Assembly (NCBI RefSeq): GCF_004362145.1
Contig: NZ_SNXC01000009.1
Span: 485,823-549,822, forward strand
DNA from: Marinomonas balearica
GTDB lineage: Bacteria; Pseudomonadota; Gammaproteobacteria; Pseudomonadales; Marinomonadaceae
DNA: 64,000 bases
Direction: 5' to 3'
Shown here piece after piece: positions 1 through 64,000 of the stretch (position 1 is the first letter of the stretch; each line of letters begins with the position of its first letter). A program made the translations under genes and the position numbers. The notes under the pieces are model-generated. The model saw only the letters and a list, made by a program, of their open reading frames with translations. It was not told the DNA's origin and ran no database searches.

Positions 1-75
1 CGCGCTCAGTGCCGTTACACTGCCTGCCATTGAAAGAAAATCTCGTCGTTTCATATCTTTGCCTTCACTATGCAT
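1..75 (-). CDS. Start of a Tat-exported protein (cut by window edge)
   Basis: The minus strand reads 25 codons from an ATG at 75 to the window edge. A second ATG lies at 54. An AAAGGA ribosome binding site sits 7 bases before the first ATG. The peptide contains KRRDFLSMAGSVTALSA, a twin-arginine signal (RRDFL followed by a hydrophobic stretch), so the protein is probably a folded cofactor-containing periplasmic enzyme. Nothing can be said about its function because the mature part lies outside the window. The region 76-257 is the shared upstream region with the divergent hydrolase gene. Confidence 0.6.
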   Translation of the reverse strand, partial: MHSEGKDMKRRDFLSMAGSVTALSA

Positions 76-257
76 CGTCTCGTCCTTTCATTTTCCATTT
101 TGATAAGATATTAAATACGTCGTACGTTAGCGTATTTTTGACTAAATTAAAATTACACGGGATTACACTTAATATCAGAGTATAGGAATGACAAGGAAAA
201 CATCTATATCTGGTGGTTTTAAAGCTGTGTTTGAAAGGAGTCATGTAAGGACGGTTT

Positions 258-818
258 ATGAAGTGTATTTTTGTCTCGGATATCTTCGGGAAAACGGAAG
301 TGCTGCAAGCGTTGGCGGCGCGTTGTGCCAAACATTACGACATTATCGACCCGTATCTTGGCGGTGTGACATTTGACGACGAAGAAAAAGCTTACGACTA
401 CTTTTCGACGTATGTAGGGTTAAGGTCGTATACACAGAGGCTACAACAACACATTGAGGCGCTTACCGAGCCCGTTATTTTGATTGGCTTTAGCGTCGGA
501 GCGTCAGCGATTTGGGCATTGTCGAGCGAGCATAACAATGACCTGAACAGAGCACAGATTGTAAGAGCGGAATGCTTTTACGGCTCTCAAATTAGAAATG
601 GGACTGAGATTATACCGAACTTCAATATTAGGCTGATTTTTCCGCGAGAAGAGGCACACTTTTCGGTCGATGAACTGATCAACGCGCTCAAAGGCAAGCC
701 CAATGTACAGATTGAAAGATCGAACTATTTATATGGTTTCATGAACGCGTTGTCTAAGAACTATGATGAGAGAGGAAAAGACATCTACTGCTCAAGGTTC
801 TTAGATGATCCAATTTAA
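258..818 (+). CDS. Small alpha/beta hydrolase (dienelactone hydrolase-like)
   Basis: This 186-residue cytosolic protein has the nucleophile-elbow motif GFSVGAS (GxSxG, about residues 77-83) after a predicted beta strand (PVILIGFSV), which is the signature of alpha/beta hydrolases. The N-terminus (KCIFVSDIFGKTEVLQALA) resembles dienelactone hydrolase-like proteins in which the first strand ends in a SDIFG loop. It is shorter than most of the family (about 220-250 residues). The start is supported by a TAAGGA site 7 bases upstream. The substrate is unknown. It is followed by an HD hydrolase on the same strand, 114 bases away. Confidence 0.65.
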   Translation: MKCIFVSDIFGKTEVLQALAARCAKHYDIIDPYLGGVTFDDEEKAYDYFSTYVGLRSYTQRLQQHIEALTEPVILIGFSVGASAIWALSSEHNNDLNRAQIVRAECFYGSQIRNGTEIIPNFNIRLIFPREEAHFSVDELINALKGKPNVQIERSNYLYGFMNALSKNYDERGKDIYCSRFLDDPI

Positions 819-932
819 ATGGGTATACACGGCAGTAGTATTCGCGACAGTGGTATGAGCTGAAAATCGTTTAAGTGTCATTGCACAGTATGCGGTAAAC
901 TAAGATAGTACACTGCAAAATAAGAACTTGAG

Positions 933-1568
933 ATGTTATTTAAAGAATACGAGCCTTTATTGCGAGATTACATCGCAGGTGAAATGGATCAGGATTTAGC
1001 GCATGATATGAATCACGTGCTACGCGTCGTGTCTACAGCAAAAACACTGTGTGACGCCGAAAAAGCGAATCGCTCAGTAGTGATTCCCGCGGCGTATCTA
1101 CATGACTGTTTTTCATTTGGGAAAGGTCATCCGCAACGAAGCCAAAGTTCGCAATACGCCGCCGACAAAGCGATTACGTTCTTGAAAACCATAGACTATC
1201 CCCAAGACTACCTGGCTGATATCCACCACGCGATTGTTGCACACAGCTACAGCGCCAACGTTCCCCCTCGCACACTCGAAGCAAAAATTGTTCAAGACGC
1301 AGATCGGCTGGATGCCATAGGAGCGATGGGGATCGTTCGATGTATTCAAGTAGGTTCCAAACTAGACAGAACGTTTTACTCCCAAATCGATCCATTTTGC
1401 GAAGATCGAGCCCCTGACGATGGCGAATTTACCCTCGATCATTTTTACACCAAGCTGCTTAACCTAGAAGACTCTATGCATACGTTATCAGCGGGAGAGG
1501 AAGCAAGAAAGCGAACTGAATTTATGAAGCAATTTCTTGGCCAGCTATCGGTGGAATTGAGGTGCTAG
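933..1568 (+). CDS. HD-domain metal-dependent phosphohydrolase (YedJ-like)
   Basis: A 211-residue HD superfamily protein. The metal-binding residues are visible in order: H in AHDMNHVLRVV (about residue 25-28), the HD pair in YLHDCFSFGKGHP (about residue 56), H in IVAHSYSA, and D in QDADRLDAIGAMGI (about residue 123). The QDADRLDAIGA segment is typical of the YedJ-type subfamily of small HD phosphohydrolases, which probably act on nucleotides or phosphorylated metabolites. The substrate is not known. The gene is monocistronic in appearance and converges on the toxin-antitoxin pair. Confidence 0.8.
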   Translation: MLFKEYEPLLRDYIAGEMDQDLAHDMNHVLRVVSTAKTLCDAEKANRSVVIPAAYLHDCFSFGKGHPQRSQSSQYAADKAITFLKTIDYPQDYLADIHHAIVAHSYSANVPPRTLEAKIVQDADRLDAIGAMGIVRCIQVGSKLDRTFYSQIDPFCEDRAPDDGEFTLDHFYTKLLNLEDSMHTLSAGEEARKRTEFMKQFLGQLSVELRC

Positions 1569-1608
1569 CATTGTGATCTTGCCTTTAGATGGCCTTAGCT
1601 TTGATCCC

Positions 1609-1899
1609 TCAAAGTAACTTCTTAGCATCTCGATAGAAGTTTTCATGAGAACCAAAAGTTAGTAGCTCTAAAACGACAGCATCATCCTCATAGCAGTAAC
1701 CTAGTAAGGTGAGCTGCTTAATCATTTTAAACTTGTAAACTCGCATAAATGCAAGATCACCTTTTTTAGGTTCGCCAAGCAGAGGGTTCTTTATTAGTTC
1801 TTTAACTGCTTTATCAAGATCACTCTTTTGGTTTTTGTGGAGTTTTTTGACGGCCTTTTTAAAACTTGGGGTTTGTGTAACGTGTGTGACTTTAGTCAA
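1609..1899 (-). CDS. RelE/ParE-family toxin, probable TTG start
   Basis: About 96 residues. Features of the RelE/ParE toxin fold are visible: an N-terminal strand (TQTPSFKKAVKKLHKNQKSDL), a helix pair, GEPKKGDLAFMRVYKFK (the strand with a basic residue), and a C-terminal strand LLTFGSHENFYRDAKK. The reading frame is open upstream to 1944, but a TTG at 1899 overlaps the antitoxin stop codon by 8 bases, which is the usual spacing in such pairs. I therefore take TTG 1899 as the start. Targets in this family are either ribosome-bound mRNA (RelE) or gyrase (ParE); the sequence alone does not decide which. Confidence 0.75.
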   Translation of the reverse strand: MTKVTHVTQTPSFKKAVKKLHKNQKSDLDKAVKELIKNPLLGEPKKGDLAFMRVYKFKMIKQLTLLGYCYEDDAVVLELLTFGSHENFYRDAKKLL

Positions 1900-2113
1900 A
1901 TTCGTAAGCCTCAAGTTTGCCAGCTTCTTTTTCTGCTTTGGCAATGATCGCTTGCTTTACAAATTCATAAGGTAAATCTGGATTATCTTCCATCATTTCG
2001 CCAATTTTAGCCCAGTGCTCAATCTGTTTAGGCGTAGTTCGGTTTAACGCTTTCGCCATAATGCTCGCTTTTTCTACTAAGCCCTCGTCTAATCTAATAC
2101 TTGCTGTAGCCAT
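1892..2113 (-). CDS. ParD-like antitoxin of a type II toxin-antitoxin pair
   Basis: A 73-residue protein beginning ATASIRLDEGLVEKASIMAK, a ribbon-helix-helix-like N-terminus, followed by RTTPKQIEHWAKIGEMMEDNPDLPYEFVKQAI. This WAKIGEMMEDNPDLPYEF block is characteristic of the ParD-like/TraY-type antitoxin family. It lies immediately upstream of, and overlaps, the toxin gene, as expected for a co-regulated pair in which the antitoxin is made first and also represses the promoter. A GGAGAAAATC ribosome site precedes the ATG. Confidence 0.85.
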   Translation of the reverse strand: MATASIRLDEGLVEKASIMAKALNRTTPKQIEHWAKIGEMMEDNPDLPYEFVKQAIIAKAEKEAGKLEAYEFD

Positions 2114-2138
2114 GATTTTCTCCTGTTATTTCTGACTA

Positions 2139-2159
2139 ATTGTAGCATTTTGCGACAAT
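2139..2159 (-). promoter_or_regulatory. Putative antitoxin operator and -10 element
   Basis: Upstream of the antitoxin there is an imperfect inverted repeat, ATTGTaGC-5 bases-GCgACAAT. The minus strand contains TACAAT within it, a good -10 hexamer, about 25-30 bases before the ATG. I see no convincing -35. A repeat overlapping the -10 is the expected place for autorepression by a ribbon-helix-helix antitoxin. This is inference from position and symmetry only. Confidence 0.4.
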
Positions 2160-2289
2160 TGTGGTAGTAGACCTTCAAAAATTATAAAGAGAAATTTGGC
2201 CATTGGTCAGACTTACCAAGTATATTAAGCAAGGAGCTCAGGACTATTACGTAAAATTTCATCTACATTAATCGCATGTACCTTGTTCA

Positions 2290-2489
2290 TCACATTTCGT
2301 TGATGGCATCGAGGCTTTCCGGCAGGATTTGGCCTCCATCAACTACGATTTGCTGCCCTGTAATGTAACTTGCTTCGTCGGTTTCACTACGGGCAGGATC
2401 ATGATTTTAACGCCTTGGTTGGAAAATACCTTTGCGATGCCTTTGCCTATTCCTTTTGAAGCTCCGGTGACGATGGCGACTTTTCCTGC
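2290..2489 (-). pseudogene. Short-chain dehydrogenase (SDR) pseudogene with internal deletion
   Basis: On the minus strand the first part reads GKVAIVTGASKGIGKGIAKV, the classic SDR cofactor-binding TGxxxGIG N-terminus. After about 30 codons it jumps, in another reading frame, to [17 protein letters not shown] and ends at TGA 2290-2292, which is the classic SDR C-terminus. About 170 central residues, including the Ser-Tyr-Lys catalytic site, are missing. The start codon is also gone: the codon before the first surviving residue is TGA (2490-2492), exactly where the IS91-like remnant begins. The gene is dead. An intact homologue would be a classical SDR of about 250 residues. Confidence 0.85.
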
Positions 2490-2492
2490 TCA

Positions 2493-2772
2493 ACTATGTT
2501 TACTTCACGTCTTGCCAAAAGGTTTCATGCGAGTAAGACACTATAGCTATATGTTGAATGCGATCAGGCGAAAGAGCCTATTAAAAATACGAGAACAAGA
2601 TCAAGATACGCCTCGTCCTGAAAAAGATAAAAAGGAGCCGGAAGAACAAAGCATCCAACAGGACTCTCCAGTAATGGGGTGTCATTGCCCCGCATGCGGT
2701 GATGTGCCGGCACACCATATAGGCGAAGTCACCTCGAACCGTTGGAAGCGAGAAAAGTTAAGAACAGGCTAG
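2493..2772 (+). mobile_element. IS91-family transposase C-terminal remnant
   Basis: Starting abruptly at the edge of the SDR pseudogene, the plus strand encodes LLHVLPKGFMRVRHYSYMLN, followed by a Lys/Glu-rich linker and CHCPACGD, ending at TAG 2770-2772. HVLPKGFxRxRHYG/S plus a late CPxC zinc-like motif is the C-terminus of IS91/ISCR-type rolling-circle (HUH/Y1) transposases. The catalytic domain is absent, so the element cannot move by itself. The long open frame that starts at 2329 across this point is a chimera: its first part is antisense to the SDR remnant. One-ended or failed transposition next to the SDR gene would explain both truncations. Confidence 0.7.
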
Positions 2773-3079
2773 TGGAATAAAACGAACGTCAGTGAGAATA
2801 GAATCAGGTCAAAGACCCTGAGGTTTTAGGCTTGCCAATCGCCTAGGATCTGGGTAAAACTATAGAGATAGACGATCAAAAAACGATCAAAAAGAGTCTT
2901 CTTAGCCTGATTAAGGACAAGAGCACTCGAAAACACACCGCAAAGACACAGGGAGGTCGCATCATGAAAAAAGCAAATTCCCTATATAAAGACGCGGCAG
3001 TTCAACAGACGGTTATAACTGCGGCTGCGCCGTACTATAACCATTAATTGTTATACCTAAAAGGAAGTAGTCTTAAATT
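2773..3079. other. Non-coding stretch after the IS91 remnant, with a hairpin
   Basis: No convincing gene in about 300 bases. It holds a short direct repeat (ACGATCAAAAA twice near 2873-2900) and an interrupted hairpin at 3011-3042 with arms GGTTATA/TATAACC and an inner GCGGC/GCCGT stem. In an IS91-type element the replication origin end (oriIS) lies downstream of the transposase, so part of this stretch may be the old element end. I cannot place its boundary. Confidence 0.35.
2964..3047 (+). CDS. Possible 27-residue small ORF with strong ribosome site
   Basis: GGGAGG lies 7 bases before an ATG that opens a 27-codon frame beginning MKKANSLYKDAAVQQ and ending TAA at 3045-3047. The 3' half of the frame coincides with the hairpin at 3011-3042. 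I do not recognise the peptide. It may be a genuine small gene, a leader peptide, or an accident within decayed DNA. The ribosome site is the only positive evidence. Confidence 0.2.
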   Translation: MKKANSLYKDAAVQQTVITAAAPYYNH

Positions 3080-3568
3080 ATGAAGTTTCTATTTTGGCTT
3101 TGGAAAACAATACGAACACTTGCCCCTTACTTAATTTTCTTAGGCTTCGGTATTTTATGTTGGTAATGGTTTTTTTTTACTAATCAAGCTCAAGCTAATT
3201 TAGCTGAACCAATTATAAATGGTGTTATAGCTGTTGTTGTCACTTCATTGCTGATTTTAATATTTTCAATTATCTGGCGATAAAATATCACACTTTGGAT
3301 TGAAAATTCATTGTACAAAGACACAAAAATAGAAGGTGTATGGAATGGAGTTTTAGTTCCTTTTATTGGTATTGAGGAGGTCGACAATCGAAGAGTTAAA
3401 ATGACATTCGGCATTGTTGAACTCAGATGACGTAGGAAAACGCAAGGCAGTGATACGGAGTCAAATAATTAGGGAAATGGCACTTCATTGCGTGTATCTT
3501 CATCGGCTCAAGAAAATGAAATTGATCGAGAGGTTGAAGCTGAACTAATAATTAAAGGCCTGAATTAA
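3080..3568 (+). pseudogene. Two-TM plus beta-domain protein gene with four in-frame stops (Cap15-like?)
   Basis: One single reading frame runs from an ATG at 3080 to TAA 3566-3568 but is interrupted by TAA 3164, TAA 3281, TGA 3428 and TAG 3470. Between the stops it reads like protein: a first TM helix (APYLIFLGFGILCW), a second (INGVIAVVVTSLLILIFSII), then LYKDTKIEGVWNGVLVP and a Ser-rich SLRVSSSAQENEID segment. Two TM helices followed by an IEGxWxG beta-strand start are reminiscent of Cap15-type CBASS effectors and related sensor domains, but this is a weak resemblance. An AAGGAAG site precedes the ATG. No indel is needed to join the pieces. I regard it as a pseudogene of a defence-type membrane protein. 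Confidence 0.4.
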
Positions 3569-3864
3569 ACCGTATAGTGACCATGTGGCTCTATTTTGTT
3601 GAAGATCAAGCTCAGCGGAAAAAACAAGTTTTCCTAAAAGACTGGGAAATCAAGCTCGACCAATTTCTTGAGTTTAATGATCGAGAAGTTCTAGTCGGTG
3701 CCGGTTGTATCTCCAAAAAACAAGCCAAAGCCAAAGCCAAAGCCAAAGCCAAAGCGGAAGCAGAGTATGATCGTTTTGCTGAAGAGCGTCGTCGCATCAA
3801 AGGAGACAGGATATTGAAGAATTTCTCAATTGGAAAGCTCCCACATAAATCGCAAGAATTATAA
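3559..3864 (+). pseudogene. RhuM-family protein, C-terminal fragment
   Basis: The frame reads PELNRIVTMWLYFVEDQA, then KDWEIKLDQFLEFNDREVL, GAGCISKKQA and AEAEYDRFAEERRR. This is the C-terminal third of RhuM-type proteins, which are often encoded inside type I restriction-modification operons between hsdM/hsdS and hsdR. The N-terminal two thirds are missing: the frame closes at TAA 3553 just upstream. The 3' end seems frameshifted. In another frame the last codons read QLESSHINRKNYK and stop at a TGA that overlaps the next ATG, the arrangement expected in the intact operon. An ATG at 3583 (3577 is an internal GTG) could still yield about 94 residues, but I call it a remnant. Confidence 0.7.
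3721..3756 (+). repeat. Hexanucleotide microsatellite AAAGCC inside the RhuM remnant
   Basis: Six-base units (CAAGCC, then AAAGCC four times, then AAAGCG) lie in frame and encode a Lys-Ala ladder where intact RhuM proteins usually have a single short KxAxxKAExE segment. Six-base units preserve the frame, so copy number changes would only lengthen the ladder. This looks like slippage in a gene no longer under selection, although in-frame expansion would also be tolerated in a working gene. Confidence 0.75.
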
Positions 3865-3999
3865 ATGACACAGCCATTCCCAAAATTCCAGGAAGAATAC
3901 AGTGTCAAGTTACCGGCGCTGACGTTATTGACGAACTTGGACTGGTTGTTTCTTAATCTTGAGCAAGCATTAGCTGAGCGCGGTGGTGAGGCCGAATAA
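3865..3999 (+). pseudogene. Type I restriction enzyme HsdR, N-terminal fragment
   Basis: The ATG directly follows the RhuM stop (TAA-ATG). The 44-residue product has FQEEYSVKLPALTLLTNLDW followed by LEQALAERGG. The pattern FQExYSxKLPALxLLxxLGWxxLxPxxALxxRGG is the N-terminus of one HsdR subgroup. The frame then stops at TAA 3997-3999, only 23 bases before the epimerase gene. More than 900 residues of the enzyme are missing, so this is a stump left by deletion or by insertion of the following cluster. Confidence 0.65.
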
Positions 4000-4022
4000 G
4001 TATTACAGGAATTGATATTTTT

Positions 4023-4925
4023 ATGAAAACAATTTTAATGACAGGTCATTTAGGCCTGATTGGGCGGTATTTAACGCCATTGTTGGTGCAACAGGGATAT
4101 AGAGTTAAAGGCTTTGATCTCGCCGATGGTACTGGCGATATCTGTCGGAGTGAGCAGCTCAAACAAGCAATCTCTGGGGTAACAGGTGTTGTTCATCTAG
4201 CTGCGGTTTCCAGGGTTATATGGGGTGAACGGAATCCAGAGTTATGTTGGCAGACCAATGCGATTGCGAGCGAACAGTTACTGAAGACCGCTTGTGAGCA
4301 AGCCGATGTAAAACCTTGGGTGCTGGTTGCCAGTAGCCGTGAGGTATATGGAGATTCTGATGTTTTGCCTGTCTGCGATTCAGCATATGTGAGCCCCGTT
4401 AATATCTATGGTCAAGCAAAAGCCTATATGGAAAAAAAGGCGCTAGAAGCTAGGGAGTATGGGCTTAATACCGCTGTGATTCGGCTTGCTAATGTTTATG
4501 GCTGCACAAAGGACCATAAAGACAGAGTATTGCCAGCATTTTGTCTTAATGCTGTTAACAACGCAGACCTGCGTGTGGATGGCCGGAACCATTTATTTGA
4601 CTTCACGCATGTATCAGACACCGTAAAAGGTTTGTCTTTAGTCATTGAACAACTCGAAAATAATGAGAGAAACCTTCCTCCTACCCACCTTCTTCCTGGC
4701 ATTGGTACGACACTTGGTGAAGCCGCCGAAATGGCAATCAAATTCGCTGGGAGTCGCTCTCGAATTATTGAAGCACCATCTCGAAATTACGATGTAAGTC
4801 GATTCATTGGAGATCCGACTCAGGCCAAAGAATTGTTGGGCTGGCAAGCTAATATATCCCCCGAACAGGGTATTAAGCTTTTGGTTAAAGCATTCCAAGA
4901 ACAGTTACAGGAAGTTCCTGCATGA
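4023..4925 (+). CDS. NAD-dependent epimerase/dehydratase (extended SDR)
   Basis: 300 residues. The N-terminus has TGHLGLIGRYL (GxxGxxG, NAD(P) binding), then a VVHLAAVS strand, an S-S-R triad segment (LVASSREVYG) and the active-site YGQAK (YxxxK). The C-terminal part is the substrate domain with FDFTHVSD. This is a nucleotide-sugar epimerase/dehydratase of the UDP-glucose 4-epimerase superfamily; the exact sugar cannot be read. It is the first gene of a five-gene block and overlaps the next gene by 4 bases (ATGA). A CAGGAA site lies 11 bases upstream. I infer that it supplies or modifies the sugar used by the neighbouring GT4. Confidence 0.8.
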   Translation: MKTILMTGHLGLIGRYLTPLLVQQGYRVKGFDLADGTGDICRSEQLKQAISGVTGVVHLAAVSRVIWGERNPELCWQTNAIASEQLLKTACEQADVKPWVLVASSREVYGDSDVLPVCDSAYVSPVNIYGQAKAYMEKKALEAREYGLNTAVIRLANVYGCTKDHKDRVLPAFCLNAVNNADLRVDGRNHLFDFTHVSDTVKGLSLVIEQLENNERNLPPTHLLPGIGTTLGEAAEMAIKFAGSRSRIIEAPSRNYDVSRFIGDPTQAKELLGWQANISPEQGIKLLVKAFQEQLQEVPA

Positions 4926-6217
4926 AAATTGTAAAAGTCATTCATGGTTATCCGATGTTGTATAACGCCGGTTCGGAAGTGTATTCACAAACCATCTGCC
5001 ACGGCTTAGCTAAACGCGGCCATGAGGTGCATGTATTTACCAGAGAGGAAGACTCCTTTCAGCCCGATGGCGCGATACGGATTAGTCATGACGCCGACGT
5101 ACCAGAAATCACTCTGCATCTGGTGAATAACTCACGGATGCGTGATCGCTATCGTTTGGATATTGTTGACCAGCGTTTTGCTGAGTTGCTCGACCAATTA
5201 CAGCCAGATTTGGTGCATATCGGACACCTGAATCACTTGTCTACCTCATTGGTATTTGAGGCTAAAAAACGCGGTATTCCGATTGTTTACACGCTGCACG
5301 ATTATTGGTTGATGTGTCCGCGTGGACAGTTTATGCAGATGCACTCTGCGGATGACAATCTCTGGGCTGCCTGTGATGGCCAAGAAGACAAGAAGTGCGC
5401 AACGCAGTGTTATGCGCGCTATTTCTCTGGCTGTGATCAGGAAAGGGCGGAGGATTTAGCTTATTGGGAAAACTGGGTTAAGCGCCGTATGTCGCATGTG
5501 CGCGATGTCGTTGAGCAGGTTGATTTGTTTATTTCGCCGGCTAATTATCTGAAGCAACGTTATGAAAAAGACTTTGGCCTGCCAAAAGAGAAAAGTATTT
5601 ATCTTGATTACGGCTTCGACCGTACAAGGATGATAGGACGTGTTCGCAGAAACGATGAACCGTTTACGTTTGGGTATATTGGTACCCATATTCCGGCTAA
5701 AGGTATTCACCAGTTAATCAAAGCCTTTGGCATGCTCAAGGGTGAGGCAAAGCTGAGAATCTGGGGGCGGGATCGGGGCCAGGATTCCAGAGCGCTTAGA
5801 GCGATAGCGTCATCTTTGCCTGTCGATAAAGCCAACGCTATCGAGTGGATGCCCGAATACAAAAATCAATCAATTGCAGTGGATGTGTTCAGCAATACTG
5901 ATGCGATTGTGGTGCCATCAGTCTGGGTCGAAAACTCGCCCTTGGTTATTCATGAGGCTCAACAAGCTAAGGTGCCAGTTATTACTGCTGGTACCGGTGG
6001 AATGGGGGAATACGTTCACCATGAAGTGAACGGCTTAACCTACCAACACCGCGACACCGCAGATCTTGCAAAGCAAATGCAGCGTTTACTGGATGCCCCG
6101 GCATTAGCTAGCCAACTGGGACTGCGTGGTTATCCTTTCAGTGATGATGGCCAGATTCCTGATATTTATCAGCACATACTCGACTTGGAAGCATGCTACA
6201 CGAGGGTTATAGGCTAA
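4922..6217 (+). CDS. Glycosyltransferase family 4
   Basis: 431 residues with a GT-B fold. The N-terminal domain has a GSEVYSQTICHGLAKRGHEV acceptor-side motif. The C-terminal domain starts near GYIGTHIPAKGIHQLIKAF and carries the EX7E motif in ENSPLVIHE (about residues 339-347), followed by GGMGEYV, as in retaining GT4 enzymes that use nucleotide sugars. A cysteine-rich insertion (around residues 140-180, with CATQCYARYFSGC) is unusual but occurs in some polysaccharide GT4s with the LHDYWLMCPRGQ segment seen here. It overlaps the genes on both sides (4 bases upstream, TAATG downstream), so translation is probably coupled. Acceptor unknown. Confidence 0.85.
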   Translation: MKIVKVIHGYPMLYNAGSEVYSQTICHGLAKRGHEVHVFTREEDSFQPDGAIRISHDADVPEITLHLVNNSRMRDRYRLDIVDQRFAELLDQLQPDLVHIGHLNHLSTSLVFEAKKRGIPIVYTLHDYWLMCPRGQFMQMHSADDNLWAACDGQEDKKCATQCYARYFSGCDQERAEDLAYWENWVKRRMSHVRDVVEQVDLFISPANYLKQRYEKDFGLPKEKSIYLDYGFDRTRMIGRVRRNDEPFTFGYIGTHIPAKGIHQLIKAFGMLKGEAKLRIWGRDRGQDSRALRAIASSLPVDKANAIEWMPEYKNQSIAVDVFSNTDAIVVPSVWVENSPLVIHEAQQAKVPVITAGTGGMGEYVHHEVNGLTYQHRDTADLAKQMQRLLDAPALASQLGLRGYPFSDDGQIPDIYQHILDLEACYTRVIG

Positions 6218-7245
6218 TGGCACATGAATTTTGGCGTATCACATTGGATACCAATCCAGATTTTTGTAATCTCAATTGTGTGATGTGTGAAGACCATTCC
6301 CCTTATGCGGATAGTCGTGCGGAGAGAAAGAGCTCTGGTTCACTCAGGCCCCTGATGGATGCTGACCTGCTAGAACGGATTGTTCGTGAAGCGGCCGCGA
6401 TGGGCATCAGAGAGATTATTCCTTCGACCATGGGGGAGCCCCTACTTTATCCACATTTTGATACCTTTCTCGATTTGTGTGCGGAATTAGGTTTAACCCT
6501 CAACCTGACAACCAATGGCACATTTCCAGCCCCTAAAGACCATCAAAATGTTGAGTATTGGGCCGAGCGTATTGTGCCGGTTACCAGTGATGTAAAAATC
6601 TCATGGAATGGCGTAAGTGAAAAGACCCAGTCAGAAATCATGGTCGGAACAACCCTTGAAAAACACATTGAAAATGCCAAGCGTTTTGTTGCAATAAGGG
6701 ATAAATGGGCATCCAAGCATTATTGCTCAATGACCATGCAGCTAACCTTCATGCGCAGCAATCTGGAAGAAATTCCAGAGATGCTGGAGTTGGCACTTAA
6801 TCTTGGCTTTGACCGATTAAAAGGCCATCAGTTGTGGACGCATTTTGACCAGATTAAGCATGAAAGCCTACGTAATGACCTTGTCTATGCTAGCCGATGG
6901 AATCAGATTGTTCGTCATTGTCATGAGCGTGTCACGGTCCATAACCAAACGTCTGAGCGTCGATTCCGTTTGGATAATTTCTTTGAGCTGGATTTGGTAA
7001 AACTCGAAGATATTTCGCCAGGTGGGGAATGTCCGTTCCTTGGAAAGGAGTTATGGGTAGATCCAACTGGAAGGCTCAATGTTTGTTGTGCTCCCGATCA
7101 GCAGCGTAAATCATTGGGTGACTTTGGCAATCTAAATACATCCAAACTATCGGAGCTGATAGCTAGCTCTTCCTATCAGAATTTAATGGCAACTTACCAG
7201 TCCCATGATCTCTGTAAGTCGTGCAATATGAGGCGGCCAGCATGA
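6217..7245 (+). CDS. Radical SAM enzyme with SPASM/twitch-like C-terminus
   Basis: 342 residues from the ATG at 6217, which overlaps the glycosyltransferase stop (TAATG); an upstream in-frame ATG at 6193 is less likely. The cluster-binding CNLNCVMC (CxxxCxxC) is at about residues 18-25, followed by the SAM-contacting STMGEPLLYPHFD. The C-terminus has cysteines in ECPFLGKE, a GRLNVCC (Gx4C) and CKSC. That is enough for one auxiliary 4Fe-4S cluster but fewer than a full seven-cysteine SPASM. Such enzymes modify peptides, sugars or other small substrates by radical chemistry. The glycosyltransferase and epimerase neighbours favour a sugar or glycolipid substrate; no obvious precursor peptide gene is visible nearby. 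Confidence 0.8.
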   Translation: MAHEFWRITLDTNPDFCNLNCVMCEDHSPYADSRAERKSSGSLRPLMDADLLERIVREAAAMGIREIIPSTMGEPLLYPHFDTFLDLCAELGLTLNLTTNGTFPAPKDHQNVEYWAERIVPVTSDVKISWNGVSEKTQSEIMVGTTLEKHIENAKRFVAIRDKWASKHYCSMTMQLTFMRSNLEEIPEMLELALNLGFDRLKGHQLWTHFDQIKHESLRNDLVYASRWNQIVRHCHERVTVHNQTSERRFRLDNFFELDLVKLEDISPGGECPFLGKELWVDPTGRLNVCCAPDQQRKSLGDFGNLNTSKLSELIASSSYQNLMATYQSHDLCKSCNMRRPA

Positions 7246-8912
7246 GCATTCTCGAAAAACCAATAATCTCGGAGTGTGGCCGGTATCATATTGAGGCTGA
7301 TGGTAGCCCTTTATACACTGCTCGATTCGATGAGGTTCTCGCTTTTCACAAGGTTGGAAAACGTTGGATAGCCCCCGTCAGACTAGGTATTAAAGCATTT
7401 CATATCGATACGGATGGTTTTCCTATTTACGGTCAACGATTTCATCGTTGTTTTGGTTTTTATAATGATCTGGCTGCTGTTGTTGGTGAAGATGGTTGGT
7501 ATCACATCGATGAAAGCGGGAGCGCACTGTATTCACAGCGCTATGAATTTGCCGGTAACTATCAGGAAAAGGTTTGCGTTGTAATGGATTCTGATGGTTT
7601 GTACTTCCATTTGAATGTTATAGGCGAACCGGTCTACGACAGCAGATGGGGATACTGTGGCGATTTTCGTGGTGGGGTTGCTGTTGTGCAGGCTGGCAAC
7701 GGTTTGAGCACACATATTCTTCCAAACGGCTCTTTGCTTCATGATATCTGGTTTTCTGATCTGGATGTGTTTCACAAGGGCTATGCAAGAGCCAAGACCC
7801 TCCAAGGCTGGTGCCACGTAAATAAACAAGGTAACGCAATCTACTCCGAACGTTATGCATCGGTTGAACCTTTCTATAACGGCTTTGCTCGTTGTGAAAC
7901 CGATGATGGGGCATTGCTAATCATTGACGAATCAGGTCATGTTGCTCGTCAGTTGCGAGGGCCAACTTGTGACATATTTGCTGAGTTATCCTCTGATATG
8001 GTGGGATACTGGAAGACTTGTACGATTTATACCAGTGTGAAGTTGGACATTTTTGAGCAACTTCCAGCGACGATTGAGCAGTTGTCGTTGTCTTGCCAAT
8101 CTAACTCTGAAAGGGTTGTTCGATTAATGAGAGGGTTAGCTGAGCTTGGCTTAGTCTATCTGGAGGGTAATTGTTACGTCGTTTCAGAGAAGGGGAGTTA
8201 TCTTTGCCTGAACCACAAAAAAACCTTGGCGGATGCCGCGATCGAATATGGTGAAGATCTTTTGCAACGTTGGAAGTCTTTACCGGCGCTGATTCAAGGG
8301 AAACGGCTGGAATCAGATATTTTCTATGCAGTGGCGGCTGATTTGGAGCGGGTAAAATCTCATCATCGCATGCTCGCGAGTTATGCCATGCATGATTACA
8401 CTCAAGTTGTTCCCTTGCTACCAATTCAAAAGGGACAAAGGGTCCTAGATGCAGCAGGCGGAACAGGGACACTTGCAACCCTAATACAAGCTCATTTTCC
8501 TGAATCATCGGTACTTCTCGGCGACTTGGAGTCCGTTTTGAACGAGTCACAGTTTGATAAGAAGCTGGAGCTGGACTTGTTCAGTGAGTGGTCGGGAGCT
8601 TATGACGTAGTGATACTCGCTCGCGTTCTTCACGACTGGGACGATGTTGATGCTATAGAGGTTCTGAAACATGCCAAGCATGCACTGAACTGTTGTGGTG
8701 AAATATTTATTTTAGAAATGCTGATGCTGGAAAGTTCAAATTCTGGTGCTTTATGTGATCTACACCTTATGGCTGCTACCGGTGGGAAGGAGAGGACAGA
8801 ATCTGAATTTGAGCGTCTATCCAAACAGGCCGGATTGCGTATTAAAAGGGTTACGAAGCTCCCATCCTTAGTATCACTTATTGTACTGGAACGAGGTGAG
8901 AACAATGGCTAA
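7242..8912 (+). CDS. WG-repeat protein fused to an O-methyltransferase
   Basis: 556 residues from the ATG at 7242, which overlaps the previous stop (ATGA). Residues about 10-240 consist of five or six WG-type repeats with a recurring W/F-x-HID-x-x-G-x-x-LYSxRY...GFxxGLA pattern (for example GWYHIDESGSALYSQRYEFA and GWCHVNKQGNAIYSERYASV). The second half is a class I methyltransferase of the hydroxyindole/small-molecule O-MT type: a winged-helix dimerisation segment (LDIFEQLPATIEQLS), SAM motif I VLDAAGGTGTLATLI, and ARVLHDWDD with a later ILEMLML. A WG-repeat region welded to an O-MT is unusual. The repeats may bind substrate or a partner enzyme. The product overlaps the phosphatase gene by 8 bases. 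Confidence 0.75.
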   Translation: MSILEKPIISECGRYHIEADGSPLYTARFDEVLAFHKVGKRWIAPVRLGIKAFHIDTDGFPIYGQRFHRCFGFYNDLAAVVGEDGWYHIDESGSALYSQRYEFAGNYQEKVCVVMDSDGLYFHLNVIGEPVYDSRWGYCGDFRGGVAVVQAGNGLSTHILPNGSLLHDIWFSDLDVFHKGYARAKTLQGWCHVNKQGNAIYSERYASVEPFYNGFARCETDDGALLIIDESGHVARQLRGPTCDIFAELSSDMVGYWKTCTIYTSVKLDIFEQLPATIEQLSLSCQSNSERVVRLMRGLAELGLVYLEGNCYVVSEKGSYLCLNHKKTLADAAIEYGEDLLQRWKSLPALIQGKRLESDIFYAVAADLERVKSHHRMLASYAMHDYTQVVPLLPIQKGQRVLDAAGGTGTLATLIQAHFPESSVLLGDLESVLNESQFDKKLELDLFSEWSGAYDVVILARVLHDWDDVDAIEVLKHAKHALNCCGEIFILEMLMLESSNSGALCDLHLMAATGGKERTESEFERLSKQAGLRIKRVTKLPSLVSLIVLERGENNG

Positions 8913-9501
8913 GTTGCTTTTGGTACGTCATGCAGAGCGCCCTGATATCCCTGCAAATACAGTTGGAAATGAAGTGCTTCTGACGGATAAAGGTAAAGAA
9001 GATACCCGAAATTTTGCCCGATCTATCTCCGACCCAGTTGTTTCTATTCAATCGAGCCCTATTGGTAGGTGTCTACAAACCGCAGAGATTATTGCGGATG
9101 TTGTTGGTATTGAGCGAGACGATATCGTCTCTAATCGAGACCTTGGTGACCCTGGATTTATAATAAATGACGCTCGAAGTGCATGGACTCATTGGCAAGA
9201 GAAGGGACATGAAAGAGTCAATCAGCACTTATTGTCAGGTGGAGAGCAATGGGAGGGATTTAAGGAACTGGACCATGCTGTTAAAATTTTTGATACCAGT
9301 ATTCGAAAACAACTTTCTAAACAGAACGAAGGTGTCCATATTTGGATAACGCATGACACTATCCTAGCGACATACGCCTCTCGCATCATGCCGACTAGGT
9401 TGAAAATGACGCAATGGCCACGATATCTCGATTTTCTTGCATTAGAACTTAAAAATGGTGACTTCGTTTATAAGTACTTCAATCAGGGAGCGGATGACTA
9501 G
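8905..9501 (+). CDS. Histidine phosphatase family protein
   Basis: 198 residues from the ATG at 8905; an AGGTGAG site precedes it and the first 8 bases overlap the methyltransferase gene. The N-terminus KLLLVRHAERPDIP contains the RHA/G phosphohistidine motif, then LTDKGKEDTRNFA, SSPIGRCLQTAEII (second arginine) and the late catalytic WITHDTILATYAS. All catalytic residues of the phosphoglycerate mutase-like branch are present. In a sugar/radical SAM cluster it may remove phosphate from an intermediate. It is the last intact gene of the block; its TAG at 9499-9501 abuts the broken aminotransferase. Confidence 0.85.
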   Translation: MAKLLLVRHAERPDIPANTVGNEVLLTDKGKEDTRNFARSISDPVVSIQSSPIGRCLQTAEIIADVVGIERDDIVSNRDLGDPGFIINDARSAWTHWQEKGHERVNQHLLSGGEQWEGFKELDHAVKIFDTSIRKQLSKQNEGVHIWITHDTILATYASRIMPTRLKMTQWPRYLDFLALELKNGDFVYKYFNQGADD

Positions 9502-10514
9502 TGGAACAGTTACCCATACCCGATATATTGTTTCCATTGTTGACGACTAAATTGACGCGTTAAATCGTACGCTTCCGAATGAATTATCGAATATTGTGCT
9601 TACGTGCTCGGGCAGTGAAGCAAATGATCTCGCAATGCGTCTTGCTTGTAAGGTCACCGGAGGCAGTGGTTTTATTGTGACAGAGTGTGCTTATCACGGA
9701 AATACCGCGTACGTCACCGAGGTGTCTCCATCTGCGATGAAAAATGGTGTGCTCCCTCCACATGTGATTGCCATTCCTGAGCCGTCTACTAGCAATTACG
9801 GCGTGGACATTGAGGCAGGCTTCGCCCATCGCGTCAAAACGGCGGTTGACGAATTGCGTGAGCGAGGCGTGAAAGTGGCAGCTCTGCCGTTGATGTTATT
9901 CGAAACGCAGGAGGCGTTTACATAGCGGATGAAGTTCAACCTGGGTTTGCTCGTACAGGGGAGGCATTTTGGGGCTTTGAAGCGCATGATGTGTTTTCAG
10001 ATATCGTGACGATGGGCAAACCGATGGGAAACGGTTTTCCTATGGCGGGGGTTGCGACCAAACCGAGTTTCCTAGCAACGTATTGTCAAGGCGTTGGGTG
10101 TTTTAATACGTTCGGCGGAAACCTCGTGGCGGCCGCTGCGGGTCTTGCTGTCTTAAACACGATCGAGTCGCAAGGGTTACAAACTAACGCGTTGAAAATA
10201 GGTCGTTATATTAAAGATCGTTTGTTAGACATTGCTGGACAATCGAACATCATCGGTGAGATAAGAGGGTCTGGGTTATTTTTTGGGATAGACGTCGAGG
10301 AAAATGGTGTCCCAAGTGCAACGCTTTCGGTACAGTTAATTGATCAACTGCGTGAACAACGGATACTTGCTGGTGCCGCTGGAAAGCATGGTTCCACGTT
10401 AAAACTGAGACCGCCGCTTTGTTTGACTCCAGCGGAAGCCGATTTTTCATAGAGGGTTTTCAACGAGCTGTACGAGCGTTATGCGATAACCCAAATAGGG
10501 AAGGTGATCTTTAA
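9502..10514 (+). pseudogene. Class III aminotransferase pseudogene
   Basis: Pieces of a PLP-dependent class III aminotransferase follow one another in order. THTRYI comes right after the phosphatase stop, then an in-frame TAA at 9548. LTCSGSEANDLAMRLACKVT and CAYHGNTA are next, then a deletion and frame change near 9905. VYIADEVQPGFARTG, the PLP-lysine motif VTMGKPMGNGFPMAG and FNTFGGNLVA follow. Near 10443 one T is missing from a T run; beyond it, frame-shifted, IEGFQRAVRAL reaches TAA 10512-10514. Roughly the first 80-100 residues and 15-20 internal ones are gone. The gene was probably part of the amine/amino acid catabolic neighbourhood to its right before the cluster on its left arrived. 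Confidence 0.9.
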
Positions 10515-10693
10515 TGGATTGCGGTGATTAGATATATTTACTATGACTAGTAATTAGCGAGTCTTATCCCGCTCACCGTTCCTGATATCTGGCTTCAAAT
10601 CCATATATGAGAGCGTTTCTCGATTCGTTGGCGGTCGACGTGAATATCTGACACAGTGTTTCCCTAAATTGTATTCTGCTTTTTTGGTGTAGA

Positions 10694-11608
10694 TTACTCC
10701 GCTCGTTTTACGCCCTCCGTAATGTCTAATTCAGTGAGTAACCGATCATAAAAATGTTTGGCCGCACCAGATAAGGGGTTGAGGTTGGAGGTAATGACCT
10801 CTAAAGGTTCGATAACCGTGGGGCGAAATGGTCGCACTGCGATGTTCGGAAAATTGAAAACGTCGCTAAAATGGTGGAAGTTTAGAGCATCAACCAGAGT
10901 CGCTCCCATGCCTAAGTTTACAAACGACATCGCGTGAACTGTGGTGTGAACTTCAATTGAACGTGACAACTTTTTATCCATTTGAGCGTACACTTTTTTG
11001 AGTGTTTTTGTCGTCGCGTTTTCAGAATCCAGCGTAATCCAATCTAGCCCCACTAGGTCTTTGGGCTCTATTACATCAAGCCGTGCAGAGTGATGGTTTT
11101 TCGGAACCGCGCAATAGCACGTCAGATCAAAGGCGGCGGAATCATGTTTAGAAGAGCTTTGGGCTTTGTCTACCAAGCCAATTTGATACTGACCTGAGGC
11201 AACACCTTGTCGAATCGCGGAACACCCAGAGTGATGCAAGCTTACATGAGTGTTAGGGTGTTCTTCTTTAAATCGGGCAATGAGACTAGGGAGAAATTGA
11301 TAGGAAGGACCGAATATACTGCAAATTCTTAAACGCCCCGCGTTATCATTTTTTGCTCGCTTGATGCTGTCTTCGAGATGATTTACACCCTGTAATAAGC
11401 CGTACACTTCTTCGTGTAAGAACACTGACTCGTCGGTGGGGGTGAGTTTTCCGTTATTTCGAACAAACAGTTTATAGCCAATTTCTTCTTCAAAGTTTGC
11501 CAGCATTTTACTCGCGGCGGGCTGGCTGACGCAGCAACGTTCGGCAGCTCGGGTAATGCTTCCCGTGACGAACACTTCATGAAAAATACGGAGCTTATTA
11601 ATGTTCAT
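10694..11608 (-). CDS. LysR-type transcriptional regulator
   Basis: 304 residues. The N-terminal winged helix-turn-helix (INKLRIFHEVFVTGSITRAA followed by CCVSQPAASKMLANFEEEIG) is canonical for LysR regulators, and the rest is the periplasmic-binding-protein-like effector domain. It is transcribed divergently from aapJ with 166 bases between the starts, which contain two inverted repeats, so it probably controls the transporter operon and itself. The effector is unknown; an amino acid or amine imported by the Aap system is the simplest guess. Confidence 0.9.
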   Translation of the reverse strand: MNINKLRIFHEVFVTGSITRAAERCCVSQPAASKMLANFEEEIGYKLFVRNNGKLTPTDESVFLHEEVYGLLQGVNHLEDSIKRAKNDNAGRLRICSIFGPSYQFLPSLIARFKEEHPNTHVSLHHSGCSAIRQGVASGQYQIGLVDKAQSSSKHDSAAFDLTCYCAVPKNHHSARLDVIEPKDLVGLDWITLDSENATTKTLKKVYAQMDKKLSRSIEVHTTVHAMSFVNLGMGATLVDALNFHHFSDVFNFPNIAVRPFRPTVIEPLEVITSNLNPLSGAAKHFYDRLLTELDITEGVKRAE

Positions 11609-11614
11609 TTGTGC

Positions 11615-11694
11615 ATAACCTTATGTTATAGACCTATTAAAAATATTCAGTGTGATTATCAATATGCTTCACATAAGATCCTATAGGTTATGTG
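11615..11694. promoter_or_regulatory. LysR-type binding sites between the regulator and aapJ
   Basis: Two symmetric sites are visible. At 11615-11629, ATAAC-CTTAT-GTTAT is a T-N11-A type LysR box just upstream of the regulator's own start. At 11670-11694, CACATAA and TTATGTG are separated by 11 bases. The pair resembles the usual recognition-site plus activation-site arrangement of LysR regulators at divergent promoters. No footprint data exist here; the assignment is from symmetry and position. Confidence 0.5.
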
Positions 11695-11774
11695 ACTGAA
11701 TGTGAAAATAAATTCAGCAGGATCCAACCAAACAAAAAATATAAATGTCCACGAAACAAAAGGAACCACGATAC

Positions 11775-12806
11775 ATGAAAAATGCAAAATCGTTATTCGT
11801 ATTGGCATCTTCTCTTTTCTCGGCAGCGAGTTTTGCCGCAGACACACCCTCGACTTTAGATGAAGTTCAAAGTCGCGGTTATATGAACTGTGTGATTGGT
11901 AATTCTTTCCCCGGGTTCTATAGCCTAAATAAAGAAGGTGAATGGCAAGGAATGGACATTGATATGTGCCGAGGCGTTTCCGCCGCTGTTTTTGGTGATG
12001 TGAACAAAGTGAAATTCCTTCCTGTTCAGTGGGCGCAAAGTTTCACCTCCATCAAAAGTGGTAAGGGCGATATGCTGTCAAAAGGGATGACTTGGACGTT
12101 GTCTCGCGATACACAGCAAGGGCTCGATTTTTTAGATACGTACTTTTACGACGGTCAGGGTTTTATGGTGCGTAAAGACCTAGGTGTATCGTCTGTTTAT
12201 GAGCTTGAAGGCGCAACGGTATGCGTGCTGACTGGCACATCTAGTGAACTCAATATTGCCGACTTTAGTCGAGCGAATAACCTAGATTTGAAAACAGTTG
12301 TTTTCGATGATTCTTCTGTACGTAACACCGCTTTCTTTAATGACAATTGCGATGCATTGACCAATGATAAATCCGGCCTCGCGGCACAACGTTCTGGCGC
12401 ACAGAACCCTGATGACTATATTGTTTTGCCTGAAACTATTTCAAAAGAAGCTCTGTCTTTTGCTGTTAAACAAAATGACAGCGAATGGTCGAATGTCGTT
12501 AAGTGGACATTCGCAGCCATGGTTGCAGCGGAGGAATATGGAATCACATCAGAAAATGTTGAGGAAATGCGAGCACAGAGCAACAGCCCCATTGTGCGAC
12601 GTTTATTGGGTGTTGAAGGTGATCTAAACAAAGGCTTGGGGTTACCTAAAGACTGGGCCTATCAGGTTATTAAACAAGTCGGAAATTATGGCGAAGTTTA
12701 CGAGCGTAATGTTGGGGAAAACAGCATATTGGGTTTAAAACGCGAAGGCACGCTTAATGCGTTGTGGAAAGAAGGCGGAATGATGTACGCCAAATCTTAC
12801 CGTTAA
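11775..12806 (+). CDS. aapJ: General L-amino acid ABC transporter, periplasmic binding protein
   Basis: 343 residues from the ATG at 11775; an AAAAGGAAC site lies about 10 bases upstream. The first 20 or so residues (SLFVLASSLFSAASFAA) are a Sec signal peptide. The mature part has the AapJ signature VQSRGYMNCVIGNSFPGFYS and MDIDMCRGVSAAVFGD, plus an ALTNDKSGLAAQRS segment, of the family 3 solute-binding proteins. It delivers L-amino acids to AapQM. It is the first gene of aapJQMP and is separated from aapQ by a strong hairpin, which fits higher expression of the binding protein. Confidence 0.92.
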   Translation: MKNAKSLFVLASSLFSAASFAADTPSTLDEVQSRGYMNCVIGNSFPGFYSLNKEGEWQGMDIDMCRGVSAAVFGDVNKVKFLPVQWAQSFTSIKSGKGDMLSKGMTWTLSRDTQQGLDFLDTYFYDGQGFMVRKDLGVSSVYELEGATVCVLTGTSSELNIADFSRANNLDLKTVVFDDSSVRNTAFFNDNCDALTNDKSGLAAQRSGAQNPDDYIVLPETISKEALSFAVKQNDSEWSNVVKWTFAAMVAAEEYGITSENVEEMRAQSNSPIVRRLLGVEGDLNKGLGLPKDWAYQVIKQVGNYGEVYERNVGENSILGLKREGTLNALWKEGGMMYAKSYR

Positions 12807-12812
12807 TCAAAT

Positions 12813-12839
12813 CGTAGGCGAAGTAAGACTTCGCCTACG
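12813..12839 (+). terminator. aapJ/aapQ intercistronic hairpin
   Basis: A perfect 11-bp stem, CGTAGGCGAAG / CTTCGCCTACG with a 5-base loop, starts 6 bases after the aapJ stop. There is no T run, so it is more likely an mRNA-stabilising or partial-attenuation hairpin than a full terminator. It would leave more aapJ message than permease message. Confidence 0.7.
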
Positions 12840-12878
12840 TAGATACTTTCTCGTTTTAACTCAAGAGTTGGTGTAAAC

Positions 12879-14135
12879 ATGATTCAGTCAACTGCGGCTA
12901 AAAAGCTACAGGGTGAAGTGCCGAATGTGTATCCCTCGATACCTGATGACACTTCAGTAGCACTCGGTTCACCCCATTCCTTTTTTAGGTTTATGAATAA
13001 TGACTCGTCGCGTGGGGTCGTCATTCAGGTATTGGTATTGGCGTTGTTTCTCTTCGGAATGTGGTATCTATTTTCGAACGCAGCCAATAATCTCGATCGC
13101 CTTAGCATGACCTTTGGTTTTGATTTTTTACAAGTAACATCTGGCTTTAACATCAGTTGGAGCATCATACCGTACGATTCGTCGATGACTTATTGGCGCG
13201 TCTTTCTTGTGGGTGTACTTAATACCTTAGTCTTATCTGCTTTTGTTATTGTTATTGGAACATTACTCGGAACGGTTGTCGGCATTTTGCGGTTATCACA
13301 GAACCCTTTGATCTCTCAGATTGCGCGCGGGTATGTCGAAGTTGTTCGGAATGTTCCTTTACTGATTCAAGTGATCTTTTGGTTTACGGTGGTTTTCTCA
13401 ACGTTACCTGCGCCACGCAAAAGCTATTCGTTGGCTGATGTCTTCTTTTTAAATAACCGCGGTTTTTATATCCCAACGGTCGATCTTTCTATTTCTTGGT
13501 GGTGGATCACGCTTGCACTGGGTGTATGTGGGGCGTCGCTTTGGGGAGTTGTTAAGTGGGCAAAGCGTAGTCAACGTCAATCAGGGAAACGCCCTGTTGG
13601 TGTTTATGCGGCGTTGCTTCTATGGTCAGCGGTTGTATTGTCTTTAATCGCGTTTTTGTCTCAATGGATGAGCTGGAACGTACCAGTATTGAAAGGTTTT
13701 AACTTTCGTGAGGGCGCATTTCTTCCTGCGTCTTTTGGCGCTGCTTTTGTCGCTATGACGGTTTATCGTTCGGCAGCGATTGCTGAAACCGTACGTGCAG
13801 GTATGCAATCGATAGATAGGGGGCAACACGAAGCGGCGTTTACCATTGGTTTCTCTCGATTCCAGTCACTGCGTTTGATTCTTATTCCTCAGGCGGTGAG
13901 AGCCATTATTCCGCCCATGACCAATTCGTGGTTAGCCGCGACAAAAGACTCGTCATTAGCGGTGGCAATTGGCTTTCCTGAATTGGTTTCTGTTTTCATG
14001 CAAACCTCTATTAATCAAACGGGTCGGGCACTGGAGATCATTGCAATGGTTATGGGCTTTTACATTGTCATCAGTTTTGTCATTTCGTATTTGCTAAATA
14101 AATACAATGATCATGTTCAGTACAAGGTGCGTTAG
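12879..14135 (+). CDS. aapQ: General L-amino acid ABC transporter permease AapQ
   Basis: 418 residues, close to the usual 390-420 of AapQ. It has several TM segments: an early one (VLVLALFLFGMWYLFSNAA), then the HisMQ-type permease core starting at FLVGVLNTLVLSAFVIVIG. The ATPase-contacting EAA-like loop (EAAFTIGFSRFQSLRLILIP) is at about residues 316-335. AapQ and AapM differ from ordinary HisQM permeases by long insertions, seen here between the first and later TM helices. The gene is 3 bases from aapM. Confidence 0.92.
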   Translation: MIQSTAAKKLQGEVPNVYPSIPDDTSVALGSPHSFFRFMNNDSSRGVVIQVLVLALFLFGMWYLFSNAANNLDRLSMTFGFDFLQVTSGFNISWSIIPYDSSMTYWRVFLVGVLNTLVLSAFVIVIGTLLGTVVGILRLSQNPLISQIARGYVEVVRNVPLLIQVIFWFTVVFSTLPAPRKSYSLADVFFLNNRGFYIPTVDLSISWWWITLALGVCGASLWGVVKWAKRSQRQSGKRPVGVYAALLLWSAVVLSLIAFLSQWMSWNVPVLKGFNFREGAFLPASFGAAFVAMTVYRSAAIAETVRAGMQSIDRGQHEAAFTIGFSRFQSLRLILIPQAVRAIIPPMTNSWLAATKDSSLAVAIGFPELVSVFMQTSINQTGRALEIIAMVMGFYIVISFVISYLLNKYNDHVQYKVR

Positions 14136-14137
14136 GT

Positions 14138-15523
14138 ATGGAAAAAATACACTCTGATACAGAACGAGACGATTACAAGCCGTTAAAAAAGTTTGTAGCG
14201 TCACCCGCTAGACCGCCAAAAAGGGAAACACACGGCGTTATTGGGACAATACGAAAGCGTTTTTTCAACAGCATAGGAAACAGCCTACTGACGTGTATAG
14301 CCCTCGCTGTGTTGTTTTATCTTGGTAAGTGGATCGTAAATTGGGCAGTAATAGATGCCGTTTTTGTAGCAGACACACGTAGGCAGTGCTTCGATACCAG
14401 CCCTGATGGAGCCTGTTGGGCGGGCGTGATCAGTTGGTTTAATGGTTTGATTTATGGGCGATTCCCAGTACAAGAACAATGGCGGGTTAATTTAGGGGTG
14501 GTAATAGGCATTGTTTGGCTACTGCCATTGCTTTCAAAACGCATTCCACTACGTGGTGCGATTTTATTGTCCTGGGTTGCGTTGTTTCCGTTTGTCGGCG
14601 CGTATCTTTTTCTTGGTGGACGGTTTGGGCAAGAGTTAGGCCTGTTTCACGGGATCATGACGTGCGCCGCATTCGGTTATCTGCTGTTAATTTATCTGAA
14701 CTTAATCAAAGCTTTAATAGGGAGCAAAACAATTGCGGTAGCAGGCCTTCATTTGTTGTTTGTTCCGTTTCTGGAAAAACGTTTGAGCCGACGGGTGGTG
14801 GCGATAAGTTCGATGTTGGTTTGGGGTGGACTCAGTGCGATTGCTGCTTTGTTTTTGTCTTCGTTCGATCTGCCCCTTGTGCCGATTGAGCGTTGGGGAG
14901 GATTGTTTTTAACCTTCATTATAGCGGGCTTTTCTATCACGATGGCCATACCCGTAGGCGTGATTCTAGCGCTTGGTCGCCGTTCTAAACTTCGTGTCAT
15001 TCATTGGTTGTCTCTCGGTGTCATAGAGATTGTACGTTCTGTGCCCTTAATTACTGTACTTTTCATGGCGGTCACATTACTACCGATCTTTATGCCATCC
15101 GACGTGGAGTTTAATAAATTATCTCAGGTGCTTGTTGCAGTGTGTATTTTTGCAGGTGCGTATATGGCTGAAAATATCCGTGGTGGTTTACAAGCGATAC
15201 CAAAAGGACAATTTGAAGCCGCTACGACGCTCGGTTTTGGTTATTGGCAAACCATGTTTTTAATAGTGCTTCCTCAAGCGTTGCGCATGATGATACCTAA
15301 CATTATGACGTCTTTTATAAGTCTGCTAAAAGACACCACGTTAGTATCGATCATTGGGCTTTTTGACATCATGTTAATGGCACGAAACATCGCAAATGAT
15401 AAGGATTGGGTGGGGATGCATACTGAGCCGCTGGTTCTGATCGCCATCTTGTTTTTCGTGTTGTGTTTCAGTATGTCTCAATACAGTTTAAATCTAGAAA
15501 AACGCATAAAGGTGGATCGCTAA
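14138..15523 (+). CDS. aapM: General L-amino acid ABC transporter permease AapM
   Basis: 461 residues, slightly longer than typical AapM (about 360-390) because of extra N-terminal TM helices and a charged cytoplasmic N-terminus. The permease core begins near [20 protein letters not shown]. The EAA loop reads [20 protein letters not shown], and a conserved [15 protein letters not shown] follows. It overlaps aapP by one base (TAATG), so the two are translationally coupled. It forms the membrane channel with AapQ. Confidence 0.9.
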
Positions 15524-16287
15524 TGACGTCTTCTAATCCAAACGTTCAATTACAACCCAATAAAGCGATTGAAATTAGCTCGCTTAATAAATGGTATGGC
15601 GATCACCATGTTTTACGCGATGTGACCTTGGATATATACGAGGGTGAGATCATGGTGATTTGTGGACCATCTGGGTCAGGCAAATCTACGCTTATTCGTT
15701 CTCTTAATCATTTAGAAGAGTATCAGGATGGTCATGTTGCGATTTTTGGGCAACCCCTTGCTCGGGATCGTCGAAGTGATCGTTTGATTCACAACACGAT
15801 GGGGATGGTGTTTCAAAGCTTCAATCTATTCCCGCATTTAACGGTATTGCAGAACTGCACTCTGGGCTTAACGTGGTTGAAAAAAATGCCTGATCAAGCC
15901 GCTGAGAAGTTCGCCTTAACCTTGCTTGATCGCGTAGGCATCGCACATTTGGCGTCACGATATCCAGGGCAAATATCGGGAGGGCAGCAACAGCGTGTTG
16001 CTATCTCTAGGTCGCTCGCTATGGAACCTAAAATCATGCTGTTTGATGAGCCTACCTCTGCGCTTGATCCAGAAATGGTGAAGGAAGTGCTGGATGTGAT
16101 GATGGATCTATCAAAAACCGGAATGACAATGGTGTGCGTCACTCACGAAATGCAATTTGCTCGACAAGTCGCAGATCGTGTTGTGTTTATGGCAGACGGT
16201 GAAATCGTAGAAGTCGGGCCGCCTGAACAAGTGCTGGTTAATCCCGAATGGGATCGAACAAAGGACTTTTTGCAGCATGTTTTATAA
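15523..16287 (+). CDS. aapP: General L-amino acid ABC transporter ATPase AapP
   Basis: 254 residues from the ATG overlapping the aapM stop. The ATPase has Walker [10 protein letters not shown] (about residue 47), a Q-loop in [13 protein letters not shown], the signature ISGGQQQR, Walker [14 protein letters not shown] and the switch histidine in CVTHEM. It belongs to the polar amino acid (GlnQ/HisP) subfamily. It powers AapJQM import of L-amino acids. Confidence 0.95.
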
Positions 16288-16352
16288 CTTTGAGCGTTCA
16301 GTTGTGAACCATGAATTTAAAATTATGAACTATGGACGGACATCGTAACGTT

Positions 16353-17663
16353 ATGATTTCAAAAACCATTTCAACATACAGTAATCTTCCCTATTGGTTA
16401 TCAGACTCTTCATTTGTTCAGACAATAAACACAACCCCTCGCTACGCATTGCCGACGAAGGCGGATGCGGTGGTCGTCGGCGGCGGATTTACTGGGATGT
16501 CTGCCGCGATCACACTTGCCCGTGCGGGGTTGAGTGTCATTTTATTGGAAGGCGGACGTTTGGGGGAAGGTGCTAGCTCTCGTAACGGTGGGTTACTTGG
16601 CCCAAGTTTTAGCAAGCTGGGCGTAGATGGGCTTGAAAAAACGTACGGTCGAGACAAAGTTCATTCAACCATTAAAGAAAGTCTGCATGCGTTTCATTGG
16701 CTTGTAGACTTTATTAAAGAAGAAAAAATTGATTGCGATTTAAGTTTGTGCGGTCGGTTTCGAGGTGCAAGCCATCCTAGTCATTACGCAGGGTTAGTGG
16801 AGCAAGCCGAAGCGCTTTTGAAAGTAGTGGATTTCCCCGCGATAGAGGTATCGAAACAAGATCAGCATCAAGAAGTGGGTTCGGATGCCTATTATGGTGG
16901 AATGATATATCCGAAAGACGGCACATTGCACCCAGCGAAGTTGCTATCAGGGCTCAGTCAAATAGCTCAACGAGAAGGTGTGTTTCTTGCTGAGCATTCA
17001 ATGGTGCGTAATATTCAAAAAAATGGAAACCGTTTTTCTGTGAGCTTTGATGGTGGAGAGATCAATGCGGAGCACGTACTGATTGCGACTAATGGCTATA
17101 CAGGGAGTTCGTTTCGTCCATTAAAACACCGGCTGATTCCAATCCGATCTGCGATGGTAGCGACCGAAGAGTTGCCTAAATCCGTTGTTAGAGAAATTTT
17201 GCCTAAGCTACGCGGGCACGGCGGCACGGAAAGGTTAGTGGCCTATTATCGTCCATCGCCGGATGGTAAACGAATTTTGTTCGGCGGACGGGCATTTGGA
17301 AAAGGTGATCAACCGCAATTGTACAGTAAATACTTGCACGGTTTTATGACACGTATTTTCCCACAACTTTCTCATGTGAAATTGGATTATGCGTGGTCAG
17401 GTATGATCGCCTATACATTTGATCATGTTCCTCACATTGGTCAGCTTGAGAGTATGAACTACGCAATGGGTTATTGCGGTTCGGGCGTAGGAAGAGCGAA
17501 TTACTTTGGTTATAAGGCGGCACAGCAGATCTTAAATTTGGCGGAAGGTAAAACATCGTTTGACGAGTTTCCTTTTAAAGGTCGCCCTTTGTATTACGGT
17601 AAGCCTTGGTTTCTTCCCGCAATAATGAAATGGCATGACTTCGCTGATAGGCGAGGCTGGTAA
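16353..17663 (+). CDS. FAD-dependent amine/amino acid oxidoreductase (DAO family, PuuB-like)
   Basis: About 436 residues from the ATG at 16353; an in-frame ATG at 16332 has no better ribosome site. The N-terminus ADAVVVGGGFTGMSAAITLA is the Rossmann FAD-binding GxGxxG, followed by GEGASSRNGGLLGPSF, typical of gamma-glutamylputrescine oxidase and related DAO enzymes that oxidise amines to aldehydes. The C-terminus has MIAYTFDHVPHIGQL and a GYCGSGVGRANYFG flavin-contacting segment. Following aapJQMP and near the aminotransferase pseudogene, it probably acts on the compound imported by this transporter. Exact substrate unknown. Confidence 0.82.
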   Translation: MISKTISTYSNLPYWLSDSSFVQTINTTPRYALPTKADAVVVGGGFTGMSAAITLARAGLSVILLEGGRLGEGASSRNGGLLGPSFSKLGVDGLEKTYGRDKVHSTIKESLHAFHWLVDFIKEEKIDCDLSLCGRFRGASHPSHYAGLVEQAEALLKVVDFPAIEVSKQDQHQEVGSDAYYGGMIYPKDGTLHPAKLLSGLSQIAQREGVFLAEHSMVRNIQKNGNRFSVSFDGGEINAEHVLIATNGYTGSSFRPLKHRLIPIRSAMVATEELPKSVVREILPKLRGHGGTERLVAYYRPSPDGKRILFGGRAFGKGDQPQLYSKYLHGFMTRIFPQLSHVKLDYAWSGMIAYTFDHVPHIGQLESMNYAMGYCGSGVGRANYFGYKAAQQILNLAEGKTSFDEFPFKGRPLYYGKPWFLPAIMKWHDFADRRGW

Positions 17664-17812
17664 TTTGTTATTACGGAAAAATAAATCATAAACACGGCAA
17701 ACGGATAATTTCTCATCGCAAATCATGGAAACCTCGTATAAGGCTTGTTAGATTGTGTTCATGTGAGTGCTGGGCAGAGCACTTACAAGACATTTATTTG
17801 TGGGAGAAGGTT

Positions 17813-18121
17813 GTGATTTCTAGTCGTCGTAAGTTTATCAAGCGTGGTTTGCTGTCTGTTGCATCCATACCGTTGGTCGAGTTGAGTCTTTCAGAGGCGA
17901 AGGCCTCCAGTTTGCCGATGTTGGATCCAAACATCATTAACGCAAAAGCCTTAGCGTACACAAACGACTACAAAACTGTCGAATCGAAACCGGAATACAA
18001 ACCGGGAAGCACCTGTTTAAATTGTTCGTACTTTAATAAAGAAACCGGAGCGTGTCCGATCTTTGCGGGTTTTGGTGTTGCCGCAGAGGGCTGGTGCAGA
18101 GCGTGGCGACCTGTAAGTTAA
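17813..18121 (+). CDS. High-potential iron-sulfur protein (HiPIP), Tat-exported
   Basis: 102 residues from a GTG at 17813, chosen because GGAG lies 6 bases upstream and the product then begins with a twin-arginine signal, SSRRKFIKRGLLSVASIPLV. The C-terminus carries the four cluster cysteines in STCLNCSYF, GACPIF and GWCRAW, the HiPIP pattern. HiPIPs are small periplasmic electron carriers with a 4Fe-4S cluster working near +300 mV. An open frame extends upstream to 17753 but adds a non-signal-like segment. Its partner is unknown; the preceding FAD enzyme is cytosolic, so a direct link is doubtful. It is followed by a terminator. Confidence 0.85.
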   Translation: MISSRRKFIKRGLLSVASIPLVELSLSEAKASSLPMLDPNIINAKALAYTNDYKTVESKPEYKPGSTCLNCSYFNKETGACPIFAGFGVAAEGWCRAWRPVS

Positions 18122-18155
18122 CAACGCTTCTCGTTAGCGTTAAACGTTATTAGGG

Positions 18156-18191
18156 AAAAGCGGTCATTTTAGTTAAATGGTCGCTTTTTTA
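18156..18191 (+). terminator. Rho-independent terminator after the HiPIP gene
   Basis: AAAGCG and CATTT pair with AAATG and CGCTTT around a two-base mismatch, closing on a TAGTT loop, and the stem runs into TTTTTT. It ends the aap-oxidoreductase-HiPIP region. Confidence 0.75.
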
Positions 18192-18430
18192 GTATTTGTC
18201 CTACGGTTTCAGTCAGTCCCTTCCGCTTATCCATTCCTTCAATGTGTTGAAACTATTTGCGACATGGTCAAGGTGTCGTATTTGGTACTTTGCTAGGCGC
18301 TTGTAAGCATAATGTAGCGGTGTTATATCCTTATTATCGAGTTAATTCAGTAGTATCTAGAGGTTCAATGGGCTAAGCCCTTTGCCCGAAGACACTTCCT
18401 GTCCTTATCATCCTTAGGGAGCGGAAATCG
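18192..18430. other. Upstream region of the sarcosine oxidase operon
   Basis: No gene is visible in this stretch. It must contain the soxBDAG promoter and leader. A weak inverted repeat TTCAA-TGTG-TTGAA lies at 18238-18251. GGGAGCGG at 18418-18425 is the soxB ribosome site. I looked for a glycine riboswitch pattern and could not recognise one. Confidence 0.4.
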
Positions 18431-19684
18431 ATGCAGCATTATTCTGGTTTCGGTCTGTTAAAGCACAGTCTTAGCCACCACGAAAACTGGCAACGCATTT
18501 GGCGTAATCCAACGCCAAAGAAAAAGTACGATGTAATTATTGTTGGCGGTGGTGGTCATGGTTTAGCAACTGCCTACTATCTAGCGAAGCAATTTGGCGT
18601 TACTAACGTAGCGGTCATTGAAAAAGGGTATTTAGGGGGTGGTAACACCGCTCGAAATACAACCATCGTTCGTTCAAATTACCTTTGGGATGAAGCTGCC
18701 CATCTTTATGAGCACTCCATGAAATTGTGGGAAGGTCTTTCGCAAGATCTAAACTACAACGTTATGTTTTCTCAACGTGGCTGTCTGAACCTTGGTCATA
18801 CCTTGCAGGATATGCGCGATATTGAACGTAGAGTTAATGCGAACCGCCTTAACGGAATCGACGGTGAGGTATTGGACGCACAGCAAGTAAAAGAGATTGT
18901 CCCTATTTTGGATTGCTCTTCAGACCGACGTTATCCTGTTATGGGTGCCTCTTGGCAGCCTAGAGCGGGTGTAGCTCGACATGATGCTGTTGCGTGGGGA
19001 TTTGCGCGTGGTGCAGATGCTCATGGTGTTGATCTGATTCAACAAACAGAAGTGGTGGACTTCATCATTGAAGACGGTACGGTCGTAGGCGTTAAAACGG
19101 ATCGTTACGGTGAAATTAAAGCCGACCGTGTGGGTTGTGTGGTTGCGGGTAATTCGAGTGTCTTAGCGGCGAAAGCTGGGTTCGAATTGCCTTTGGAATC
19201 CCATCCGCTACAGGCATTGGTTTCTGAGCCGATTAAACCGATCTTAGACACCGTTGTTATGTCTAACCATGTACATGGTTATGCAAGTCAATCTGATAAG
19301 GGCGATTTGGTTATCGGTGCAGGCATTGACGGATACACAGGCTATGGTCAACGCGGCTCTTACGGAACGATTGAGCACACATTGCAAGCCATTGTTGAAA
19401 TGTTCCCAATTTTCAGCCGTGTTCGTATGAACCGTCAATGGGGCGGCATTGTAGATACTTGTCCAGATGCGTGTCCAATCGTCAGTGAAACACCTGTTAA
19501 GAATCTATTCTTTAACTGTGGTTGGGGAACAGGTGGATTTAAAGCGACTCCTGGATCTGGCAACGTGTTTGCGGCATCCCTTGCAAAAGGTGAGATGCAT
19601 GAACTTGCTAAGCCGTTCTCGATGTTCCGTTATCACAACGGCGCGTTGGTTGATGAACACGGTGCGGCAGGCGTCGCACACTAA
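18431..19684 (+). CDS. soxB: Heterotetrameric sarcosine oxidase, beta subunit
   Basis: 417 residues, the normal SoxB length. The FAD-binding [19 protein letters not shown] is at about residue 36, followed by [16 protein letters not shown], which in SoxB includes the region around the covalent FMN attachment site. The C-terminus has [20 protein letters not shown] and [16 protein letters not shown]. SoxB holds the noncovalent FAD that oxidises sarcosine (N-methylglycine) to glycine and the covalent FMN that passes electrons to oxygen. It leads the soxBDAG operon, with the classic gene order. Confidence 0.97.
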
Positions 19685-19845
19685 TTAAGGCAGCGGAACA
19701 TGACTATGCTCAATGGTTTAGCGTTAAAAACCGATTCAAACTGCTCCAATATTGAGAGTGAACTCCGCTTTTTCGTCGCGTCTGGCATTCTACTTTCATC
19801 ATGCGCGACGCTTTCCGACAGCCTTATGCTAAAGGAGACCTGTTA

Positions 19846-20130
19846 ATGTTACATATTTACTGTCCTCATTGCTGCGAATATCGAGAAGAAGAAGAGTTCC
19901 ATGCAAAAGGTCAAGCCCACATTGTGCGACCTCTTGATCCCGATGCTTGTACTGATCAGGAATGGGGCGAATTCATGTATTTTCGTAAGAACCCTCGTGG
20001 AATCCATCATGAACTTTGGGTTCATGCCGCGGGCTGCCGTAAATTCTTTAACGTGACGAGAAATACGCAGACATACGAAATAAAAGAAGTATACAAAGTC
20101 GGCGAAAAACCGACGATTGTTGCAGAGTAG
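19846..20130 (+). CDS. soxD: Sarcosine oxidase, delta subunit
   Basis: 94 residues from the ATG at 19846, with AAAGGAGA upstream; an open frame begins earlier at 19801 but lacks a ribosome site. The N-terminal HIYCPHCCEYREEEEF carries zinc-binding Cys/His residues, with a later histidine and cysteine in HAAGCRKFF. The small zinc-binding delta subunit stabilises the SoxABG complex. The 161-base gap from soxB shows no other gene. Confidence 0.95.
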   Translation: MLHIYCPHCCEYREEEEFHAKGQAHIVRPLDPDACTDQEWGEFMYFRKNPRGIHHELWVHAAGCRKFFNVTRNTQTYEIKEVYKVGEKPTIVAE

Positions 20131-20141
20131 GGGAGCGAATA

Positions 20142-23100
20142 ATGACACAAAAAAACCGTTTAATGTCTGGTGGTCGTATCAATCGCTCCAAGCCTTTGTC
20201 GTTCACCTACAATGATAAACAATATTCCGGCTATGAAGGTGACACGCTTGCCTCTGCACTGTTAGCAAATGGTGTAGACATCATTGGCCGAAGCTTTAAA
20301 TACAGCCGTCCACGAGGCATTGTTGCAGCGGGCGCAGAAGAACCGAATGCGGTGATGCAAATCGGTGCAACTGAAGCGACTCAAACTCCGAATGTCCGCG
20401 CGACCCAGCAAGAGCTTTATCCTGGCTTGGTTTGTGGTGCGACAAACGGTTGGCCGAACGTAGATAATGATTTGATGGGGTTGGTAGGTAAAATTGGTGG
20501 TAAAGCGATGCCACCAGGTTTTTACTACAAAACCTTTATGTATCCTAAATCAATGTGGGAAACATACGAATCGTACATCCGTAAAGCGGCTGGACTTGGC
20601 CGTTCTCCAAACGAATACGACGTTGATATATACGACAAAATGAACCAGCACTGCGATGTGTTGGTCGTTGGAGCAGGCCCTGCAGGTTTGTCAGCGGCTC
20701 TTGTTGCTGCAAAAGCAGGCGCACGAGTGATCCTTGCGGATGAACAAAATGAATTTGGCGGCAGTTTATTAAGCAGCCGAGAAACTCTTGACGGTAAACC
20801 TGCAACCGAATGGGTGAACAGTGTAGTAGAAGAGTTGTCGACGTTTGAGAATGTCGCTCTGATGCCTCGTTCAACGGTAAACGGCTACCACGATCATAAC
20901 TTCCTTACTATTCACGAGCGTTGCACTGATCATATTGCAGATCGTGCGCCAAATGGTCAGGTTCGCCAACGTTACCATCGCGTTCGTGCAAAATGGGTTG
21001 TGTTAGCAACGGGTGCTCACGAGCGTCCTTTGGTTTATGGTAATAACGATGTACCGGGTTGTATGCAAGCGAGTGCGGTATCGACTTACATAAATCGTTA
21101 TGGCGTCGTGCCGGGTAATGAGTTGGTACTTATGACAACCAATGACAATGCATACCATACAGCATTGGATTGGCATGACGCGGGCCGCAAAGTGATGGCC
21201 ATCGTTGATACGCGTAAGAATCCATCAGGCGCTTTGATAGAGGAAGCACGTAACCGAGGCATCAATGTTATGGTGGGCTCGGGTGTCATTGAAGTGCAGG
21301 GTAGCAAGCGCGTTACCAGTGTAAGCGTTGCTCCACTTAATGAAGATGGCTCACGTGTAACGGGTTCCGTTATAAAGATCGGCGCGGACACTGTTGCGTC
21401 ATCTGGTGGTTGGAGTCCCGTCGTTCACCTTTCTTGTCATACAGGATCTCGTCCAGTTTGGAAAGATGAAGCTCTTGGTTTTGTACCGGGATCAACGGTT
21501 CAGAATCAATTTACGGCAGGTGCAATCAACGGCGAATATTCGACTGAAGGTGCATTAGGGCAAGGTGTAGAGTCTGCGAATGACGTTCTAAAAGCATTGG
21601 GGCTAGACGCTGTGTCCATAGCGTTGCCAGACACGGATGAGCCTGCACAAAGCGAATCCATGGCTTTGTACCATGTACCTCATACTAAACCGACGTCACA
21701 GGCACCAAAACAATTTGTCGATTATCAAAATGATGTAACGGCAGCGGGTATCGAGTTGGCATGTCGAGAAGGTTTTGAATCGATTGAACATGTTAAACGC
21801 TACACAGCAATGGGCTTTGGTACTGATCAGGGTAAGTTGGGTAACATTAACGGCATGGCGATTGCTGCAAAAATGCTCAATCAATCCATTCCTGAAACGG
21901 GAACAACGATCTTTCGTCCGAACTACACCCCCGTTACTTTTGGTGCAATTGTTGGTCGTGATTGTGGTGAGCTGTTTGACCCAATGCGTTACACGGCGAT
22001 GCATGCATGGCATGAGGAACGTGGCGCCGAGTATGAGGATGTAGGGCAATGGAAACGCCCATGGTATTTCCCTCTAAAAGGCGAAAGTATGCAAGATGCT
22101 CTAAATCGTGAGTGTTTAGCAACGCGTGAATCAGTGGGTATATTGGATGCATCAACCTTAGGTAAGATTGATATTCAAGGTAAAGATGCACGTGAATTCT
22201 TAGGGCGCGTTTATACCAATGCGTGGGCTAAATTGGCGGTTGGTAAGTGTCGTTACGGTCTTATGTGTGGTGAAGATGGAATGGTATTCGACGACGGGGT
22301 TACCTCTTGTCTAGGCGAAAATCATTTCTTAATGACAACAACATCAGGCGGTGCAGCCCATGTGTTGGAATGGCTAGAGCTTTACCATCAAACAGAGTGG
22401 CCAGAAATGGAAGTGTACTTTACTTCTGTGACAGATCACTGGGCTACTATGACAATTGCGGGTCCGAACAGTCGGAAATTGCTTGAAGAATTGACGGATT
22501 ATGACGTCTCTTCCGAGAATTTTGGCTACATGGATTGGAAGAAAATGACGATTGCTGGAGTGCCTGCACGCGTTTTCCGAATTTCATTTACAGGTGAACT
22601 GTCTTACGAAATCAATGTACAAGCGAACTACGGTTTGCATGTATGGAAAGCCTTGTTTGAACACGAAGACAAGTACAACTTAACACCTTACGGCACAGAA
22701 ACAATGCACATTTTACGTGCTGAGAAAGGTTTCATTATCGCAGGTCAAGACACAGATGGATCGGTTCATCCATTTGACCTAGGTATGCCTTGGGCGGTTT
22801 CTATGAAAAAGCCGTTTAGTTTCATCGGTAAGCGCGGTATGCAGCGTGAAGACTGTGTTCGCCCAGATCGTAAACAGTTAGTTGGTCTTAAAACTACAGA
22901 TCCAAATATTGTTTTACCTGAAGGCGCACAGGGTGTATTCGACCCTAATGCTCCTATCCCAATGCCAATGGTCGGCCATGTAACGTCTAGCTATTGGAGT
23001 GCGAACTTGAATCGCTCAGTCGCGATGGGGTTTGTAAAAGGTGGGTCGGAAAGAATGGGTGAAAAAGTCTATTACCCATTGGTTGATGGCCGAACAGTAG

Positions 23101-23159
23101 AAGCTGAAATCTGTAGTCCAGTATTTTTAGATCCAAAAGGGGAGCGTCAACATGTCTGA
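20142..23159 (+). CDS. soxA: Sarcosine oxidase, alpha subunit
   Basis: 1005 residues, full length. Domains in order: an N-terminal ferredoxin-like fold (FTYNDKQYSGYEGDTLASAL), an NAD-binding pyridine nucleotide-disulfide-type domain (VLVVGAGPAGLSAALVAAKA near residue 170, with ATGAHERPLVYGNNDVPGC), and from about residue 610 a GcvT/aminomethyltransferase domain (GILDASTLGKIDIQGKDA, ending with the GcvT C-terminal barrel). The GcvT part transfers the methyl-derived one-carbon unit to tetrahydrofolate, giving 5,10-methylene-THF. It overlaps soxG by 8 bases. Confidence 0.97.
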   Translation: MTQKNRLMSGGRINRSKPLSFTYNDKQYSGYEGDTLASALLANGVDIIGRSFKYSRPRGIVAAGAEEPNAVMQIGATEATQTPNVRATQQELYPGLVCGATNGWPNVDNDLMGLVGKIGGKAMPPGFYYKTFMYPKSMWETYESYIRKAAGLGRSPNEYDVDIYDKMNQHCDVLVVGAGPAGLSAALVAAKAGARVILADEQNEFGGSLLSSRETLDGKPATEWVNSVVEELSTFENVALMPRSTVNGYHDHNFLTIHERCTDHIADRAPNGQVRQRYHRVRAKWVVLATGAHERPLVYGNNDVPGCMQASAVSTYINRYGVVPGNELVLMTTNDNAYHTALDWHDAGRKVMAIVDTRKNPSGALIEEARNRGINVMVGSGVIEVQGSKRVTSVSVAPLNEDGSRVTGSVIKIGADTVASSGGWSPVVHLSCHTGSRPVWKDEALGFVPGSTVQNQFTAGAINGEYSTEGALGQGVESANDVLKALGLDAVSIALPDTDEPAQSESMALYHVPHTKPTSQAPKQFVDYQNDVTAAGIELACREGFESIEHVKRYTAMGFGTDQGKLGNINGMAIAAKMLNQSIPETGTTIFRPNYTPVTFGAIVGRDCGELFDPMRYTAMHAWHEERGAEYEDVGQWKRPWYFPLKGESMQDALNRECLATRESVGILDASTLGKIDIQGKDAREFLGRVYTNAWAKLAVGKCRYGLMCGEDGMVFDDGVTSCLGENHFLMTTTSGGAAHVLEWLELYHQTEWPEMEVYFTSVTDHWATMTIAGPNSRKLLEELTDYDVSSENFGYMDWKKMTIAGVPARVFRISFTGELSYEINVQANYGLHVWKALFEHEDKYNLTPYGTETMHILRAEKGFIIAGQDTDGSVHPFDLGMPWAVSMKKPFSFIGKRGMQREDCVRPDRKQLVGLKTTDPNIVLPEGAQGVFDPNAPIPMPMVGHVTSSYWSANLNRSVAMGFVKGGSERMGEKVYYPLVDGRTVEAEICSPVFLDPKGERQHV

Positions 23160-23805
23160 TACCGCAGTTGAAACACCAAACGTGATGGTAATGAATCAGC
23201 TTCCTTCATCGGAGATCGTAGGTGAATCGCCATTGCATCATGCTGATTTAGCAAGTGCAGCCGCAACAAAAAACGAAGGCGGTGTTCACCTTCGCGAAAA
23301 CGCGTTGCAAGGCTTTTTAACGTTACGGTTGAACCCTGAAAACAAAGATTTACTGGCGTCAGCGAATGCTGTGTTGGGTCTTGAGCTGCCGACTAAACCG
23401 CTTAGCTCTGTAACCGAAGGGGCTACAACCGCTCGTTGGATGAGTCCGGATGAATGGTTGATCTCAGTGCCAGGTGAAGCCGCATTTGATCTAGAGACGG
23501 CGTTCCAAGAAAAAGTGGATGGCCATTTTTCTCTAGTGAACTCCAGCGGAGGCGTGACGACTTTAGTCGTGTCTGGTGAGCATGTTGTCGAGATGCTGAA
23601 AAAATCTGTGCCTTATGATTTTCATATTAGCGAGTTTCCAGCGGGTAAAGTGGTCTCTACGCTGTTTGCAAAGAGCAGTGCGGTGATTCGTCGTTTGGAT
23701 GAGCAAGCATTCGAATTGATTATTCGCCGTAGTTTTGCGGATTATATTTGGCTTTGGATTCAAGATGCTAGCCGTGAATATGGCTTGGTCATTAAGAACG
23801 ACTAA
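23152..23805 (+). CDS. soxG: Sarcosine oxidase, gamma subunit
   Basis: 217 residues with the SoxG features LREN-ALQGFLTLRLNP, TARWMSPDEWLIS and, late, FELIIRRSFADYIWLWIQDA. SoxG resembles a half GcvT domain and completes the alpha-beta-gamma-delta tetramer. It overlaps soxA by 8 bases and is followed by a terminator, so the operon is soxBDAG with purU possibly read separately. Confidence 0.93.
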   Translation: MSDTAVETPNVMVMNQLPSSEIVGESPLHHADLASAAATKNEGGVHLRENALQGFLTLRLNPENKDLLASANAVLGLELPTKPLSSVTEGATTARWMSPDEWLISVPGEAAFDLETAFQEKVDGHFSLVNSSGGVTTLVVSGEHVVEMLKKSVPYDFHISEFPAGKVVSTLFAKSSAVIRRLDEQAFELIIRRSFADYIWLWIQDASREYGLVIKND

Positions 23806-23836
23806 GTATCGCGTTCCGTATCTGGAAAACCTTTAG

Positions 23837-23868
23837 AAAAAGCCAGCCAACTTTGGCTGGCTTTTTTA
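23837..23868 (+). terminator. Rho-independent terminator after soxG
   Basis: A perfect 9-bp stem AGCCAGCCA / TGGCTGGCT (23841-23849 and 23854-23862) with a 4-base loop, flanked by an A run and followed by TTTTTT. Because purU begins at 23909, purU either has its own promoter in the remaining 40 bases or depends on read-through. Confidence 0.9.
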
Positions 23869-23908
23869 TTCATGACTAACTTCACGCTATTTTTGAAAGA
23901 GAATACCT

Positions 23909-24775
23909 ATGAAATCGACAAAAAAACCATGGATTTTCACAGCCAAATGCCCAAGTGTTCTTGGAACGGTTGATGTGGTAACCCGCTATATGGCGGAATC
24001 AGGAAACTACGTTTCAGAGATCCATTCGTTTGATGATTACGAATCAGACCAATTTTTTATCCGTATTGAATTTATTCCAAATGGTGACGCTTTTAGCGAA
24101 GACGTGTTTGCAGCGGATTTTCAGGCTAGAGCAGATGAATTTAACATGGAGTGGGCGTTAACACCTCCAGACCATAAGCCTCGTGTCGCGATTTTGGTAT
24201 CGAAATACGACCATTGTTTAAATGACTTGTTGTACCGATACCGTACTGGTCAGTTGAATATTGAAGTCCCCGTGATTATCTCAAACCACCCTGACCTCAA
24301 GGATTTAGCTGATTGGCATGGTATTCCTTATTATCATTTGCCTATTAGCGCAGAAACAAAGCCTCAACAAGAGGCTCAAGTAAAAGAGCTGATTGAAAAG
24401 TACGACGCTGAGTTGGTTGTGCTTGCGCGTTATATGCAAGTTTTGTCTCCCGATATGTGTCAGTACCTAGATGGTAAAGCCATCAATATTCATCACTCAC
24501 TATTGCCAGGTTTTAAAGGTGCTAGGCCGTACCATCAAGCGTGGGAAAAGGGTGTGAAAATGGTTGGTGCGACGGCTCACTACGTGAATAACGACTTGGA
24601 TGAGGGGCCAATTATCGCTCAAGGAATACAAACGGTAGATCACGCACATTATCCGGAAGATTTGGTCGCCAAAGGGCAAGATGTGGAACGCGTAACCTTG
24701 TTTAATGCAGTTAAGTATCATGTTGAAAAGCGTGTGTTTTTAAATGGCAGTCGTACCGTAGTATTCGGTCGATAA
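23909..24775 (+). CDS. purU: Formyltetrahydrofolate deformylase
   Basis: 288 residues. An N-terminal ACT domain (TAKCPSVLGTVDVVTRYMA) is followed by a formyltransferase fold with the catalytic region INIHHSLLPGFKGARPYHQA and HYVNNDLDEGPII (catalytic Asp). PurU hydrolyses 10-formyl-THF to formate and free THF. Placed after soxBDAG it recycles the THF that sarcosine oxidase loads with one-carbon units, a common pairing in betaine degraders. Confidence 0.95.
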   Translation: MKSTKKPWIFTAKCPSVLGTVDVVTRYMAESGNYVSEIHSFDDYESDQFFIRIEFIPNGDAFSEDVFAADFQARADEFNMEWALTPPDHKPRVAILVSKYDHCLNDLLYRYRTGQLNIEVPVIISNHPDLKDLADWHGIPYYHLPISAETKPQQEAQVKELIEKYDAELVVLARYMQVLSPDMCQYLDGKAINIHHSLLPGFKGARPYHQAWEKGVKMVGATAHYVNNDLDEGPIIAQGIQTVDHAHYPEDLVAKGQDVERVTLFNAVKYHVEKRVFLNGSRTVVFGR

Positions 24776-24781
24776 CTAAGT

Positions 24782-24815
24782 AAGGCATCTAAGGTTGAGT
24801 AATGTTAGATGCCTT
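24782..24815 (+). terminator. Hairpin after purU
   Basis: A perfect 11-bp stem AAGGCATCTAA / TTAGATGCCTT with a 12-base loop begins 6 bases after the purU stop. Only scattered T residues follow, so termination may be weak or Rho-assisted. Confidence 0.55.
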
Positions 24816-24948
24816 GTATAGACAATCTTTTAGAGACTTGTCTAAACTTTAACTTATTGAAGCTATTATGATTTCTATGCTGCTCAACTTAATTAATTTA
24901 ATTGACATAGGTTAATTGTTGTATTCCAGACACTTTGCTCTAGAATAC

Positions 24949-24960
24949 ACAAAATTTTGT
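24949..24960. promoter_or_regulatory. Palindrome in the serine dehydratase leader
   Basis: ACAAAATTTTGT, a perfect 12-bp palindrome, lies 16 bases before the serine dehydratase ATG and just before its GGAGG ribosome site. A TTGACA at 24902 could be a -35, but the -10 is unclear. The palindrome could be an operator or simply part of an AT-rich leader. Confidence 0.3.
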
Positions 24961-24976
24961 ATGTTCTGGAGGCAAA

Positions 24977-26353
24977 ATGTCCATCAGTGTTTTTGACTTG
25001 TTTAAAATTGGTATTGGTCCGTCAAGCTCGCATACTGTGGGGCCGATGCAAGCAGCGGCAGACTTTAGAGAAGCGCTATCCGAATCGGATTTGGCAAATG
25101 TTGCACGAGTCAAAGTAGAACTGTTTGGCTCTCTGAGCGCGACAGGGAAGGGACATGCGACTGACAGTGCGATTATTCTAGGTTTAATGGGAGAACGTCC
25201 CAGCACCATTAATCCCGAGATTGTCGATTCAACCGTCGCTGAATTAAAATCGACAAATCGATTAAAATTTGTGGATCAACGCGCGATCGAATTTATCTGG
25301 GATCGCGACATGTGCTTTCTTGAGGAAGTGCTTCCTTATCATCCGAATGCCATGTCTATTTCAGCGTTTGACATAAATGGCACGACACTCCATTCAAATA
25401 CTTACTATTCAATCGGTGGCGGCTTTGTCATTGATGAAAGCCATGCGCACGAAGACGCCTACGTGGTTCCACAAGTTGCTGTCCCATATGATTTTAGCTC
25501 TGCCAAAGAGCTGCTCGCGTTGTGTGAAGAGCACAATATGCGTCTTAGCGAGCTGATGATGGCGAATGAGAAAACATGGCGAACAGAAGCTGAGATTCGT
25601 GATGGCCTGATGGATATTTGGGCAGCGATGAAGGAGTGCATTGCAAACGGCCTGCATAAAGAAGGTGTATTGCCGGGTGGTCTAAATGTTAGGCGACGTG
25701 CAATGAGCTTGCATAAATCGCTTATCAAAGCGACGCGCCCTAACATAATCAGCTCCACACTCTCTGCAATGGATTGGGTGAATCTGTATGCATTGGCTGT
25801 TAACGAAGAAAATGCAGGTGGCGGTCGTATGGTCACTGCACCAACGAACGGCGCGGCGGGTATTATCCCCGCAGTTCTTATGTATTTTATGGAATTCACC
25901 GACAAAGTAGGCGAAGAAGACGTAGTAGACTTTCTTCTCGCTGCTGCCGCAATCGGCGTGCTTTGTAAGAAGAATGCGTCTATTTCCGGTGCAGAAGTAG
26001 GTTGTCAGGGCGAAGTTGGCTCCGCCTGTGCCATGGCCGCAGCAGGTTTATGTGACGTGCTTGGTGGTACGCCGAAACAAGTAGAGAATGCAGCCGAGAT
26101 CGGCCTTGAGCATAACCTTGGGCTTACCTGTGATCCGGTCGGTGGCTTGGTACAAGTGCCTTGTATTGAACGCAACGCCATCGCTGCCATGAAAGCCATA
26201 AACGCAACGCAAATGGCCTTAAGAGGCGATGGCGACCACTTTATATCCTTGGATAAGGTGATCAAAACCATGCGCGACACAGGGCGCGACATGCAAGATA
26301 AATACAAAGAAACCTCACGCGGCGGTTTAGCTGTTAACGCGATTGAGTGTTGA
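24977..26353 (+). CDS. sdaA: L-serine ammonia-lyase (iron-sulfur type)
   Basis: 458 residues, single-chain alpha-beta form. The N-terminus [20 protein letters not shown] is diagnostic. Later come [16 protein letters not shown], the cysteines of [17 protein letters not shown], and [18 protein letters not shown], which bind the 4Fe-4S cluster. It converts L-serine to pyruvate and ammonia. In this locus it drains the serine made from glycine released by sarcosine oxidase. GGAGG lies 7 bases before the ATG and an efficient terminator follows. Confidence 0.95.
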
Positions 26354-26410
26354 TTTTCGTTTCTCTCATTCGATAGTTCATTTAGAAATCGAGAGTAGAG
26401 CTACTGTTAC

Positions 26411-26449
26411 AAAAAAAGGCTGCGTTATTTTACGCAGCCTTTTTTTGTT
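26411..26449 (+). terminator. Rho-independent terminator after the serine dehydratase gene
   Basis: AAAAAAAGGCTGCGT pairs perfectly with ACGCAGCCTTTTTTT around a short TATTTT loop. The A and T runs on the two sides make it potentially bidirectional. Confidence 0.93.
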
Positions 26450-26656
26450 CTCAGAGTTGCTGTATCTACAGGTTGCTCAATGGCCTATGAATGCGCAAAA
26501 TTCGCTTCAGACTTTGTGTCGGTTCTATGCATTGTTCATAAACGACATGGTTGCTGAGTCGGTTTTAGTACGTGTCAAGTCGCTAACAGCCTAACCTTTA
26601 TCCCCCCTAAAAATTACACTGAATTCATTGTTCTATGAACCACAAAGGATACGACG

Positions 26657-27634
26657 ATGAATGCAGCTGACCTACATGACAAAGCCATAGTGATTGATGG
26701 CCTGATCTGCGCGAAATGGAATCGCGAGTTATTTGAAGATATGGCAAAAGGCAAGCTGACTGCCGCCAATTGTACGGTGTCTTTCTGGGAGAACTTCGAA
26801 GGTACGGTTCGCAATATCGTCGAAATGAATCAACTTATTGAAGAAAACAGCGATCTGATGACTAAGGTTTATACAACTAAAGACATTTATCGTGCCAAAG
26901 AAGAAGGCAAAACCGGTGTCATGATGGGCTTTCAAAATGCTCATGCTTTCGAAGATCAGATCGGTTATGTCCAGATCTTTAAAGACCTTGGCGTTGGAAT
27001 TGTTCAAATGTGCTACAACACTCAGAACCTAGTAGGGACTGGATGTTATGAGCGAGATGGCGGTTTGTCTGGCTTTGGTCGTGAAATTGTGGCTGAAATG
27101 AACCGTGTGGGCATGCTATGTGATTTGTCTCACGTTGGGCCAAACACGGCAAAAGAAGTCATCATCGAATCGAAAAAGCCGGTCGCGTATTCCCATTGTC
27201 TTCCTTCTGGTTTGAAAGAGCACCCAAGAAACCGCAGTGATGAAGAGCTTAAGTTTATCGCGGATAACGGTGGTTTTGTGGGCGTGACCATGTTCACTCC
27301 TTTCCTGAAGGCCGGAATCAACGCCACTATTGACGACTACGTAGAAGCCATTCAATACATTTATAACATCGTGGGTGAGGATGCCATTGGCATTGGTACT
27401 GACTTTACGCAGGGACACGGCCACGATTTCTTTGAATATCTAACACATGACAAAGGCTATGCCCGTCGTCTAACCCGTTTCGGTGAAATCATTAACCCTA
27501 AAGGCATTCGTACTGTAGGTGAGTTTCCTAATTTGACCGAAGCCTTGTTACGTCACGGTTTTTCTGAACGACAAGTTTGCAAAATTATGGGCGATAACTG
27601 GGTCAATCTCTTAAAAGAAGTGTGGGGCGAGTAA
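26657..27634 (+). CDS. M19-family membrane dipeptidase-like protein of the dgc locus
   Basis: 325 residues of the renal-dipeptidase (M19) amidohydrolase family. Visible features are LHDKAIVIDGLICAKWNREL (the usual HxD metal motif is HDKAIVIDG here), VMMGFQNAHAF (family: GxE/QNxH), MLCDLSHVG, AYSHCLPSGLKEHPRN and a late GIGTDFTQGHG. The early HxD pair is changed and the Glu of GxEN is Gln, so metal binding may differ from true dipeptidases. A homologue sits beside dgcA in Pseudomonas, but its role in betaine catabolism is not established. Ribosome site AAAGGA; cytosolic. Confidence 0.85.
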   Translation: MNAADLHDKAIVIDGLICAKWNRELFEDMAKGKLTAANCTVSFWENFEGTVRNIVEMNQLIEENSDLMTKVYTTKDIYRAKEEGKTGVMMGFQNAHAFEDQIGYVQIFKDLGVGIVQMCYNTQNLVGTGCYERDGGLSGFGREIVAEMNRVGMLCDLSHVGPNTAKEVIIESKKPVAYSHCLPSGLKEHPRNRSDEELKFIADNGGFVGVTMFTPFLKAGINATIDDYVEAIQYIYNIVGEDAIGIGTDFTQGHGHDFFEYLTHDKGYARRLTRFGEIINPKGIRTVGEFPNLTEALLRHGFSERQVCKIMGDNWVNLLKEVWGE

Positions 27635-27700
27635 GTCTCCCTGCGCTTTATTATCACGTTTTAGACGATATACACATTTATAGAATTAAGGGTCACAACA

Positions 27701-28231
27701 ATGAGTACACATGCACCAGAAATGCCAATTGAAGTAAATGATGAAACCGGTGTTTGGACAACAGATGCATTGCCTATGCTGTATGTTCCTCGCCACTTCT
27801 TTGTAAATAACCATATGGGAATTGAAGAAGAAATCGGTGCAGAGCGTTACGCAGATATTTTGTATAAAGCAGGTCATAAATCTGCATTTTACTGGTGTGA
27901 GAAAGAAGCAGAGCTGCATGGCTTCAAAGGCGAAGAGATTTGGCACCATTACCTAAAACGCCTTTCTCAGCGCGGCTGGGGGATCTTTGTTACAGAAGAG
28001 CTGGATGTCGAAAAAGGCACAGCGAAAGTTCGTTTAGAGAACTCTTGCTTCGTTTATCAGTATGGCAAAGTTAACCGTAAAGTTGACTACATGTTTACTG
28101 GCTGGTTTGCAGGTGCATTGGATCAGGTTGCGGGTAACTTAGGTTTTGCTGTACGTACTAAAGCTGTGCAGACGCAAAGTGGTGCCGAAGACGGTTGCGA
28201 CGTGGGTTACTTTGAAGTTACGCCTCTTTAA
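27701..28231 (+). CDS. Conserved protein of the dimethylglycine locus (4-vinyl reductase/V4R-like, DUF5943)
   Basis: 176 residues. It matches in outline the uncharacterised protein encoded between the dipeptidase and dgcA in Pseudomonas. Features include MEEEIGAERYADILYKAGHKSAFYW-like helices (here IEEEIGAERYADIL), a conserved Cys in FYWCEKEAE, and a C-terminal MFTGWFAGALDQVAG segment recalling V4R domains, which bind small hydrophobic ligands. It could be a ligand sensor or an assembly factor for DgcAB; this is inference. No TM or signal peptide. Confidence 0.7.
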   Translation: MSTHAPEMPIEVNDETGVWTTDALPMLYVPRHFFVNNHMGIEEEIGAERYADILYKAGHKSAFYWCEKEAELHGFKGEEIWHHYLKRLSQRGWGIFVTEELDVEKGTAKVRLENSCFVYQYGKVNRKVDYMFTGWFAGALDQVAGNLGFAVRTKAVQTQSGAEDGCDVGYFEVTPL

Positions 28232-28254
28232 GTAGGTGTTCGAGAGTTAAGACT

Positions 28255-28288
28255 CCCTCCCAGCCTTGCTCATAAAGGGGGAGGGGGC
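28255..28288 (+). terminator. GC-rich hairpin between the DUF5943 gene and dgcA
   Basis: CCCTCCC (28255-28261) can pair with GGGAGGG (28279-28285) within a G-rich tract. No T run follows, so it is more likely a pause or processing hairpin than a full terminator. Confidence 0.45.
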
Positions 28289-28433
28289 GTAAGTAATAAA
28301 CAAATGAGGTTGAACGCATCGTAATCAGTTAGCGTTCAATTAATAAGATGGAAGACTTATCGGGCAGAGCAAGTCTTCTTTAAAACAAAACACTTGAGTC
28401 TTTCTAAGTTTAAGTAAGTGGGAGTTCCGTACT

Positions 28434-30497
28434 ATGTCCCAATTTGATGCGCTATTTCAGCCACTCAATATTAATAAACTCACTATTCGTAACCGTATCG
28501 TGAGTACAGCACACGCTGAAGTTTATGCAACTGACGGTGGTATGACCACGGACCGCTACGTTAAATACTATGAAGAAAAGGCCAAAGGTGGCTGCGGCTT
28601 ATGTATCTGTGGTGGATCGAGCGTGGTTTCTATAGACAGCCCTCAAAGTTGGTGGGCGTCTGTCAATCTGTCAACAGATCGAATTATTCCTCATTTCCAA
28701 AATCTTGCCGATGCGGTTCATAAGCACGGTGGCAAGATCATGATTCAAATTACCCATATGGGTCGTCGTTCACGCTGGGATGGTGAAAACTGGCCTAACC
28801 TAATGTCTCCATCTGGTATTCGTGAGCCCGTTCACCGTGCGACTTGTAAAACGATTGAAGTAGAAGAAATTTGGCGAGTTATTGGTGATTTCGTTCAGGC
28901 TGCGCGCCGAGCGAAAGAAGGTGGGTTAGACGGTGTAGAGTTGTCTGCTGTTCACCAACATATGATTGACCAATTTTGGTCTCCTCGTGTGAACAAACGT
29001 ACCGATGAGTGGGGCGGCACATTTGAAGGTCGAATGAAGTTTGGTATGGAAGTACTGAAAGCCGTCCGCGAAGAAGTAGGGCCAGATTTTGCTGTTGGTC
29101 TGCGTATTACGGGTGATGAGTTCCATCCAGATGGCCTTAATCATGACGACATGAAAAAAATCGCTCAATACTACGATGCAACTGGAATGGTTGACTATTT
29201 TGGTGTCGTAGGGTCAGGGTGTGATACGCACAATACGCTAGCAAACGTTATCCCGAACATGAGCTATCCGCCAGAGCCGTTCTTACATTTAGCGGCTGGT
29301 ATTAAAGAAGTCGTAAGTGTTCCTGTTATTCATGCGCAAAACATCAAAGATCCAAATCAGGCTAAGCGTATTGTTGAGGCTGGTTACGTGGATTTTGTTG
29401 GGATGACTCGTGCACACATTGCAGACCCACACTTTATTGCAAAAATCAAAATGGATCAGGTTGATCAAATACGCCAATGTGTTGGTGCTAACTATTGTAT
29501 CGACCGTCAATACCAAGGCTTAGACGTGTTGTGTATTCAAAACGCAGCGACTTCTCGTGAGTATATGGGTCTTCCACATATTATTGAAAAAACGGAAGGG
29601 CCAATTCGCAATATCGTTGTAATCGGTGGTGGCCCTGGTGGGATGGAAGCAGCTCGTGTAGCCGCTGAACGAGGCCATAAAGTCACTCTAATTGAAAAAG
29701 CCGAAGAATTGGGTGGACAGGTTACGCTTGCATCGAAAGCACCTCAACGAGATCAAATTGCAGGCATCACTCGCTGGTTAGCGATGGAGCTTGATCGTCT
29801 GGGTGTGGATGTTCGATTGGGAACGTCTGCCGACGAAGCGCTTATTCGTGAGTTCAATCCTGATGTATGTATATTGGCAACGGGCGGAATCCCATTCTTA
29901 GAACAGAATCCAGAGTGGGGGGCTGAAGAAGGTCTAGTCGTATCTTCTTGGGATATTCTAAGCGGTGCGGTTGAACCCGGCAAAAATGTGCTGATTTACG
30001 ATACGATCTGTGAATTCTCAGGCATGTCAGCAGCGGATTATTTGGCGGCGAAAGGTTCGCTTGTCGAATTGGTAACGGATGATATTAAACCCGGTGTAGG
30101 GATTGGTGGAACGACGTTCCCAACGTATTACCGTTCTTTGTACGAAAAAGAAGTGATCATGACGTCTGACATGATCTTAGACAAAGTGTATCGCGAAGGC
30201 GAAAGCTTAGTCGCAGTGCTTGAGAATGAGTACACCGGCCAAAAAGAAGAGCGCGTTGTCGATCAAATTGTGGTTGAAAACGGAACTCGTCCAAACGAAG
30301 CGCTCTACTACGCATTGAAAGCAGAGTCTGTAAACAAAGGTCAGATTGATGTTGAAGCGTTATTCGACATCAAGCCACAGCCAATTCTTTCAGAAGCAGC
30401 GGATGGCATGATTTTGTGGCGTTTGGGTGATTGTGTTTCTCAACGTAATACCCATGCAGCTATGTACGATGCGTTGAGATTGTGTAAAGACTTATAG
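28434..30497 (+). CDS. dgcA: Dimethylglycine demethylase, flavin subunit
   Basis: 687 residues, the expected DgcA length. Residues 1-370 form an old-yellow-enzyme-like FMN barrel (FQPLNINKLTIRNRIVSTAH, VELSAVHQHMIDQFWSPRVN). Then come the 4Fe-4S cysteines in QCVGANYCIDRQYQGLDVLC and two dinucleotide-binding regions (VVIGGGPGGMEAARVAAERG). This is the trimethylamine-dehydrogenase-like architecture. With DgcB it oxidatively removes a methyl group from N,N-dimethylglycine to give sarcosine, passing electrons to the ETF encoded downstream. Confidence 0.93.
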   Translation: MSQFDALFQPLNINKLTIRNRIVSTAHAEVYATDGGMTTDRYVKYYEEKAKGGCGLCICGGSSVVSIDSPQSWWASVNLSTDRIIPHFQNLADAVHKHGGKIMIQITHMGRRSRWDGENWPNLMSPSGIREPVHRATCKTIEVEEIWRVIGDFVQAARRAKEGGLDGVELSAVHQHMIDQFWSPRVNKRTDEWGGTFEGRMKFGMEVLKAVREEVGPDFAVGLRITGDEFHPDGLNHDDMKKIAQYYDATGMVDYFGVVGSGCDTHNTLANVIPNMSYPPEPFLHLAAGIKEVVSVPVIHAQNIKDPNQAKRIVEAGYVDFVGMTRAHIADPHFIAKIKMDQVDQIRQCVGANYCIDRQYQGLDVLCIQNAATSREYMGLPHIIEKTEGPIRNIVVIGGGPGGMEAARVAAERGHKVTLIEKAEELGGQVTLASKAPQRDQIAGITRWLAMELDRLGVDVRLGTSADEALIREFNPDVCILATGGIPFLEQNPEWGAEEGLVVSSWDILSGAVEPGKNVLIYDTICEFSGMSAADYLAAKGSLVELVTDDIKPGVGIGGTTFPTYYRSLYEKEVIMTSDMILDKVYREGESLVAVLENEYTGQKEERVVDQIVVENGTRPNEALYYALKAESVNKGQIDVEALFDIKPQPILSEAADGMILWRLGDCVSQRNTHAAMYDALRLCKDL

Positions 30498-30502
30498 CGT
30501 TA

Positions 30503-30537
30503 TTCTCCCCTCTCCTGTTTTGAAAGAGAGGGGAGAA
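30503..30537 (+). terminator. dgcA/dgcB intercistronic hairpin
   Basis: A perfect 12-bp stem TTCTCCCCTCTC / GAGAGGGGAGAA with an 11-base loop starts 6 bases after the dgcA stop. There is no T run. It probably attenuates or stabilises the dgcA message, giving more DgcA than the downstream products. The 133-base gap is otherwise free of genes. Confidence 0.7.
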
Positions 30538-30630
30538 AGCGCTTTATGCTGCACGATGGCTCGATCTGATGTTCCCTCTTTTTTAACGGCGGGAACACGT
30601 ACAAAACCTGCTATGTTAATGGGGTAGGAA

Positions 30631-32556
30631 ATGATTTTTGACTGGTTACCTTCTGTTTTAATTGCAATCGTGTTGATGTTGGCTGTCGTGGGCGCGGTAC
30701 GCAGAATTTCTCTTTGGCGCGCTGGACAGCCTTCACCCGTGAATATTATTTCGGGTTTAATGGCAATGCCGAAACGTTATTTGCACGATCTCCACCATGT
30801 GGTTGAACGTGACAAATACATGTCCAGAACCCACGTTGCAACGGGTGGTGGCTTTGTATTAGCCATGTTTCTTGTATTGTGTGTTCATCTTTTCGGAGTG
30901 GACAGCAAACTGCTGGCTTGGGCACTGTTAGCGTCTTTAGTTATGATGTTTACGGGTGCTATTTTTGTTTTCAAGCGTCGTCGTAACCCGCCGTCTCGTT
31001 TGTCTAAAGGCCCTTGGATGCGTCTACCAAAGAGCCTGATGACGTTTGCAGTAACCTTTTTTGTACTGACCCTTCCAGCTGCTGGAATCTTGCCAGATGG
31101 CACAGGGAACGTCTTATTAACACTGGTTTTGTCTGCGTTGATTCTTGTTAGCCTTGGTGAAATGCTGTTTGGTATGACATGGGGTGGACCTATGAAACAC
31201 GCATTCGCTGGTGCTTTACATTTAGCATTTCACCGTCGTCAGGAGCGTTTTGGTGGCGGGCGATCAACCGGACTAAAACCTGCTGATCTAGGCGTCGAAG
31301 TTCACGGTGTATCTAAACCAACCGATTTTAAATGGAACCAGCTTTTGGGCTTCGATGCCTGCGTTCAATGTGGTCGTTGTGAAGCAATGTGTCCGGCGTT
31401 TGCAGCTGGGCAACCGCTTAATCCGAAGAAATTGATTCAGGACATGGTCGTAGGGCTAGCAGGCGGAACAGATGCCAATTACGCAGGTTCACATTACCCT
31501 GATCCTCAAGGTAAAGGCCGTGAACCTGGCAGCGCGAAAGGGTCGCCAACCGAAGTAATTACGGCTGGTCTTGTCGATGCCGAAACGCTGTGGTCCTGTA
31601 CTACGTGTCGTGCTTGTGTCGAAGAGTGTCCAATGATGATTGAGCATGTTGATGCCATTGTCGACATGCGCCGTTTTCTCACGATGGAAAAAGGCGAAAC
31701 CCCTAACAAGGGCGCAGAAGTGCTGGACAACATCATCGCAACAGACAATCCAAACGGTTATGCGCCGGGCAGCCGTACAAACTGGGCGGCGGATCAAAAC
31801 CTAAATGTCATGCGAGACGTGAAAAAAGCAGAGGTTCTATTTTGGGTTTCTGATGGCGCGTTCGATATGCGTAGCCAGCGTATATTGCGTTCATTTGTGA
31901 AGTTACTGAAAGCCGCGAATGTTGATGTTGCGATTTTGGGAGACGAAGAACGAGACAGTGGTGATGTTGCCCGTAGACTCGGTGATGATGCAACGTTCCA
32001 AAACTTAGCGAAACGCAATCTTCAGACTTTGTCTCAGTACGAATTTAAGACGATCGTAACCACCGACCCACACGCATTTCATTGCCTACGCAATGAATAC
32101 GGGGATTTTGGATCAGATGCGCTTGATAATGTTGAAGTACTGCATCACACCACGTATCTAAATCGTTTGGTGCAAGATGGCAAATTGAAACTGGATACTT
32201 TTAAAGGTGGCACGGTTACTTATCACGATCCCTGTTACTTAGGTCGTTACAACGGTGAATATGAAGCGCCGAGAGAGTTGTTACGTTCAATGGGAATTGA
32301 GGTTGCCGAAATGGAGCGTTCAGGATTCCGTTCTCGCTGCTGTGGCGGCGGTGGCGGCGCACCTATTACCGATATTCCTGGTGAAAAACGCATCGCGGAC
32401 ATGCGTGTAGAAGATGCGAAAGAAACACAGGCGGATTTAATTGCGGTAGGGTGCCAACAATGTACTGCAATGCTTGAAGGGGTTGTTGAGCCGAGACCTG
32501 AAATTCGCGATATTGCAGAAATACTGGTAGATCAATTGATAGAGGAGGTTCACTGA
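30631..32556 (+). CDS. dgcB: Dimethylglycine demethylase, membrane iron-sulfur subunit
   Basis: 641 residues. The N-terminal quarter has TM helices (VLIAIVLMLAVVGAVRRI, then three more before residue 200). The middle carries two 4Fe-4S motifs, CVQCGRCEAMCPAFA and CTTCRACVEECPMM. The C-terminus has a CCG-type domain (YHDPCYLGRYNGEYEAPRE and CCGGGGGAP, as in heterodisulfide reductase/GlpC). It is expected to pass electrons from DgcA or ETF to the membrane quinone pool. Its TGA overlaps the etfA start (TGATG). Confidence 0.92.
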   Translation: MIFDWLPSVLIAIVLMLAVVGAVRRISLWRAGQPSPVNIISGLMAMPKRYLHDLHHVVERDKYMSRTHVATGGGFVLAMFLVLCVHLFGVDSKLLAWALLASLVMMFTGAIFVFKRRRNPPSRLSKGPWMRLPKSLMTFAVTFFVLTLPAAGILPDGTGNVLLTLVLSALILVSLGEMLFGMTWGGPMKHAFAGALHLAFHRRQERFGGGRSTGLKPADLGVEVHGVSKPTDFKWNQLLGFDACVQCGRCEAMCPAFAAGQPLNPKKLIQDMVVGLAGGTDANYAGSHYPDPQGKGREPGSAKGSPTEVITAGLVDAETLWSCTTCRACVEECPMMIEHVDAIVDMRRFLTMEKGETPNKGAEVLDNIIATDNPNGYAPGSRTNWAADQNLNVMRDVKKAEVLFWVSDGAFDMRSQRILRSFVKLLKAANVDVAILGDEERDSGDVARRLGDDATFQNLAKRNLQTLSQYEFKTIVTTDPHAFHCLRNEYGDFGSDALDNVEVLHHTTYLNRLVQDGKLKLDTFKGGTVTYHDPCYLGRYNGEYEAPRELLRSMGIEVAEMERSGFRSRCCGGGGGAPITDIPGEKRIADMRVEDAKETQADLIAVGCQQCTAMLEGVVEPRPEIRDIAEILVDQLIEEVH

Positions 32557-33854
32557 TGAGCGACATTATTCGTCGAGACCCTCGTACGGAGTGGATTGCA
32601 CGCAATCGTTTACATCCTTTATATGAGTCTGTAATCAATGCAAACGCCGGAGAGGTGCGTGGGCCGACTGGATTACTTAGAAAGAACCCTCACAAAGTCG
32701 GATTTATTGGACCGAACGGTATCAAACGAATAGATCGACTTAAAGGCAACGGACAAGGTGCTGGCGCCGTTGGCAGAGGAAAATCAAGCGCTAACGAGCC
32801 TGTTCTTGCGTTGCATCAGATAGAAGCACCTGATTTTTATATCATGGTGGCACCCGATCTAGTGGGTGGCAGATTAACAAGCCATGATAAAGACGTTCTT
32901 GGGTTGGCTCATAAGCTATGTAGAACGTATGAAGCGGATGAAAGAGATCAAGGGCGAAGTTCACAGGGTGCCGTTGTCGCTGTGTGTTTTGGAGAGATGA
33001 AAGAAGAGTCTTTGGATCTAGCGGGTGTAGACCGTCTGATTCACCTTCAAAATGATGTGTTTGAAGGCTTTGCTCCCGAAGCTCGCCTAGAAGCTGTCGC
33101 TCAAATTGAGCAAATGTATCAACCTAAGCATTGGCTATTTCCGGACAGTATTCACGGTGGTGCGGATCTTGGAAGCAGGCTTTCTGCCCGCTTGGGCGAA
33201 CGTCCAGCCGTGCAAGCTTGGCAAGTAGACACACAAAATACTGTCTGTCGTGGTGCTTCATCTAGTATTGATATCACTCGGGCAACACCGCGTATTTTGC
33301 TGTTATTGGAAGAATGCGGTGATGCGATAGATGAAACTCGTCACGAAGCAAAAGCATTGGATGTCGATGCCGTCGAAGTGAGCGCAGTTAACATCGTCGA
33401 TCATGGCTTAATGGATGTTGATCCAAATGCTATCCCTCTTGCTGAAGCAGAATTTATTCTCTCAGCAGGTAATGGTATTCACAACTGGGAGCAATTTCAC
33501 GACGCTGCGAAGGCTTTGGGCGCGACTGAAGGCGCAAGTCGTGTTGCTGTTGATGATGGCTTTATGCCAAGGTTCAGACAAGTTGGTGCAACGGGTACGT
33601 GGGTTACGGCTCGAGTTTACGTTGCTGTGGGGATTTCTGGAGCTATTCAGCATATGCAAGGCATTGGTCAATGCGACAAAGTCGTTGCGATTAACACAGA
33701 CTCAGGATGCGACATGGTGAAACGTGCCGCTTTGAGTGTAATTGGTGATAGTGAAGAAATTCTCGAAGAATTAGTGAAAATTGTAAATGCCCATAAGGGG
33801 CAAGTCTCTCCTGAGGGAGAAACATTAGAAAAGGGGTCTGAGCATGCAGCCTAA
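32556..33854 (+). CDS. etfA: Electron transfer flavoprotein alpha subunit (dimethylglycine-specific)
   Basis: 432 residues, longer than housekeeping EtfA (about 310) because of a 100-residue N-terminal extension. The C-terminal FAD-binding module is clear: VAVDDGFMPRFRQVGATGTW, YVAVGISGAIQHMQGIG and VVAINTDSGCDM. It is coupled to dgcB (TGATG) and overlaps etfB by 11 bases. Its location marks it as the electron carrier of dimethylglycine demethylase rather than of fatty acid oxidation. Confidence 0.9.
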   Translation: MSDIIRRDPRTEWIARNRLHPLYESVINANAGEVRGPTGLLRKNPHKVGFIGPNGIKRIDRLKGNGQGAGAVGRGKSSANEPVLALHQIEAPDFYIMVAPDLVGGRLTSHDKDVLGLAHKLCRTYEADERDQGRSSQGAVVAVCFGEMKEESLDLAGVDRLIHLQNDVFEGFAPEARLEAVAQIEQMYQPKHWLFPDSIHGGADLGSRLSARLGERPAVQAWQVDTQNTVCRGASSSIDITRATPRILLLLEECGDAIDETRHEAKALDVDAVEVSAVNIVDHGLMDVDPNAIPLAEAEFILSAGNGIHNWEQFHDAAKALGATEGASRVAVDDGFMPRFRQVGATGTWVTARVYVAVGISGAIQHMQGIGQCDKVVAINTDSGCDMVKRAALSVIGDSEEILEELVKIVNAHKGQVSPEGETLEKGSEHAA

Positions 33855-34638
33855 TGTAATCAGCCTTGTTTCGATTGGACGTCATCCTCAATCGGGAAGA
33901 GCTCGCCGCTCTGAACAGGATGGAAGAGCGTTGGAGCTCGGACTTAAGCTTTCAGGTAGTCATTTGCAGGTGGCTCACGCCGGTGCCTATGACAGTACTT
34001 TTTCTGGAAGTGCAGAAGAGACGGTATTGCGGCAATACGCAGGGATGGGGCTGAAACAAATGACTGTCTTAAAGCAGTCTTCTGATGCCGATGTCATTCC
34101 AAGCTTATCTCACTATCTTGAATCTCAGTCGGCGCAAGTAGTGTTACTGGGAGTTCGCGCTGAAAGTGGTGAATCGTCGGGAATGGTGCCTTATTTACTA
34201 GCAGAATCGCTGGGTTGGCCGATCGTCTCTCGAGTTGCCGACATTGTGTCTATCGAAAACGGCGAAGCCGAAGTTTTGTTAGCCTTACCTCGTGGACAAA
34301 GACGCTCAGTAACCGTAACGCTGCCCTTTATTGCTACCGTCGATAATGCTGCTCCTGAGCCACGTCAAACAGCATATGGCCCCGGCCAAAGAGCGCAATT
34401 TAATGCTGTAGATACACCTGAAGTACTTGATGAGCTTCGTATAAACTGGGTTGAAGCACCAGCTAAACCGAGACCAAAGAGATTAAAGGTGATTAAAGCT
34501 AAGACCGCTGCAGAACGTTTTAAAGCGGCGACCGCCAAAGCGCAGGGTGGATCTGGCAAAGTCATGAAGAATGAAAGTGCTCAAGAAAAAGCACAAGCAA
34601 TCTTTGACCTACTCATTGAAGAAAAGGTAATAAGGTAG
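33844..34638 (+). CDS. etfB: Electron transfer flavoprotein beta subunit (dimethylglycine-specific)
   Basis: 264 residues with the ETF adenine nucleotide-binding fold: an early GRHPQSGRARRSEQDGRALE segment, VVLLGVRAESGESSGMVPYLLAESLGWPIVS (the ETF-beta recognition loop) and a C-terminal Lys/Ala-rich tail. It overlaps etfA and is the last gene of dgcA-dgcB-etfA-etfB. No clear terminator follows. Confidence 0.88.
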   Translation: MQPNVISLVSIGRHPQSGRARRSEQDGRALELGLKLSGSHLQVAHAGAYDSTFSGSAEETVLRQYAGMGLKQMTVLKQSSDADVIPSLSHYLESQSAQVVLLGVRAESGESSGMVPYLLAESLGWPIVSRVADIVSIENGEAEVLLALPRGQRRSVTVTLPFIATVDNAAPEPRQTAYGPGQRAQFNAVDTPEVLDELRINWVEAPAKPRPKRLKVIKAKTAAERFKAATAKAQGGSGKVMKNESAQEKAQAIFDLLIEEKVIR

Positions 34639-34729
34639 AGTTTCTGGGCTTTGTTTGCATTTCGTCTTACACAGATGTACAAAGTTAAAATGAGCTTATT
34701 TTATTACTATTCGAATAGAGAATGTGTCA

Positions 34730-34969
34730 ATGATGATTGTTGATTTAGTCGACGAGGTCGATTTTAAAGAGATGCTAAAAGGTATCGGAGCACCGATTTC
34801 AGAAAGCATGACCTTAGAGGATGTACAGCACTTGGTAGCTGAGTGGAAAACACAGTCTAGTGAGAATGTTACCAAGTTAGATGAACTAATTGTAGAGCTT
34901 AATAACGATCAAATTACGGTTCTCCCAGAAGTCCAAAGCGTTATAGATATTTTCAAATCCCTTAGCTAA
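34730..34969 (+). CDS. Small acidic protein of unknown function
   Basis: 79 residues from the first ATG at 34730 (a GTG at 34724 is also in frame); AGAGAA precedes it. The sequence is acidic with DVQHLVAEWKTQSSENVTKLDELIVELNN, predicted helical. I do not recognise a family. It stands alone between etfB and a strong terminator, and codon use looks like that of its neighbours, so I consider it a likely real gene. Confidence 0.5.
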   Translation: MMIVDLVDEVDFKEMLKGIGAPISESMTLEDVQHLVAEWKTQSSENVTKLDELIVELNNDQITVLPEVQSVIDIFKSLS

Positions 34970-35000
34970 TTCAGCTAAATCAATATCGCGAAACCACTTT

Positions 35001-35040
35001 GACGAGATACGTTGCGGTAGCAATGTATCTCGTCATTTAT
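35001..35040 (+). terminator. Terminator after the small acidic protein gene
   Basis: GACGAGATACGTTGC pairs with GCAATGTATCTCGTC (35001-35015 and 35020-35034; one G-T wobble) around a 4-base GGTA loop, followed by ATTTATT. It is a 15-bp stem, 32 bases after the stop codon. Confidence 0.75.
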
Positions 35041-35336
35041 TAGGTGTTTTTTGTAACGATCAATTTGATCGCTAGTTAATCTATTTCTTTTTACTCCTTC
35101 GTGTTCATCCTTTTATTATTATAGTTTCCTAAATTTTGATCGTGTTGACATTGCTGCAGGCTATCTTTTCGAAAACTTGACGGTGTTATCGCAATATTTT
35201 TTCAAAACCCTTACGCAGCTTGCTCTTGAGCGTTTTTCTCTATAACCGATAATAGTTATATGAGTGCAATGTATTAATTTGTCGATGGTGCGCATGAATG
35301 CACGTAATTGAGTGTTAATCGTAGGAGTTTAGCAAT
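35041..35336. promoter_or_regulatory. fliD upstream region with sigma-28-like promoter at 35226-35252
   Basis: The gap before fliD holds no gene. It contains TTGA (35226-35229), 15 bases, then ACCGATAA (35245-35252), close to the flagellar sigma-28 (FliA) consensus TAAA-N15-GCCGATAA. The distance to the fliD ATG is about 85 bases, giving a leader of roughly 75 bases with GTAGGAG as ribosome site. Sigma-28 control of the filament cap gene would be normal for flagellar genes. Confidence 0.6.
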
Positions 35337-36728
35337 ATGACAGTATCGTCTTTGGGGGTTGGGTCAGGTTTGGATCTTCAAGAGCTGATGGAAAGTATGG
35401 TGAGTGCACAGCGCGATACAAAGGTTGAAGCTTATGAAGATAAAATTAGTGATTATGAATCGGAAGTGTCTGCCTACGGCGCGATTAAGTCAGCCCTTGA
35501 ATCGTTTCAAAGCTCGGTAGAGTCTTTGAATGACGAAGACCTTTTCACAGGTCGGACCGCCACCACCACTCAGCCAGATTCTGGCGACATCGTCTCCGTA
35601 AGCGCTGATGAAGAAGCCTCTAATGGTGCCTATAATATTTCTGTCTCTCAGCTTGCGCAAGGTAGTCGAAGTGTATCCTCTGATGGATTGTTTTCGTCCA
35701 GTGACGATGTCGTAACGTCTTCTGGAGGCGATTTGACGTTCACCGCAGGCGACGAAACGTTTACGATATCGGTAGAGTCCGGCACAACGCTCTCTGAGTT
35801 ACGCGAGCAAATTAATGATGCAGATGAGAATTTTGGTGTCTCCGCCAACCTAGTCGACGATGGTAATGGTAATGTATTTCTTACATTGAACTCAGACATA
35901 ACGGGTGACGGTAACGATCTTGTAGTCACCAATACGGATGAATCGTTAGACGATGTCTCTTCTGTTGCAACGGGAACGGGCAGTGCAGGTCTAGTTATAG
36001 GGGCTGGAGACGGTGCGCAAGATGCCATCATTGATGTCGACGGTATTACGATAAACAGCGATACCAATACATTTGATGATGCGGTATCGGGTCTGAGCAT
36101 CAAAGCACTCTCGTTATCTGCGGAAGATTCGGACGGTGAGCTCGAAACGGCGCAATCGGTAATTGATTTTGACACAGATTCGGTTCAAGAAACACTTGAA
36201 AGCTTCGTTTCGTCGTATAACTCGTTAAAATCCACGTTTGATAGTTACACAGCGGCTGGTGCGATTTTAAATGGTAGTAGCCTAGTTAGAGGGCTAGAAA
36301 GTGAGTTAAACTCTGATCTAATGACTTCATTTTCAGATGCGGGTGATTTGACATCGATGTTTGATATTGGTATTGAAATGGACGACGATGGTATGTTGTC
36401 GCTTGATACTACGGCTTTTAATGAAGCAATGGAAGACAGCTATGATGATGTAGTGACATTGTTTTCGGGCGATGATGGTGTCGCTAATATAATGGATGAA
36501 TACCTAGATAGTTATACTGGCTCTAACGGTTTATTGCAGGAAATAGCAAATGCATCCCAAGAATCGGTTGATAACACAGAAGAGAGCCTTGAAAACTTCG
36601 AATATCGAATGGACTTATATGAAGAGCAACTTACCGAAAAATTTTCAAACTTGGATGTGCTATTAGCTAGCTTAAATAACAGTGGCGATGCGCTACTAGA
36701 AAGTTTAAGCTCATTGAGCAGTTCGTGA
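35337..36728 (+). CDS. fliD: Flagellar filament cap protein FliD (HAP2)
   Basis: 463 residues. The N-terminus SSLGVGSGLDLQELMESMVS is the FliD_N signature (GxGSGLD). The D-rich middle has the NISVSQLAQ and TFTISVESGTTLSELREQIN repeats of the hook-associated family, and the C-terminus has a heptad-rich helix (YEEQLTEKFSNLDVLLASLN). It caps the growing filament and folds flagellin. The protein is very acidic, as in marine bacteria. No flagellin, fliS or hook genes are visible around it, so the flagellar regulon is split. Confidence 0.9.
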   Translation: MTVSSLGVGSGLDLQELMESMVSAQRDTKVEAYEDKISDYESEVSAYGAIKSALESFQSSVESLNDEDLFTGRTATTTQPDSGDIVSVSADEEASNGAYNISVSQLAQGSRSVSSDGLFSSSDDVVTSSGGDLTFTAGDETFTISVESGTTLSELREQINDADENFGVSANLVDDGNGNVFLTLNSDITGDGNDLVVTNTDESLDDVSSVATGTGSAGLVIGAGDGAQDAIIDVDGITINSDTNTFDDAVSGLSIKALSLSAEDSDGELETAQSVIDFDTDSVQETLESFVSSYNSLKSTFDSYTAAGAILNGSSLVRGLESELNSDLMTSFSDAGDLTSMFDIGIEMDDDGMLSLDTTAFNEAMEDSYDDVVTLFSGDDGVANIMDEYLDSYTGSNGLLQEIANASQESVDNTEESLENFEYRMDLYEEQLTEKFSNLDVLLASLNNSGDALLESLSSLSSS

Positions 36729-36787
36729 GTATAATAGCGAACACTATTTTGACATTAATCGTGATGGCTATTTTTAGTTTATGAACA

Positions 36788-37108
36788 ATGCAGTTTGATC
36801 CCGCCTCTATTGAACAGTTAGACCGTGAACTCAATCAAATAATTATGTTGAAAGACGTTGCAGCACTAACTGAGTTAGACAAGCGTATTCGAGCTTTCAA
36901 CAGTAGAGCGTTAACCGCTCAAGAATTAAAAGCCAACCAAGCACTATTGCAGCGTTTTGCTGATACGATAGCAAAAGCACAAGCCCTGATTAGAGAAGAG
37001 CGTCAAAAGGCTAGAGAGGCGCTCAATCAGTCTAAACGCAAGCGACCTCAAGTAAAACAGAACATTTCCAAGATGCGGCGCTACCACGAAGTAAATAAAC
37101 TAGAATAA
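36788..37108 (+). CDS. Small basic helical protein, possible FliT-like chaperone
   Basis: 106 residues, helical throughout with a basic C-terminus (REALNQSKRKRPQVKQNISK). It follows fliD by 59 bases on the same strand. FliT, the export chaperone of FliD, is a small helical protein usually encoded in this position (fliD-fliS-fliT), and size and location fit. Sequence evidence is weak because FliT diverges fast. Otherwise it is a hypothetical protein. Confidence 0.45.
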   Translation: MQFDPASIEQLDRELNQIIMLKDVAALTELDKRIRAFNSRALTAQELKANQALLQRFADTIAKAQALIREERQKAREALNQSKRKRPQVKQNISKMRRYHEVNKLE

Positions 37109-37283
37109 TAGTCTCTCTGATTAACCTAATTTTTATCTGGTTGCCGCTGGAGTGTTGCATATCATACACATACAATTGATTCGAATTTTCTTATTCAAAT
37201 TAAGTCTTTAAATTCTGTCTCAACGGATTTGTATTTGCGGATGCAAACTTTTAGTATGCACTCATAAAAGATGGAGTGTCATT

Positions 37284-37904
37284 ATGATCGATATTGAAAA
37301 AGCAAATGCTGAATTAGAAGGCGCAACCCCTCAGGCGATTATCGAGTGGGCACTGGGTCAGGCAGACAAGCCAATTGTTACGACAAATTTTGGTCCGCAT
37401 GAAGCGGTCATCCTACATATGGCTGTTCAGGTAAACCCTAATATCCCTGTTATTTGGATCGATTCTGGTTATAACGTGCGCGACACGTACAAAGTAGCTG
37501 AAGAGATTATTGCAAAGTTAAACCTAAACTTAGAAGTCTACACGCCAAAAGTCAGTGCTGCGCGTCGCGACGCAGCGTTAGGTGGGATTCCAAGTGTAGA
37601 AGATGATGCCCACGCAGAGTTCACTGAACAGTTCAAACTTGAGCCTTTCCGTCGTGCAATGGCAGATCAAGCGCCTGATATTTGGTTAACAGCGGTTCGT
37701 AGTGAGCAAACTGAATTCCGTAAAGACATGAGTGTAGTTGAAACAGGGCCTAATGGTGTTGTTAAAGTTGCGCCCGTCTTACATTGGAAAGAAGCAGATA
37801 TGATGAAGTATCTTGAAGAAAATGGTCTGCCTACCCCGGATCATTATTTTGATCCGACTAAAGCGCAATTTGGCCGTGAGTGCGGCCTGCATACTAAACT
37901 TTAA
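37284..37904 (+). CDS. cysH: Short phosphoadenylyl-sulfate reductase-like protein
   Basis: 206 residues. The N-terminal ATP/PAPS-binding fold has VTTNFGPHEAVILHM (PP-motif variant), IPVIWIDSGYN and a C-terminal GRECGLHTKL with the catalytic ECGLH cysteine of PAPS reductases. It lacks the CC...CxxC cysteines of APS reductase, so the thioredoxin-dependent PAPS branch is implied. It is about 35-40 residues shorter than E. coli CysH, missing much of the loop before the catalytic Cys. It gives sulfite for cysteine synthesis if functional. A terminator follows. Confidence 0.75.
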   Translation: MIDIEKANAELEGATPQAIIEWALGQADKPIVTTNFGPHEAVILHMAVQVNPNIPVIWIDSGYNVRDTYKVAEEIIAKLNLNLEVYTPKVSAARRDAALGGIPSVEDDAHAEFTEQFKLEPFRRAMADQAPDIWLTAVRSEQTEFRKDMSVVETGPNGVVKVAPVLHWKEADMMKYLEENGLPTPDHYFDPTKAQFGRECGLHTKL

Positions 37905-37934
37905 CCTCTAGACCAAACGGATTAAGAGCTTCAT

Positions 37935-37961
37935 AGGCGATACGATGTATCGCCTTTTTTG
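37935..37961 (+). terminator. Rho-independent terminator after the cysH-like gene
   Basis: AGGCGATA / TATCGCCT, an 8-bp perfect stem with a CGATG loop, followed by TTTTTTG, begins 31 bases after the stop. Confidence 0.9.
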
Positions 37962-38075
37962 TTTCTTCTCGCCTTTCAGTGCTCTTTTGAATCTTGTCGT
38001 CTTTTATGTACGATATAATAAGTTCATTGGAAGCAATATATGGGGAGCGACGTGTTGTGAGCGGGAGCGAAAAAC

Positions 38076-39326
38076 GTGATTAACTTAGAACGTAGAAAGG
38101 ATAGGCTGCGTCTTAGGCGACTTGTTTTGAATTCTCAAGGGTTACTTCAAAAGAACGCCTTCGGAAAAGGGTTAAGCGGCGCCATACACACGATTAATCA
38201 TCTTGGGTATGTTCAGATAGACACAATTTCTGTGGTCGAACGAGCACATAACCATGTGCTGTTTTCTAGAATAGAGAACTTCAAACCCGAAATGATGAAC
38301 CGTCTTCTCTACAAGCGTGAAGTGTTTGAATATTGGTCTCATGCCGCTGCTTTTCTTCCCATTAACGATTTCCGTTATTCTCTTCCTTATAAAAATGCAC
38401 TTAAGAAGGGTCAAATTCATTGGTATAAAGATCCTGATCGTAAGTTAATGAGTGAATTGCTCGAACGAATTCGACTCGACGGCCCCATTCGCTCCCGTGA
38501 CATTGAAACAGAGAAGAAAAACAATGGTGCCGGGTGGTGGGATTGGAAACCAGCCAAAAAGGCACTAGAACAACTCTTTATGGAAGGGGATTTAATGGTG
38601 AGCCACAGAGATGGTTTCCAGAAAGTCTATGACCTTACGGAGCGGGTGATTCCTGAATATATCGACATACAGCCTCCCTCAATGGCCGAATTTGCCGAAC
38701 ACCTATTGGATCAGCAACTAAGAAGCCAAGGCATTGCATCGTTAAAAAGTGCAACCTACCTTCGGCGAAATCCAGCACTGCGTAAGGCAGTGAAATCGAT
38801 GATTGAAGAACGGATACTGGACAATAAGCTGGAACAGTATACCGATCAAAATGGTACGGAGTTTGTCGTCAACGCAGGTGCTTTTGATCAACGCGCTCCA
38901 CGTGTATCGAATCGAGTACATATTCTTTCACCGTTTGATCCGTTGGTGATTCAGAGGGATCGTTTAAAAAGTGTTTTTCAATTTGACTATCAGATCGAAT
39001 GTTATGTGCCTGAAGAAAAGCGTCAATACGGTTACTTTTGCCTTCCTTTATTGCACAAAGATCAGTTTGTTGGACGGATGGATTGTAAGGTTCATCGAAA
39101 GACGAAACACTTAGAAATAAAAGCATTGTTTCTAGAACAAGCGAATTTAGAGCCAGAAAATTCAAAACCAAAGAAGAATGAAATAGACGACTTTTTAGTT
39201 GGATTCTCAGATGCCATCGCTAATTTTTGTACCTTTCAGCAGTGTGATTCGGTATCAGTGAACCGCGTCGTACCTAATCATCTAGAAAACGCTGTTAAGA
39301 ACGCGCTCGCCGTTTGTAATTTATAA
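38076..39326 (+). CDS. ycaQ: Winged-helix DNA-repair protein (YcaQ-like, DUF1006)
   Basis: 416 residues. The N-terminal LRRLVLNSQGLL...GLSGAIHTINHLGYVQIDTISVVERAHNHVL block is the hallmark of the YcaQ/AlkX family (HTH_42), DNA glycosylases that unhook interstrand crosslinks. Also present are EVFEYWSHAAAFLPI (family QxQ region equivalents nearby) and ILSPFDPLVIQRDRLKSVF...FDYQIECYVPEEKRQYGYFCLP. A GTG-containing leader precedes the ATG at 38076. It stands alone, with no SOS box that I can recognise. Confidence 0.88.
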   Translation: MINLERRKDRLRLRRLVLNSQGLLQKNAFGKGLSGAIHTINHLGYVQIDTISVVERAHNHVLFSRIENFKPEMMNRLLYKREVFEYWSHAAAFLPINDFRYSLPYKNALKKGQIHWYKDPDRKLMSELLERIRLDGPIRSRDIETEKKNNGAGWWDWKPAKKALEQLFMEGDLMVSHRDGFQKVYDLTERVIPEYIDIQPPSMAEFAEHLLDQQLRSQGIASLKSATYLRRNPALRKAVKSMIEERILDNKLEQYTDQNGTEFVVNAGAFDQRAPRVSNRVHILSPFDPLVIQRDRLKSVFQFDYQIECYVPEEKRQYGYFCLPLLHKDQFVGRMDCKVHRKTKHLEIKALFLEQANLEPENSKPKKNEIDDFLVGFSDAIANFCTFQQCDSVSVNRVVPNHLENAVKNALAVCNL

Positions 39327-39374
39327 ATGGCGAGCATGCGCTACTGCCTATGAAGAGCTGCCTATGAAGAGTTC

Positions 39375-40520
39375 CTACCGAAATCTTAAATTCGCTCTCG
39401 AAAGTTGATCTACAGATGTTTTGCCCATCAGTTTCATATCGCGTTCTAGCTCGGATCGCATTAATCCCAGCGCTCGCTCTACACCGGGCTGCCCCGCTGC
39501 CGCAAGTGGGTAGAGGTACATCCGGCCAACTCCAACTGCTTTTGCACCCATTGAAAGCGCTTTGAGTACATGAGTACCGCGTTGTACACCGCTGTCAAGA
39601 ATGACATCTACTTCATCGCCTACTTCGTCGACAATCTCTGCAAGCTGATCGAAAGAGCTTCGCGAACCGTCTAACTGGCGACCGCCATGATTAGAAATTA
39701 CGATTCCTGTACAGCCTATATCAACTGCACGACGAGCGTCTTCACGGCTCATAATACCTTTTAAGCAGAATTCCCCGTCCCAGAATTTGATCATTTCTGC
39801 GACATCGTCCCAGTTCATGGAAGGATCCAGCATATTGGTGAAATATTCTCCGATGGAGGTCGCGCTGCCGTCCATGTCTATGTGCTCATCAAGCTGAGGT
39901 AAGCTGAACTTTTCATGAGTAAGGTAATTGATGCCCCACATAGGCTTGATAGCGAATTGCAGCATGCCCCCTAATGTCAGACGAAAGGGAATGGAGAAGC
40001 CGGTGCGTAGATCTCGTTCACGGTTTCCTCCCGTAATCGAGTCGACCGTTAGCATCATGACTTGAATGCCTGATGCTTTGGCGCGTTCCATCATGGCTCG
40101 ATTTAGACCACGGTCTTTGTGGAAATAGAACTGATACACTTGCGGAGTCTTCACTTGTTTTGCTATTTCTTCTACGCTGACCGTACCAAATGATGATACT
40201 CCAAACATGGTGCCGTATTTCTCGGCTGCCGCAGCAACTGCTCGCTCGCCTTGATGGTGAAAGAGTCGTTGTAGTGCAGTAGGGGAGCAATAGACGGGCA
40301 TATCGAGTTTTTGCCCCATCACAGTGACTGAAAGGTCGATGTCTTTAACTCCCGTTAACACGTTGGGAACTAAATCACAGGATTCAAATGCAGTTGTGTT
40401 ACGCCGGTAGGTACTTTCATCGTCCGAACCTCCGTCAATATAATTAAATATGGGGCCGGGCAAACGCTTTTTCGCCAGTGTGCGAAAATCTTGGAAATTG
40501 TGGCAGTGTGATAGTCTCAT
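39375..40520 (-). CDS. FMN-dependent alpha-hydroxy-acid oxidase/L-lactate dehydrogenase
   Basis: 381 residues from the ATG at 40520, chosen because AAGGAA lies 6 bases upstream; the frame is open to 40538. The family landmarks are complete: FNYIDGGSDDESTYRRN (Tyr and FMN-contacting residues), YCSPTALQRLFHHQGE, the FMN loop MLTVDSITGGNRERDLR, and the active-site SNHGGRQLDGS with catalytic His-Arg. It oxidises a 2-hydroxyacid such as lactate, glycolate or mandelate. The substrate cannot be set by sequence. No lldP or lldR lies beside it. Confidence 0.88.
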   Translation of the reverse strand: MRLSHCHNFQDFRTLAKKRLPGPIFNYIDGGSDDESTYRRNTTAFESCDLVPNVLTGVKDIDLSVTVMGQKLDMPVYCSPTALQRLFHHQGERAVAAAAEKYGTMFGVSSFGTVSVEEIAKQVKTPQVYQFYFHKDRGLNRAMMERAKASGIQVMMLTVDSITGGNRERDLRTGFSIPFRLTLGGMLQFAIKPMWGINYLTHEKFSLPQLDEHIDMDGSATSIGEYFTNMLDPSMNWDDVAEMIKFWDGEFCLKGIMSREDARRAVDIGCTGIVISNHGGRQLDGSRSSFDQLAEIVDEVGDEVDVILDSGVQRGTHVLKALSMGAKAVGVGRMYLYPLAAAGQPGVERALGLMRSELERDMKLMGKTSVDQLSRANLRFR

Positions 40521-40697
40521 GATGGTTCCTTGTCGCAAGATATCGAGTTGTTGTTACTGATTGAGCGCATCGAGCAAGCCTATATCAAAAAGAAGGACTG
40601 TTTTTCGCTAAACTATTGGATGATTTAGGGTTCCCTTTATACTTGTATATACATATAATGCGCGCCCAGTTTTTAGCTAACATATGTAATCGAGTCC

Positions 40698-41309
40698 ATG
40701 ATAACTGATTTTTCAATTCTTTCCGCTACATTGCTATTTTTGTTTGTCATCGATCCATTTGGCAATATTCCAATATTGCTGTCGGTCATGAAAGGTGTAC
40801 CGCAAAAACGACAAGTACAGATAGTCATTCGCGACGGCCTGATCGGCTTGGTTATCTTGATGTTCTTCTTGTTTTTTGGGGCAGAATTCCTCAAATTACT
40901 TCACCTAGAGACAGAGTCGATCTCCATTGCGGGAGGTGTTGTGCTCTTTGTTATTGCGTTGAAAATGATTTTCCCAAGTGTTGCTAAACCCGATTCAGGG
41001 CCAGCTATGGAGCCCTTTATAGTACCTATTTCCATACCGATGTTGGCGGGACCTTCTACATTAGCGACGTTATTGGTGATGGTTAAAAGTTATCCCGAAA
41101 GTACCAATAATCTAATAATTGCCGTGATCGCAGCGTGGGGGATTTCTGTCGTAATTTTGGCGATGGCGCCTTTATTGAACCGATTGCTCAAAGAAAAGGG
41201 GTTGGCTGCGTTAGAGCGTTTGATGGGCATGCTGCTACTGATGATGTCCGTTCAAATGCTTGTGAACGGGGTAAGGAGTTTATTTACTCATACACTGGCA
41301 TCGTTGTAG
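40698..41309 (+). CDS. MarC-family integral membrane protein
   Basis: 203 residues with six TM segments. Conserved MarC motifs are FLFVIDPFGNIPILLSV (TM1 and loop), GAEFLKLLHLETESISIAGG and IPISIPMLAGPSTLATLL-like VPISIPMLAGPSTLATL. The molecular function of the family is unknown; it was once, wrongly, linked to multiple antibiotic resistance. It is transcribed divergently from the hydroxyacid oxidase. Confidence 0.9.
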   Translation: MITDFSILSATLLFLFVIDPFGNIPILLSVMKGVPQKRQVQIVIRDGLIGLVILMFFLFFGAEFLKLLHLETESISIAGGVVLFVIALKMIFPSVAKPDSGPAMEPFIVPISIPMLAGPSTLATLLVMVKSYPESTNNLIIAVIAAWGISVVILAMAPLLNRLLKEKGLAALERLMGMLLLMMSVQMLVNGVRSLFTHTLASL

Positions 41310-41523
41310 CGATAGAATCTCAATTATCGACTTCATACGGCATAGATTTCAGCGGTTTAATTATTCGGTTATGACGTTAATATAAAATTGACTAGTTATT
41401 AGTTAGGGAGCCGGCTAATAGTTCAGTCAATTTAGTTGCTCAAACTTGAAGGTTTGCTCTATACACATAAAATTCGAGAGTTTTTAGCCCTATTTTGAGA
41501 TTTTTACTCTCATTTTTGATGAG
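41310..41523. other. AT-rich stretch between marC and the IS5 remnant
   Basis: No gene is seen. The nearest structure is a run of short ATTTT/GAGA repeats around 41490-41520. It may include the old IS end, but I could not identify an inverted terminal repeat. Confidence 0.3.
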
Positions 41524-41709
41524 CTAGACGGATGAACCCCATGCAGATCGTGTCATTTGGACAACTCTGAGTAGATTTCCAAGTCTGAACAAGGCTAAAA
41601 GCTTGTTGTCATTCTTCGACAATCCGTTGTAGGCGATTTCTCGAAAGCCAAACCGGCATTTTAGTATTCTAATTAGGTTCTCAAATTTTGCACTAATGTA
41701 TACCTTCAA
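41524..41709 (-). mobile_element. IS5-family transposase C-terminal remnant
   Basis: The minus strand encodes about 60 residues containing AKFENLIRILKCRFGFREIA and YNGLSKNDNKLLALFRLGNL. This matches the C-terminal DDE transposase pattern KVEHPFRxIKxxFGFxxxRYRGLAKN...LFxLxNL of IS5-group elements. The catalytic Asp residues are lost, and the Glu motif survives only as the degraded KFENLIR. It stops at TGA 41524. The element is inert and marks a former insertion between marC and the repeat lipoprotein. Confidence 0.75.
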
Positions 41710-41734
41710 ATACTCTGCCCGGATAGAGGGCTTG

Positions 41735-41782
41735 CCCTAGATCTCCACAATAGGCGTGTATTGCTTGTTGTGAGATCTAGGG
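41735..41782. repeat. Inverted repeat with an 11-bp perfect stem
   Basis: CCCTAGATCTC (41735-41745) and GAGATCTAGGG (41772-41782) are exact inverse complements with 26 bases between, and further pairing CACAA/TTGT extends the stem. It lies between the IS5 remnant and the 3' end of the repeat lipoprotein gene, so it may serve as its terminator or be an IS-associated structure. Confidence 0.65.
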
Positions 41783-41846
41783 TTCTTATCGAAAAGATTC
41801 GTTATTGGTTCATGTCAGCAAAACTACCGCGTGTTCCATAAGAATA

Positions 41847-42413
41847 TTACTGCCAAATTAACGTACCCCATTCTGATTCATCCCATTTTTTTTGAGTTAC
41901 AGGATTACTTTCGTCAGTACTGGTACCGTTTTCAATAGTCACGGTTTCTGAATCATCGCTTCCGACAGAGCTATTTTCAGTATTGAGTGAAGAGCTCTCT
42001 GAATCATCGCTTCCGACAGCGCTATTTTCAGTATTGAGTGAAGAGTTCTCTGAATCATTGCTTCCGACAGCGCTATTTTCAGTATTGGCTGAAGAGTTTT
42101 CTGAATCATCGCTTCCGACAGCGCTATTTTCAGTATTGGCTGAAGAGTTTTCTGAATCATCGCTTCCGACAGAGCTATTTTCAGTATTGGCTGAAGAGTT
42201 TTCTGAATCATCGCTTCCGACAGTGCTATTTTCAGTATTGACCGGAGTGCTTTCTGATGTAACACTTCCGCCTGGGCTACTTTCAACTATTGTGACATTC
42301 TCTTCACTGGAAGTATTCTCGCTACTTGACGAAGAGTTTTCAGAGCCTGAAGATCCTCCGCATGATGCCAAAAATGTAGCGGATAAAATCGCCAGAAATA
42401 AACGTGTTTTCAT
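41847..42413 (-). CDS. Repeat-rich Ser/Asn/Asp lipoprotein
   Basis: 188 residues from the ATG at 42413, which overlaps the stop of the upstream gene (TGATG). The lipobox FLASC with Cys at about residue 18 marks an outer-membrane lipoprotein. The mature chain is low complexity: a Ser-Glu-Asn rich spacer, six 17-residue units of the form NTENSxVGSDDSENSSx, then VTQKKWDESEWGTLIWQ. The repeat region is strongly acidic and likely disordered, like a stalk or surface spacer. The C-terminal Trp-containing tail is the only segment that could fold. Function unknown; it is co-transcribed with the secreted protein upstream. Confidence 0.7.
   Translation of the reverse strand: MKTRLFLAILSATFLASCGGSSGSENSSSSSENTSSEENVTIVESSPGGSVTSESTPVNTENSTVGSDDSENSSANTENSSVGSDDSENSSANTENSAVGSDDSENSSANTENSAVGSNDSENSSLNTENSAVGSDDSESSSLNTENSSVGSDDSETVTIENGTSTDESNPVTQKKWDESEWGTLIWQ
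41948..42253 (-). repeat. 51-bp coding tandem repeat, six copies
   Basis: Six consecutive 51-bp units begin at 41948, 41999, 42050, 42101, 42152 and 42203 and differ by a few substitutions. They encode 17-residue units. A degenerate seventh copy lies upstream in the gene (SVTSESTPV region). The unit length is a multiple of three, so copy changes keep the frame. Because the units are so similar, all six frames stay open across the array, which creates long meaningless antisense frames. Confidence 0.95.
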
Positions 42414-43159
42414 CACTGTACCTTCGTAATTTGTACATAGTCTACCAAGTTATCGAGTGCGTCTATTAATGCTTGATCAGTTGTCATATTATTTGTGTTG
42501 AAATCATCTGTAAAATCATAGTCACCTGGAGAAACAACCGGATCGGTTTCTGTTTTACTTACATTAAAAGAAAGGCTTAAATATGTTTCACCAATTTTGA
42601 CGCCTAAACTATAACTTGCGCTAAGATTTGATTGAGATTTAGTGGTGCCGTTATTAACTATTGAGAAAGTACGGTTTACGAATAGGCTATTATCGGATAC
42701 AGGAAAACTAGAAATATTAAAGCTGCTGCATTCACTAAAATCTGAAACATGTCTAGTTGAAAGGTACGCATATATACTATCTGATGATCTTTCTTCAGCA
42801 GGAAATCTAACTTTATAAAGATCGCCAGTGCCGAACTCTTTAAAAGGTACTTCCACAACTCTGTAGTTTGTTGAATAATAGTTCAATTGAAGACCAATTG
42901 TAGACGACTTCGGCTCATAAGATATTTTCTGTATATTAGCACTCCAGTAGTCCTCACTTTCACATTCATCTGCTTGTTCCGAAGCGTCTTCTAAAGCAGA
43001 TATTCTTGAATTTGCAGACGTGATTTTAGAATCTAAAGCGTTAAAGTTTTGGTTTACCTCGGCAGCTTTTGCCGGTGAACCTGAAATAAATATATTAGGA
43101 ACATCTGAAAACGCTAGTGGACTAATAATTGTACTTAAAATAAATATTATGTTTTTCAT
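42413..43159 (-). CDS. Secreted protein of unknown function with an AEVNQNFN motif
   Basis: 248 residues. A Sec signal peptide (IIFILSTIISPLAFS) is followed by ISGSPAKAAEVNQNFNALDS and a short coiled-coil (ITSANSRISALEDASEQA). The FxxGxPAKAxEVNxNF motif occurs at the start of many secreted proteins that then form trimeric or coiled-coil domains. The rest is rich in beta strands (YLSLSFNVSKTE) and has few cysteines (CESEDYW, SECSSF). It overlaps the lipoprotein gene by one base, suggesting that the two act together at the cell surface. Confidence 0.65.
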   Translation of the reverse strand: MKNIIFILSTIISPLAFSDVPNIFISGSPAKAAEVNQNFNALDSKITSANSRISALEDASEQADECESEDYWSANIQKISYEPKSSTIGLQLNYYSTNYRVVEVPFKEFGTGDLYKVRFPAEERSSDSIYAYLSTRHVSDFSECSSFNISSFPVSDNSLFVNRTFSIVNNGTTKSQSNLSASYSLGVKIGETYLSLSFNVSKTETDPVVSPGDYDFTDDFNTNNMTTDQALIDALDNLVDYVQITKVQ

Positions 43160-43777
43160 ATTAAGCTATTTATCCTTATATAACTGTTAAAAATTAAAAA
43201 AAATATTTTTTTAAATATAGATTGGTGATCTGGGGTTAATTTTAAGGGATCACATTAAAGTTTGATTTTTATCGCTATATGACTGGTTGTTATCTAAATT
43301 AATCTCCTTTTTGTTTAGATTTAAAATGTTTTTTATGATTTTATATGTGTTTAAGATTGAAAAACATATATAAAGTGGAAAATGATTGAGGAGTCTTGAG
43401 TAGGCTGTTATTAAATAATGGGACCTCCATGTCAATTGCCTTATTTGAATAACACTAATAAATAAAACTGATATCTTGTTTTCTATAGCTTTTTAATTTA
43501 CTAGAGTTTCATTTTTTTTTCAATGATGCCTTTAGGGTTCTGCGAATAAGTTGGCAACATGCGACAATTTAACCAATTCTAGATAGTGAAGGCTGTTTTT
43601 TCGATTGGAATCAACTTTCTTTCGATAATACTGAATTGCCATTAAACGCCATCAAAGACCTTTTACGAAGTAGTATGAATGAGCTGATTTTATGGTAAAT
43701 ACTCGAAGCTCAAATAAAGCCTCTCTACCACAGCCAATCCTCAATCACTGAGTTTTCTATTGGAGGCACTTTATTTT
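43160..43777. other. AT-rich intergenic region with a possible gene scrap
   Basis: The first half is very AT-rich and probably holds the promoter of the secreted protein/lipoprotein pair. At 43596-43713 a plus-strand frame without a start codon reads EGCFFDWNQLSFDNTELPLN and then AIKDLLRSSMNELILW, which looks protein-like and could be the tail of a lost gene; I do not recognise it. No other gene is seen. Confidence 0.3.
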
Positions 43778-46700
43778 TTACAGTAACTCTTCAAAATCCT
43801 TGAGCGAGACTGGCTTGCTAAGAAGGAATCCTTGGTACGCGGAGCAGCCTTTTTGTTCCAGAAATTCTCGTTGAGCTTCTGTTTCAACGCCTTCTGCAAT
43901 GACCGACAATTGTAAGCTTTGAGCCATAGTAATAATGGTTTGCGCGACAATGGCGTCATCATGGCTATTTGGTAAGTTGGCGATAAATGAACGGTCAATT
44001 TTGAGTTGCTGTAATGGCAAGCGCGTAAGATACGATAATGAAGAATACCCAGTACCAAAGTCGTCCAAAGAAAACCCTACACCGAATGACTTAAGAGCGT
44101 ATATTTTATTGATGGAATCATCAATGTCTTCAATTAAAAGGCTTTCTGTCATCTCAATTTTCAAATGACTCGCGGGCGCTTGAGTTTGCTGTAGTATTTG
44201 GCGTACTTTTTCCACAAAGTTGCTTTGACGAAACTGGTATTGGCTCACGTTAACGGCTAAATCTAGATCTCTAGTTTTTGAATCTGTTGACCAGGTTTTG
44301 AGTTGTTTACACGCGTTTTCCAACACCCAATCACCTATAGGTACAATTAAGCCTGATTCTTCTGCCAGTGGAATAAACTGATTAGGTGGGATTAGGCCAA
44401 GTTTAGGGTGTTGCCAACGTATGAGAGCTTCAGCCCCGACGATGCCTATTTTGCTGTCATATTGAGCTTGGTAATGAAGGAAAAACTGCTGATCGTCAAT
44501 TCCTTGTCGCATAGCCGCTTCAAGAGCCGCTTTTTCAGCGATGGCTGTCTGCATGTCAGGGCTGAAATGTAGAAAGTTATTGCGACCATTTTGCTTTGCT
44601 TGATACATCGCAATGTCAGCTTGTTTTTGCAATTCATGAGGATTGCTCTGCATTCCTGTAAATACGGTAATGCCAATACTAGACGTAATATGGTGTGTAT
44701 GTTCGCCGATGATAAAGGGTTGGCAAATGGTCTCTGACACCGTGTTGGCAATCTGATTGATTCGGTCACTTACCTTGTCAGGGCAGCTACCCAAAGTCGT
44801 CAGCATAATCATAAATTCATCACCACCGAACCGTGCAACACAACCGTCTTTTTGTATTGTTAATTGAAGCCTTTTAGCAACTTCTTTTAACAATTGATCG
44901 CCTTTATCATGCCCGTGAGTATCGTTGAGGTTTTTGAAGTTGTCTAGACCGATAAGCATGAGTGCGCCGTGGTGTTCAGAACGTTGAACGTTAGTTAGGA
45001 CATGATCCAGTTTCTTTATGAACAGTCGGCGATTGGGCAGCGAGGTGAGCAAATCATGGTAGGCAATATGTTCTATCTCAGCGGTTCTCTGTTTCAGGCT
45101 TTTAATACGAATACGGTAAATACTAATAATCACAATAAGACAAACGGCGATTACTAAGCTATTAAACCATCCTGTTTTCCACCACGGTGGCAAAATGACA
45201 ATCGGCAGATTAACGCCTTGACTGTTCCAGACTCCGTCGCTGTTTGAAGCCTGAACATGAAATAGGTACTCACCTGCATCCAAATTGGTGTAGATGGCCA
45301 AGCGTTGTTTGCTGCTGACAGTATTCCAATGTTGTTCTAGTCCTTCCAGTCTATAGCGGTATTGATTGTTTTCAGAGTTTGCGTAACTTAACGCCGAAAA
45401 CTCCATAGAAAAAATAGCATCTTGATGGGAGAGAGTGAGTGAATCTGTGTACTGAATCGCTTGCGTTAAAACTGATTCAACGGAGATCTCGACAGGTTTA
45501 TTGAATATTTTAAGATCCGTAATTGCGACCGGTGGGACAAACGGATTATCTTCTATCTGCTCGGGGAAAAATGCATTTAGCCCTTTGCTACCACCAAAGA
45601 AAACTTGTCCATTGGGCGCATGCGCGTAGCTGTTTTGGCTAAAATCATTACTTTGCAAACCATTTTCGGCGGCGTAGTTTCTAAATGTGCCAGTTTGCAC
45701 ATTAAATTGAGATAGACCGTTTTTTGTACTGACCCAAAGGTGACCTCGAGAGTCTTCCAACACACCTTCAACATTGCTGCTTGGAAGCCCTTGGTTTTCC
45801 GTATAGCGAGTGAAACTTTGATGTTGCGGGTCAAATTTGTACAAGCCATCTGAGGCACCAACCCAGAGCATCTTCATCCCATCTAGGTGGAGGGATCGAA
45901 TACTTCCTCCTTGTAACTTGTCTGGGGAGTGGTATTCCGGAAGGTAATTCACGAAGGTTTCTGATCGTTTGTCAAAGTGGCTTAACACACCGTCCCAAGT
46001 ACCAATCCAAAGTGCATCGGTGCCATCAGGATAGATCGCCCTGACGTTTTTTCCTCCTATGCTGCTATTGTCATTTGAATCGTGGGTATAGTGAGTGAAC
46101 TGCTCAGTTTCTGGATCAAATCGACTCAGGCCTCCGAATTGACCAAGCCACAAAATACCGTCTTGATCCTTATAGATTTCTAAAACATGGTTTGATAAAA
46201 GGCTGTTTGGATCATTAGGATCGTGTCGAAAGTGTTTGAACTCGCCAGTTGCTTCATCGTATCGATCTAATCCGCCTTCCCAGCCGCCCAACCAAAGAAA
46301 CCCACGTGAATCTTTTTGTATGCTGCTGATATACAGCCCCGGACTGAGTGACTGGCTGCTGTCCTGATTAGGGAGATAATTGGTGACGGTTCCGGTGCGT
46401 TGATCAATCTTACTTAGGCCTCGAGGCCAAAATCCCACCCAAATAATGTCATTTGACTCAGCATAAACTTCGGCGACTCTGCCACTCAAAATACTGTTAG
46501 GGTTAGAATCTTGATTTTGGAGCAAACCAAATTGTTGCTGTCTAAAATCAACCAGATTGATTCCTCCGTTGACCGTACCTAACCACAACAAACCGGATGT
46601 ATCTTTAAAAATCGAGGTAACGCTATTGTCGTTAAGGCCATGAGGGTTTGAGGCGTCGTGCAGGAATAGTTGGGAGAATTGGGTGGTTTCACGATCAAAA

Positions 46701-47599
46701 TAATACAGCCCGCTCTTCGATGGAATCCAAAACCCTTTGTTGCCGTCTGCAAGCAGGTTTGCGCTAAATAAGCCAAGAGACTCAAGAGGGTATTGGGTAA
46801 ATTCTTCTGCTTCTATATTAAATTTTACAAGTGCCGCGGGAGCCCAAGACAGTATCCAAAGATTCCCCGAATTGTCTGCATAAATATGATCGCCTGAGAG
46901 GCTTTCAATTGTCTCAGAGGGGCGAACTAACTCTCCAGTCATTGGGTCTAATTTATATAACCCTTTTGCTCCTACAAACCAAATGTTTCCTTTCACATCT
47001 TCAGTAATGTCGGTAATACGGCCTACAAAATGACCCGCAGTATCTGTACTAAAAAGTGTAAATTCATTGTTTACAGGGTCAAACTTATTCAGCCCGCTGT
47101 CCGATGTACCGAACCAAAAGTTCCCGCTATTGTCTTGAAAAATACTCTCAACAGAATTGCTGCTTAAACTGTTGGGGTTGGTAGGCTCATGCCTATATCG
47201 AGTGAAGCGTACAGTTCGAGGGTTAAATTTATTAACACCTGAGCTGTTTGTCGCCGCCCATAATTGCCCTTGATCGTCTTCGATTAAATCTTGAATGGAA
47301 TTTGAGCTGATGGTGTTGGGGTTATCTGCGTTGTTTTTATAAACAACAAATGTATTGCCATCATATCGATTCAGGCCATCTCGGGTGGCAAACCACATGA
47401 AGCCTAGACGATCTTGTAAAATAGCTAGAACGTGGTTCTGAGAAAGTCCATCCTCTGTTGTGAGGTGATCTAGCTGGATGGTTGCTTGCGGAATATTAGA
47501 GAAACCATCATCAGCATATGCGGGGCAAACGATAAAAAACCAAAGTAGCAACTGACTTATTGGAATCAAAACTCTCTTTTTTACGATGCTAGCTTTCAT
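43778..47599 (-). CDS. Periplasmic two-propeller sensor with GGDEF and EAL domains
   Basis: 1273 residues. A signal peptide (LLLWFFIVCPAYA) leads about 13 Reg_prop-type repeats (xGxLWxGTxxGLxxFD). They fill two beta-propellers (about residues 30-670), followed by a Y_Y_Y domain ending near residue 770 and one TM helix (LVIAVCLIVIISIYRI). The cytosolic part has an intact ARFGGDEF and, at the C-terminus, a complete EAL set: GAEALIRW, IEMTES, LDDFGTGYSSLSYL, LKIDRSF and EGVETEAQ. The inhibitory RxxD site before GGDEF is not conserved. Propeller sensors of this type usually detect extracellular glycans. It makes and/or degrades cyclic di-GMP. Confidence 0.93.
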   Translation of the reverse strand: MKASIVKKRVLIPISQLLLWFFIVCPAYADDGFSNIPQATIQLDHLTTEDGLSQNHVLAILQDRLGFMWFATRDGLNRYDGNTFVVYKNNADNPNTISSNSIQDLIEDDQGQLWAATNSSGVNKFNPRTVRFTRYRHEPTNPNSLSSNSVESIFQDNSGNFWFGTSDSGLNKFDPVNNEFTLFSTDTAGHFVGRITDITEDVKGNIWFVGAKGLYKLDPMTGELVRPSETIESLSGDHIYADNSGNLWILSWAPAALVKFNIEAEEFTQYPLESLGLFSANLLADGNKGFWIPSKSGLYYFDRETTQFSQLFLHDASNPHGLNDNSVTSIFKDTSGLLWLGTVNGGINLVDFRQQQFGLLQNQDSNPNSILSGRVAEVYAESNDIIWVGFWPRGLSKIDQRTGTVTNYLPNQDSSQSLSPGLYISSIQKDSRGFLWLGGWEGGLDRYDEATGEFKHFRHDPNDPNSLLSNHVLEIYKDQDGILWLGQFGGLSRFDPETEQFTHYTHDSNDNSSIGGKNVRAIYPDGTDALWIGTWDGVLSHFDKRSETFVNYLPEYHSPDKLQGGSIRSLHLDGMKMLWVGASDGLYKFDPQHQSFTRYTENQGLPSSNVEGVLEDSRGHLWVSTKNGLSQFNVQTGTFRNYAAENGLQSNDFSQNSYAHAPNGQVFFGGSKGLNAFFPEQIEDNPFVPPVAITDLKIFNKPVEISVESVLTQAIQYTDSLTLSHQDAIFSMEFSALSYANSENNQYRYRLEGLEQHWNTVSSKQRLAIYTNLDAGEYLFHVQASNSDGVWNSQGVNLPIVILPPWWKTGWFNSLVIAVCLIVIISIYRIRIKSLKQRTAEIEHIAYHDLLTSLPNRRLFIKKLDHVLTNVQRSEHHGALMLIGLDNFKNLNDTHGHDKGDQLLKEVAKRLQLTIQKDGCVARFGGDEFMIMLTTLGSCPDKVSDRINQIANTVSETICQPFIIGEHTHHITSSIGITVFTGMQSNPHELQKQADIAMYQAKQNGRNNFLHFSPDMQTAIAEKAALEAAMRQGIDDQQFFLHYQAQYDSKIGIVGAEALIRWQHPKLGLIPPNQFIPLAEESGLIVPIGDWVLENACKQLKTWSTDSKTRDLDLAVNVSQYQFRQSNFVEKVRQILQQTQAPASHLKIEMTESLLIEDIDDSINKIYALKSFGVGFSLDDFGTGYSSLSYLTRLPLQQLKIDRSFIANLPNSHDDAIVAQTIITMAQSLQLSVIAEGVETEAQREFLEQKGCSAYQGFLLSKPVSLKDFEELL

Positions 47600-47937
47600 G
47601 AGACCTCGATATCAATAGGAATAAAACGAGATAACTGTCCATGTTAGTTTGTAAAATTATAACTTTATTGCGGAATAGAGAAGGGCTTCACTACATAATA
47701 TTACATTATTCATCGCAGTTTAACGCCGATGCATCTGCACACTAAATAATATAAACGGTCGAAAATTACTGGAATCGAAACTTGCTAAGGTCAAAAAATC
47801 TGCGTTTGGTAGCGTATTTACTCCAAAATCTCTTTACTGAGCAGGAATCAAATATGTTACAAATACCGTCACACGGAATTTATCGCAGTTACACACCGAA
47901 AACTCTTATGAGCTAAAGTTCAAATAGTAGGAATTAT
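47600..47937. other. Divergent promoter region, GGDEF-EAL gene and NTF2-like gene
   Basis: No gene is recognised in 338 bases. The region is AT-rich and must carry both promoters. AGTAGGAATT just before 47938 is the ribosome site of the NTF2-like gene. I see no clear operator. Confidence 0.35.
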
Positions 47938-48330
47938 ATGTCATTGAATGAACCCCAAAAGGAATTGAAATCGACAGTAGAAGCCTTGATTGACGCGGGC
48001 TGTAATTATCGACTTGATGACCTCGCAAACCTGTATGCACCAGAGCTGATCATTGTCATGCTGTTACCAGATGGAAGTGTTTTAAACTTCGACTACCAAC
48101 AAAACATGGAATTCTTCCGTCGATTGCGAGATTCAGGAGCACCTTCACTCGATAAGACGGCTGAATTTAACTATATCGATGTGCGAGAGCAATCTGGTTA
48201 TGTGATGGTGACACGACAGATGGATTTGGGAGATGGTCCCAAAAAAATCGTTTTTAATCTTATGCTTAAAAAGTCCAATGATTTATGGCAAATATATCGT
48301 GAGCAGGCCGTTGTAATAAACGAAGCATAA
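47938..48330 (+). CDS. NTF2-like (SnoaL-type) protein
   Basis: 130 residues with an NTF2-like cone fold pattern: an N-terminal helix (LKSTVEALIDAGCNYRLDDLANLYAPEL is the typical helix plus YxxD/P turn), a central NMEFFRRLRD helix and three C-terminal strands ending in LWQIYREQAVVI. Proteins of this type act as small-molecule enzymes or binding proteins; no catalytic residue is evident. It is followed 64 bases later by the DUF952-DUF985 fusion on the same strand. Confidence 0.65.
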   Translation: MSLNEPQKELKSTVEALIDAGCNYRLDDLANLYAPELIIVMLLPDGSVLNFDYQQNMEFFRRLRDSGAPSLDKTAEFNYIDVREQSGYVMVTRQMDLGDGPKKIVFNLMLKKSNDLWQIYREQAVVINEA

Positions 48331-48394
48331 AAAGACAATCCAAAAGACGCATTCGATGTGCCTAACCCCCAGTCTACGCTAATAAGGAATTGAC

Positions 48395-49273
48395 ATGACT
48401 GACCCTACCGAAGCTTGTGTGTTTCACATTGTTTTAGAAAATCAAGCTTCTAAGATTCTTCAGAGCACCACATATACTGCCCCTAGCCTTAGCACAGATG
48501 GGTTCGTTCATTTTTGCAGCTTTCATCAGGTTGGATCGGTCGTTAAAGAATTTTATCGGGATCAAAAAAATCTTAAATTGTTGGTGATTGACGTGAGCTT
48601 ATTACGCTCTGAGCTTCGCTATGAAATACCTGATGGAAATAAATTAAGCTATTCGTCTACGGAAGATCTGTATCCTCATTTATATGGATCTTTGAATGTC
48701 GATGCGATTATCGATGTGATGGAGCTTAACCGATTCAATCAAAAGCCTGTTCATCCTGATACAGCGAGCATGCTTCGTCATTACCGCTTTGAAAGACTGC
48801 CAGTTGAAGGGACTTTGTTCAAGAGTACTTGGAGAGCATCGCAACAAACAGCTGATGACAAGCCGAGCGGAACGGCAATGATTGGGCTTTATGCAAATGA
48901 ACCTGAAAGTGTGTCGTGCTTTCATAAACTTGATTATGACGAAGTTTGGCATGTGTACGGTGGCGACCCTTTCACGCTTTATCTACTGTATCCAGATGGT
49001 CAGACAGAAGAAATTATAATGGGACAGAATGTCGCACAAGGGCAATATGTTCAATACGTTGTCCCTGCTGGAGTGTGGCAGGCGGGATGCCTTAATCAGG
49101 GAGGACGTTATGCATTATTCGGTTGTACTATGGCGCCAGGGTTTACAGGATCATGCTTTGAAGCTGGACAGGCTGCTAATTTGATAGAGCTATACCCTAG
49201 TAAAGCCGAAATTATTCAGAAATTGTCCGTGAATGGTGATGAGAAATATATGCCCGACGATTTTGCGAATTGA
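48395..49273 (+). CDS. DUF952-DUF985 (cupin_5) fusion protein
   Basis: 292 residues in two halves. Residues 8-115 match DUF952: VFHIVLENQA, GFVHFCSFHQVGSVVKEFY and a late YPHLYGSLNVDAIIDV. Residues 125-275 match the DUF985 cupin: LRHYRFERLPVEGTLFKSTW, FHKLDYDEVWHVYGGDPFTL, VPAGVWQAG and GCTMAPGF. The cupin metal-type residues (H, E) are present in KLDYDEVWHVYGG. The two domains are normally separate proteins of unknown function; here one gene carries both, which suggests that they work on the same substrate. Confidence 0.82.
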   Translation: MTDPTEACVFHIVLENQASKILQSTTYTAPSLSTDGFVHFCSFHQVGSVVKEFYRDQKNLKLLVIDVSLLRSELRYEIPDGNKLSYSSTEDLYPHLYGSLNVDAIIDVMELNRFNQKPVHPDTASMLRHYRFERLPVEGTLFKSTWRASQQTADDKPSGTAMIGLYANEPESVSCFHKLDYDEVWHVYGGDPFTLYLLYPDGQTEEIIMGQNVAQGQYVQYVVPAGVWQAGCLNQGGRYALFGCTMAPGFTGSCFEAGQAANLIELYPSKAEIIQKLSVNGDEKYMPDDFAN

Positions 49274-49549
49274 TTTAATCGTGAATTATGCCGCAATAGC
49301 CGTCATGGATCTGAATTCTCCCATTTTTTAAAGTACATTACTTCGTAACAGATTTTGTGCAACTGTTGTTTGCTATATCCACCTGATTTTTTAAACCTTT
49401 TGCGAGGCATTGATCAAACTCAATAATGAAATAACACTTTGTCAGGCTCTGTTTTGAGTCGATTGTTTGTTGATAATCGCAGTAGCTGCGTTACTGTATT
49501 ACTCTTAAATTTTCGGATTTCTGTTCACGATAAAATGAGGTGTTGCTCT

Positions 49550-49951
49550 ATGGAATTATTGTCCGTTCAAATAATAGAAATATTAGCGGCTTCTGTAACA
49601 GGGATGATTTTAGGTGCATTGTGGTACAGCCCAATAGCGTTCGGCCCTAGATGGATGGCCAGCATCGGTAAAACGCCAGAAAATATCGGCAATCAAACTT
49701 TACCCATGATAGGCAGTATCGTTGCCTGTATTCTTAGTGCTTTTGGTGTGTCTTTTCTTTCTGAGAATCTCGACATTTCAAGTGTGAACGAGGCGGTGAT
49801 TTTAGGCCTTGTATTGGGTTTTCTGATTATTTTTCCTGCGTTGCTTTCGGATAATTTGTTTTGTGGCTGGGGGAAGGCGCTGTTACTCATCCAAGCGGGC
49901 TACCGTCTTGTCACAATCATACTCATGTCCATCGTAATCTACCTTGTATAA
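49550..49951 (+). CDS. DUF1761 membrane protein
   Basis: 133 residues from the ATG at 49550, with GAGG upstream; the frame is open from 49439 but the extra N-terminus is not conserved-looking. Four TM helices. The motif GALWYSPIAFGPRWMASIG is the DUF1761 signature, followed by VILGLVLGFLIIFPA. Function unknown. It stands alone between the cupin fusion and the deiminase. Confidence 0.8.
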   Translation: MELLSVQIIEILAASVTGMILGALWYSPIAFGPRWMASIGKTPENIGNQTLPMIGSIVACILSAFGVSFLSENLDISSVNEAVILGLVLGFLIIFPALLSDNLFCGWGKALLLIQAGYRLVTIILMSIVIYLV

Positions 49952-50008
49952 ACTGATGCTAAACAATGGGCGATTATTCTTTGTCTTATTCTTGAGGAGA
50001 TAAACACC

Positions 50009-51115
50009 GTGGCCACTCGACGCACAGTCATTAAATCACTTAGCTTTTTAGCAGCATCCACTGTAATTGGAGGAGCGAAAGGGGCTTTTGCTGTGTCCAA
50101 GGGTGAAGAAATTTGGATTATGCCAGATGAAAGTGATCCGCATCAGCGTACATGGATGGCCTTTGGAGCGAGTCGAGATATTTGGGGCCACGAGCTTTTG
50201 TTTGACGTTCAACGTAACTTGGCAACCATTGCTTTGAGCATTGCTCAGTATGAACCTGTCTCAATGTTGGTTCGTCAATCAGACTTGGCTCTGGCTCGAC
50301 GTTTAATGGGGAACAAGGTTGATCTCATCGTTAGTCCTCTTGATGATTTATGGATTCGTGATTCAGGGCCTGTTTTCGTTGTCACAAAGAGTGGCGACAA
50401 GGCCGCCGTTGATTTTAATTTTAATGGCTGGGGCGATAAGCAAGATTATGAACATGACGCAAAGGTCGCTGCGTTTGTTGCTAGAAACGCTGATGTGCTT
50501 CGTATCCAGACGGATCTCGTTCTTGAAGGCGGCGGGATTGAGGTTGATGGGCATGGAATAGCTATCATAACCGAGAGTTGTGTGCTCAATGAAAATCGCA
50601 ACCCTGGTGTAAGTAAGCGTGAATGCGAACAAGAACTGAAGCGTTTACTTGGATTGAACAAGATCATTTGGTTGCCCGGCATTAAAGGCAAAGACATTAC
50701 CGATGGGCACACTGATTTTTATGCTCGTTTCGCTCGTCCTGGGGTGGTTGTAGTGGGATACGATCCCGATCCTTATTCGTTTGATCACGCTGTTACCAAG
50801 CAGCATCTGGAGATTCTACGTAAAGCGACGGATGTAGAAGGTCGAAAACTGGAGATTATTACATTAGAAGCACCGACAAGGATCCGTGAAGAGTATGCTA
50901 GCGACGATTTTGCCGCAGGTTACATCAATTACTACGTTTGTAATGGTGCGGTGATTGCTCCTGAATTTGGTGATCCACGAACGGATGCCGCAGCAAAACG
51001 CCAACTTCAAAAAGCGTTTCCTGAACGAGATGTAATCCAGATCAACATCGACGCTATAGCGGCGGGGGGTGGAGGCATTCATTGTACGACTCAACAAGAG
51101 CCAAAGGTTTTATGA
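50009..51115 (+). CDS. Tat-exported agmatine/peptidyl-arginine deiminase family protein
   Basis: 368 residues from a GTG start preceded by GAGGAG. The N-terminus TRRTVIKSLSFLAASTVIGG is a twin-arginine signal, so the enzyme is periplasmic. The deiminase catalytic set is complete: DDLWIRDSGP, VLEGGGIEVDG, DITDGHTDFYARF and the nucleophile Cys in GGGGIHCTTQQ. The GGGGIHCxTxxxP ending fits agmatine deiminase (AguA), which is normally cytosolic; export is unusual. It would hydrolyse agmatine or peptidyl-arginine outside the cytoplasm. No aguB partner lies beside it. Confidence 0.88.
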   Translation: MATRRTVIKSLSFLAASTVIGGAKGAFAVSKGEEIWIMPDESDPHQRTWMAFGASRDIWGHELLFDVQRNLATIALSIAQYEPVSMLVRQSDLALARRLMGNKVDLIVSPLDDLWIRDSGPVFVVTKSGDKAAVDFNFNGWGDKQDYEHDAKVAAFVARNADVLRIQTDLVLEGGGIEVDGHGIAIITESCVLNENRNPGVSKRECEQELKRLLGLNKIIWLPGIKGKDITDGHTDFYARFARPGVVVVGYDPDPYSFDHAVTKQHLEILRKATDVEGRKLEIITLEAPTRIREEYASDDFAAGYINYYVCNGAVIAPEFGDPRTDAAAKRQLQKAFPERDVIQINIDAIAAGGGGIHCTTQQEPKVL

Positions 51116-51239
51116 CCGCTCCGTTAAGAGTGTGGTTTTCAATAAAATAAAAGGCTTCGATTGGCTCTACCAACAGTGAGGTTGTCATAATTATGGCAAA
51201 TAGTTACTATTTCTATATAGACTTTGAGGAGAGACTGCG

Positions 51240-51653
51240 ATGAAAGGTCATGGTAAATGCATGTGTGGTTCGGTTGCTTTAGAAGTTGAGTACGCCAGTA
51301 GCGAAGTTGCAGCATGTCACTGTAGCATGTGTCGCAACTGGGGAGGCGGGCCAATGCTAGCGATTGACTGTGCCGATTCTGTAAAAATATCAGACGAGAG
51401 CAGTGTCACTCGTTATGCATCATCAGAATGGGCTGAGAGAGGTTTTTGTAGCAAATGTGGAACTCACCTATTTTACTTCCTTAAACCCGCCAATCAGTAC
51501 CATCTTCCTATTGGTTTACTGCAAACGGATAACAAATTTACTTTTACTCATCAAATATTCATTGACGAGAAACCTGAGTATTACGAGTTCAAGAACGAAA
51601 CTCACAATATGACGGGTGCAGAAGTCTTCGCTTATTTTGAAGCAGAAGATTGA
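51240..51653 (+). CDS. GFA-family (glutathione-dependent formaldehyde-activating enzyme-like) protein
   Basis: 137 residues. Zinc-binding cysteines occur in the expected pattern: CMCGSVALEVEY, CHCSMCRNWGGGP and, later, FCSKCGTHLFY. The strand ERGFCSKCGTHLFYF is typical. Family members bind zinc; only a few have shown formaldehyde-related activity. GAGGAGAGA precedes the ATG. Monocistronic. Confidence 0.88.
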   Translation: MKGHGKCMCGSVALEVEYASSEVAACHCSMCRNWGGGPMLAIDCADSVKISDESSVTRYASSEWAERGFCSKCGTHLFYFLKPANQYHLPIGLLQTDNKFTFTHQIFIDEKPEYYEFKNETHNMTGAEVFAYFEAED

Positions 51654-51690
51654 ACCACCAATAGACGAATTTAGGTCAAGCTCAATCGGA

Positions 51691-51728
51691 AACTTACATC
51701 ACAGTGAAGCAAATGTGTGATGTAAGTT
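51691..51728 (+). terminator. 13-bp stem hairpin after the GFA gene
   Basis: AACTTACATCACA and TGTGATGTAAGTT are exact inverse complements separated by 12 bases, 38 bases past the GFA stop. There is no T run, so it is a weak or Rho-assisted terminator. The remainder of the 297-base gap to the GNAT gene (51654-51950) holds nothing recognisable. Confidence 0.55.
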
Positions 51729-51950
51729 CTATTCATAAAATCTTCGCATTGACACAGATTGCTCATTCTAAGCGTATCAATCGTGGTCACGGTTTGTCTG
51801 CTATTTACCTTTGACGTAATAGAGACAACAAGGCAGCCGAGTTACGGTATAACATAGTGAAAGAGCGCTTGTATTGACGCATGAAATAGTTTCGTTCATT
51901 TCACATTTCCTTTCCTGATTCTTATTTTCGTAATTCCAGAGGTAGAAGAG

Positions 51951-52439
51951 ATGCTTAGGCTGATAACAGAGCAAGATTTCAAAGAATTTTGGCCAGTTTT
52001 TCGATCCATTGTTACCGCTCAGGAAACCTATGCGTTTGATCCCGAGATGCGTTTCGAGGATGGGTATTCGTTGTGGTGTGTTTCACCCATTAAGACATTT
52101 GTTTTTGAGGGTGAAGATGGCTCGATTTTGGGATCTTACTATATTAAAGCAAACGCAATGGGGCCAAGTAACCACATTTGTAATTGCGGATACATGGTAA
52201 GTGAAAAAGCGCGTGGGCAAGGGGTGGCGAAAAAGATGTGTGACCATTCACAACAAATCGCGTTAGAGCTTGGGTTTGAAACGATGCAGTTTAACTCAGT
52301 CGTTTCAACAAACGACATTGCTGTAAAACTGTGGCAAAAGTTGGGTTTTGAAATCATCGGAACCATTCCTAAAGCGTATCGCCATAAGCGTTTAGGGTAT
52401 GTAGATAGCTATGTAATGTATAAGCAGTTGGTTCAGTAG
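51951..52439 (+). CDS. GNAT-family N-acetyltransferase
   Basis: 162 residues. Acetyl-CoA binding motif A is GYMVSEKARGQGVAKKMCDH (R/QGxGxA/G), followed by LGFETMQFNSVVSTNDIAVKLW and KLGFEIIGTIPKAYRH, the standard GNAT C-terminus. The acceptor is unknown. AGAGGTAGAAGAG gives a good ribosome site. Confidence 0.9.
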   Translation: MLRLITEQDFKEFWPVFRSIVTAQETYAFDPEMRFEDGYSLWCVSPIKTFVFEGEDGSILGSYYIKANAMGPSNHICNCGYMVSEKARGQGVAKKMCDHSQQIALELGFETMQFNSVVSTNDIAVKLWQKLGFEIIGTIPKAYRHKRLGYVDSYVMYKQLVQ

Positions 52440-52599
52440 TATCTTAAAAAATCATGAAATAACCGGTGTGTTCAATTTAGATATAATTTTTTACATTTGG
52501 TCAACTTTAACTGCAATCGACTTCTGTTAAGGTGTGTTCTGAAAGCGATACTTGTAATTGCAAGAATTTAGGACTATTCAAACATAAAAGGGTTAAGGT

Positions 52600-53430
52600 A
52601 TGCAGGATGTAATTCAAGAACTGGATATAAACCAATATTTGCCAACAGCGATTGATTGGGCGACGAATGTATTGCTCGCGATCGTCATATTGTTGGTAGG
52701 TATGTGGATTGCAGGACGAGTTAATGCGCTTGTAGTTGGTGTGAGCAAGAAACACGATAAGCTTGACGATACGTTATTTCGCTTTTTAGGCAGTGTGGCT
52801 CGTTATGTTGTCATGGCGTTTGTTCTTATTGCTGTCTTGAATCGCTTTGGTGTGCAAACTGCGTCGATTGTGGCGTTGTTAGGCGCAGCGAGTTTGGCGG
52901 TTGGTCTTGCGCTACAAGGTGCAATGTCTAACTTAGCCGCCGGGGTTATGTTGCTGATTTTCCGACCTTATAAAGTGGGAGACTTTATCGATGCCGCGGG
53001 AAGATTTGGTAAAGTGACGGAAATCGATTTGTTTACAACGGTTTTGCAAACATTCGATAACCAACAGATTATCGTGCCGAACAGTCAAATTTGGGGCGAC
53101 CAGATTATCAATCACTCGCATCATCCTGTTCGTGGGGTAGATATGCGATTTGGTGTGGCTTATGGTGAAAATACCGACGCAGCGCGCGCGGTGATTGAAG
53201 AGGTGTTGTCTTCACATCCTCATATCCTAAAAGACCCTAAGCCGTTTGTAGAAGTCGAAACCTTAAATGACAGTTCTGTTGATTTTCTTGTCAGACCGTT
53301 CTGTAAGGGTGAGCACTACTTCGATGTTTTATATACCGTGCCTGAGCAAATTAAAAAGGCGCTTGATGACAACAATATCGAAATTCCATTCCCGCATCGC
53401 AAAGTCATTGTAGTGAATGAAAATGCCTAA
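52600..53430 (+). CDS. mscS: Small-conductance mechanosensitive channel (MscS)
   Basis: 276 residues, the size of E. coli MscS. Three TM helices are visible (NVLLAIVILLVGMWIAGR, YVVMAFVLIAVLNRFG, then TM3). The pore-lining TM3 contains the Gly/Ala-rich SLAVGLALQGAMSNLAAGVMLLIFRPYKVGD, and the cytosolic vestibule follows with IVPNSQIWGDQIINHSHHPV. It releases solutes on hypo-osmotic shock, which matters for a bacterium that accumulates betaine. It converges on the sugar ABC operon with a shared hairpin between. Confidence 0.93.
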   Translation: MQDVIQELDINQYLPTAIDWATNVLLAIVILLVGMWIAGRVNALVVGVSKKHDKLDDTLFRFLGSVARYVVMAFVLIAVLNRFGVQTASIVALLGAASLAVGLALQGAMSNLAAGVMLLIFRPYKVGDFIDAAGRFGKVTEIDLFTTVLQTFDNQQIIVPNSQIWGDQIINHSHHPVRGVDMRFGVAYGENTDAARAVIEEVLSSHPHILKDPKPFVEVETLNDSSVDFLVRPFCKGEHYFDVLYTVPEQIKKALDDNNIEIPFPHRKVIVVNENA

Positions 53431-53444
53431 GTAATGCCTAATTA

Positions 53445-53501
53445 CCTGACGGTTAGAACGTTAAAGTAGCAATGCTTGATCTTTACTTTCTAACCGTTAG
53501 G
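53445..53501. terminator. Bidirectional hairpin between mscS and the sugar ABC operon
   Basis: CCTGACGGTTAGAA (53445-53458) pairs with TTCTAACCGTTAGG (53488-53501) with one mismatch, and inner bases extend the stem. The right arm contains the stop codon (TAG on the minus strand, 53490-53492) of the ABC ATPase gene, so the end of that coding region is part of the hairpin. It should serve both converging genes. Confidence 0.65.
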
Positions 53502-54632
53502 ATCTGACAGGTCGGTTGGGTTTATTAACGCGCCCGGATTCAAAAGTACGCCCTCAGTACTGGTATCAAAGATCAATACTCTGTTGAGATCGACTGTCAG
53601 TGAAATATGCTCTTTTCGTTGTACGTGTGATCGCAAATCTAAGCGTGCTTTCGAATCTTCCCCGCCGAGTTTGAATAGAACTTCTTTATCAAAGCCAAGG
53701 TTTTCAACCAGATCAACTTGAATATCGTTAAACTCAAATACATTATCACTGGGCGAGTTCAGCGAACTGTCTTCAAAAAAGTCAGGCCGAATTCCAACGA
53801 GCACCGAGTGATGTTTATTGAGTTCCGTTAGGTCAACGTTTGCGATGTCTGCGGCTGGAATATGGTAGTCATCAATGACGAGAACGTTTTCGTTTACTGT
53901 TGCTTCTATGAGGTTCATAGCAGGAGATCCGATAAACGTCGCTACAAAGGTATTTGTAGGCTGTAGGTAAATTTCCATCGGTGAGCCAACTTGTTCAACG
54001 ATTCCATCTCGCATCACCACAACGCGATCGCCGAGTGTCATGGCCTCGATTTGATCGTGTGTTACGTATATAGCGGTCATGTTGTATTGGTGTTGGATTC
54101 GGGCGATTTCGGTTCTCATATGATGTCTAAGCTTTGCATCAAGGTTGGACAGTGGCTCATCAAAGAGGTAAACATCGGCGTCTCTGGCAAGTGCCCGTCC
54201 CATCGCAACACGTTGCCGTTGACCACCGGACAAATCAGCAGGTTTTCGATCCAAATACGGTTCGAGTTTCAGCATTTCTGAGACATCGGCGAGTTTATTT
54301 TGAATTGTCTGCGCATCTGCTCCCGATTTTTTCAGCCCAAATACGATGTTTTCTTTCACCGACATGTGCGGGTATAAAGCGTAGTTTTGGAACACCATAG
54401 CGATATTTCGTTTGTGTGGAGGCAAGTCATTGACGGTACGTCCACCCACGTCAATGTCACCTTGAGTGATGTCTTCAAGCCCTGCGACCATTCTTAGAGT
54501 CGTGCTTTTGCCACAACCACTTGGGCCTACAAGAACAACGAATTCACCGTCCTGAACCTCTAGATTAAGGTTCTTCACAATAGGCAAGGTGCCGTAGGAT
54601 TTATTTACGTTTCTTATAATGACGGAACTCAT
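53490..54632 (-). CDS. Sugar ABC transporter ATPase (MalK/UgpC type)
   Basis: 380 residues. ATPase motifs: Walker A GPSGCGKST, Q-loop VFQNYALYPHMSV, signature LSGGQRQR, Walker B YLFDEPLSNLDA, switch YVTHDQIEAM. The C-terminal third is the regulatory OB (TOBE) domain of MalK-type ATPases. It energises uptake by the two permeases encoded upstream. It is the last gene of the SBP-permease-permease-ATPase operon. Confidence 0.93.
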   Translation of the reverse strand: MSSVIIRNVNKSYGTLPIVKNLNLEVQDGEFVVLVGPSGCGKSTTLRMVAGLEDITQGDIDVGGRTVNDLPPHKRNIAMVFQNYALYPHMSVKENIVFGLKKSGADAQTIQNKLADVSEMLKLEPYLDRKPADLSGGQRQRVAMGRALARDADVYLFDEPLSNLDAKLRHHMRTEIARIQHQYNMTAIYVTHDQIEAMTLGDRVVVMRDGIVEQVGSPMEIYLQPTNTFVATFIGSPAMNLIEATVNENVLVIDDYHIPAADIANVDLTELNKHHSVLVGIRPDFFEDSSLNSPSDNVFEFNDIQVDLVENLGFDKEVLFKLGGEDSKARLDLRSHVQRKEHISLTVDLNRVLIFDTSTEGVLLNPGALINPTDLSDPNG

Positions 54633-54680
54633 CGTGTTTCCCTTTTATTATTTAAAATCAGTTACGCGTTGTGAATCTCG

Positions 54681-55643
54681 TTAGCCTTTGACACCACCTT
54701 CGGTTAATCCACCTGACAAGTGCCGATTGGCAAGCATAAAGCAAATAATGACCGGTAATAGGGTTAACATCGAGGCGGCCATAATCCTGTCCCAGATTGC
54801 ATTTTTTGAAGTAAACAGTGTCTGCAATGCGAGAGGAAGAGTGTGAAAATCCTGATATTGTTTTAAGAATACTGAGGCAAATAGATATTCGTTCCATGCG
54901 ATCACAAAGCAGTAAATAAAGACGGTAAATAGCATAGGCTTTGACAGTGGCATTATGATTCGCCAAAAGGCTTCTACTCGTGAACAGCCATCCATCATTG
55001 CGGCTTCTTCTAACGAAAAAGGAATGGTTCGAAAGTAGTTTCCGAGCATGTACATTGCAACGGGCAGCGTTTGTATCAAATAGATAAGAAACAGGCTAAA
55101 TAACGTTCCAGCGACGCTTGACGCTAGACCAACGCTCACACTCATTTGGTACAGCGGCACCATGAGCAATACACCACCTACCATATAGACGAACAGAACA
55201 CCGTTCGCCATGACCGATTGTCCGGGAAACCTTAAACGTGCAATGGCATAAGCCGCGAGGGAAGCGAGAAAGGTTGCACATACTCCTGTTACAAGAGAAA
55301 TAACAAAGGTATTGAGCATATAGCGACCAAATGAAAACACATCTCCACCGGAAGTAAATTTGGTAATAAGGGCTTGTTTTTTCGCTTCGGACAATGCCGG
55401 GTTATCGAGCAAACGTTGGATACTGGCAGGTATGTCCACGTCTTTTGGAGGCATAAGTCCAAGCAGTTCTTTGTAAGCATCGAGGTGCAGTATTTTTGGA
55501 ATAAGCGACGGGTTTCCCCAATCGATAGGATGCTTTAACGACGTAGAAAGTATTTGTAGAAATGGAAAAATGCAAAAGACCACTAAGGCGATCACAAGGG
55601 CATAGAGCATAAAGGATTGCAGTTTCGTTCGTTTGTTCATCAT
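54681..55643 (-). CDS. Sugar ABC transporter permease (MalG type)
   Basis: 320 residues with six TM helices (first ALVIALVVFCIFPFLQILST). The EAA loop that docks the ATPase is EEAAMMDGCSRVEAFWRIIMPLS at about residues 217-239. There is a large periplasmic insertion (residues 50-110) after TM1, as in some alpha-glucoside or trehalose permeases. It lies 4 bases from the upstream permease gene. Confidence 0.92.
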   Translation of the reverse strand: MMNKRTKLQSFMLYALVIALVVFCIFPFLQILSTSLKHPIDWGNPSLIPKILHLDAYKELLGLMPPKDVDIPASIQRLLDNPALSEAKKQALITKFTSGGDVFSFGRYMLNTFVISLVTGVCATFLASLAAYAIARLRFPGQSVMANGVLFVYMVGGVLLMVPLYQMSVSVGLASSVAGTLFSLFLIYLIQTLPVAMYMLGNYFRTIPFSLEEAAMMDGCSRVEAFWRIIMPLSKPMLFTVFIYCFVIAWNEYLFASVFLKQYQDFHTLPLALQTLFTSKNAIWDRIMAASMLTLLPVIICFMLANRHLSGGLTEGGVKG

Positions 55644-55647
55644 AGCT

Positions 55648-56514
55648 TCACCACTTCAGTACTTTGCGAACGTACAGCCAAATAAGACCGACGAGCACCA
55701 GCAATTGAATAACGGATATCGCAGCGGCGATGCCTTGATCGACCAGTCCTGCGAACGCTTGGTAATAGGTAAAAATGGGAAGTGTTTCGACATTAGGAGC
55801 GAGTAAATACACATCTTCAAAACGATTTAAATTCCAGATGACTCTCAGCAAAACAACGGTTGCGATTACGAATCTCAACTCAGGAAGTGTAACGTGCCAG
55901 AAACGCCCCCACGCATTTTGGCCGTCTATTGCAGCCGCTTCGTAGAGATCTTTTGGAACGCTCTGTAGTTTTGCCAAAAACAAGAGATAGGCGATCGGGA
56001 AGTGTTTCCAGATATCAAAAACAATGACCACAAAGAGCGCCGAGTCAGGGTTCCCAATGAGGTTATCCCGAGTATCTGTTAGGCCAAGAACATCTACGAC
56101 CATATGGTTGTATATTCCATTAACCGGATCAAAGATAAATTGCCATCCGAATACGACGCTAATAACAGGCGCGAAGTAGGGAAGTAGAATAAGCCCGCGA
56201 GCTAGATTTCGAAGGCGGAAATCTTGGTTCATTAATATGGCAGCGGCTAACCCCAGTATCGTTGTCCCAGCAACGGTCCCGATTAGGTAGACAACCGACA
56301 CACCGACGGAGTGATAATATCTTGGGTTGCATAATAAATTCGAATAGTTTTCGAAGCCCACAAACGTTTTTTGGCCGTTTAATTGGACGTCAAAGAAGCT
56401 AAGGTAAACGTTGAATGCAATAGGATAAATGACCAAAAGAGCGATTATTCCTACGGCGGGTGCAACCAACTTTAGTCCGAGCTTCGCTTCGCTCTTTTTC
56501 AATAGTGATGACAT
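55648..56514 (-). CDS. Sugar ABC transporter permease (MalF type)
   Basis: 288 residues from the ATG at 56514, preferred because AAGGAA lies 6 bases before it; ATGs at 56520 and 56556 are also in frame. Six TM helices, with LKLVAPAVGIIALLVIYPIA first. The EAA loop is YEAAAIDGQNAWGRFWHVTLP. It forms the membrane channel with the MalG-type partner. The sugar is not determined. Confidence 0.9.
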   Translation of the reverse strand: MSSLLKKSEAKLGLKLVAPAVGIIALLVIYPIAFNVYLSFFDVQLNGQKTFVGFENYSNLLCNPRYYHSVGVSVVYLIGTVAGTTILGLAAAILMNQDFRLRNLARGLILLPYFAPVISVVFGWQFIFDPVNGIYNHMVVDVLGLTDTRDNLIGNPDSALFVVIVFDIWKHFPIAYLLFLAKLQSVPKDLYEAAAIDGQNAWGRFWHVTLPELRFVIATVVLLRVIWNLNRFEDVYLLAPNVETLPIFTYYQAFAGLVDQGIAAAISVIQLLVLVGLIWLYVRKVLKW

Positions 56515-56631
56515 ATCCATTTCCTTGAGCAATACTTGGAGACAAAGTGACGACATTGGCGTGTTGTATTGATCGCCGTTGTCGTCACCTTACACACAGT
56601 AATGAATGCCTATGTGACGAAATAAAGTGAA

Positions 56632-57972
56632 CTATTGCGCTACTATGGCCTTCATTTCTTGCTCTGCTGCATCGAGTGCTTTTTTAGGACTCTCGTCTTC
56701 AATGGTGACGCTGTACAGCATTCTAGGAATGACCGATTTGGCAAAAATTTCGCCGGATTCAGGGAAGGTCATACCCTCGACTACTGAAAAAGAACGAATA
56801 TCATCAAACCCAGAAACGATCTGTTTCATCTTGTCTGCGCCGTACAGTTTAAACACTCCGTTCGGATCGTCTAGATAAGCTGGATCTTCCGCAATCCCTT
56901 TAAGCATAGGGTTCATTCCGCCCGGAGCCATATGTAAGAAGGTGATATAGCTGGCTGGATCGTACATGAATTCTATAAAATCTTTGGTTGCGTCGGATTG
57001 CGCCATGCTGGATGTTTTTAACGCGACCAGTCCTGATAATGTGCCATAGGATGCAGCGCTTTTATGGCTGATGATGGGCGCAAAGGCGGTGTTTTTCACG
57101 AGGTCTGGGTCAAACGTGCCACCACTGAGCTCTTTAAAGTTTTCAGAAGTCAGCGATCCTTTCGCAACTTCGGCGAGGGCAAGGTCATCCATAATGTAGG
57201 TCGAGTAGAAGAACATCCCCATTTTGCCTTGCAGGTAGTAATCTCTAGCTCGCCAATTTTGAGGACCAGGAGGGTTGTATTCTGATAGTTTTTTGTAGAA
57301 TTCAATGGTTTCTAACGTAGCGGGACTGTTGAAGACAAGAGATCCTTTGCTGTCAAATTCTGCCGCATTGTTTGAAAGTGCCAATTGTGTAAAGACTTGT
57401 TCGGTGTAGCTGTCTTGTTTTGTTCCTATCAATATACCGTATTGATTATTGCTTTTATCCGTCAGCATTTTTGCCGCAGTTTCTATGTTTTCCCAACTGT
57501 TCGGCGCGGCCAGGCCTTTTTCATCAAACCAGTCTTTACGATACCAAATGCCTTGAATCCAGCCATGGTATGGAAGCCCGTAATACTGATCATCAGGGGA
57601 GGTTAGCGTGGTTAAAGCACCTTTGTGAAAGCGTTCTTTACCAATATCTGCTACGACGGAATCATGGACTTTAGTATTGACGATACCTTCTTCACCAAAT
57701 GCCATGATTATTTCAGAGTTCACTTCTATTAATTGAGGAGTTGTGCCTGCTGCGACGGCCGCCGCCATTTGAGTGGCCATTTCGTTCTCATCAACGGGCA
57801 CGACCTTTACGGTAACGCCATCATAGAGTGCTTCAAATGTGCTGGCGAGCAGTTCTATGGTTTGCATCCTGTCCGTTTGAGTTTGTGCTGTCCAAAACTC
57901 TACGGTCGTTGCGCCTGCAAGTTGACTGAACAACAAGCTACTCGACACGATAAGTGCTGTTTGGTTCTTCAT
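56632..57972 (-). CDS. Extracellular sugar-binding protein
   Basis: 446 residues. A Sec signal (SSSLLFSQLAGA) precedes TTVEFWTAQTQTDRMQTIELLA, the family 1 (MalE/UgpB-like) start. Further on are YGLPYHGWIQGIWYRKDWFDEKG, the ligand-gripping aromatic loop, and late aromatic residues. It is the first gene of the operon, just downstream of a LacI regulator on the same strand. The residues give no sure sugar assignment. Confidence 0.9.
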   Translation of the reverse strand: MKNQTALIVSSSLLFSQLAGATTVEFWTAQTQTDRMQTIELLASTFEALYDGVTVKVVPVDENEMATQMAAAVAAGTTPQLIEVNSEIIMAFGEEGIVNTKVHDSVVADIGKERFHKGALTTLTSPDDQYYGLPYHGWIQGIWYRKDWFDEKGLAAPNSWENIETAAKMLTDKSNNQYGILIGTKQDSYTEQVFTQLALSNNAAEFDSKGSLVFNSPATLETIEFYKKLSEYNPPGPQNWRARDYYLQGKMGMFFYSTYIMDDLALAEVAKGSLTSENFKELSGGTFDPDLVKNTAFAPIISHKSAASYGTLSGLVALKTSSMAQSDATKDFIEFMYDPASYITFLHMAPGGMNPMLKGIAEDPAYLDDPNGVFKLYGADKMKQIVSGFDDIRSFSVVEGMTFPESGEIFAKSVIPRMLYSVTIEDESPKKALDAAEQEMKAIVAQ

Positions 57973-58043
57973 TTCGTCTTCCCCGTACTTTTATTGTTTT
58001 TGAATGGGTTTCCATGACTTTAAAAAAGAGTGTTTGATGCACT

Positions 58044-59060
58044 CTAATACGACTTAAAAGGGCTAGAAAACCCTGAGGTCACAACACCAGGAGTAAGCAA
58101 CTCCTGAAGTTCTTCTACTGGTACGCCTTTTATTCGAGCGATCATCATTTTCGCTAGCTTTTCTCCTAATTGAGCGGGCGGCGCTGGCTGAATACTTTTA
58201 ATCCCCATACTGGAGGTCAATTCATCCATGGGCGTATCACATCCAATGATGTCGATCTTTCGCCCTTCAATTTTCAATCTCATCACCGCCAATGCAGCGG
58301 CTTTAGCGGCCGTACTGGTTAGGCAAATCAGAGCGGTAATTGTTGGCTGCTGTATTAACAGTTCAGCGCACGCTAAATAGTTTTCTTCTTCGTCGAAACT
58401 TACTTCTATCAGGTTTTGTTCCGTAAGGTTCAGACTGTGCTCTCTGGCAACGTCAAATATCCCTCGTCGTCTTTCTTTTGCAAAAAAGTATCGATCGCTC
58501 ACGGAAACGATGCCGATACTGGCTCGTTGCGCATCACTCAACGTTTCGACACTCATTCTGCCTACGGCATAATTATCTAAATCTAACCAAGCATAGCGTT
58601 TTGTTGTTTCCATTCTTCCGTAACACACGAACGGAATGTTGAGCTTGAGTAATCGATGCACTTTCGCGTCATTCGCTTTCGTGCGAAGCATAATAAAACC
58701 GTCTTGATCGCCTGCTTTTATCAGTCGTTCAAACTCACTCAGTTCCAATCTACCGGTGTCAATGACAACGATTTTTAATATGTAATCGTGCTCTTCGAGT
58801 CGTTGTCTCGTTCCTGACAGCACTTTTGAAAGTGTTGCGTCGATATATTGTGCATCTTGACTGGGCAGCACAGCGGTGACAACACGCTTAGCCTGTACCC
58901 AATGACCGTTTTCATTCCCTTTTAGCTGATAGCCTTGTCGGGCAGCTTCTTTGAGTACCCGCTTTTTAGTTCGTGGACTGATGTCTGGGTAGTCATTCAG
59001 TGCACGCGATACCGTCGATACGGATAAATCCAGCTGAGTTGCAATTTCTTTAATAGACAT
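58044..59060 (-). CDS. LacI-family transcriptional regulator
   Basis: 338 residues. The N-terminal helix-turn-helix is SIKEIATQLDLSVSTVSRAL followed by NDYPDISPRTKKRVLKEAARQ, the canonical LacI/GalR DNA-binding head with hinge helix. The rest is a periplasmic-binding-protein-like sugar sensor (IGIVSVSDRYFFAKERRRGIFD). It precedes the sugar ABC operon on the same strand and very probably represses it. A TTAACGTTA near 59080-59090 upstream of its own start could be an operator. Confidence 0.92.
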   Translation of the reverse strand: MSIKEIATQLDLSVSTVSRALNDYPDISPRTKKRVLKEAARQGYQLKGNENGHWVQAKRVVTAVLPSQDAQYIDATLSKVLSGTRQRLEEHDYILKIVVIDTGRLELSEFERLIKAGDQDGFIMLRTKANDAKVHRLLKLNIPFVCYGRMETTKRYAWLDLDNYAVGRMSVETLSDAQRASIGIVSVSDRYFFAKERRRGIFDVAREHSLNLTEQNLIEVSFDEEENYLACAELLIQQPTITALICLTSTAAKAAALAVMRLKIEGRKIDIIGCDTPMDELTSSMGIKSIQPAPPAQLGEKLAKMMIARIKGVPVEELQELLTPGVVTSGFSSPFKSY

Positions 59061-59388
59061 CGTGTCGTGTTATTACACTCTTAACGTTATTATTTTTATT
59101 ACTGTCTATCATTTAAGCGCATTTTAAAAGCTCGAACTGTGTATTTATTGATCGTCATCTAACGACACTAGAACCGAAAATGTTTCGATGCAACACCCAA
59201 TTTTATGCGTCTTATTAGTGCGTTATTGAAGTATTTAAGATGAGAAGGAAGGATTTCGAATGGGTCGCGCCATCGTTAATGCATTCAGTAAACAAGGATA
59301 TGCATACAAGGGCGCTTAGTCGTAGGGAGAGTGAACTTAAACATCATGAGATAAAACGCCCGACGTGAAGAGGTCTAGCGTCGATTTG
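59061..59388. other. Intergenic region upstream of lacI-type gene, with a 19-codon mini-ORF
   Basis: No full gene. On the plus strand GAAGGAAGG precedes an ATG at 59260 that opens 19 codons (beginning MGRAIVNAFSKQGYAY, stop TAG 59317-59319). The wording resembles the GRAIxxAFxxxG helix after the nucleotide loop of an SDR, so it may be a gene scrap; it may equally be chance. The promoter of the LacI gene lies at the left end. Confidence 0.3.
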
Positions 59389-59553
59389 TTATGAATCTTG
59401 TGGCGCTTCTGGTTGATTTTGCTCTTCGGCTTCTAGCGCCGCGCGCTCTGCTTTTGATATGTATTTTGGTTTTGCTTTTTTAGGATTTACCTTTAAATTA
59501 GCACGTTTGGCTTTTTTAGTGATGATGCTTTTGATTTTCTTGCGACGGTTCAT
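59389..59553 (-). CDS. DUF2986 small basic protein
   Basis: 54 residues from the ATG at 59553 (frame open to 59583). The sequence NRRKKIKSIITKKAKRANLK and KPKYISKAERAALEAEE matches the DUF2986 pattern of very basic N-terminal and acidic C-terminal small proteins found in marine gammaproteobacteria. Function unknown; the basic part could bind nucleic acid. Confidence 0.8.
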   Translation of the reverse strand: MNRRKKIKSIITKKAKRANLKVNPKKAKPKYISKAERAALEAEEQNQPEAPQDS

Positions 59554-59659
59554 AGATATCCAACTTTTAGTTTGAGCGGGCATTATATAACTGATTGAAG
59601 CAAGGTTGTAGCTTGGAAGCTATTAGTGTTTCCATAAATAGAACAAGAAGGGCAGAATT

Positions 59660-59947
59660 ATGGCGAATCGATCTCATGCAATACCGACTGTACAAATAGA
59701 TAACGATAAATTCATTGTGACGGAATGGCGTTTTCCACCCAGAGCTGAGACCGCTTTACATACTCATGAGTATGATTACATTGTTGTGCCTCAAACCACT
59801 GGGCGCTTAACAATCGAAACTCATGGGGGAGTCGTATATTCCGATCTTACAGTGGGGAAGTCCTATTCGCGTGAAGCGGGAGTATGTCACAACGTGATCA
59901 ATGACAACGATTTTGAGTTTGTATTTGTTGAAATAGAAATTAAATGA
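59660..59947 (+). CDS. Small cupin protein
   Basis: 95 residues forming one cupin barrel: FPPRAETALHTHEYDYIVVP carries the metal-type H-x-H...Y/E motif 1, and EAGVCHNVINDNDFEFVFVE the motif 2 histidine. Single-domain cupins are often enzymes or sensors with no predictable substrate. AAGAAGGGCAG gives the ribosome site. It converges with the peroxiredoxin gene across a perfect hairpin. Confidence 0.8.
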   Translation: MANRSHAIPTVQIDNDKFIVTEWRFPPRAETALHTHEYDYIVVPQTTGRLTIETHGGVVYSDLTVGKSYSREAGVCHNVINDNDFEFVFVEIEIK

Positions 59948-59958
59948 CGCAAAAGTGT

Positions 59959-59988
59959 GGCTGCAAACACTGGGTCGTGTTTGCAGCC
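59959..59988. terminator. Bidirectional hairpin between the cupin and peroxiredoxin genes
   Basis: GGCTGCAAACAC and GTGTTTGCAGCC form a perfect 12-bp stem with a 6-base loop, 12 bases after the cupin stop and about 48 bases after the peroxiredoxin stop. It has no strong T run on either side. Confidence 0.7.
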
Positions 59989-60035
59989 TAGGGAAGATGA
60001 GAGCGAATACAGCTGATTCGAACCTTCCCTATTGT

Positions 60036-60560
60036 TTAACGTGCTTTCAAGTATTCCAGCATAGTATCAGCATCTGATACTTCAAATGGGTCTTCAGGAG
60101 CGTTGTCTTGGTATCCTGCTTCTGAGAACATTTTTTTGATCTCGCCGTTCTCAACGTGCATAGCGTAACGCCAGCTGCGCATACCGAAGCCCAAATTGTC
60201 TTTCTTAACCAACATTCCCATTTGGCGAGTGAAGTCTCCGTTACCATCTGGAAGTAGGAAAACATTCTTCGCATTTTGGCTTTTACCCCATTGGAACATT
60301 ACAAATGCGTCGTTTACAGAGATACAAATGACCGCGTCGATGCCTTGCCCTTTAAATTCTTCGTACAACTCTTCATATCTTGGCAAGTGAGAAGTGGAGC
60401 ATGTCGGAGTAAAGGCGCCGGGTAATGAGAAAACAACTACTTTTTTATCTTTGAATAGATCATCGCTTGTCACGTCTTTCCATTCAAATGGGTTTGGTCC
60501 GCCTAAAGCTTCGTTGCGAACACGGGTTTTAAACACGACATTTGGTACATTAGTAGTCAT
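60036..60560 (-). CDS. Peroxiredoxin (Prx5-type)
   Basis: 174 residues from the ATG at 60560 with AAGGATATAC upstream; the frame is open to 60596. The peroxidatic cysteine lies in [20 protein letters not shown], the PGAFTPTCS motif of Prx5 peroxiredoxins. No glutaredoxin domain is fused, so it is the single-domain form. It reduces peroxides and needs an external thiol donor such as glutathione/glutaredoxin. Confidence 0.92.
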
Positions 60561-60660
60561 TGTATATCCTTTAAACATAGGTGAATCATTTTTCAAATGG
60601 GACTTGCTATCTCTAAATTGTCCCCGAAAAGACTAGCATAGCCGCGTGAAAATATTGTTA

Positions 60661-61290
60661 CTATTTATGAAACATTTTGCTAGCGACTTCGCCCCACAGC
60701 GCTTCTATTTTACGGTCTCTTCCGCAACTTGTACGATAAAAACGGTAACGTAGTGGGTTCTTTGTGTAATAGTCCTGATGATACGCTTCTGCCAGATAGA
60801 ATTCACTGGCGGGTAGTAATTGCGTGACGATATCCTCTGCAAATGGTTTTGTTTCTTTGACATGAATCAGAGAGGCTTCAAATACCTCTTTTTGAGCATC
60901 ATTCTGGTAGAACATTGCAGTCTTGTATGGGCTGCCTTTGTCACAAAACTGTCCGTGAGGATCTGTCGGGTCTATTGTTCGCCAAAAATAATTTGAGAGT
61001 GTCTCTAACGATACAATTGAATCATCATAGGTGATTTTGACGGCTTCAAAATGCCCTGTTTTTTTGCCTGCTACTTGACGATAACTCGGATTTTCTTGAT
61101 GGCCTCCGGTGTACCCAGATACCACATCTATCACGCCATCAACGTTTTCGAAATCTGATTCAACACACCAAAAACAGCCACCGGCTACTATTAAGCTTTG
61201 TGTTTCTGCGTTGGCTGTATTGGTGATTAGCGAAGCACTGGCTATGGTGAGCAGTGCAAGTGAGCCTTTTAGGTGATTTTTGAGTTTCAT
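60661..61290 (-). CDS. msrA: Peptide methionine sulfoxide reductase MsrA, exported
   Basis: 209 residues. A Sec signal (SLALLTIASASLITNTANA) is followed by LIVAGGCFWCVESDFENVDG, with the GCFWC catalytic motif of MsrA, then GYTGGHQENPSYRQV and the conserved FWRTIDPTDPHGQFCDKG. The mature enzyme would be periplasmic and repair oxidised methionine there. Divergent from the GST gene. Confidence 0.94.
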   Translation of the reverse strand: MKLKNHLKGSLALLTIASASLITNTANAETQSLIVAGGCFWCVESDFENVDGVIDVVSGYTGGHQENPSYRQVAGKKTGHFEAVKITYDDSIVSLETLSNYFWRTIDPTDPHGQFCDKGSPYKTAMFYQNDAQKEVFEASLIHVKETKPFAEDIVTQLLPASEFYLAEAYHQDYYTKNPLRYRFYRTSCGRDRKIEALWGEVASKMFHK

Positions 61291-61443
61291 GTTGTTTTCC
61301 TAAATATGCAAAAAAGTCGAATCTGTAATCGATTTTCTAACTACGCTTGTTAAGTTTGATAATCGTCCCATATAACTACTTATATAAACTAAGACGTAAC
61401 TTGGGTGTAAATTGTTACGGTTAACTAAACATTGAGGGTGCAA

Positions 61444-62328
61444 ATGAGTACTGAATCAAATACAGACGTTAATAACGACGACTATGTACCACCAAAAGTA
61501 TGGCAATGGGAATCTGAAAACGGTGGCAAATTCGCCAGCACAAACCGACCTATTGCGGGTGCGACGCATGAAAAAGTGCTTTCTGCTGGAACGCATCCAT
61601 TGCAACTACATTCATTAGCGACGCCAAATGGACAAAAAGTAACGATAATGCTTGAAGAGTTACTTGCAGCGGGCATTACTGATGCGGAATACGATGCGTA
61701 CTTGATCAACATTGGGGAAGGTGATCAGTTTTCTTCTGGTTTCGTTGAAATAAACCCGAACTCAAAGATCCCGGCAATGTTGGATACAACAACGACGCCA
61801 CCTACACGCTTATTTGAATCGGCTTCTATTCTTCAGTATTTGTCAGATAAATTTGGCGTATTGGAGCCAAAAGATCACGCTGCTAAGGCCGAATGCCGTA
61901 ATTGGTTGTTCTGGCAAATGGGATCGGCTCCGTATTTAGGTGGTGGATTTGGTCACTTCTATGCCTATGCGCCAACTAAGCAGCAATACCCGATTGATCG
62001 CTTTACTATGGAAACAAAGCGTCAGTTGGATGTTTTAGATAAGCACTTGGCCGAGAATAATTATATGGCTGGCGATGAGTATTCCATTGCTGATATTGCC
62101 ATTTGGCCTTGGTACGGCAACCTTGTGTTGGGTAATCTATATGACGCAGCAGAGTTTCTAAATGTTGAAAGTTATACTCATCTTTTACGCTGGGCGAAGG
62201 AAATTGAACAACGCCCAGCAGTGCAAAGGGGGCGTATCGTCAATCGTCCGTTTGGTGAAGCGTGGGAGCAAGTGATTGAGCGTCATTCCGCTGAAGACAT
62301 TGATAAAGTGATGGCTCTTAAGCCATAG
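61444..62328 (+). CDS. yghU: YghU-like glutathione S-transferase/disulfide-bond reductase
   Basis: 294 residues from the ATG at 61444 (GAGGG 6 bases upstream). The N-terminus VPPKVWQWESENGGKFASTN followed by TNRPIAGATHEKVL is diagnostic of YghU. The thioredoxin-fold part has LHSLATPNGQKVTIMLEELL, NPNSKIPAMLD and FESASILQYL, and the helical domain has YSIADIAIWPWYG. YghU-type GSTs bind two glutathiones and show disulfide-bond reductase activity. Its neighbours (MsrA, peroxiredoxin) suggest a redox role. Confidence 0.93.
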   Translation: MSTESNTDVNNDDYVPPKVWQWESENGGKFASTNRPIAGATHEKVLSAGTHPLQLHSLATPNGQKVTIMLEELLAAGITDAEYDAYLINIGEGDQFSSGFVEINPNSKIPAMLDTTTTPPTRLFESASILQYLSDKFGVLEPKDHAAKAECRNWLFWQMGSAPYLGGGFGHFYAYAPTKQQYPIDRFTMETKRQLDVLDKHLAENNYMAGDEYSIADIAIWPWYGNLVLGNLYDAAEFLNVESYTHLLRWAKEIEQRPAVQRGRIVNRPFGEAWEQVIERHSAEDIDKVMALKP

Positions 62329-62495
62329 ATTGTTGTTAGCCAATGGCTTATTGAAAAAAATTATAGATAGCGCGCTGCGGAGCGCTCTTCAGTGCGCTAC
62401 ATAATTTTCTTATATCCATGCCCGGCAGTCTGTGAGGGTTTCATTAGGTCAGTAAAAAGGTATTGGATTAAGAGCTTTTCAAAAAGGGGAACGCG

Positions 62496-62948
62496 ATGTT
62501 AAACCTAAAAATTCCACCTGTGGTTGTGTTGCTGTTTTTATTGAGTTTTGTGTATCTCGCCAATCAAAATTTTATTAATCAAGCAAATGATGTCACCCGT
62601 GGGGCTGGTGCGGTTATGCTTTTGCTGAGTGTTATAGTAGCTGCAAGTGCTGTAATGACATTTAGGCGTCATAAAACAACCGTTAATCCACATAAAATTG
62701 AAAATGCGAGCGCACTGGTTACTTCTGGTGTGTTTAAGTTTTCTCGTAATCCCATGTATCTGGCAATGGCGCTTGTTTTATTTGGCATCAGTGTGTGTTT
62801 TGGTGTGCTGGTGGTTGGTGTGGTGACGACCGCAGTATTTATTTTGTATATAACTCAATTTCAAATAAAACCAGAAGAACGAATGCTCCGGAGAAAGTTC
62901 GGAAGCGAGTATAAAGACTATTGCAATAAAGTAAGACGGTGGATCTAA
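62496..62948 (+). CDS. Isoprenylcysteine carboxyl methyltransferase-like (ICMT/PEMT family) membrane protein
   Basis: 150 residues with four TM helices. The conserved block SGVFKFSRNPMYLAMALVLFG and QIKPEERMLRRKFGSEYKDYC (RNPMY, then PEE...FGxxYxxY) marks the bacterial methyltransferases of the ICMT/PEMT superfamily. Substrates are unknown in most bacteria. The last codons form one arm of an 18-bp inverted repeat. AAAAGGGGAACGCG supplies the ribosome site. Confidence 0.9.
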   Translation: MLNLKIPPVVVLLFLLSFVYLANQNFINQANDVTRGAGAVMLLLSVIVAASAVMTFRRHKTTVNPHKIENASALVTSGVFKFSRNPMYLAMALVLFGISVCFGVLVVGVVTTAVFILYITQFQIKPEERMLRRKFGSEYKDYCNKVRRWI

Positions 62949-62968
62949 TTCCGTCTTACTTTATTGCA
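62922..62968. terminator. 18-bp perfect inverted repeat overlapping the stop codon
   Basis: TGCAATAAAGTAAGACGG (62922-62939) and its exact inverse complement (62951-62968) flank an 11-base loop containing the TAA stop of the ICMT-like gene. It sits between convergent genes and should act on both transcripts. A second palindrome, GCCTTATAAGGC, follows at 62974-62985. Neither has a strong T run. Confidence 0.8.
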
Positions 62969-62989
62969 AGGCTGCCTTATAAGGCTATT

Positions 62990-63976
62990 TTAATCGTTTA
63001 GCGCTCCGAGACTTCTCAGGGTCTTTTCGACCGCAATTTCAATGGGAGTGTGAGGTTCTTCCCCTAATTTCTTTTTAAGTTTGTTATTTTCCATTTTGAT
63101 TGGTTGCGTCCATAAGTATTTCATTTCCAAGAGTTCTTTTGCCGTGGTGTTAAAGAGAGCTGCTAACCAAACAAGCCACCATGGAAAAGGTGCAATTTTT
63201 GGTTTTTTTCCTGATTTTTCATGAATAATTTTTTGAATTGTATTAACCATAAGTGTGCCATCTGAATCCCAAATACCTTTCATGTGATAGACGGCATATG
63301 GCTCAAGTTCATGTCGCTTTATGATCATAGATATCATTGTCTGAGCGACATCTGGCAAGTAGGCCCATTGATGACCCACATTTTTTCTACTGGGATTGTA
63401 AATGGATTTAACGGCTTTATTGGGATTGATCAGTCCTTGTGAAAACCAGTTATTTTTGGCATAAGGGCCATAAAAATCGCCCGCTCGGATTAGAATGACG
63501 TTTCCGCCGTCATTTGCAAAGCGTTTTAATTCCTGTTCCATCTCTTCTCTAAGCGATCCTTTTTTTGTTCTCGGATGTTGAGGTGTTGATTCAGAAATAT
63601 TGGGCAACACATCCGGACCGTAGTTGTATATTGAGCCAGGAAATACGACGGTGGCTCGCTGTTTTTTGGCCGCATTTATACTGTTTTTTAACATAGGAAT
63701 GACGAATTTTTCCCACTTTTTATAACCCGGTGGATTGACTGCATGAACGATAACACAACACCCTTCTGCGGCTTTTAAAACATCTTCAGAATTCATTGCA
63801 TCGCCTTTAATCCAGCTGATGTGTTTTGTTTTGAGATTTACTTCTTTAGAAACGAGTTCTGGTGAACGGTGTAGCGCGATTACGTTCCAGTTTTGCTCTA
63901 ATAATTGCCGAGCGACTTCGCTTCCGATGCCGCCTGTTATACCTAGTATAAGTACTTGGTTTTTTATGTTGGTCAT
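62990..63976 (-). CDS. NAD-dependent epimerase/dehydratase family protein
   Basis: 328 residues. The N-terminus VLILGITGGIGSEVARQLLE has the GxxGxxG NAD(P)-binding loop of extended or atypical SDRs. VIVHAVNPPGYKKW follows, then VVFPGSIYNYGPDVL with the Ser-Tyr region; the usual YxxxK is replaced by TKKGSLREEMEQELK, where the Tyr is not obvious, so catalysis may differ. GGAGGCAAT lies directly upstream of the ATG at 63976. No operon partner is visible. Confidence 0.8.
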   Translation of the reverse strand: MTNIKNQVLILGITGGIGSEVARQLLEQNWNVIALHRSPELVSKEVNLKTKHISWIKGDAMNSEDVLKAAEGCCVIVHAVNPPGYKKWEKFVIPMLKNSINAAKKQRATVVFPGSIYNYGPDVLPNISESTPQHPRTKKGSLREEMEQELKRFANDGGNVILIRAGDFYGPYAKNNWFSQGLINPNKAVKSIYNPSRKNVGHQWAYLPDVAQTMISMIIKRHELEPYAVYHMKGIWDSDGTLMVNTIQKIIHEKSGKKPKIAPFPWWLVWLAALFNTTAKELLEMKYLWTQPIKMENNKLKKKLGEEPHTPIEIAVEKTLRSLGALND

Positions 63977-64000
63977 ATTGCCTCCAGAAAATATGTGTTT

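Follow-up and report, generated by a model that had tools for sequence, protein, structure and literature searches.

Five overlapping genes of the Marinomonas balearica chromosome, at 4023-9501 of the window (the whole 64,000-nucleotide stretch that was analysed), form a tightly packed unit. Sequence comparison shows this unit to be transferable and to match the Undecim cluster of Wolbachia phage WO in core and gene order. The best explanation, offered tentatively and at rather less than an even chance, is a mobile cassette whose product is a small molecule bearing a sugar, a radical-made modification, and a methyl group, plausibly with anti-phage activity.

Gene organization

All five ORFs lie on the + strand without internal stops; they start with ATG at 4023, 4922, 6217, 7242, and 8905, and neighbouring genes overlap by 4, 1, 4, and 8 bases. 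A sequence-only reading of this DNA had described a same-strand block of genes with overlaps of 1-8 bases and had assigned five enzyme families; this description is confirmed, the families being borne out by Pfam matches and the block being an operon-like unit that joins sugar, radical, and methyl-transfer enzymes. The block and its edges contain the following features:

3865..3999, + strand: 5'-end stub of hsdR (type I restriction), 44 codons, directly 5' of the cassette
4023..4925, + strand: NAD-dependent epimerase/dehydratase, 300 aa (Pfam PF01370, 6e-36)
4922..6217, + strand: GT4 glycosyltransferase, 431 aa (Pfam PF00534, 9e-22; PF13439, 2e-20)
6217..7245, + strand: radical SAM/SPASM enzyme, 342 aa from the ATG at 6217 or 350 aa from 6193 (Radical_SAM PF04055, 9e-13; SPASM PF13186, 3.6e-8)
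7242..8912, + strand: fusion of a WG-repeat domain (about residues 1-240; PF14903, WG_beta_rep, 1.8e-6) and an O-methyltransferase (about residues 245-556; PF00891, Methyltransf_2, 3e-22; PF08100), predicted model pLDDT 93.4
8905..9501, + strand: histidine phosphatase, branch 1, 198 aa (Pfam PF00300, His_Phos_1, 1.9e-11)
9512..10452, + strand: class-III aminotransferase gene remnant at the right edge (Aminotran_3 pieces)

The highest 19-residue mean hydropathy among the five proteins is 1.45, and the products are predicted to be five soluble enzymes. The top solved-structure match of the epimerase is UDP-glucose 4-epimerase (4zrm, 8.5e-27); naming the sugar from the epimerase or the GT4 enzyme failed, all NCBIfam equivalogs falling far under cut-off. 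In the radical SAM protein (predicted model pLDDT 89.8), Cys25, 29, 32, 280, 298, 299, 341, and 344 are invariant across the 40 rows of the alignment. The methyltransferase motifs are intact in the window copy, and a sequence search found no PDB relative of the histidine phosphatase.

On the left, the hsdR stub, the longest of the short ORFs immediately 5' of the block, abuts the epimerase gene and matches HsdR of loci L012 and L016 with 71-72% identity in tblastn (residues 5-51 and 5-46); it also matches the 5' ends of these hsdR genes at the nucleotide level. On the right, a 93-97% nucleotide match to the relative G019 starts at 9512, and the aminotransferase counterpart in G019 sits inside an open 784-codon ORF. 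Nothing in window 1-12000 reached the Rfam gathering score; between 3500 and 9900, promoter and terminator scans gave 3 hits (11 expected by chance) and 8 hits (5.8 expected), respectively.

Recurrence and the conserved core

With the radical SAM protein as sole bait, and 80 of 207 relatives compared, 86 loci from nine phyla were gathered; L008 (the same stretch as L011), L019 (a 99.99% copy of L018), L001-L004 (short copies), and L007 (a partial record) were left out before counting. The sequence-only reading had proposed recurrence in unrelated genomes as its own test, and the set does recur: at all 64 loci with enough flank the radical SAM gene has GT4 and WG-repeat genes as neighbours, so the arrangement is far beyond chance, and all five genes occur together in 22. 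The comparison shows a near-invariant core of GT4, radical SAM/SPASM, and WG-repeat protein, which the epimerase, O-methyltransferase, and phosphatase commonly join. The WG domain is retained in loci where the methyltransferase is missing, while the phosphatase is replaced in some loci by kinase-like, nucleotidyltransferase, or tyrosine-phosphatase proteins. An apparently intact, compact five-gene form is present in free-living bacteria, in the window and in Marinomonas piezotolerans.

Mobility and defence-gene surroundings

Within the window's group (the gamma group), nucleotide comparisons show the five genes moving as a 5.5-kb cassette. Loci L014 and L017 are 92% identical over 5505 bp and L021 and L022 are 92% identical over 6141 bp, the identity in both pairs being confined to the module. 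The 5' end of hsdR flanks the module on both sides in L012 and L016, which share one insertion, so that the loci are not all independent; the window and L011 have a lone stub. The core is also carried by phage contigs (L091, L092), and the unit is found beside Tn7-like genes and on plasmids. The sequence-only reading had not mentioned that the unit is mobile, that an hsdR stub adjoins it, or that relatives have defence genes around theirs.

Strong defence genes in gamma-group flanks include R-M, Dnd, Wadjet, SIR2-HerA, AbiE, and DarT. PADLOC matching covered 120 of 131 listed flanking proteins (L024 and three ORFs were excluded, two at locus edges and one of 2000 aa) and, as a control, 126 of 150 listed proteins from 26 of 30 usable regions; the genomes of L014 and L023 (2 of 17) supplied no usable control region. 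At E<=1e-20 the gamma group matched 231 PADLOC families and the control 12. At E<=1e-50, at least 14 of 120 gamma proteins matched compared with at most 4 of 126 control proteins (p=0.009), and strong defence genes were present at 8 of 17 gamma loci compared with at most 4 of 26 control regions (p=0.028); at weaker cuts the difference was not significant (p=0.14 and 0.17). Eight of 17 gamma-type loci, the window included, have no strong defence match among the proteins that were scanned singly. Among 20 likely defence proteins chosen by eye from gamma flanks for PADLOC matching, the 433-aa protein of L016 and the 481-aa protein of L022 had no match, and the 858-aa protein of L016 and two L017 proteins had weak ones. 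For non-gamma flanks, 17 loci were excluded first and 88 of 172 listed proteins were scanned, mostly those nearest each side; these gave 44 families for 88 proteins compared with 37 for 98 in the matched control, no clear defence excess, and the idea that the family as a whole is linked to defence genes did not hold up outside the gamma group.

Membership of a PADLOC defence system was rejected, as no dedicated model fits any of the five block proteins. In the one open-access library searched, no description was found of the cassette as a defence system, of a set uniting radical SAM, glycosyltransferase, WG repeat, and methyltransferase, or of a WG repeat tied to anti-phage function, and nothing useful on Undecim homologues in Vibrio or Myxococcus; the passages of PMC7159879 that were compared contain no such gene set.

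Proposed pathway and alternatives

In the proposed pathway, the epimerase would supply the sugar nucleotide, the GT4 enzyme would move the sugar onto a small cytosolic acceptor, perhaps phosphorylated, and the histidine phosphatase would next strip the phosphate. Glycosyltransfer followed by dephosphorylation has precedents in sucrose-phosphate synthase and phosphatase, MshA, and GpgS/GpgP. The radical SAM enzyme would add a further change, the WG domain may bind or present the substrate, and the methyltransferase, whose domain is nearest to natural-product enzymes, would cap the product. The product would most likely act intracellularly, in conflict with phages or other mobile elements, since the unit rides with defence genes, Tn7-like genes, plasmids, and phage contigs and the five-gene form is exporter-free. 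Because the five-gene set often lies among anti-phage genes in its relatives, its product may be a small molecule with a protective role; against a defence role, genomic islands gather many kinds of cargo. A broader claim, which must be called doubtful, is that GT4, radical SAM, and WG proteins could lie at the heart of a chemical anti-phage system, widespread but without a name, that combines a cytosolic glycoside, radical chemistry, and swappable tailoring enzymes and spreads via restriction operons, transposons, plasmids, and prophages. If this were so, Undecim would be a phage-captured, remodelled form, its methyltransferase domain dead and a dioxygenase doing part of the tailoring. Protection against phage by the cassette would add new chemistry to bacterial immunity.

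The alternative that survives best, although unlikely, is an island-borne pathway for small-molecule antagonism or host association, yielding an antibiotic- or signal-like glycoside unrelated to phage defence. The nearest matches of the O-methyltransferase domain are natural-product and antibiotic-tailoring enzymes, carbamoyltransferase and PhyH genes neighbour some loci, and the family occurs in Sorangium, Myxococcus, and the symbiont Endobugula sertula, all consistent with such a role. An ABC transporter gene also lies near symbiont versions (L005, L050; for Undecim, PMC4701759), and together with a multi-pass transporter-like gene at L010 (judged by eye) suggests an exported product in those versions; the five-gene form, however, has no exporter, and the defence surroundings of the gamma group likewise speak against this pathway.

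Tailoring of surface glycans (LPS, capsule), a role that has been proposed in the literature for UC1-UC3 and UC10 of Undecim, is improbable here. The epimerase and GT4 families would suit it, as would genes resembling UDP-glucose dehydrogenase that neighbour some symbiont versions (cluster 8 by eye; record annotation). The window flanks that were read or scanned, however, contain a LysR regulator, genes for ABC-type transport and amine oxidation, an HD protein, and remnants, with no recognisable surface-polysaccharide locus (ORFs from about 11.6 to 40 kb, by eye), and the five soluble enzymes travel alone as a unit. The ORFs scanned on either side of the block likewise include no polymerase/flippase and no ABC export with several glycosyltransferases. 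The block is not recognisably a piece of an O-antigen or capsule locus, one of the outcomes that the sequence-only reading had named as refuting it. That reading's biosynthetic or glycan-tailoring pathway stands as regards an enzyme unit, while its glycan-tailoring part finds no positive evidence in the flanks.

There is only a slim chance that the five enzymes act on a nucleotide or nucleic acid, with a hypermodified base, a modified tRNA, or an antiviral nucleotide as the outcome. The radical SAM model has the peptide maturases SuiB and SkfB as top structural neighbours and also matches viperin, BlsE, anSME, DesII, and PqqE; choosing a substrate from the fold failed because all of these match. 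The fold matches to viperin and BlsE favour nucleotide chemistry, as do the kinase-like, nucleotidyltransferase, and tyrosine-phosphatase proteins in the phosphatase's place at some loci and the nearby restriction genes, but the fold match is broad, the viperin sequence match is weak, and Pfam gives no nucleic-acid-binding domain in the five proteins. A RiPP pathway with an overlooked precursor, to which SuiB and SkfB might point, is very improbable because, as the sequence-only reading had noted, no precursor is evident: the overlapping genes leave no space for one between them, the edges of the window block offer nothing longer than the hsdR stub and otherwise ORFs of 16-33 aa, leaving room for a very short peptide at most, and Pfam gives no peptide-recognition domain.

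Comparison with known systems

Prokaryotic viperins (pVips), which stand alone or with a nucleotide kinase and lack a SPASM domain, offer one comparison. The window enzyme resembles them in that radical SAM genes of its family lie near defence genes and viperin is among the closest folds of its model; it differs in having SPASM and in being accompanied by GT4 and WG genes at almost all loci, and identity with a pVip was rejected given the weak profile match (7e-9).

Another comparison is with the version on an Arsenophonus plasmid (CP132904), which has epimerase, GT4, radical SAM, and WG-methyltransferase genes in order and unfused, as in the window. Unlike the window, it carries PhyH, an SHMT-like protein, and a threonine aldolase alongside; its SAM motif is lost and no phosphatase was found. 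The annotated record omits the GT4 and radical SAM genes.

The sequence-only reading knew of no named set of this kind, but the core is that of Undecim (UC1-UC11, WD0611-WD0621), in which epimerase, GT4, radical SAM/SPASM, and WG-methyltransferase occur in the order of the window with 41, 50, 48, and 31% identity, respectively. In Undecim GT4 and radical SAM form one protein, whose N-terminal half is the part 50% identical to the window GT4; the window proteins are unfused. The core of Undecim is followed by PhyH, an ABC transporter, two threonine aldolases, and others, and no histidine phosphatase was found in it, whereas the window has the phosphatase and none of these additions: the ORFs adjoining its block are remnants and the LysR regulator rather than the rest of an eleven-gene cluster, and none of the recurrent neighbour clusters 9, 13, and 21 is represented in its first 17 kb. 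The window locus is also chromosomal, with flanks common to a same-genus genome, rather than in or beside prophage WO.

Undecim has been published as highly expressed, without an assigned function, and as duplicated in one Wolbachia strain while other prophage genes were lost. In the phage WO lineage the methyltransferase motifs that the window copy keeps have been lost, which, as far as sequence can tell, casts doubt on the proposed methylation role of WD0614, even if the cassette is not protective. Wolbachia is hard to manipulate; the free-living Marinomonas hosts of the related unit should lend themselves to gene knockout, expression, metabolomics, and phage challenge.

Gene content of the block

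The block occupies 4023-9501 of the window, and the sequence-only description of five overlapping genes on one strand is borne out: with the best ATG starts, successive ORFs overlap by 4, 1, 4, and 8 bases, and internal stops are absent from all five. The genes, in order, are the following.

Block 4023-9501, gene 1, + strand: NAD-dependent epimerase/dehydratase
Block 4023-9501, gene 2, + strand: GT4 glycosyltransferase
Block 4023-9501, gene 3, + strand: radical SAM/SPASM enzyme
Block 4023-9501, gene 4, + strand: WG-repeat protein fused to an O-methyltransferase
Block 4023-9501, gene 5, + strand: branch-1 histidine phosphatase

All five proteins look soluble, since their mean hydropathy over any 19 residues stays at or below 1.45. 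NCBIfam equivalogs tried on them scored far under their cut-offs, so none of the five receives a specific name. In the radical SAM enzyme, Cys25, Cys29, Cys32, and five SPASM-region cysteines are invariant over 40 aligned rows; structural matches of its model (pLDDT 89.8) are SuiB, SkfB, viperin, BlsE, anSME, DesII, and PqqE. The WG domain is all-beta in a confident model (pLDDT 93.4) and carries invariant histidines about 35 residues apart (His16, 54, 88, 123, 158, and 192; 40 rows), whose repetition suggests a putative binding or metal site; N106, Q108, H167, H178, and K179 are also invariant in these rows. The nearest matches of the methyltransferase domain are LaPhzM, CalO1, DtpM, MmcR, and DnrK. 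The sole PDB sequence match of the GT4 protein at 1e-8 is Tll1590, which we take to be a sucrose-phosphate synthase; by analogy with this match, and with a phosphatase in the block, the GT4 acceptor might conceivably be phosphorylated.

Distribution of the gene set

The block is rare: with its own genome counted, it was found in 2 of 48 genomes of the genus (cut-off 1e-30; the second is the same-genus genome G023), 3 of 369 genomes of the class sample (1e-30), and 1 of 398 genomes of the phylum sample (1e-60). For a wider comparison, the radical SAM alignment was searched against genome contigs and 80 of 207 relatives were kept (loci L011-L090); together with two viral contigs (L091 and L092), the window, and loci L005, L006, L009, and L010, and minus L019, these give 86 loci, of which 64 are well flanked (more than 4 kb upstream and 5.5 kb downstream). 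Near the radical SAM gene, GT4 and WG each occur in 85 of the 86 loci (both in 64/64 well-flanked loci), a methyltransferase domain in 67 (52/64), the phosphatase in 62 (50/64), and a same-strand epimerase in 35 (33/64), in counts where loci sharing an assembly or genus are not independent. Co-occurrence of all five families, proposed earlier as the check for a system, is confirmed in 22 of the 86 loci. The set recurs far outside symbionts; nine phyla appear among the labels of the radical SAM tree, in which many rows are metagenome bins. In 37 loci the GT4 and radical SAM parts make up a single ORF. In 18 loci a WG domain is present and no methyltransferase was detected, which places the WG domain closer to the core than the methyltransferase.

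Some loci have further neighbours: carbamoyltransferase, PhyH, class II aldolase, a longer histidine phosphatase, AAA_33, nucleotidyltransferase, and tyrosine-phosphatase proteins. Locus L049, from the bryozoan symbiont Candidatus Endobugula sertula, has the full set with GT4 and radical SAM fused. Immediately upstream of GT4, on the opposite strand, a Bacteroidota bin (L089:7310-8263) and a viral contig (L092:7287-8195) share an uncharacterised ATPase-like gene; a PHROG search with the L092 copy gave no match.

Mobility and the insertion site

The cassette moves as a unit. Loci of Pseudoalteromonas (L014) and Alteromonas (L017) are 92% identical along a stretch of 5505 bp that begins 29 bp ahead of the epimerase start and stops 19 bp short of the end of the L014 phosphatase gene, with no further match at 1e-10 outside this stretch; the former module sits inside a type I R-M operon, and the latter adjoins TnsB-like (2e-14) and weakly TniQ-like genes. 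In two Marinobacter loci the shared stretch (92% identity, 6141 bp) is likewise confined to the module region. One isolate of the BD1-7 clade has a 21-kb stretch, module included, in 99.99% identical form on two contigs (L018 and L019), owing either to recent duplication or to an artefact of assembly.

Directly upstream of the cassette in the window, the 5' end of hsdR survives as a 44-codon stub. In L012 and L016 this stub also lies upstream, and an hsdR gene follows downstream, forming a direct repeat (113 bp at 96% and 129 bp at 80%, respectively); in L011 the stub persists in diverged form, and no hsdR cluster member lies nearby. Because these four loci form one supported clade in the radical SAM tree, the simplest account is a single ancient insertion at hsdR and later movement. 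The relative G019 matches the left flank of the window as far as 3054 and the right flank again from 9512; in G019 about 12.8 kb of other sequence separates the two, and the site is therefore variable. In L016, whose phosphatase ORF is broken or missing, the place between the WG gene and hsdR is taken by a 413-aa protein with a P-loop-like start (10450-11691); it had no match in Pfam or PADLOC.

A repeat of about 270-560 bp at 2499-3054 of the window has 16 matches in its own genome, itself included, and many in G019; by eye, its ORF and a G019 ORF resemble the end of an IS91/ISCR-type transposase. Such elements could carry adjacent DNA. A remnant ORF at 3577-3864 precedes the hsdR stub and is, we assume by eye, like the C-terminal part of a RhuM-like protein, a kind frequent in R-M operons. 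Two small - strand ORFs at 1609-2113 (111 and 73 aa), kept in G019, look by eye like a toxin-antitoxin pair. The long run of transporter and amine/sarcosine-oxidation-like genes at 11745-34638 looks by eye like glycine betaine catabolism and seems ordinary.

Defence genes around the cassette

Twenty flanking proteins were picked by eye for a defence scan, and five gave no match or weak matches only. The matches include HsdM, HsdS, PDC-S14, and HsdR (L014), SIR2 and HerA (L012), DndC and DndD (L018), JetC and JetD (L040), DarT (L009), AbiEi (L010), a type I restriction enzyme (3e-37) and HEC-05 (L020), and PsyrT (L023). For the window's own gamma group, 120 flanking proteins from 17 loci were compared with 126 proteins from 26 random regions of 15 of those genomes. 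At 1e-20 the flanks matched 231 PADLOC families versus 12 in the control, counts that overstate the defence signal because a single protein matches many models. At 1e-50, at least 14 of 120 flank proteins (seen one by one) versus at most 4 of 126 control proteins (sum of members) matched (p=0.009), as did 8 of 17 loci versus at most 4 of 26 regions (p=0.028). When the control was given generous bounds in other cuts, p was 0.14 and 0.17; cuts counting further tally members gave p=0.009 and 0.001, all four computed with 27 regions where 26 is correct. Non-gamma flanks showed no clear excess (44 families from 88 proteins of 50 loci versus 37 from 98 proteins of 20 random regions); a defence link is thus supported for the window's own group only. 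Among the viral contigs, L091 has terminase and SSB genes near the core, and L092 endolysin and integrase genes.

The block is tentatively read as a mobile cassette making a glycosylated, radically modified, O-methylated small molecule whose likeliest use would be against phages; confidence in this statement as a whole is somewhat less than even. What the comparisons show is the homology, the gene order, the mobility, and the hsdR scar; the substrate, the sequence of the steps, the part of the phosphatase, and the purpose are inferred.

Relation to the Undecim cluster

The statement that no named pathway is known with this exact set does not hold for its core, which is already known from Undecim, the eleven-gene cluster UC1-UC11 (WD0611-WD0621) of Wolbachia phage WO. 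The radical SAM protein of the window matches those of phage WO (48%; record flagged UNVERIFIED) and Arsenophonus plasmids (47%), and both share its order of epimerase, GT4, radical SAM, and WG-methyltransferase. PMC9203015 places the four phage WO genes in Undecim, with roles predicted from annotation and homology, and PMC12801941 states that the functions of the cluster are currently unknown. The fusion of KWG repeats to a methyltransferase had been noted before in PMC4701759, together with candidate relatives in synteny from Desulfovibrio, Haliangium, Capnocytophaga, and Saprospira.

Of 38 aligned WG-methyltransferases, 34 retain two motifs, D-[AV]-[AG]-G-[GS] at the SAM site and H-[DN]-W; the pair is not retained in phage WO, Arsenophonus, L050, and L052, nor in L056, read outside this alignment. 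All five of these loci have a PhyH gene beside the module; L051, the only other PhyH locus, keeps the motifs. No phosphatase was found in L005, L006, L050, or L052. In the radical SAM tree, these loci cluster with G142 and a Francisellaceae bin; the phage WO placement has weak support (92/43, long branch), and four changes are needed for PhyH as a label. The phage WO branch is derived. Methylation by UC4 (WD0614), proposed in PMC9203015, is therefore doubtful.

Two defining features of Undecim, the full eleven genes and a place in or beside prophage WO, were tested and are absent from the window block, which is therefore not an Undecim cluster; it has a core in common with Undecim and may work similarly.
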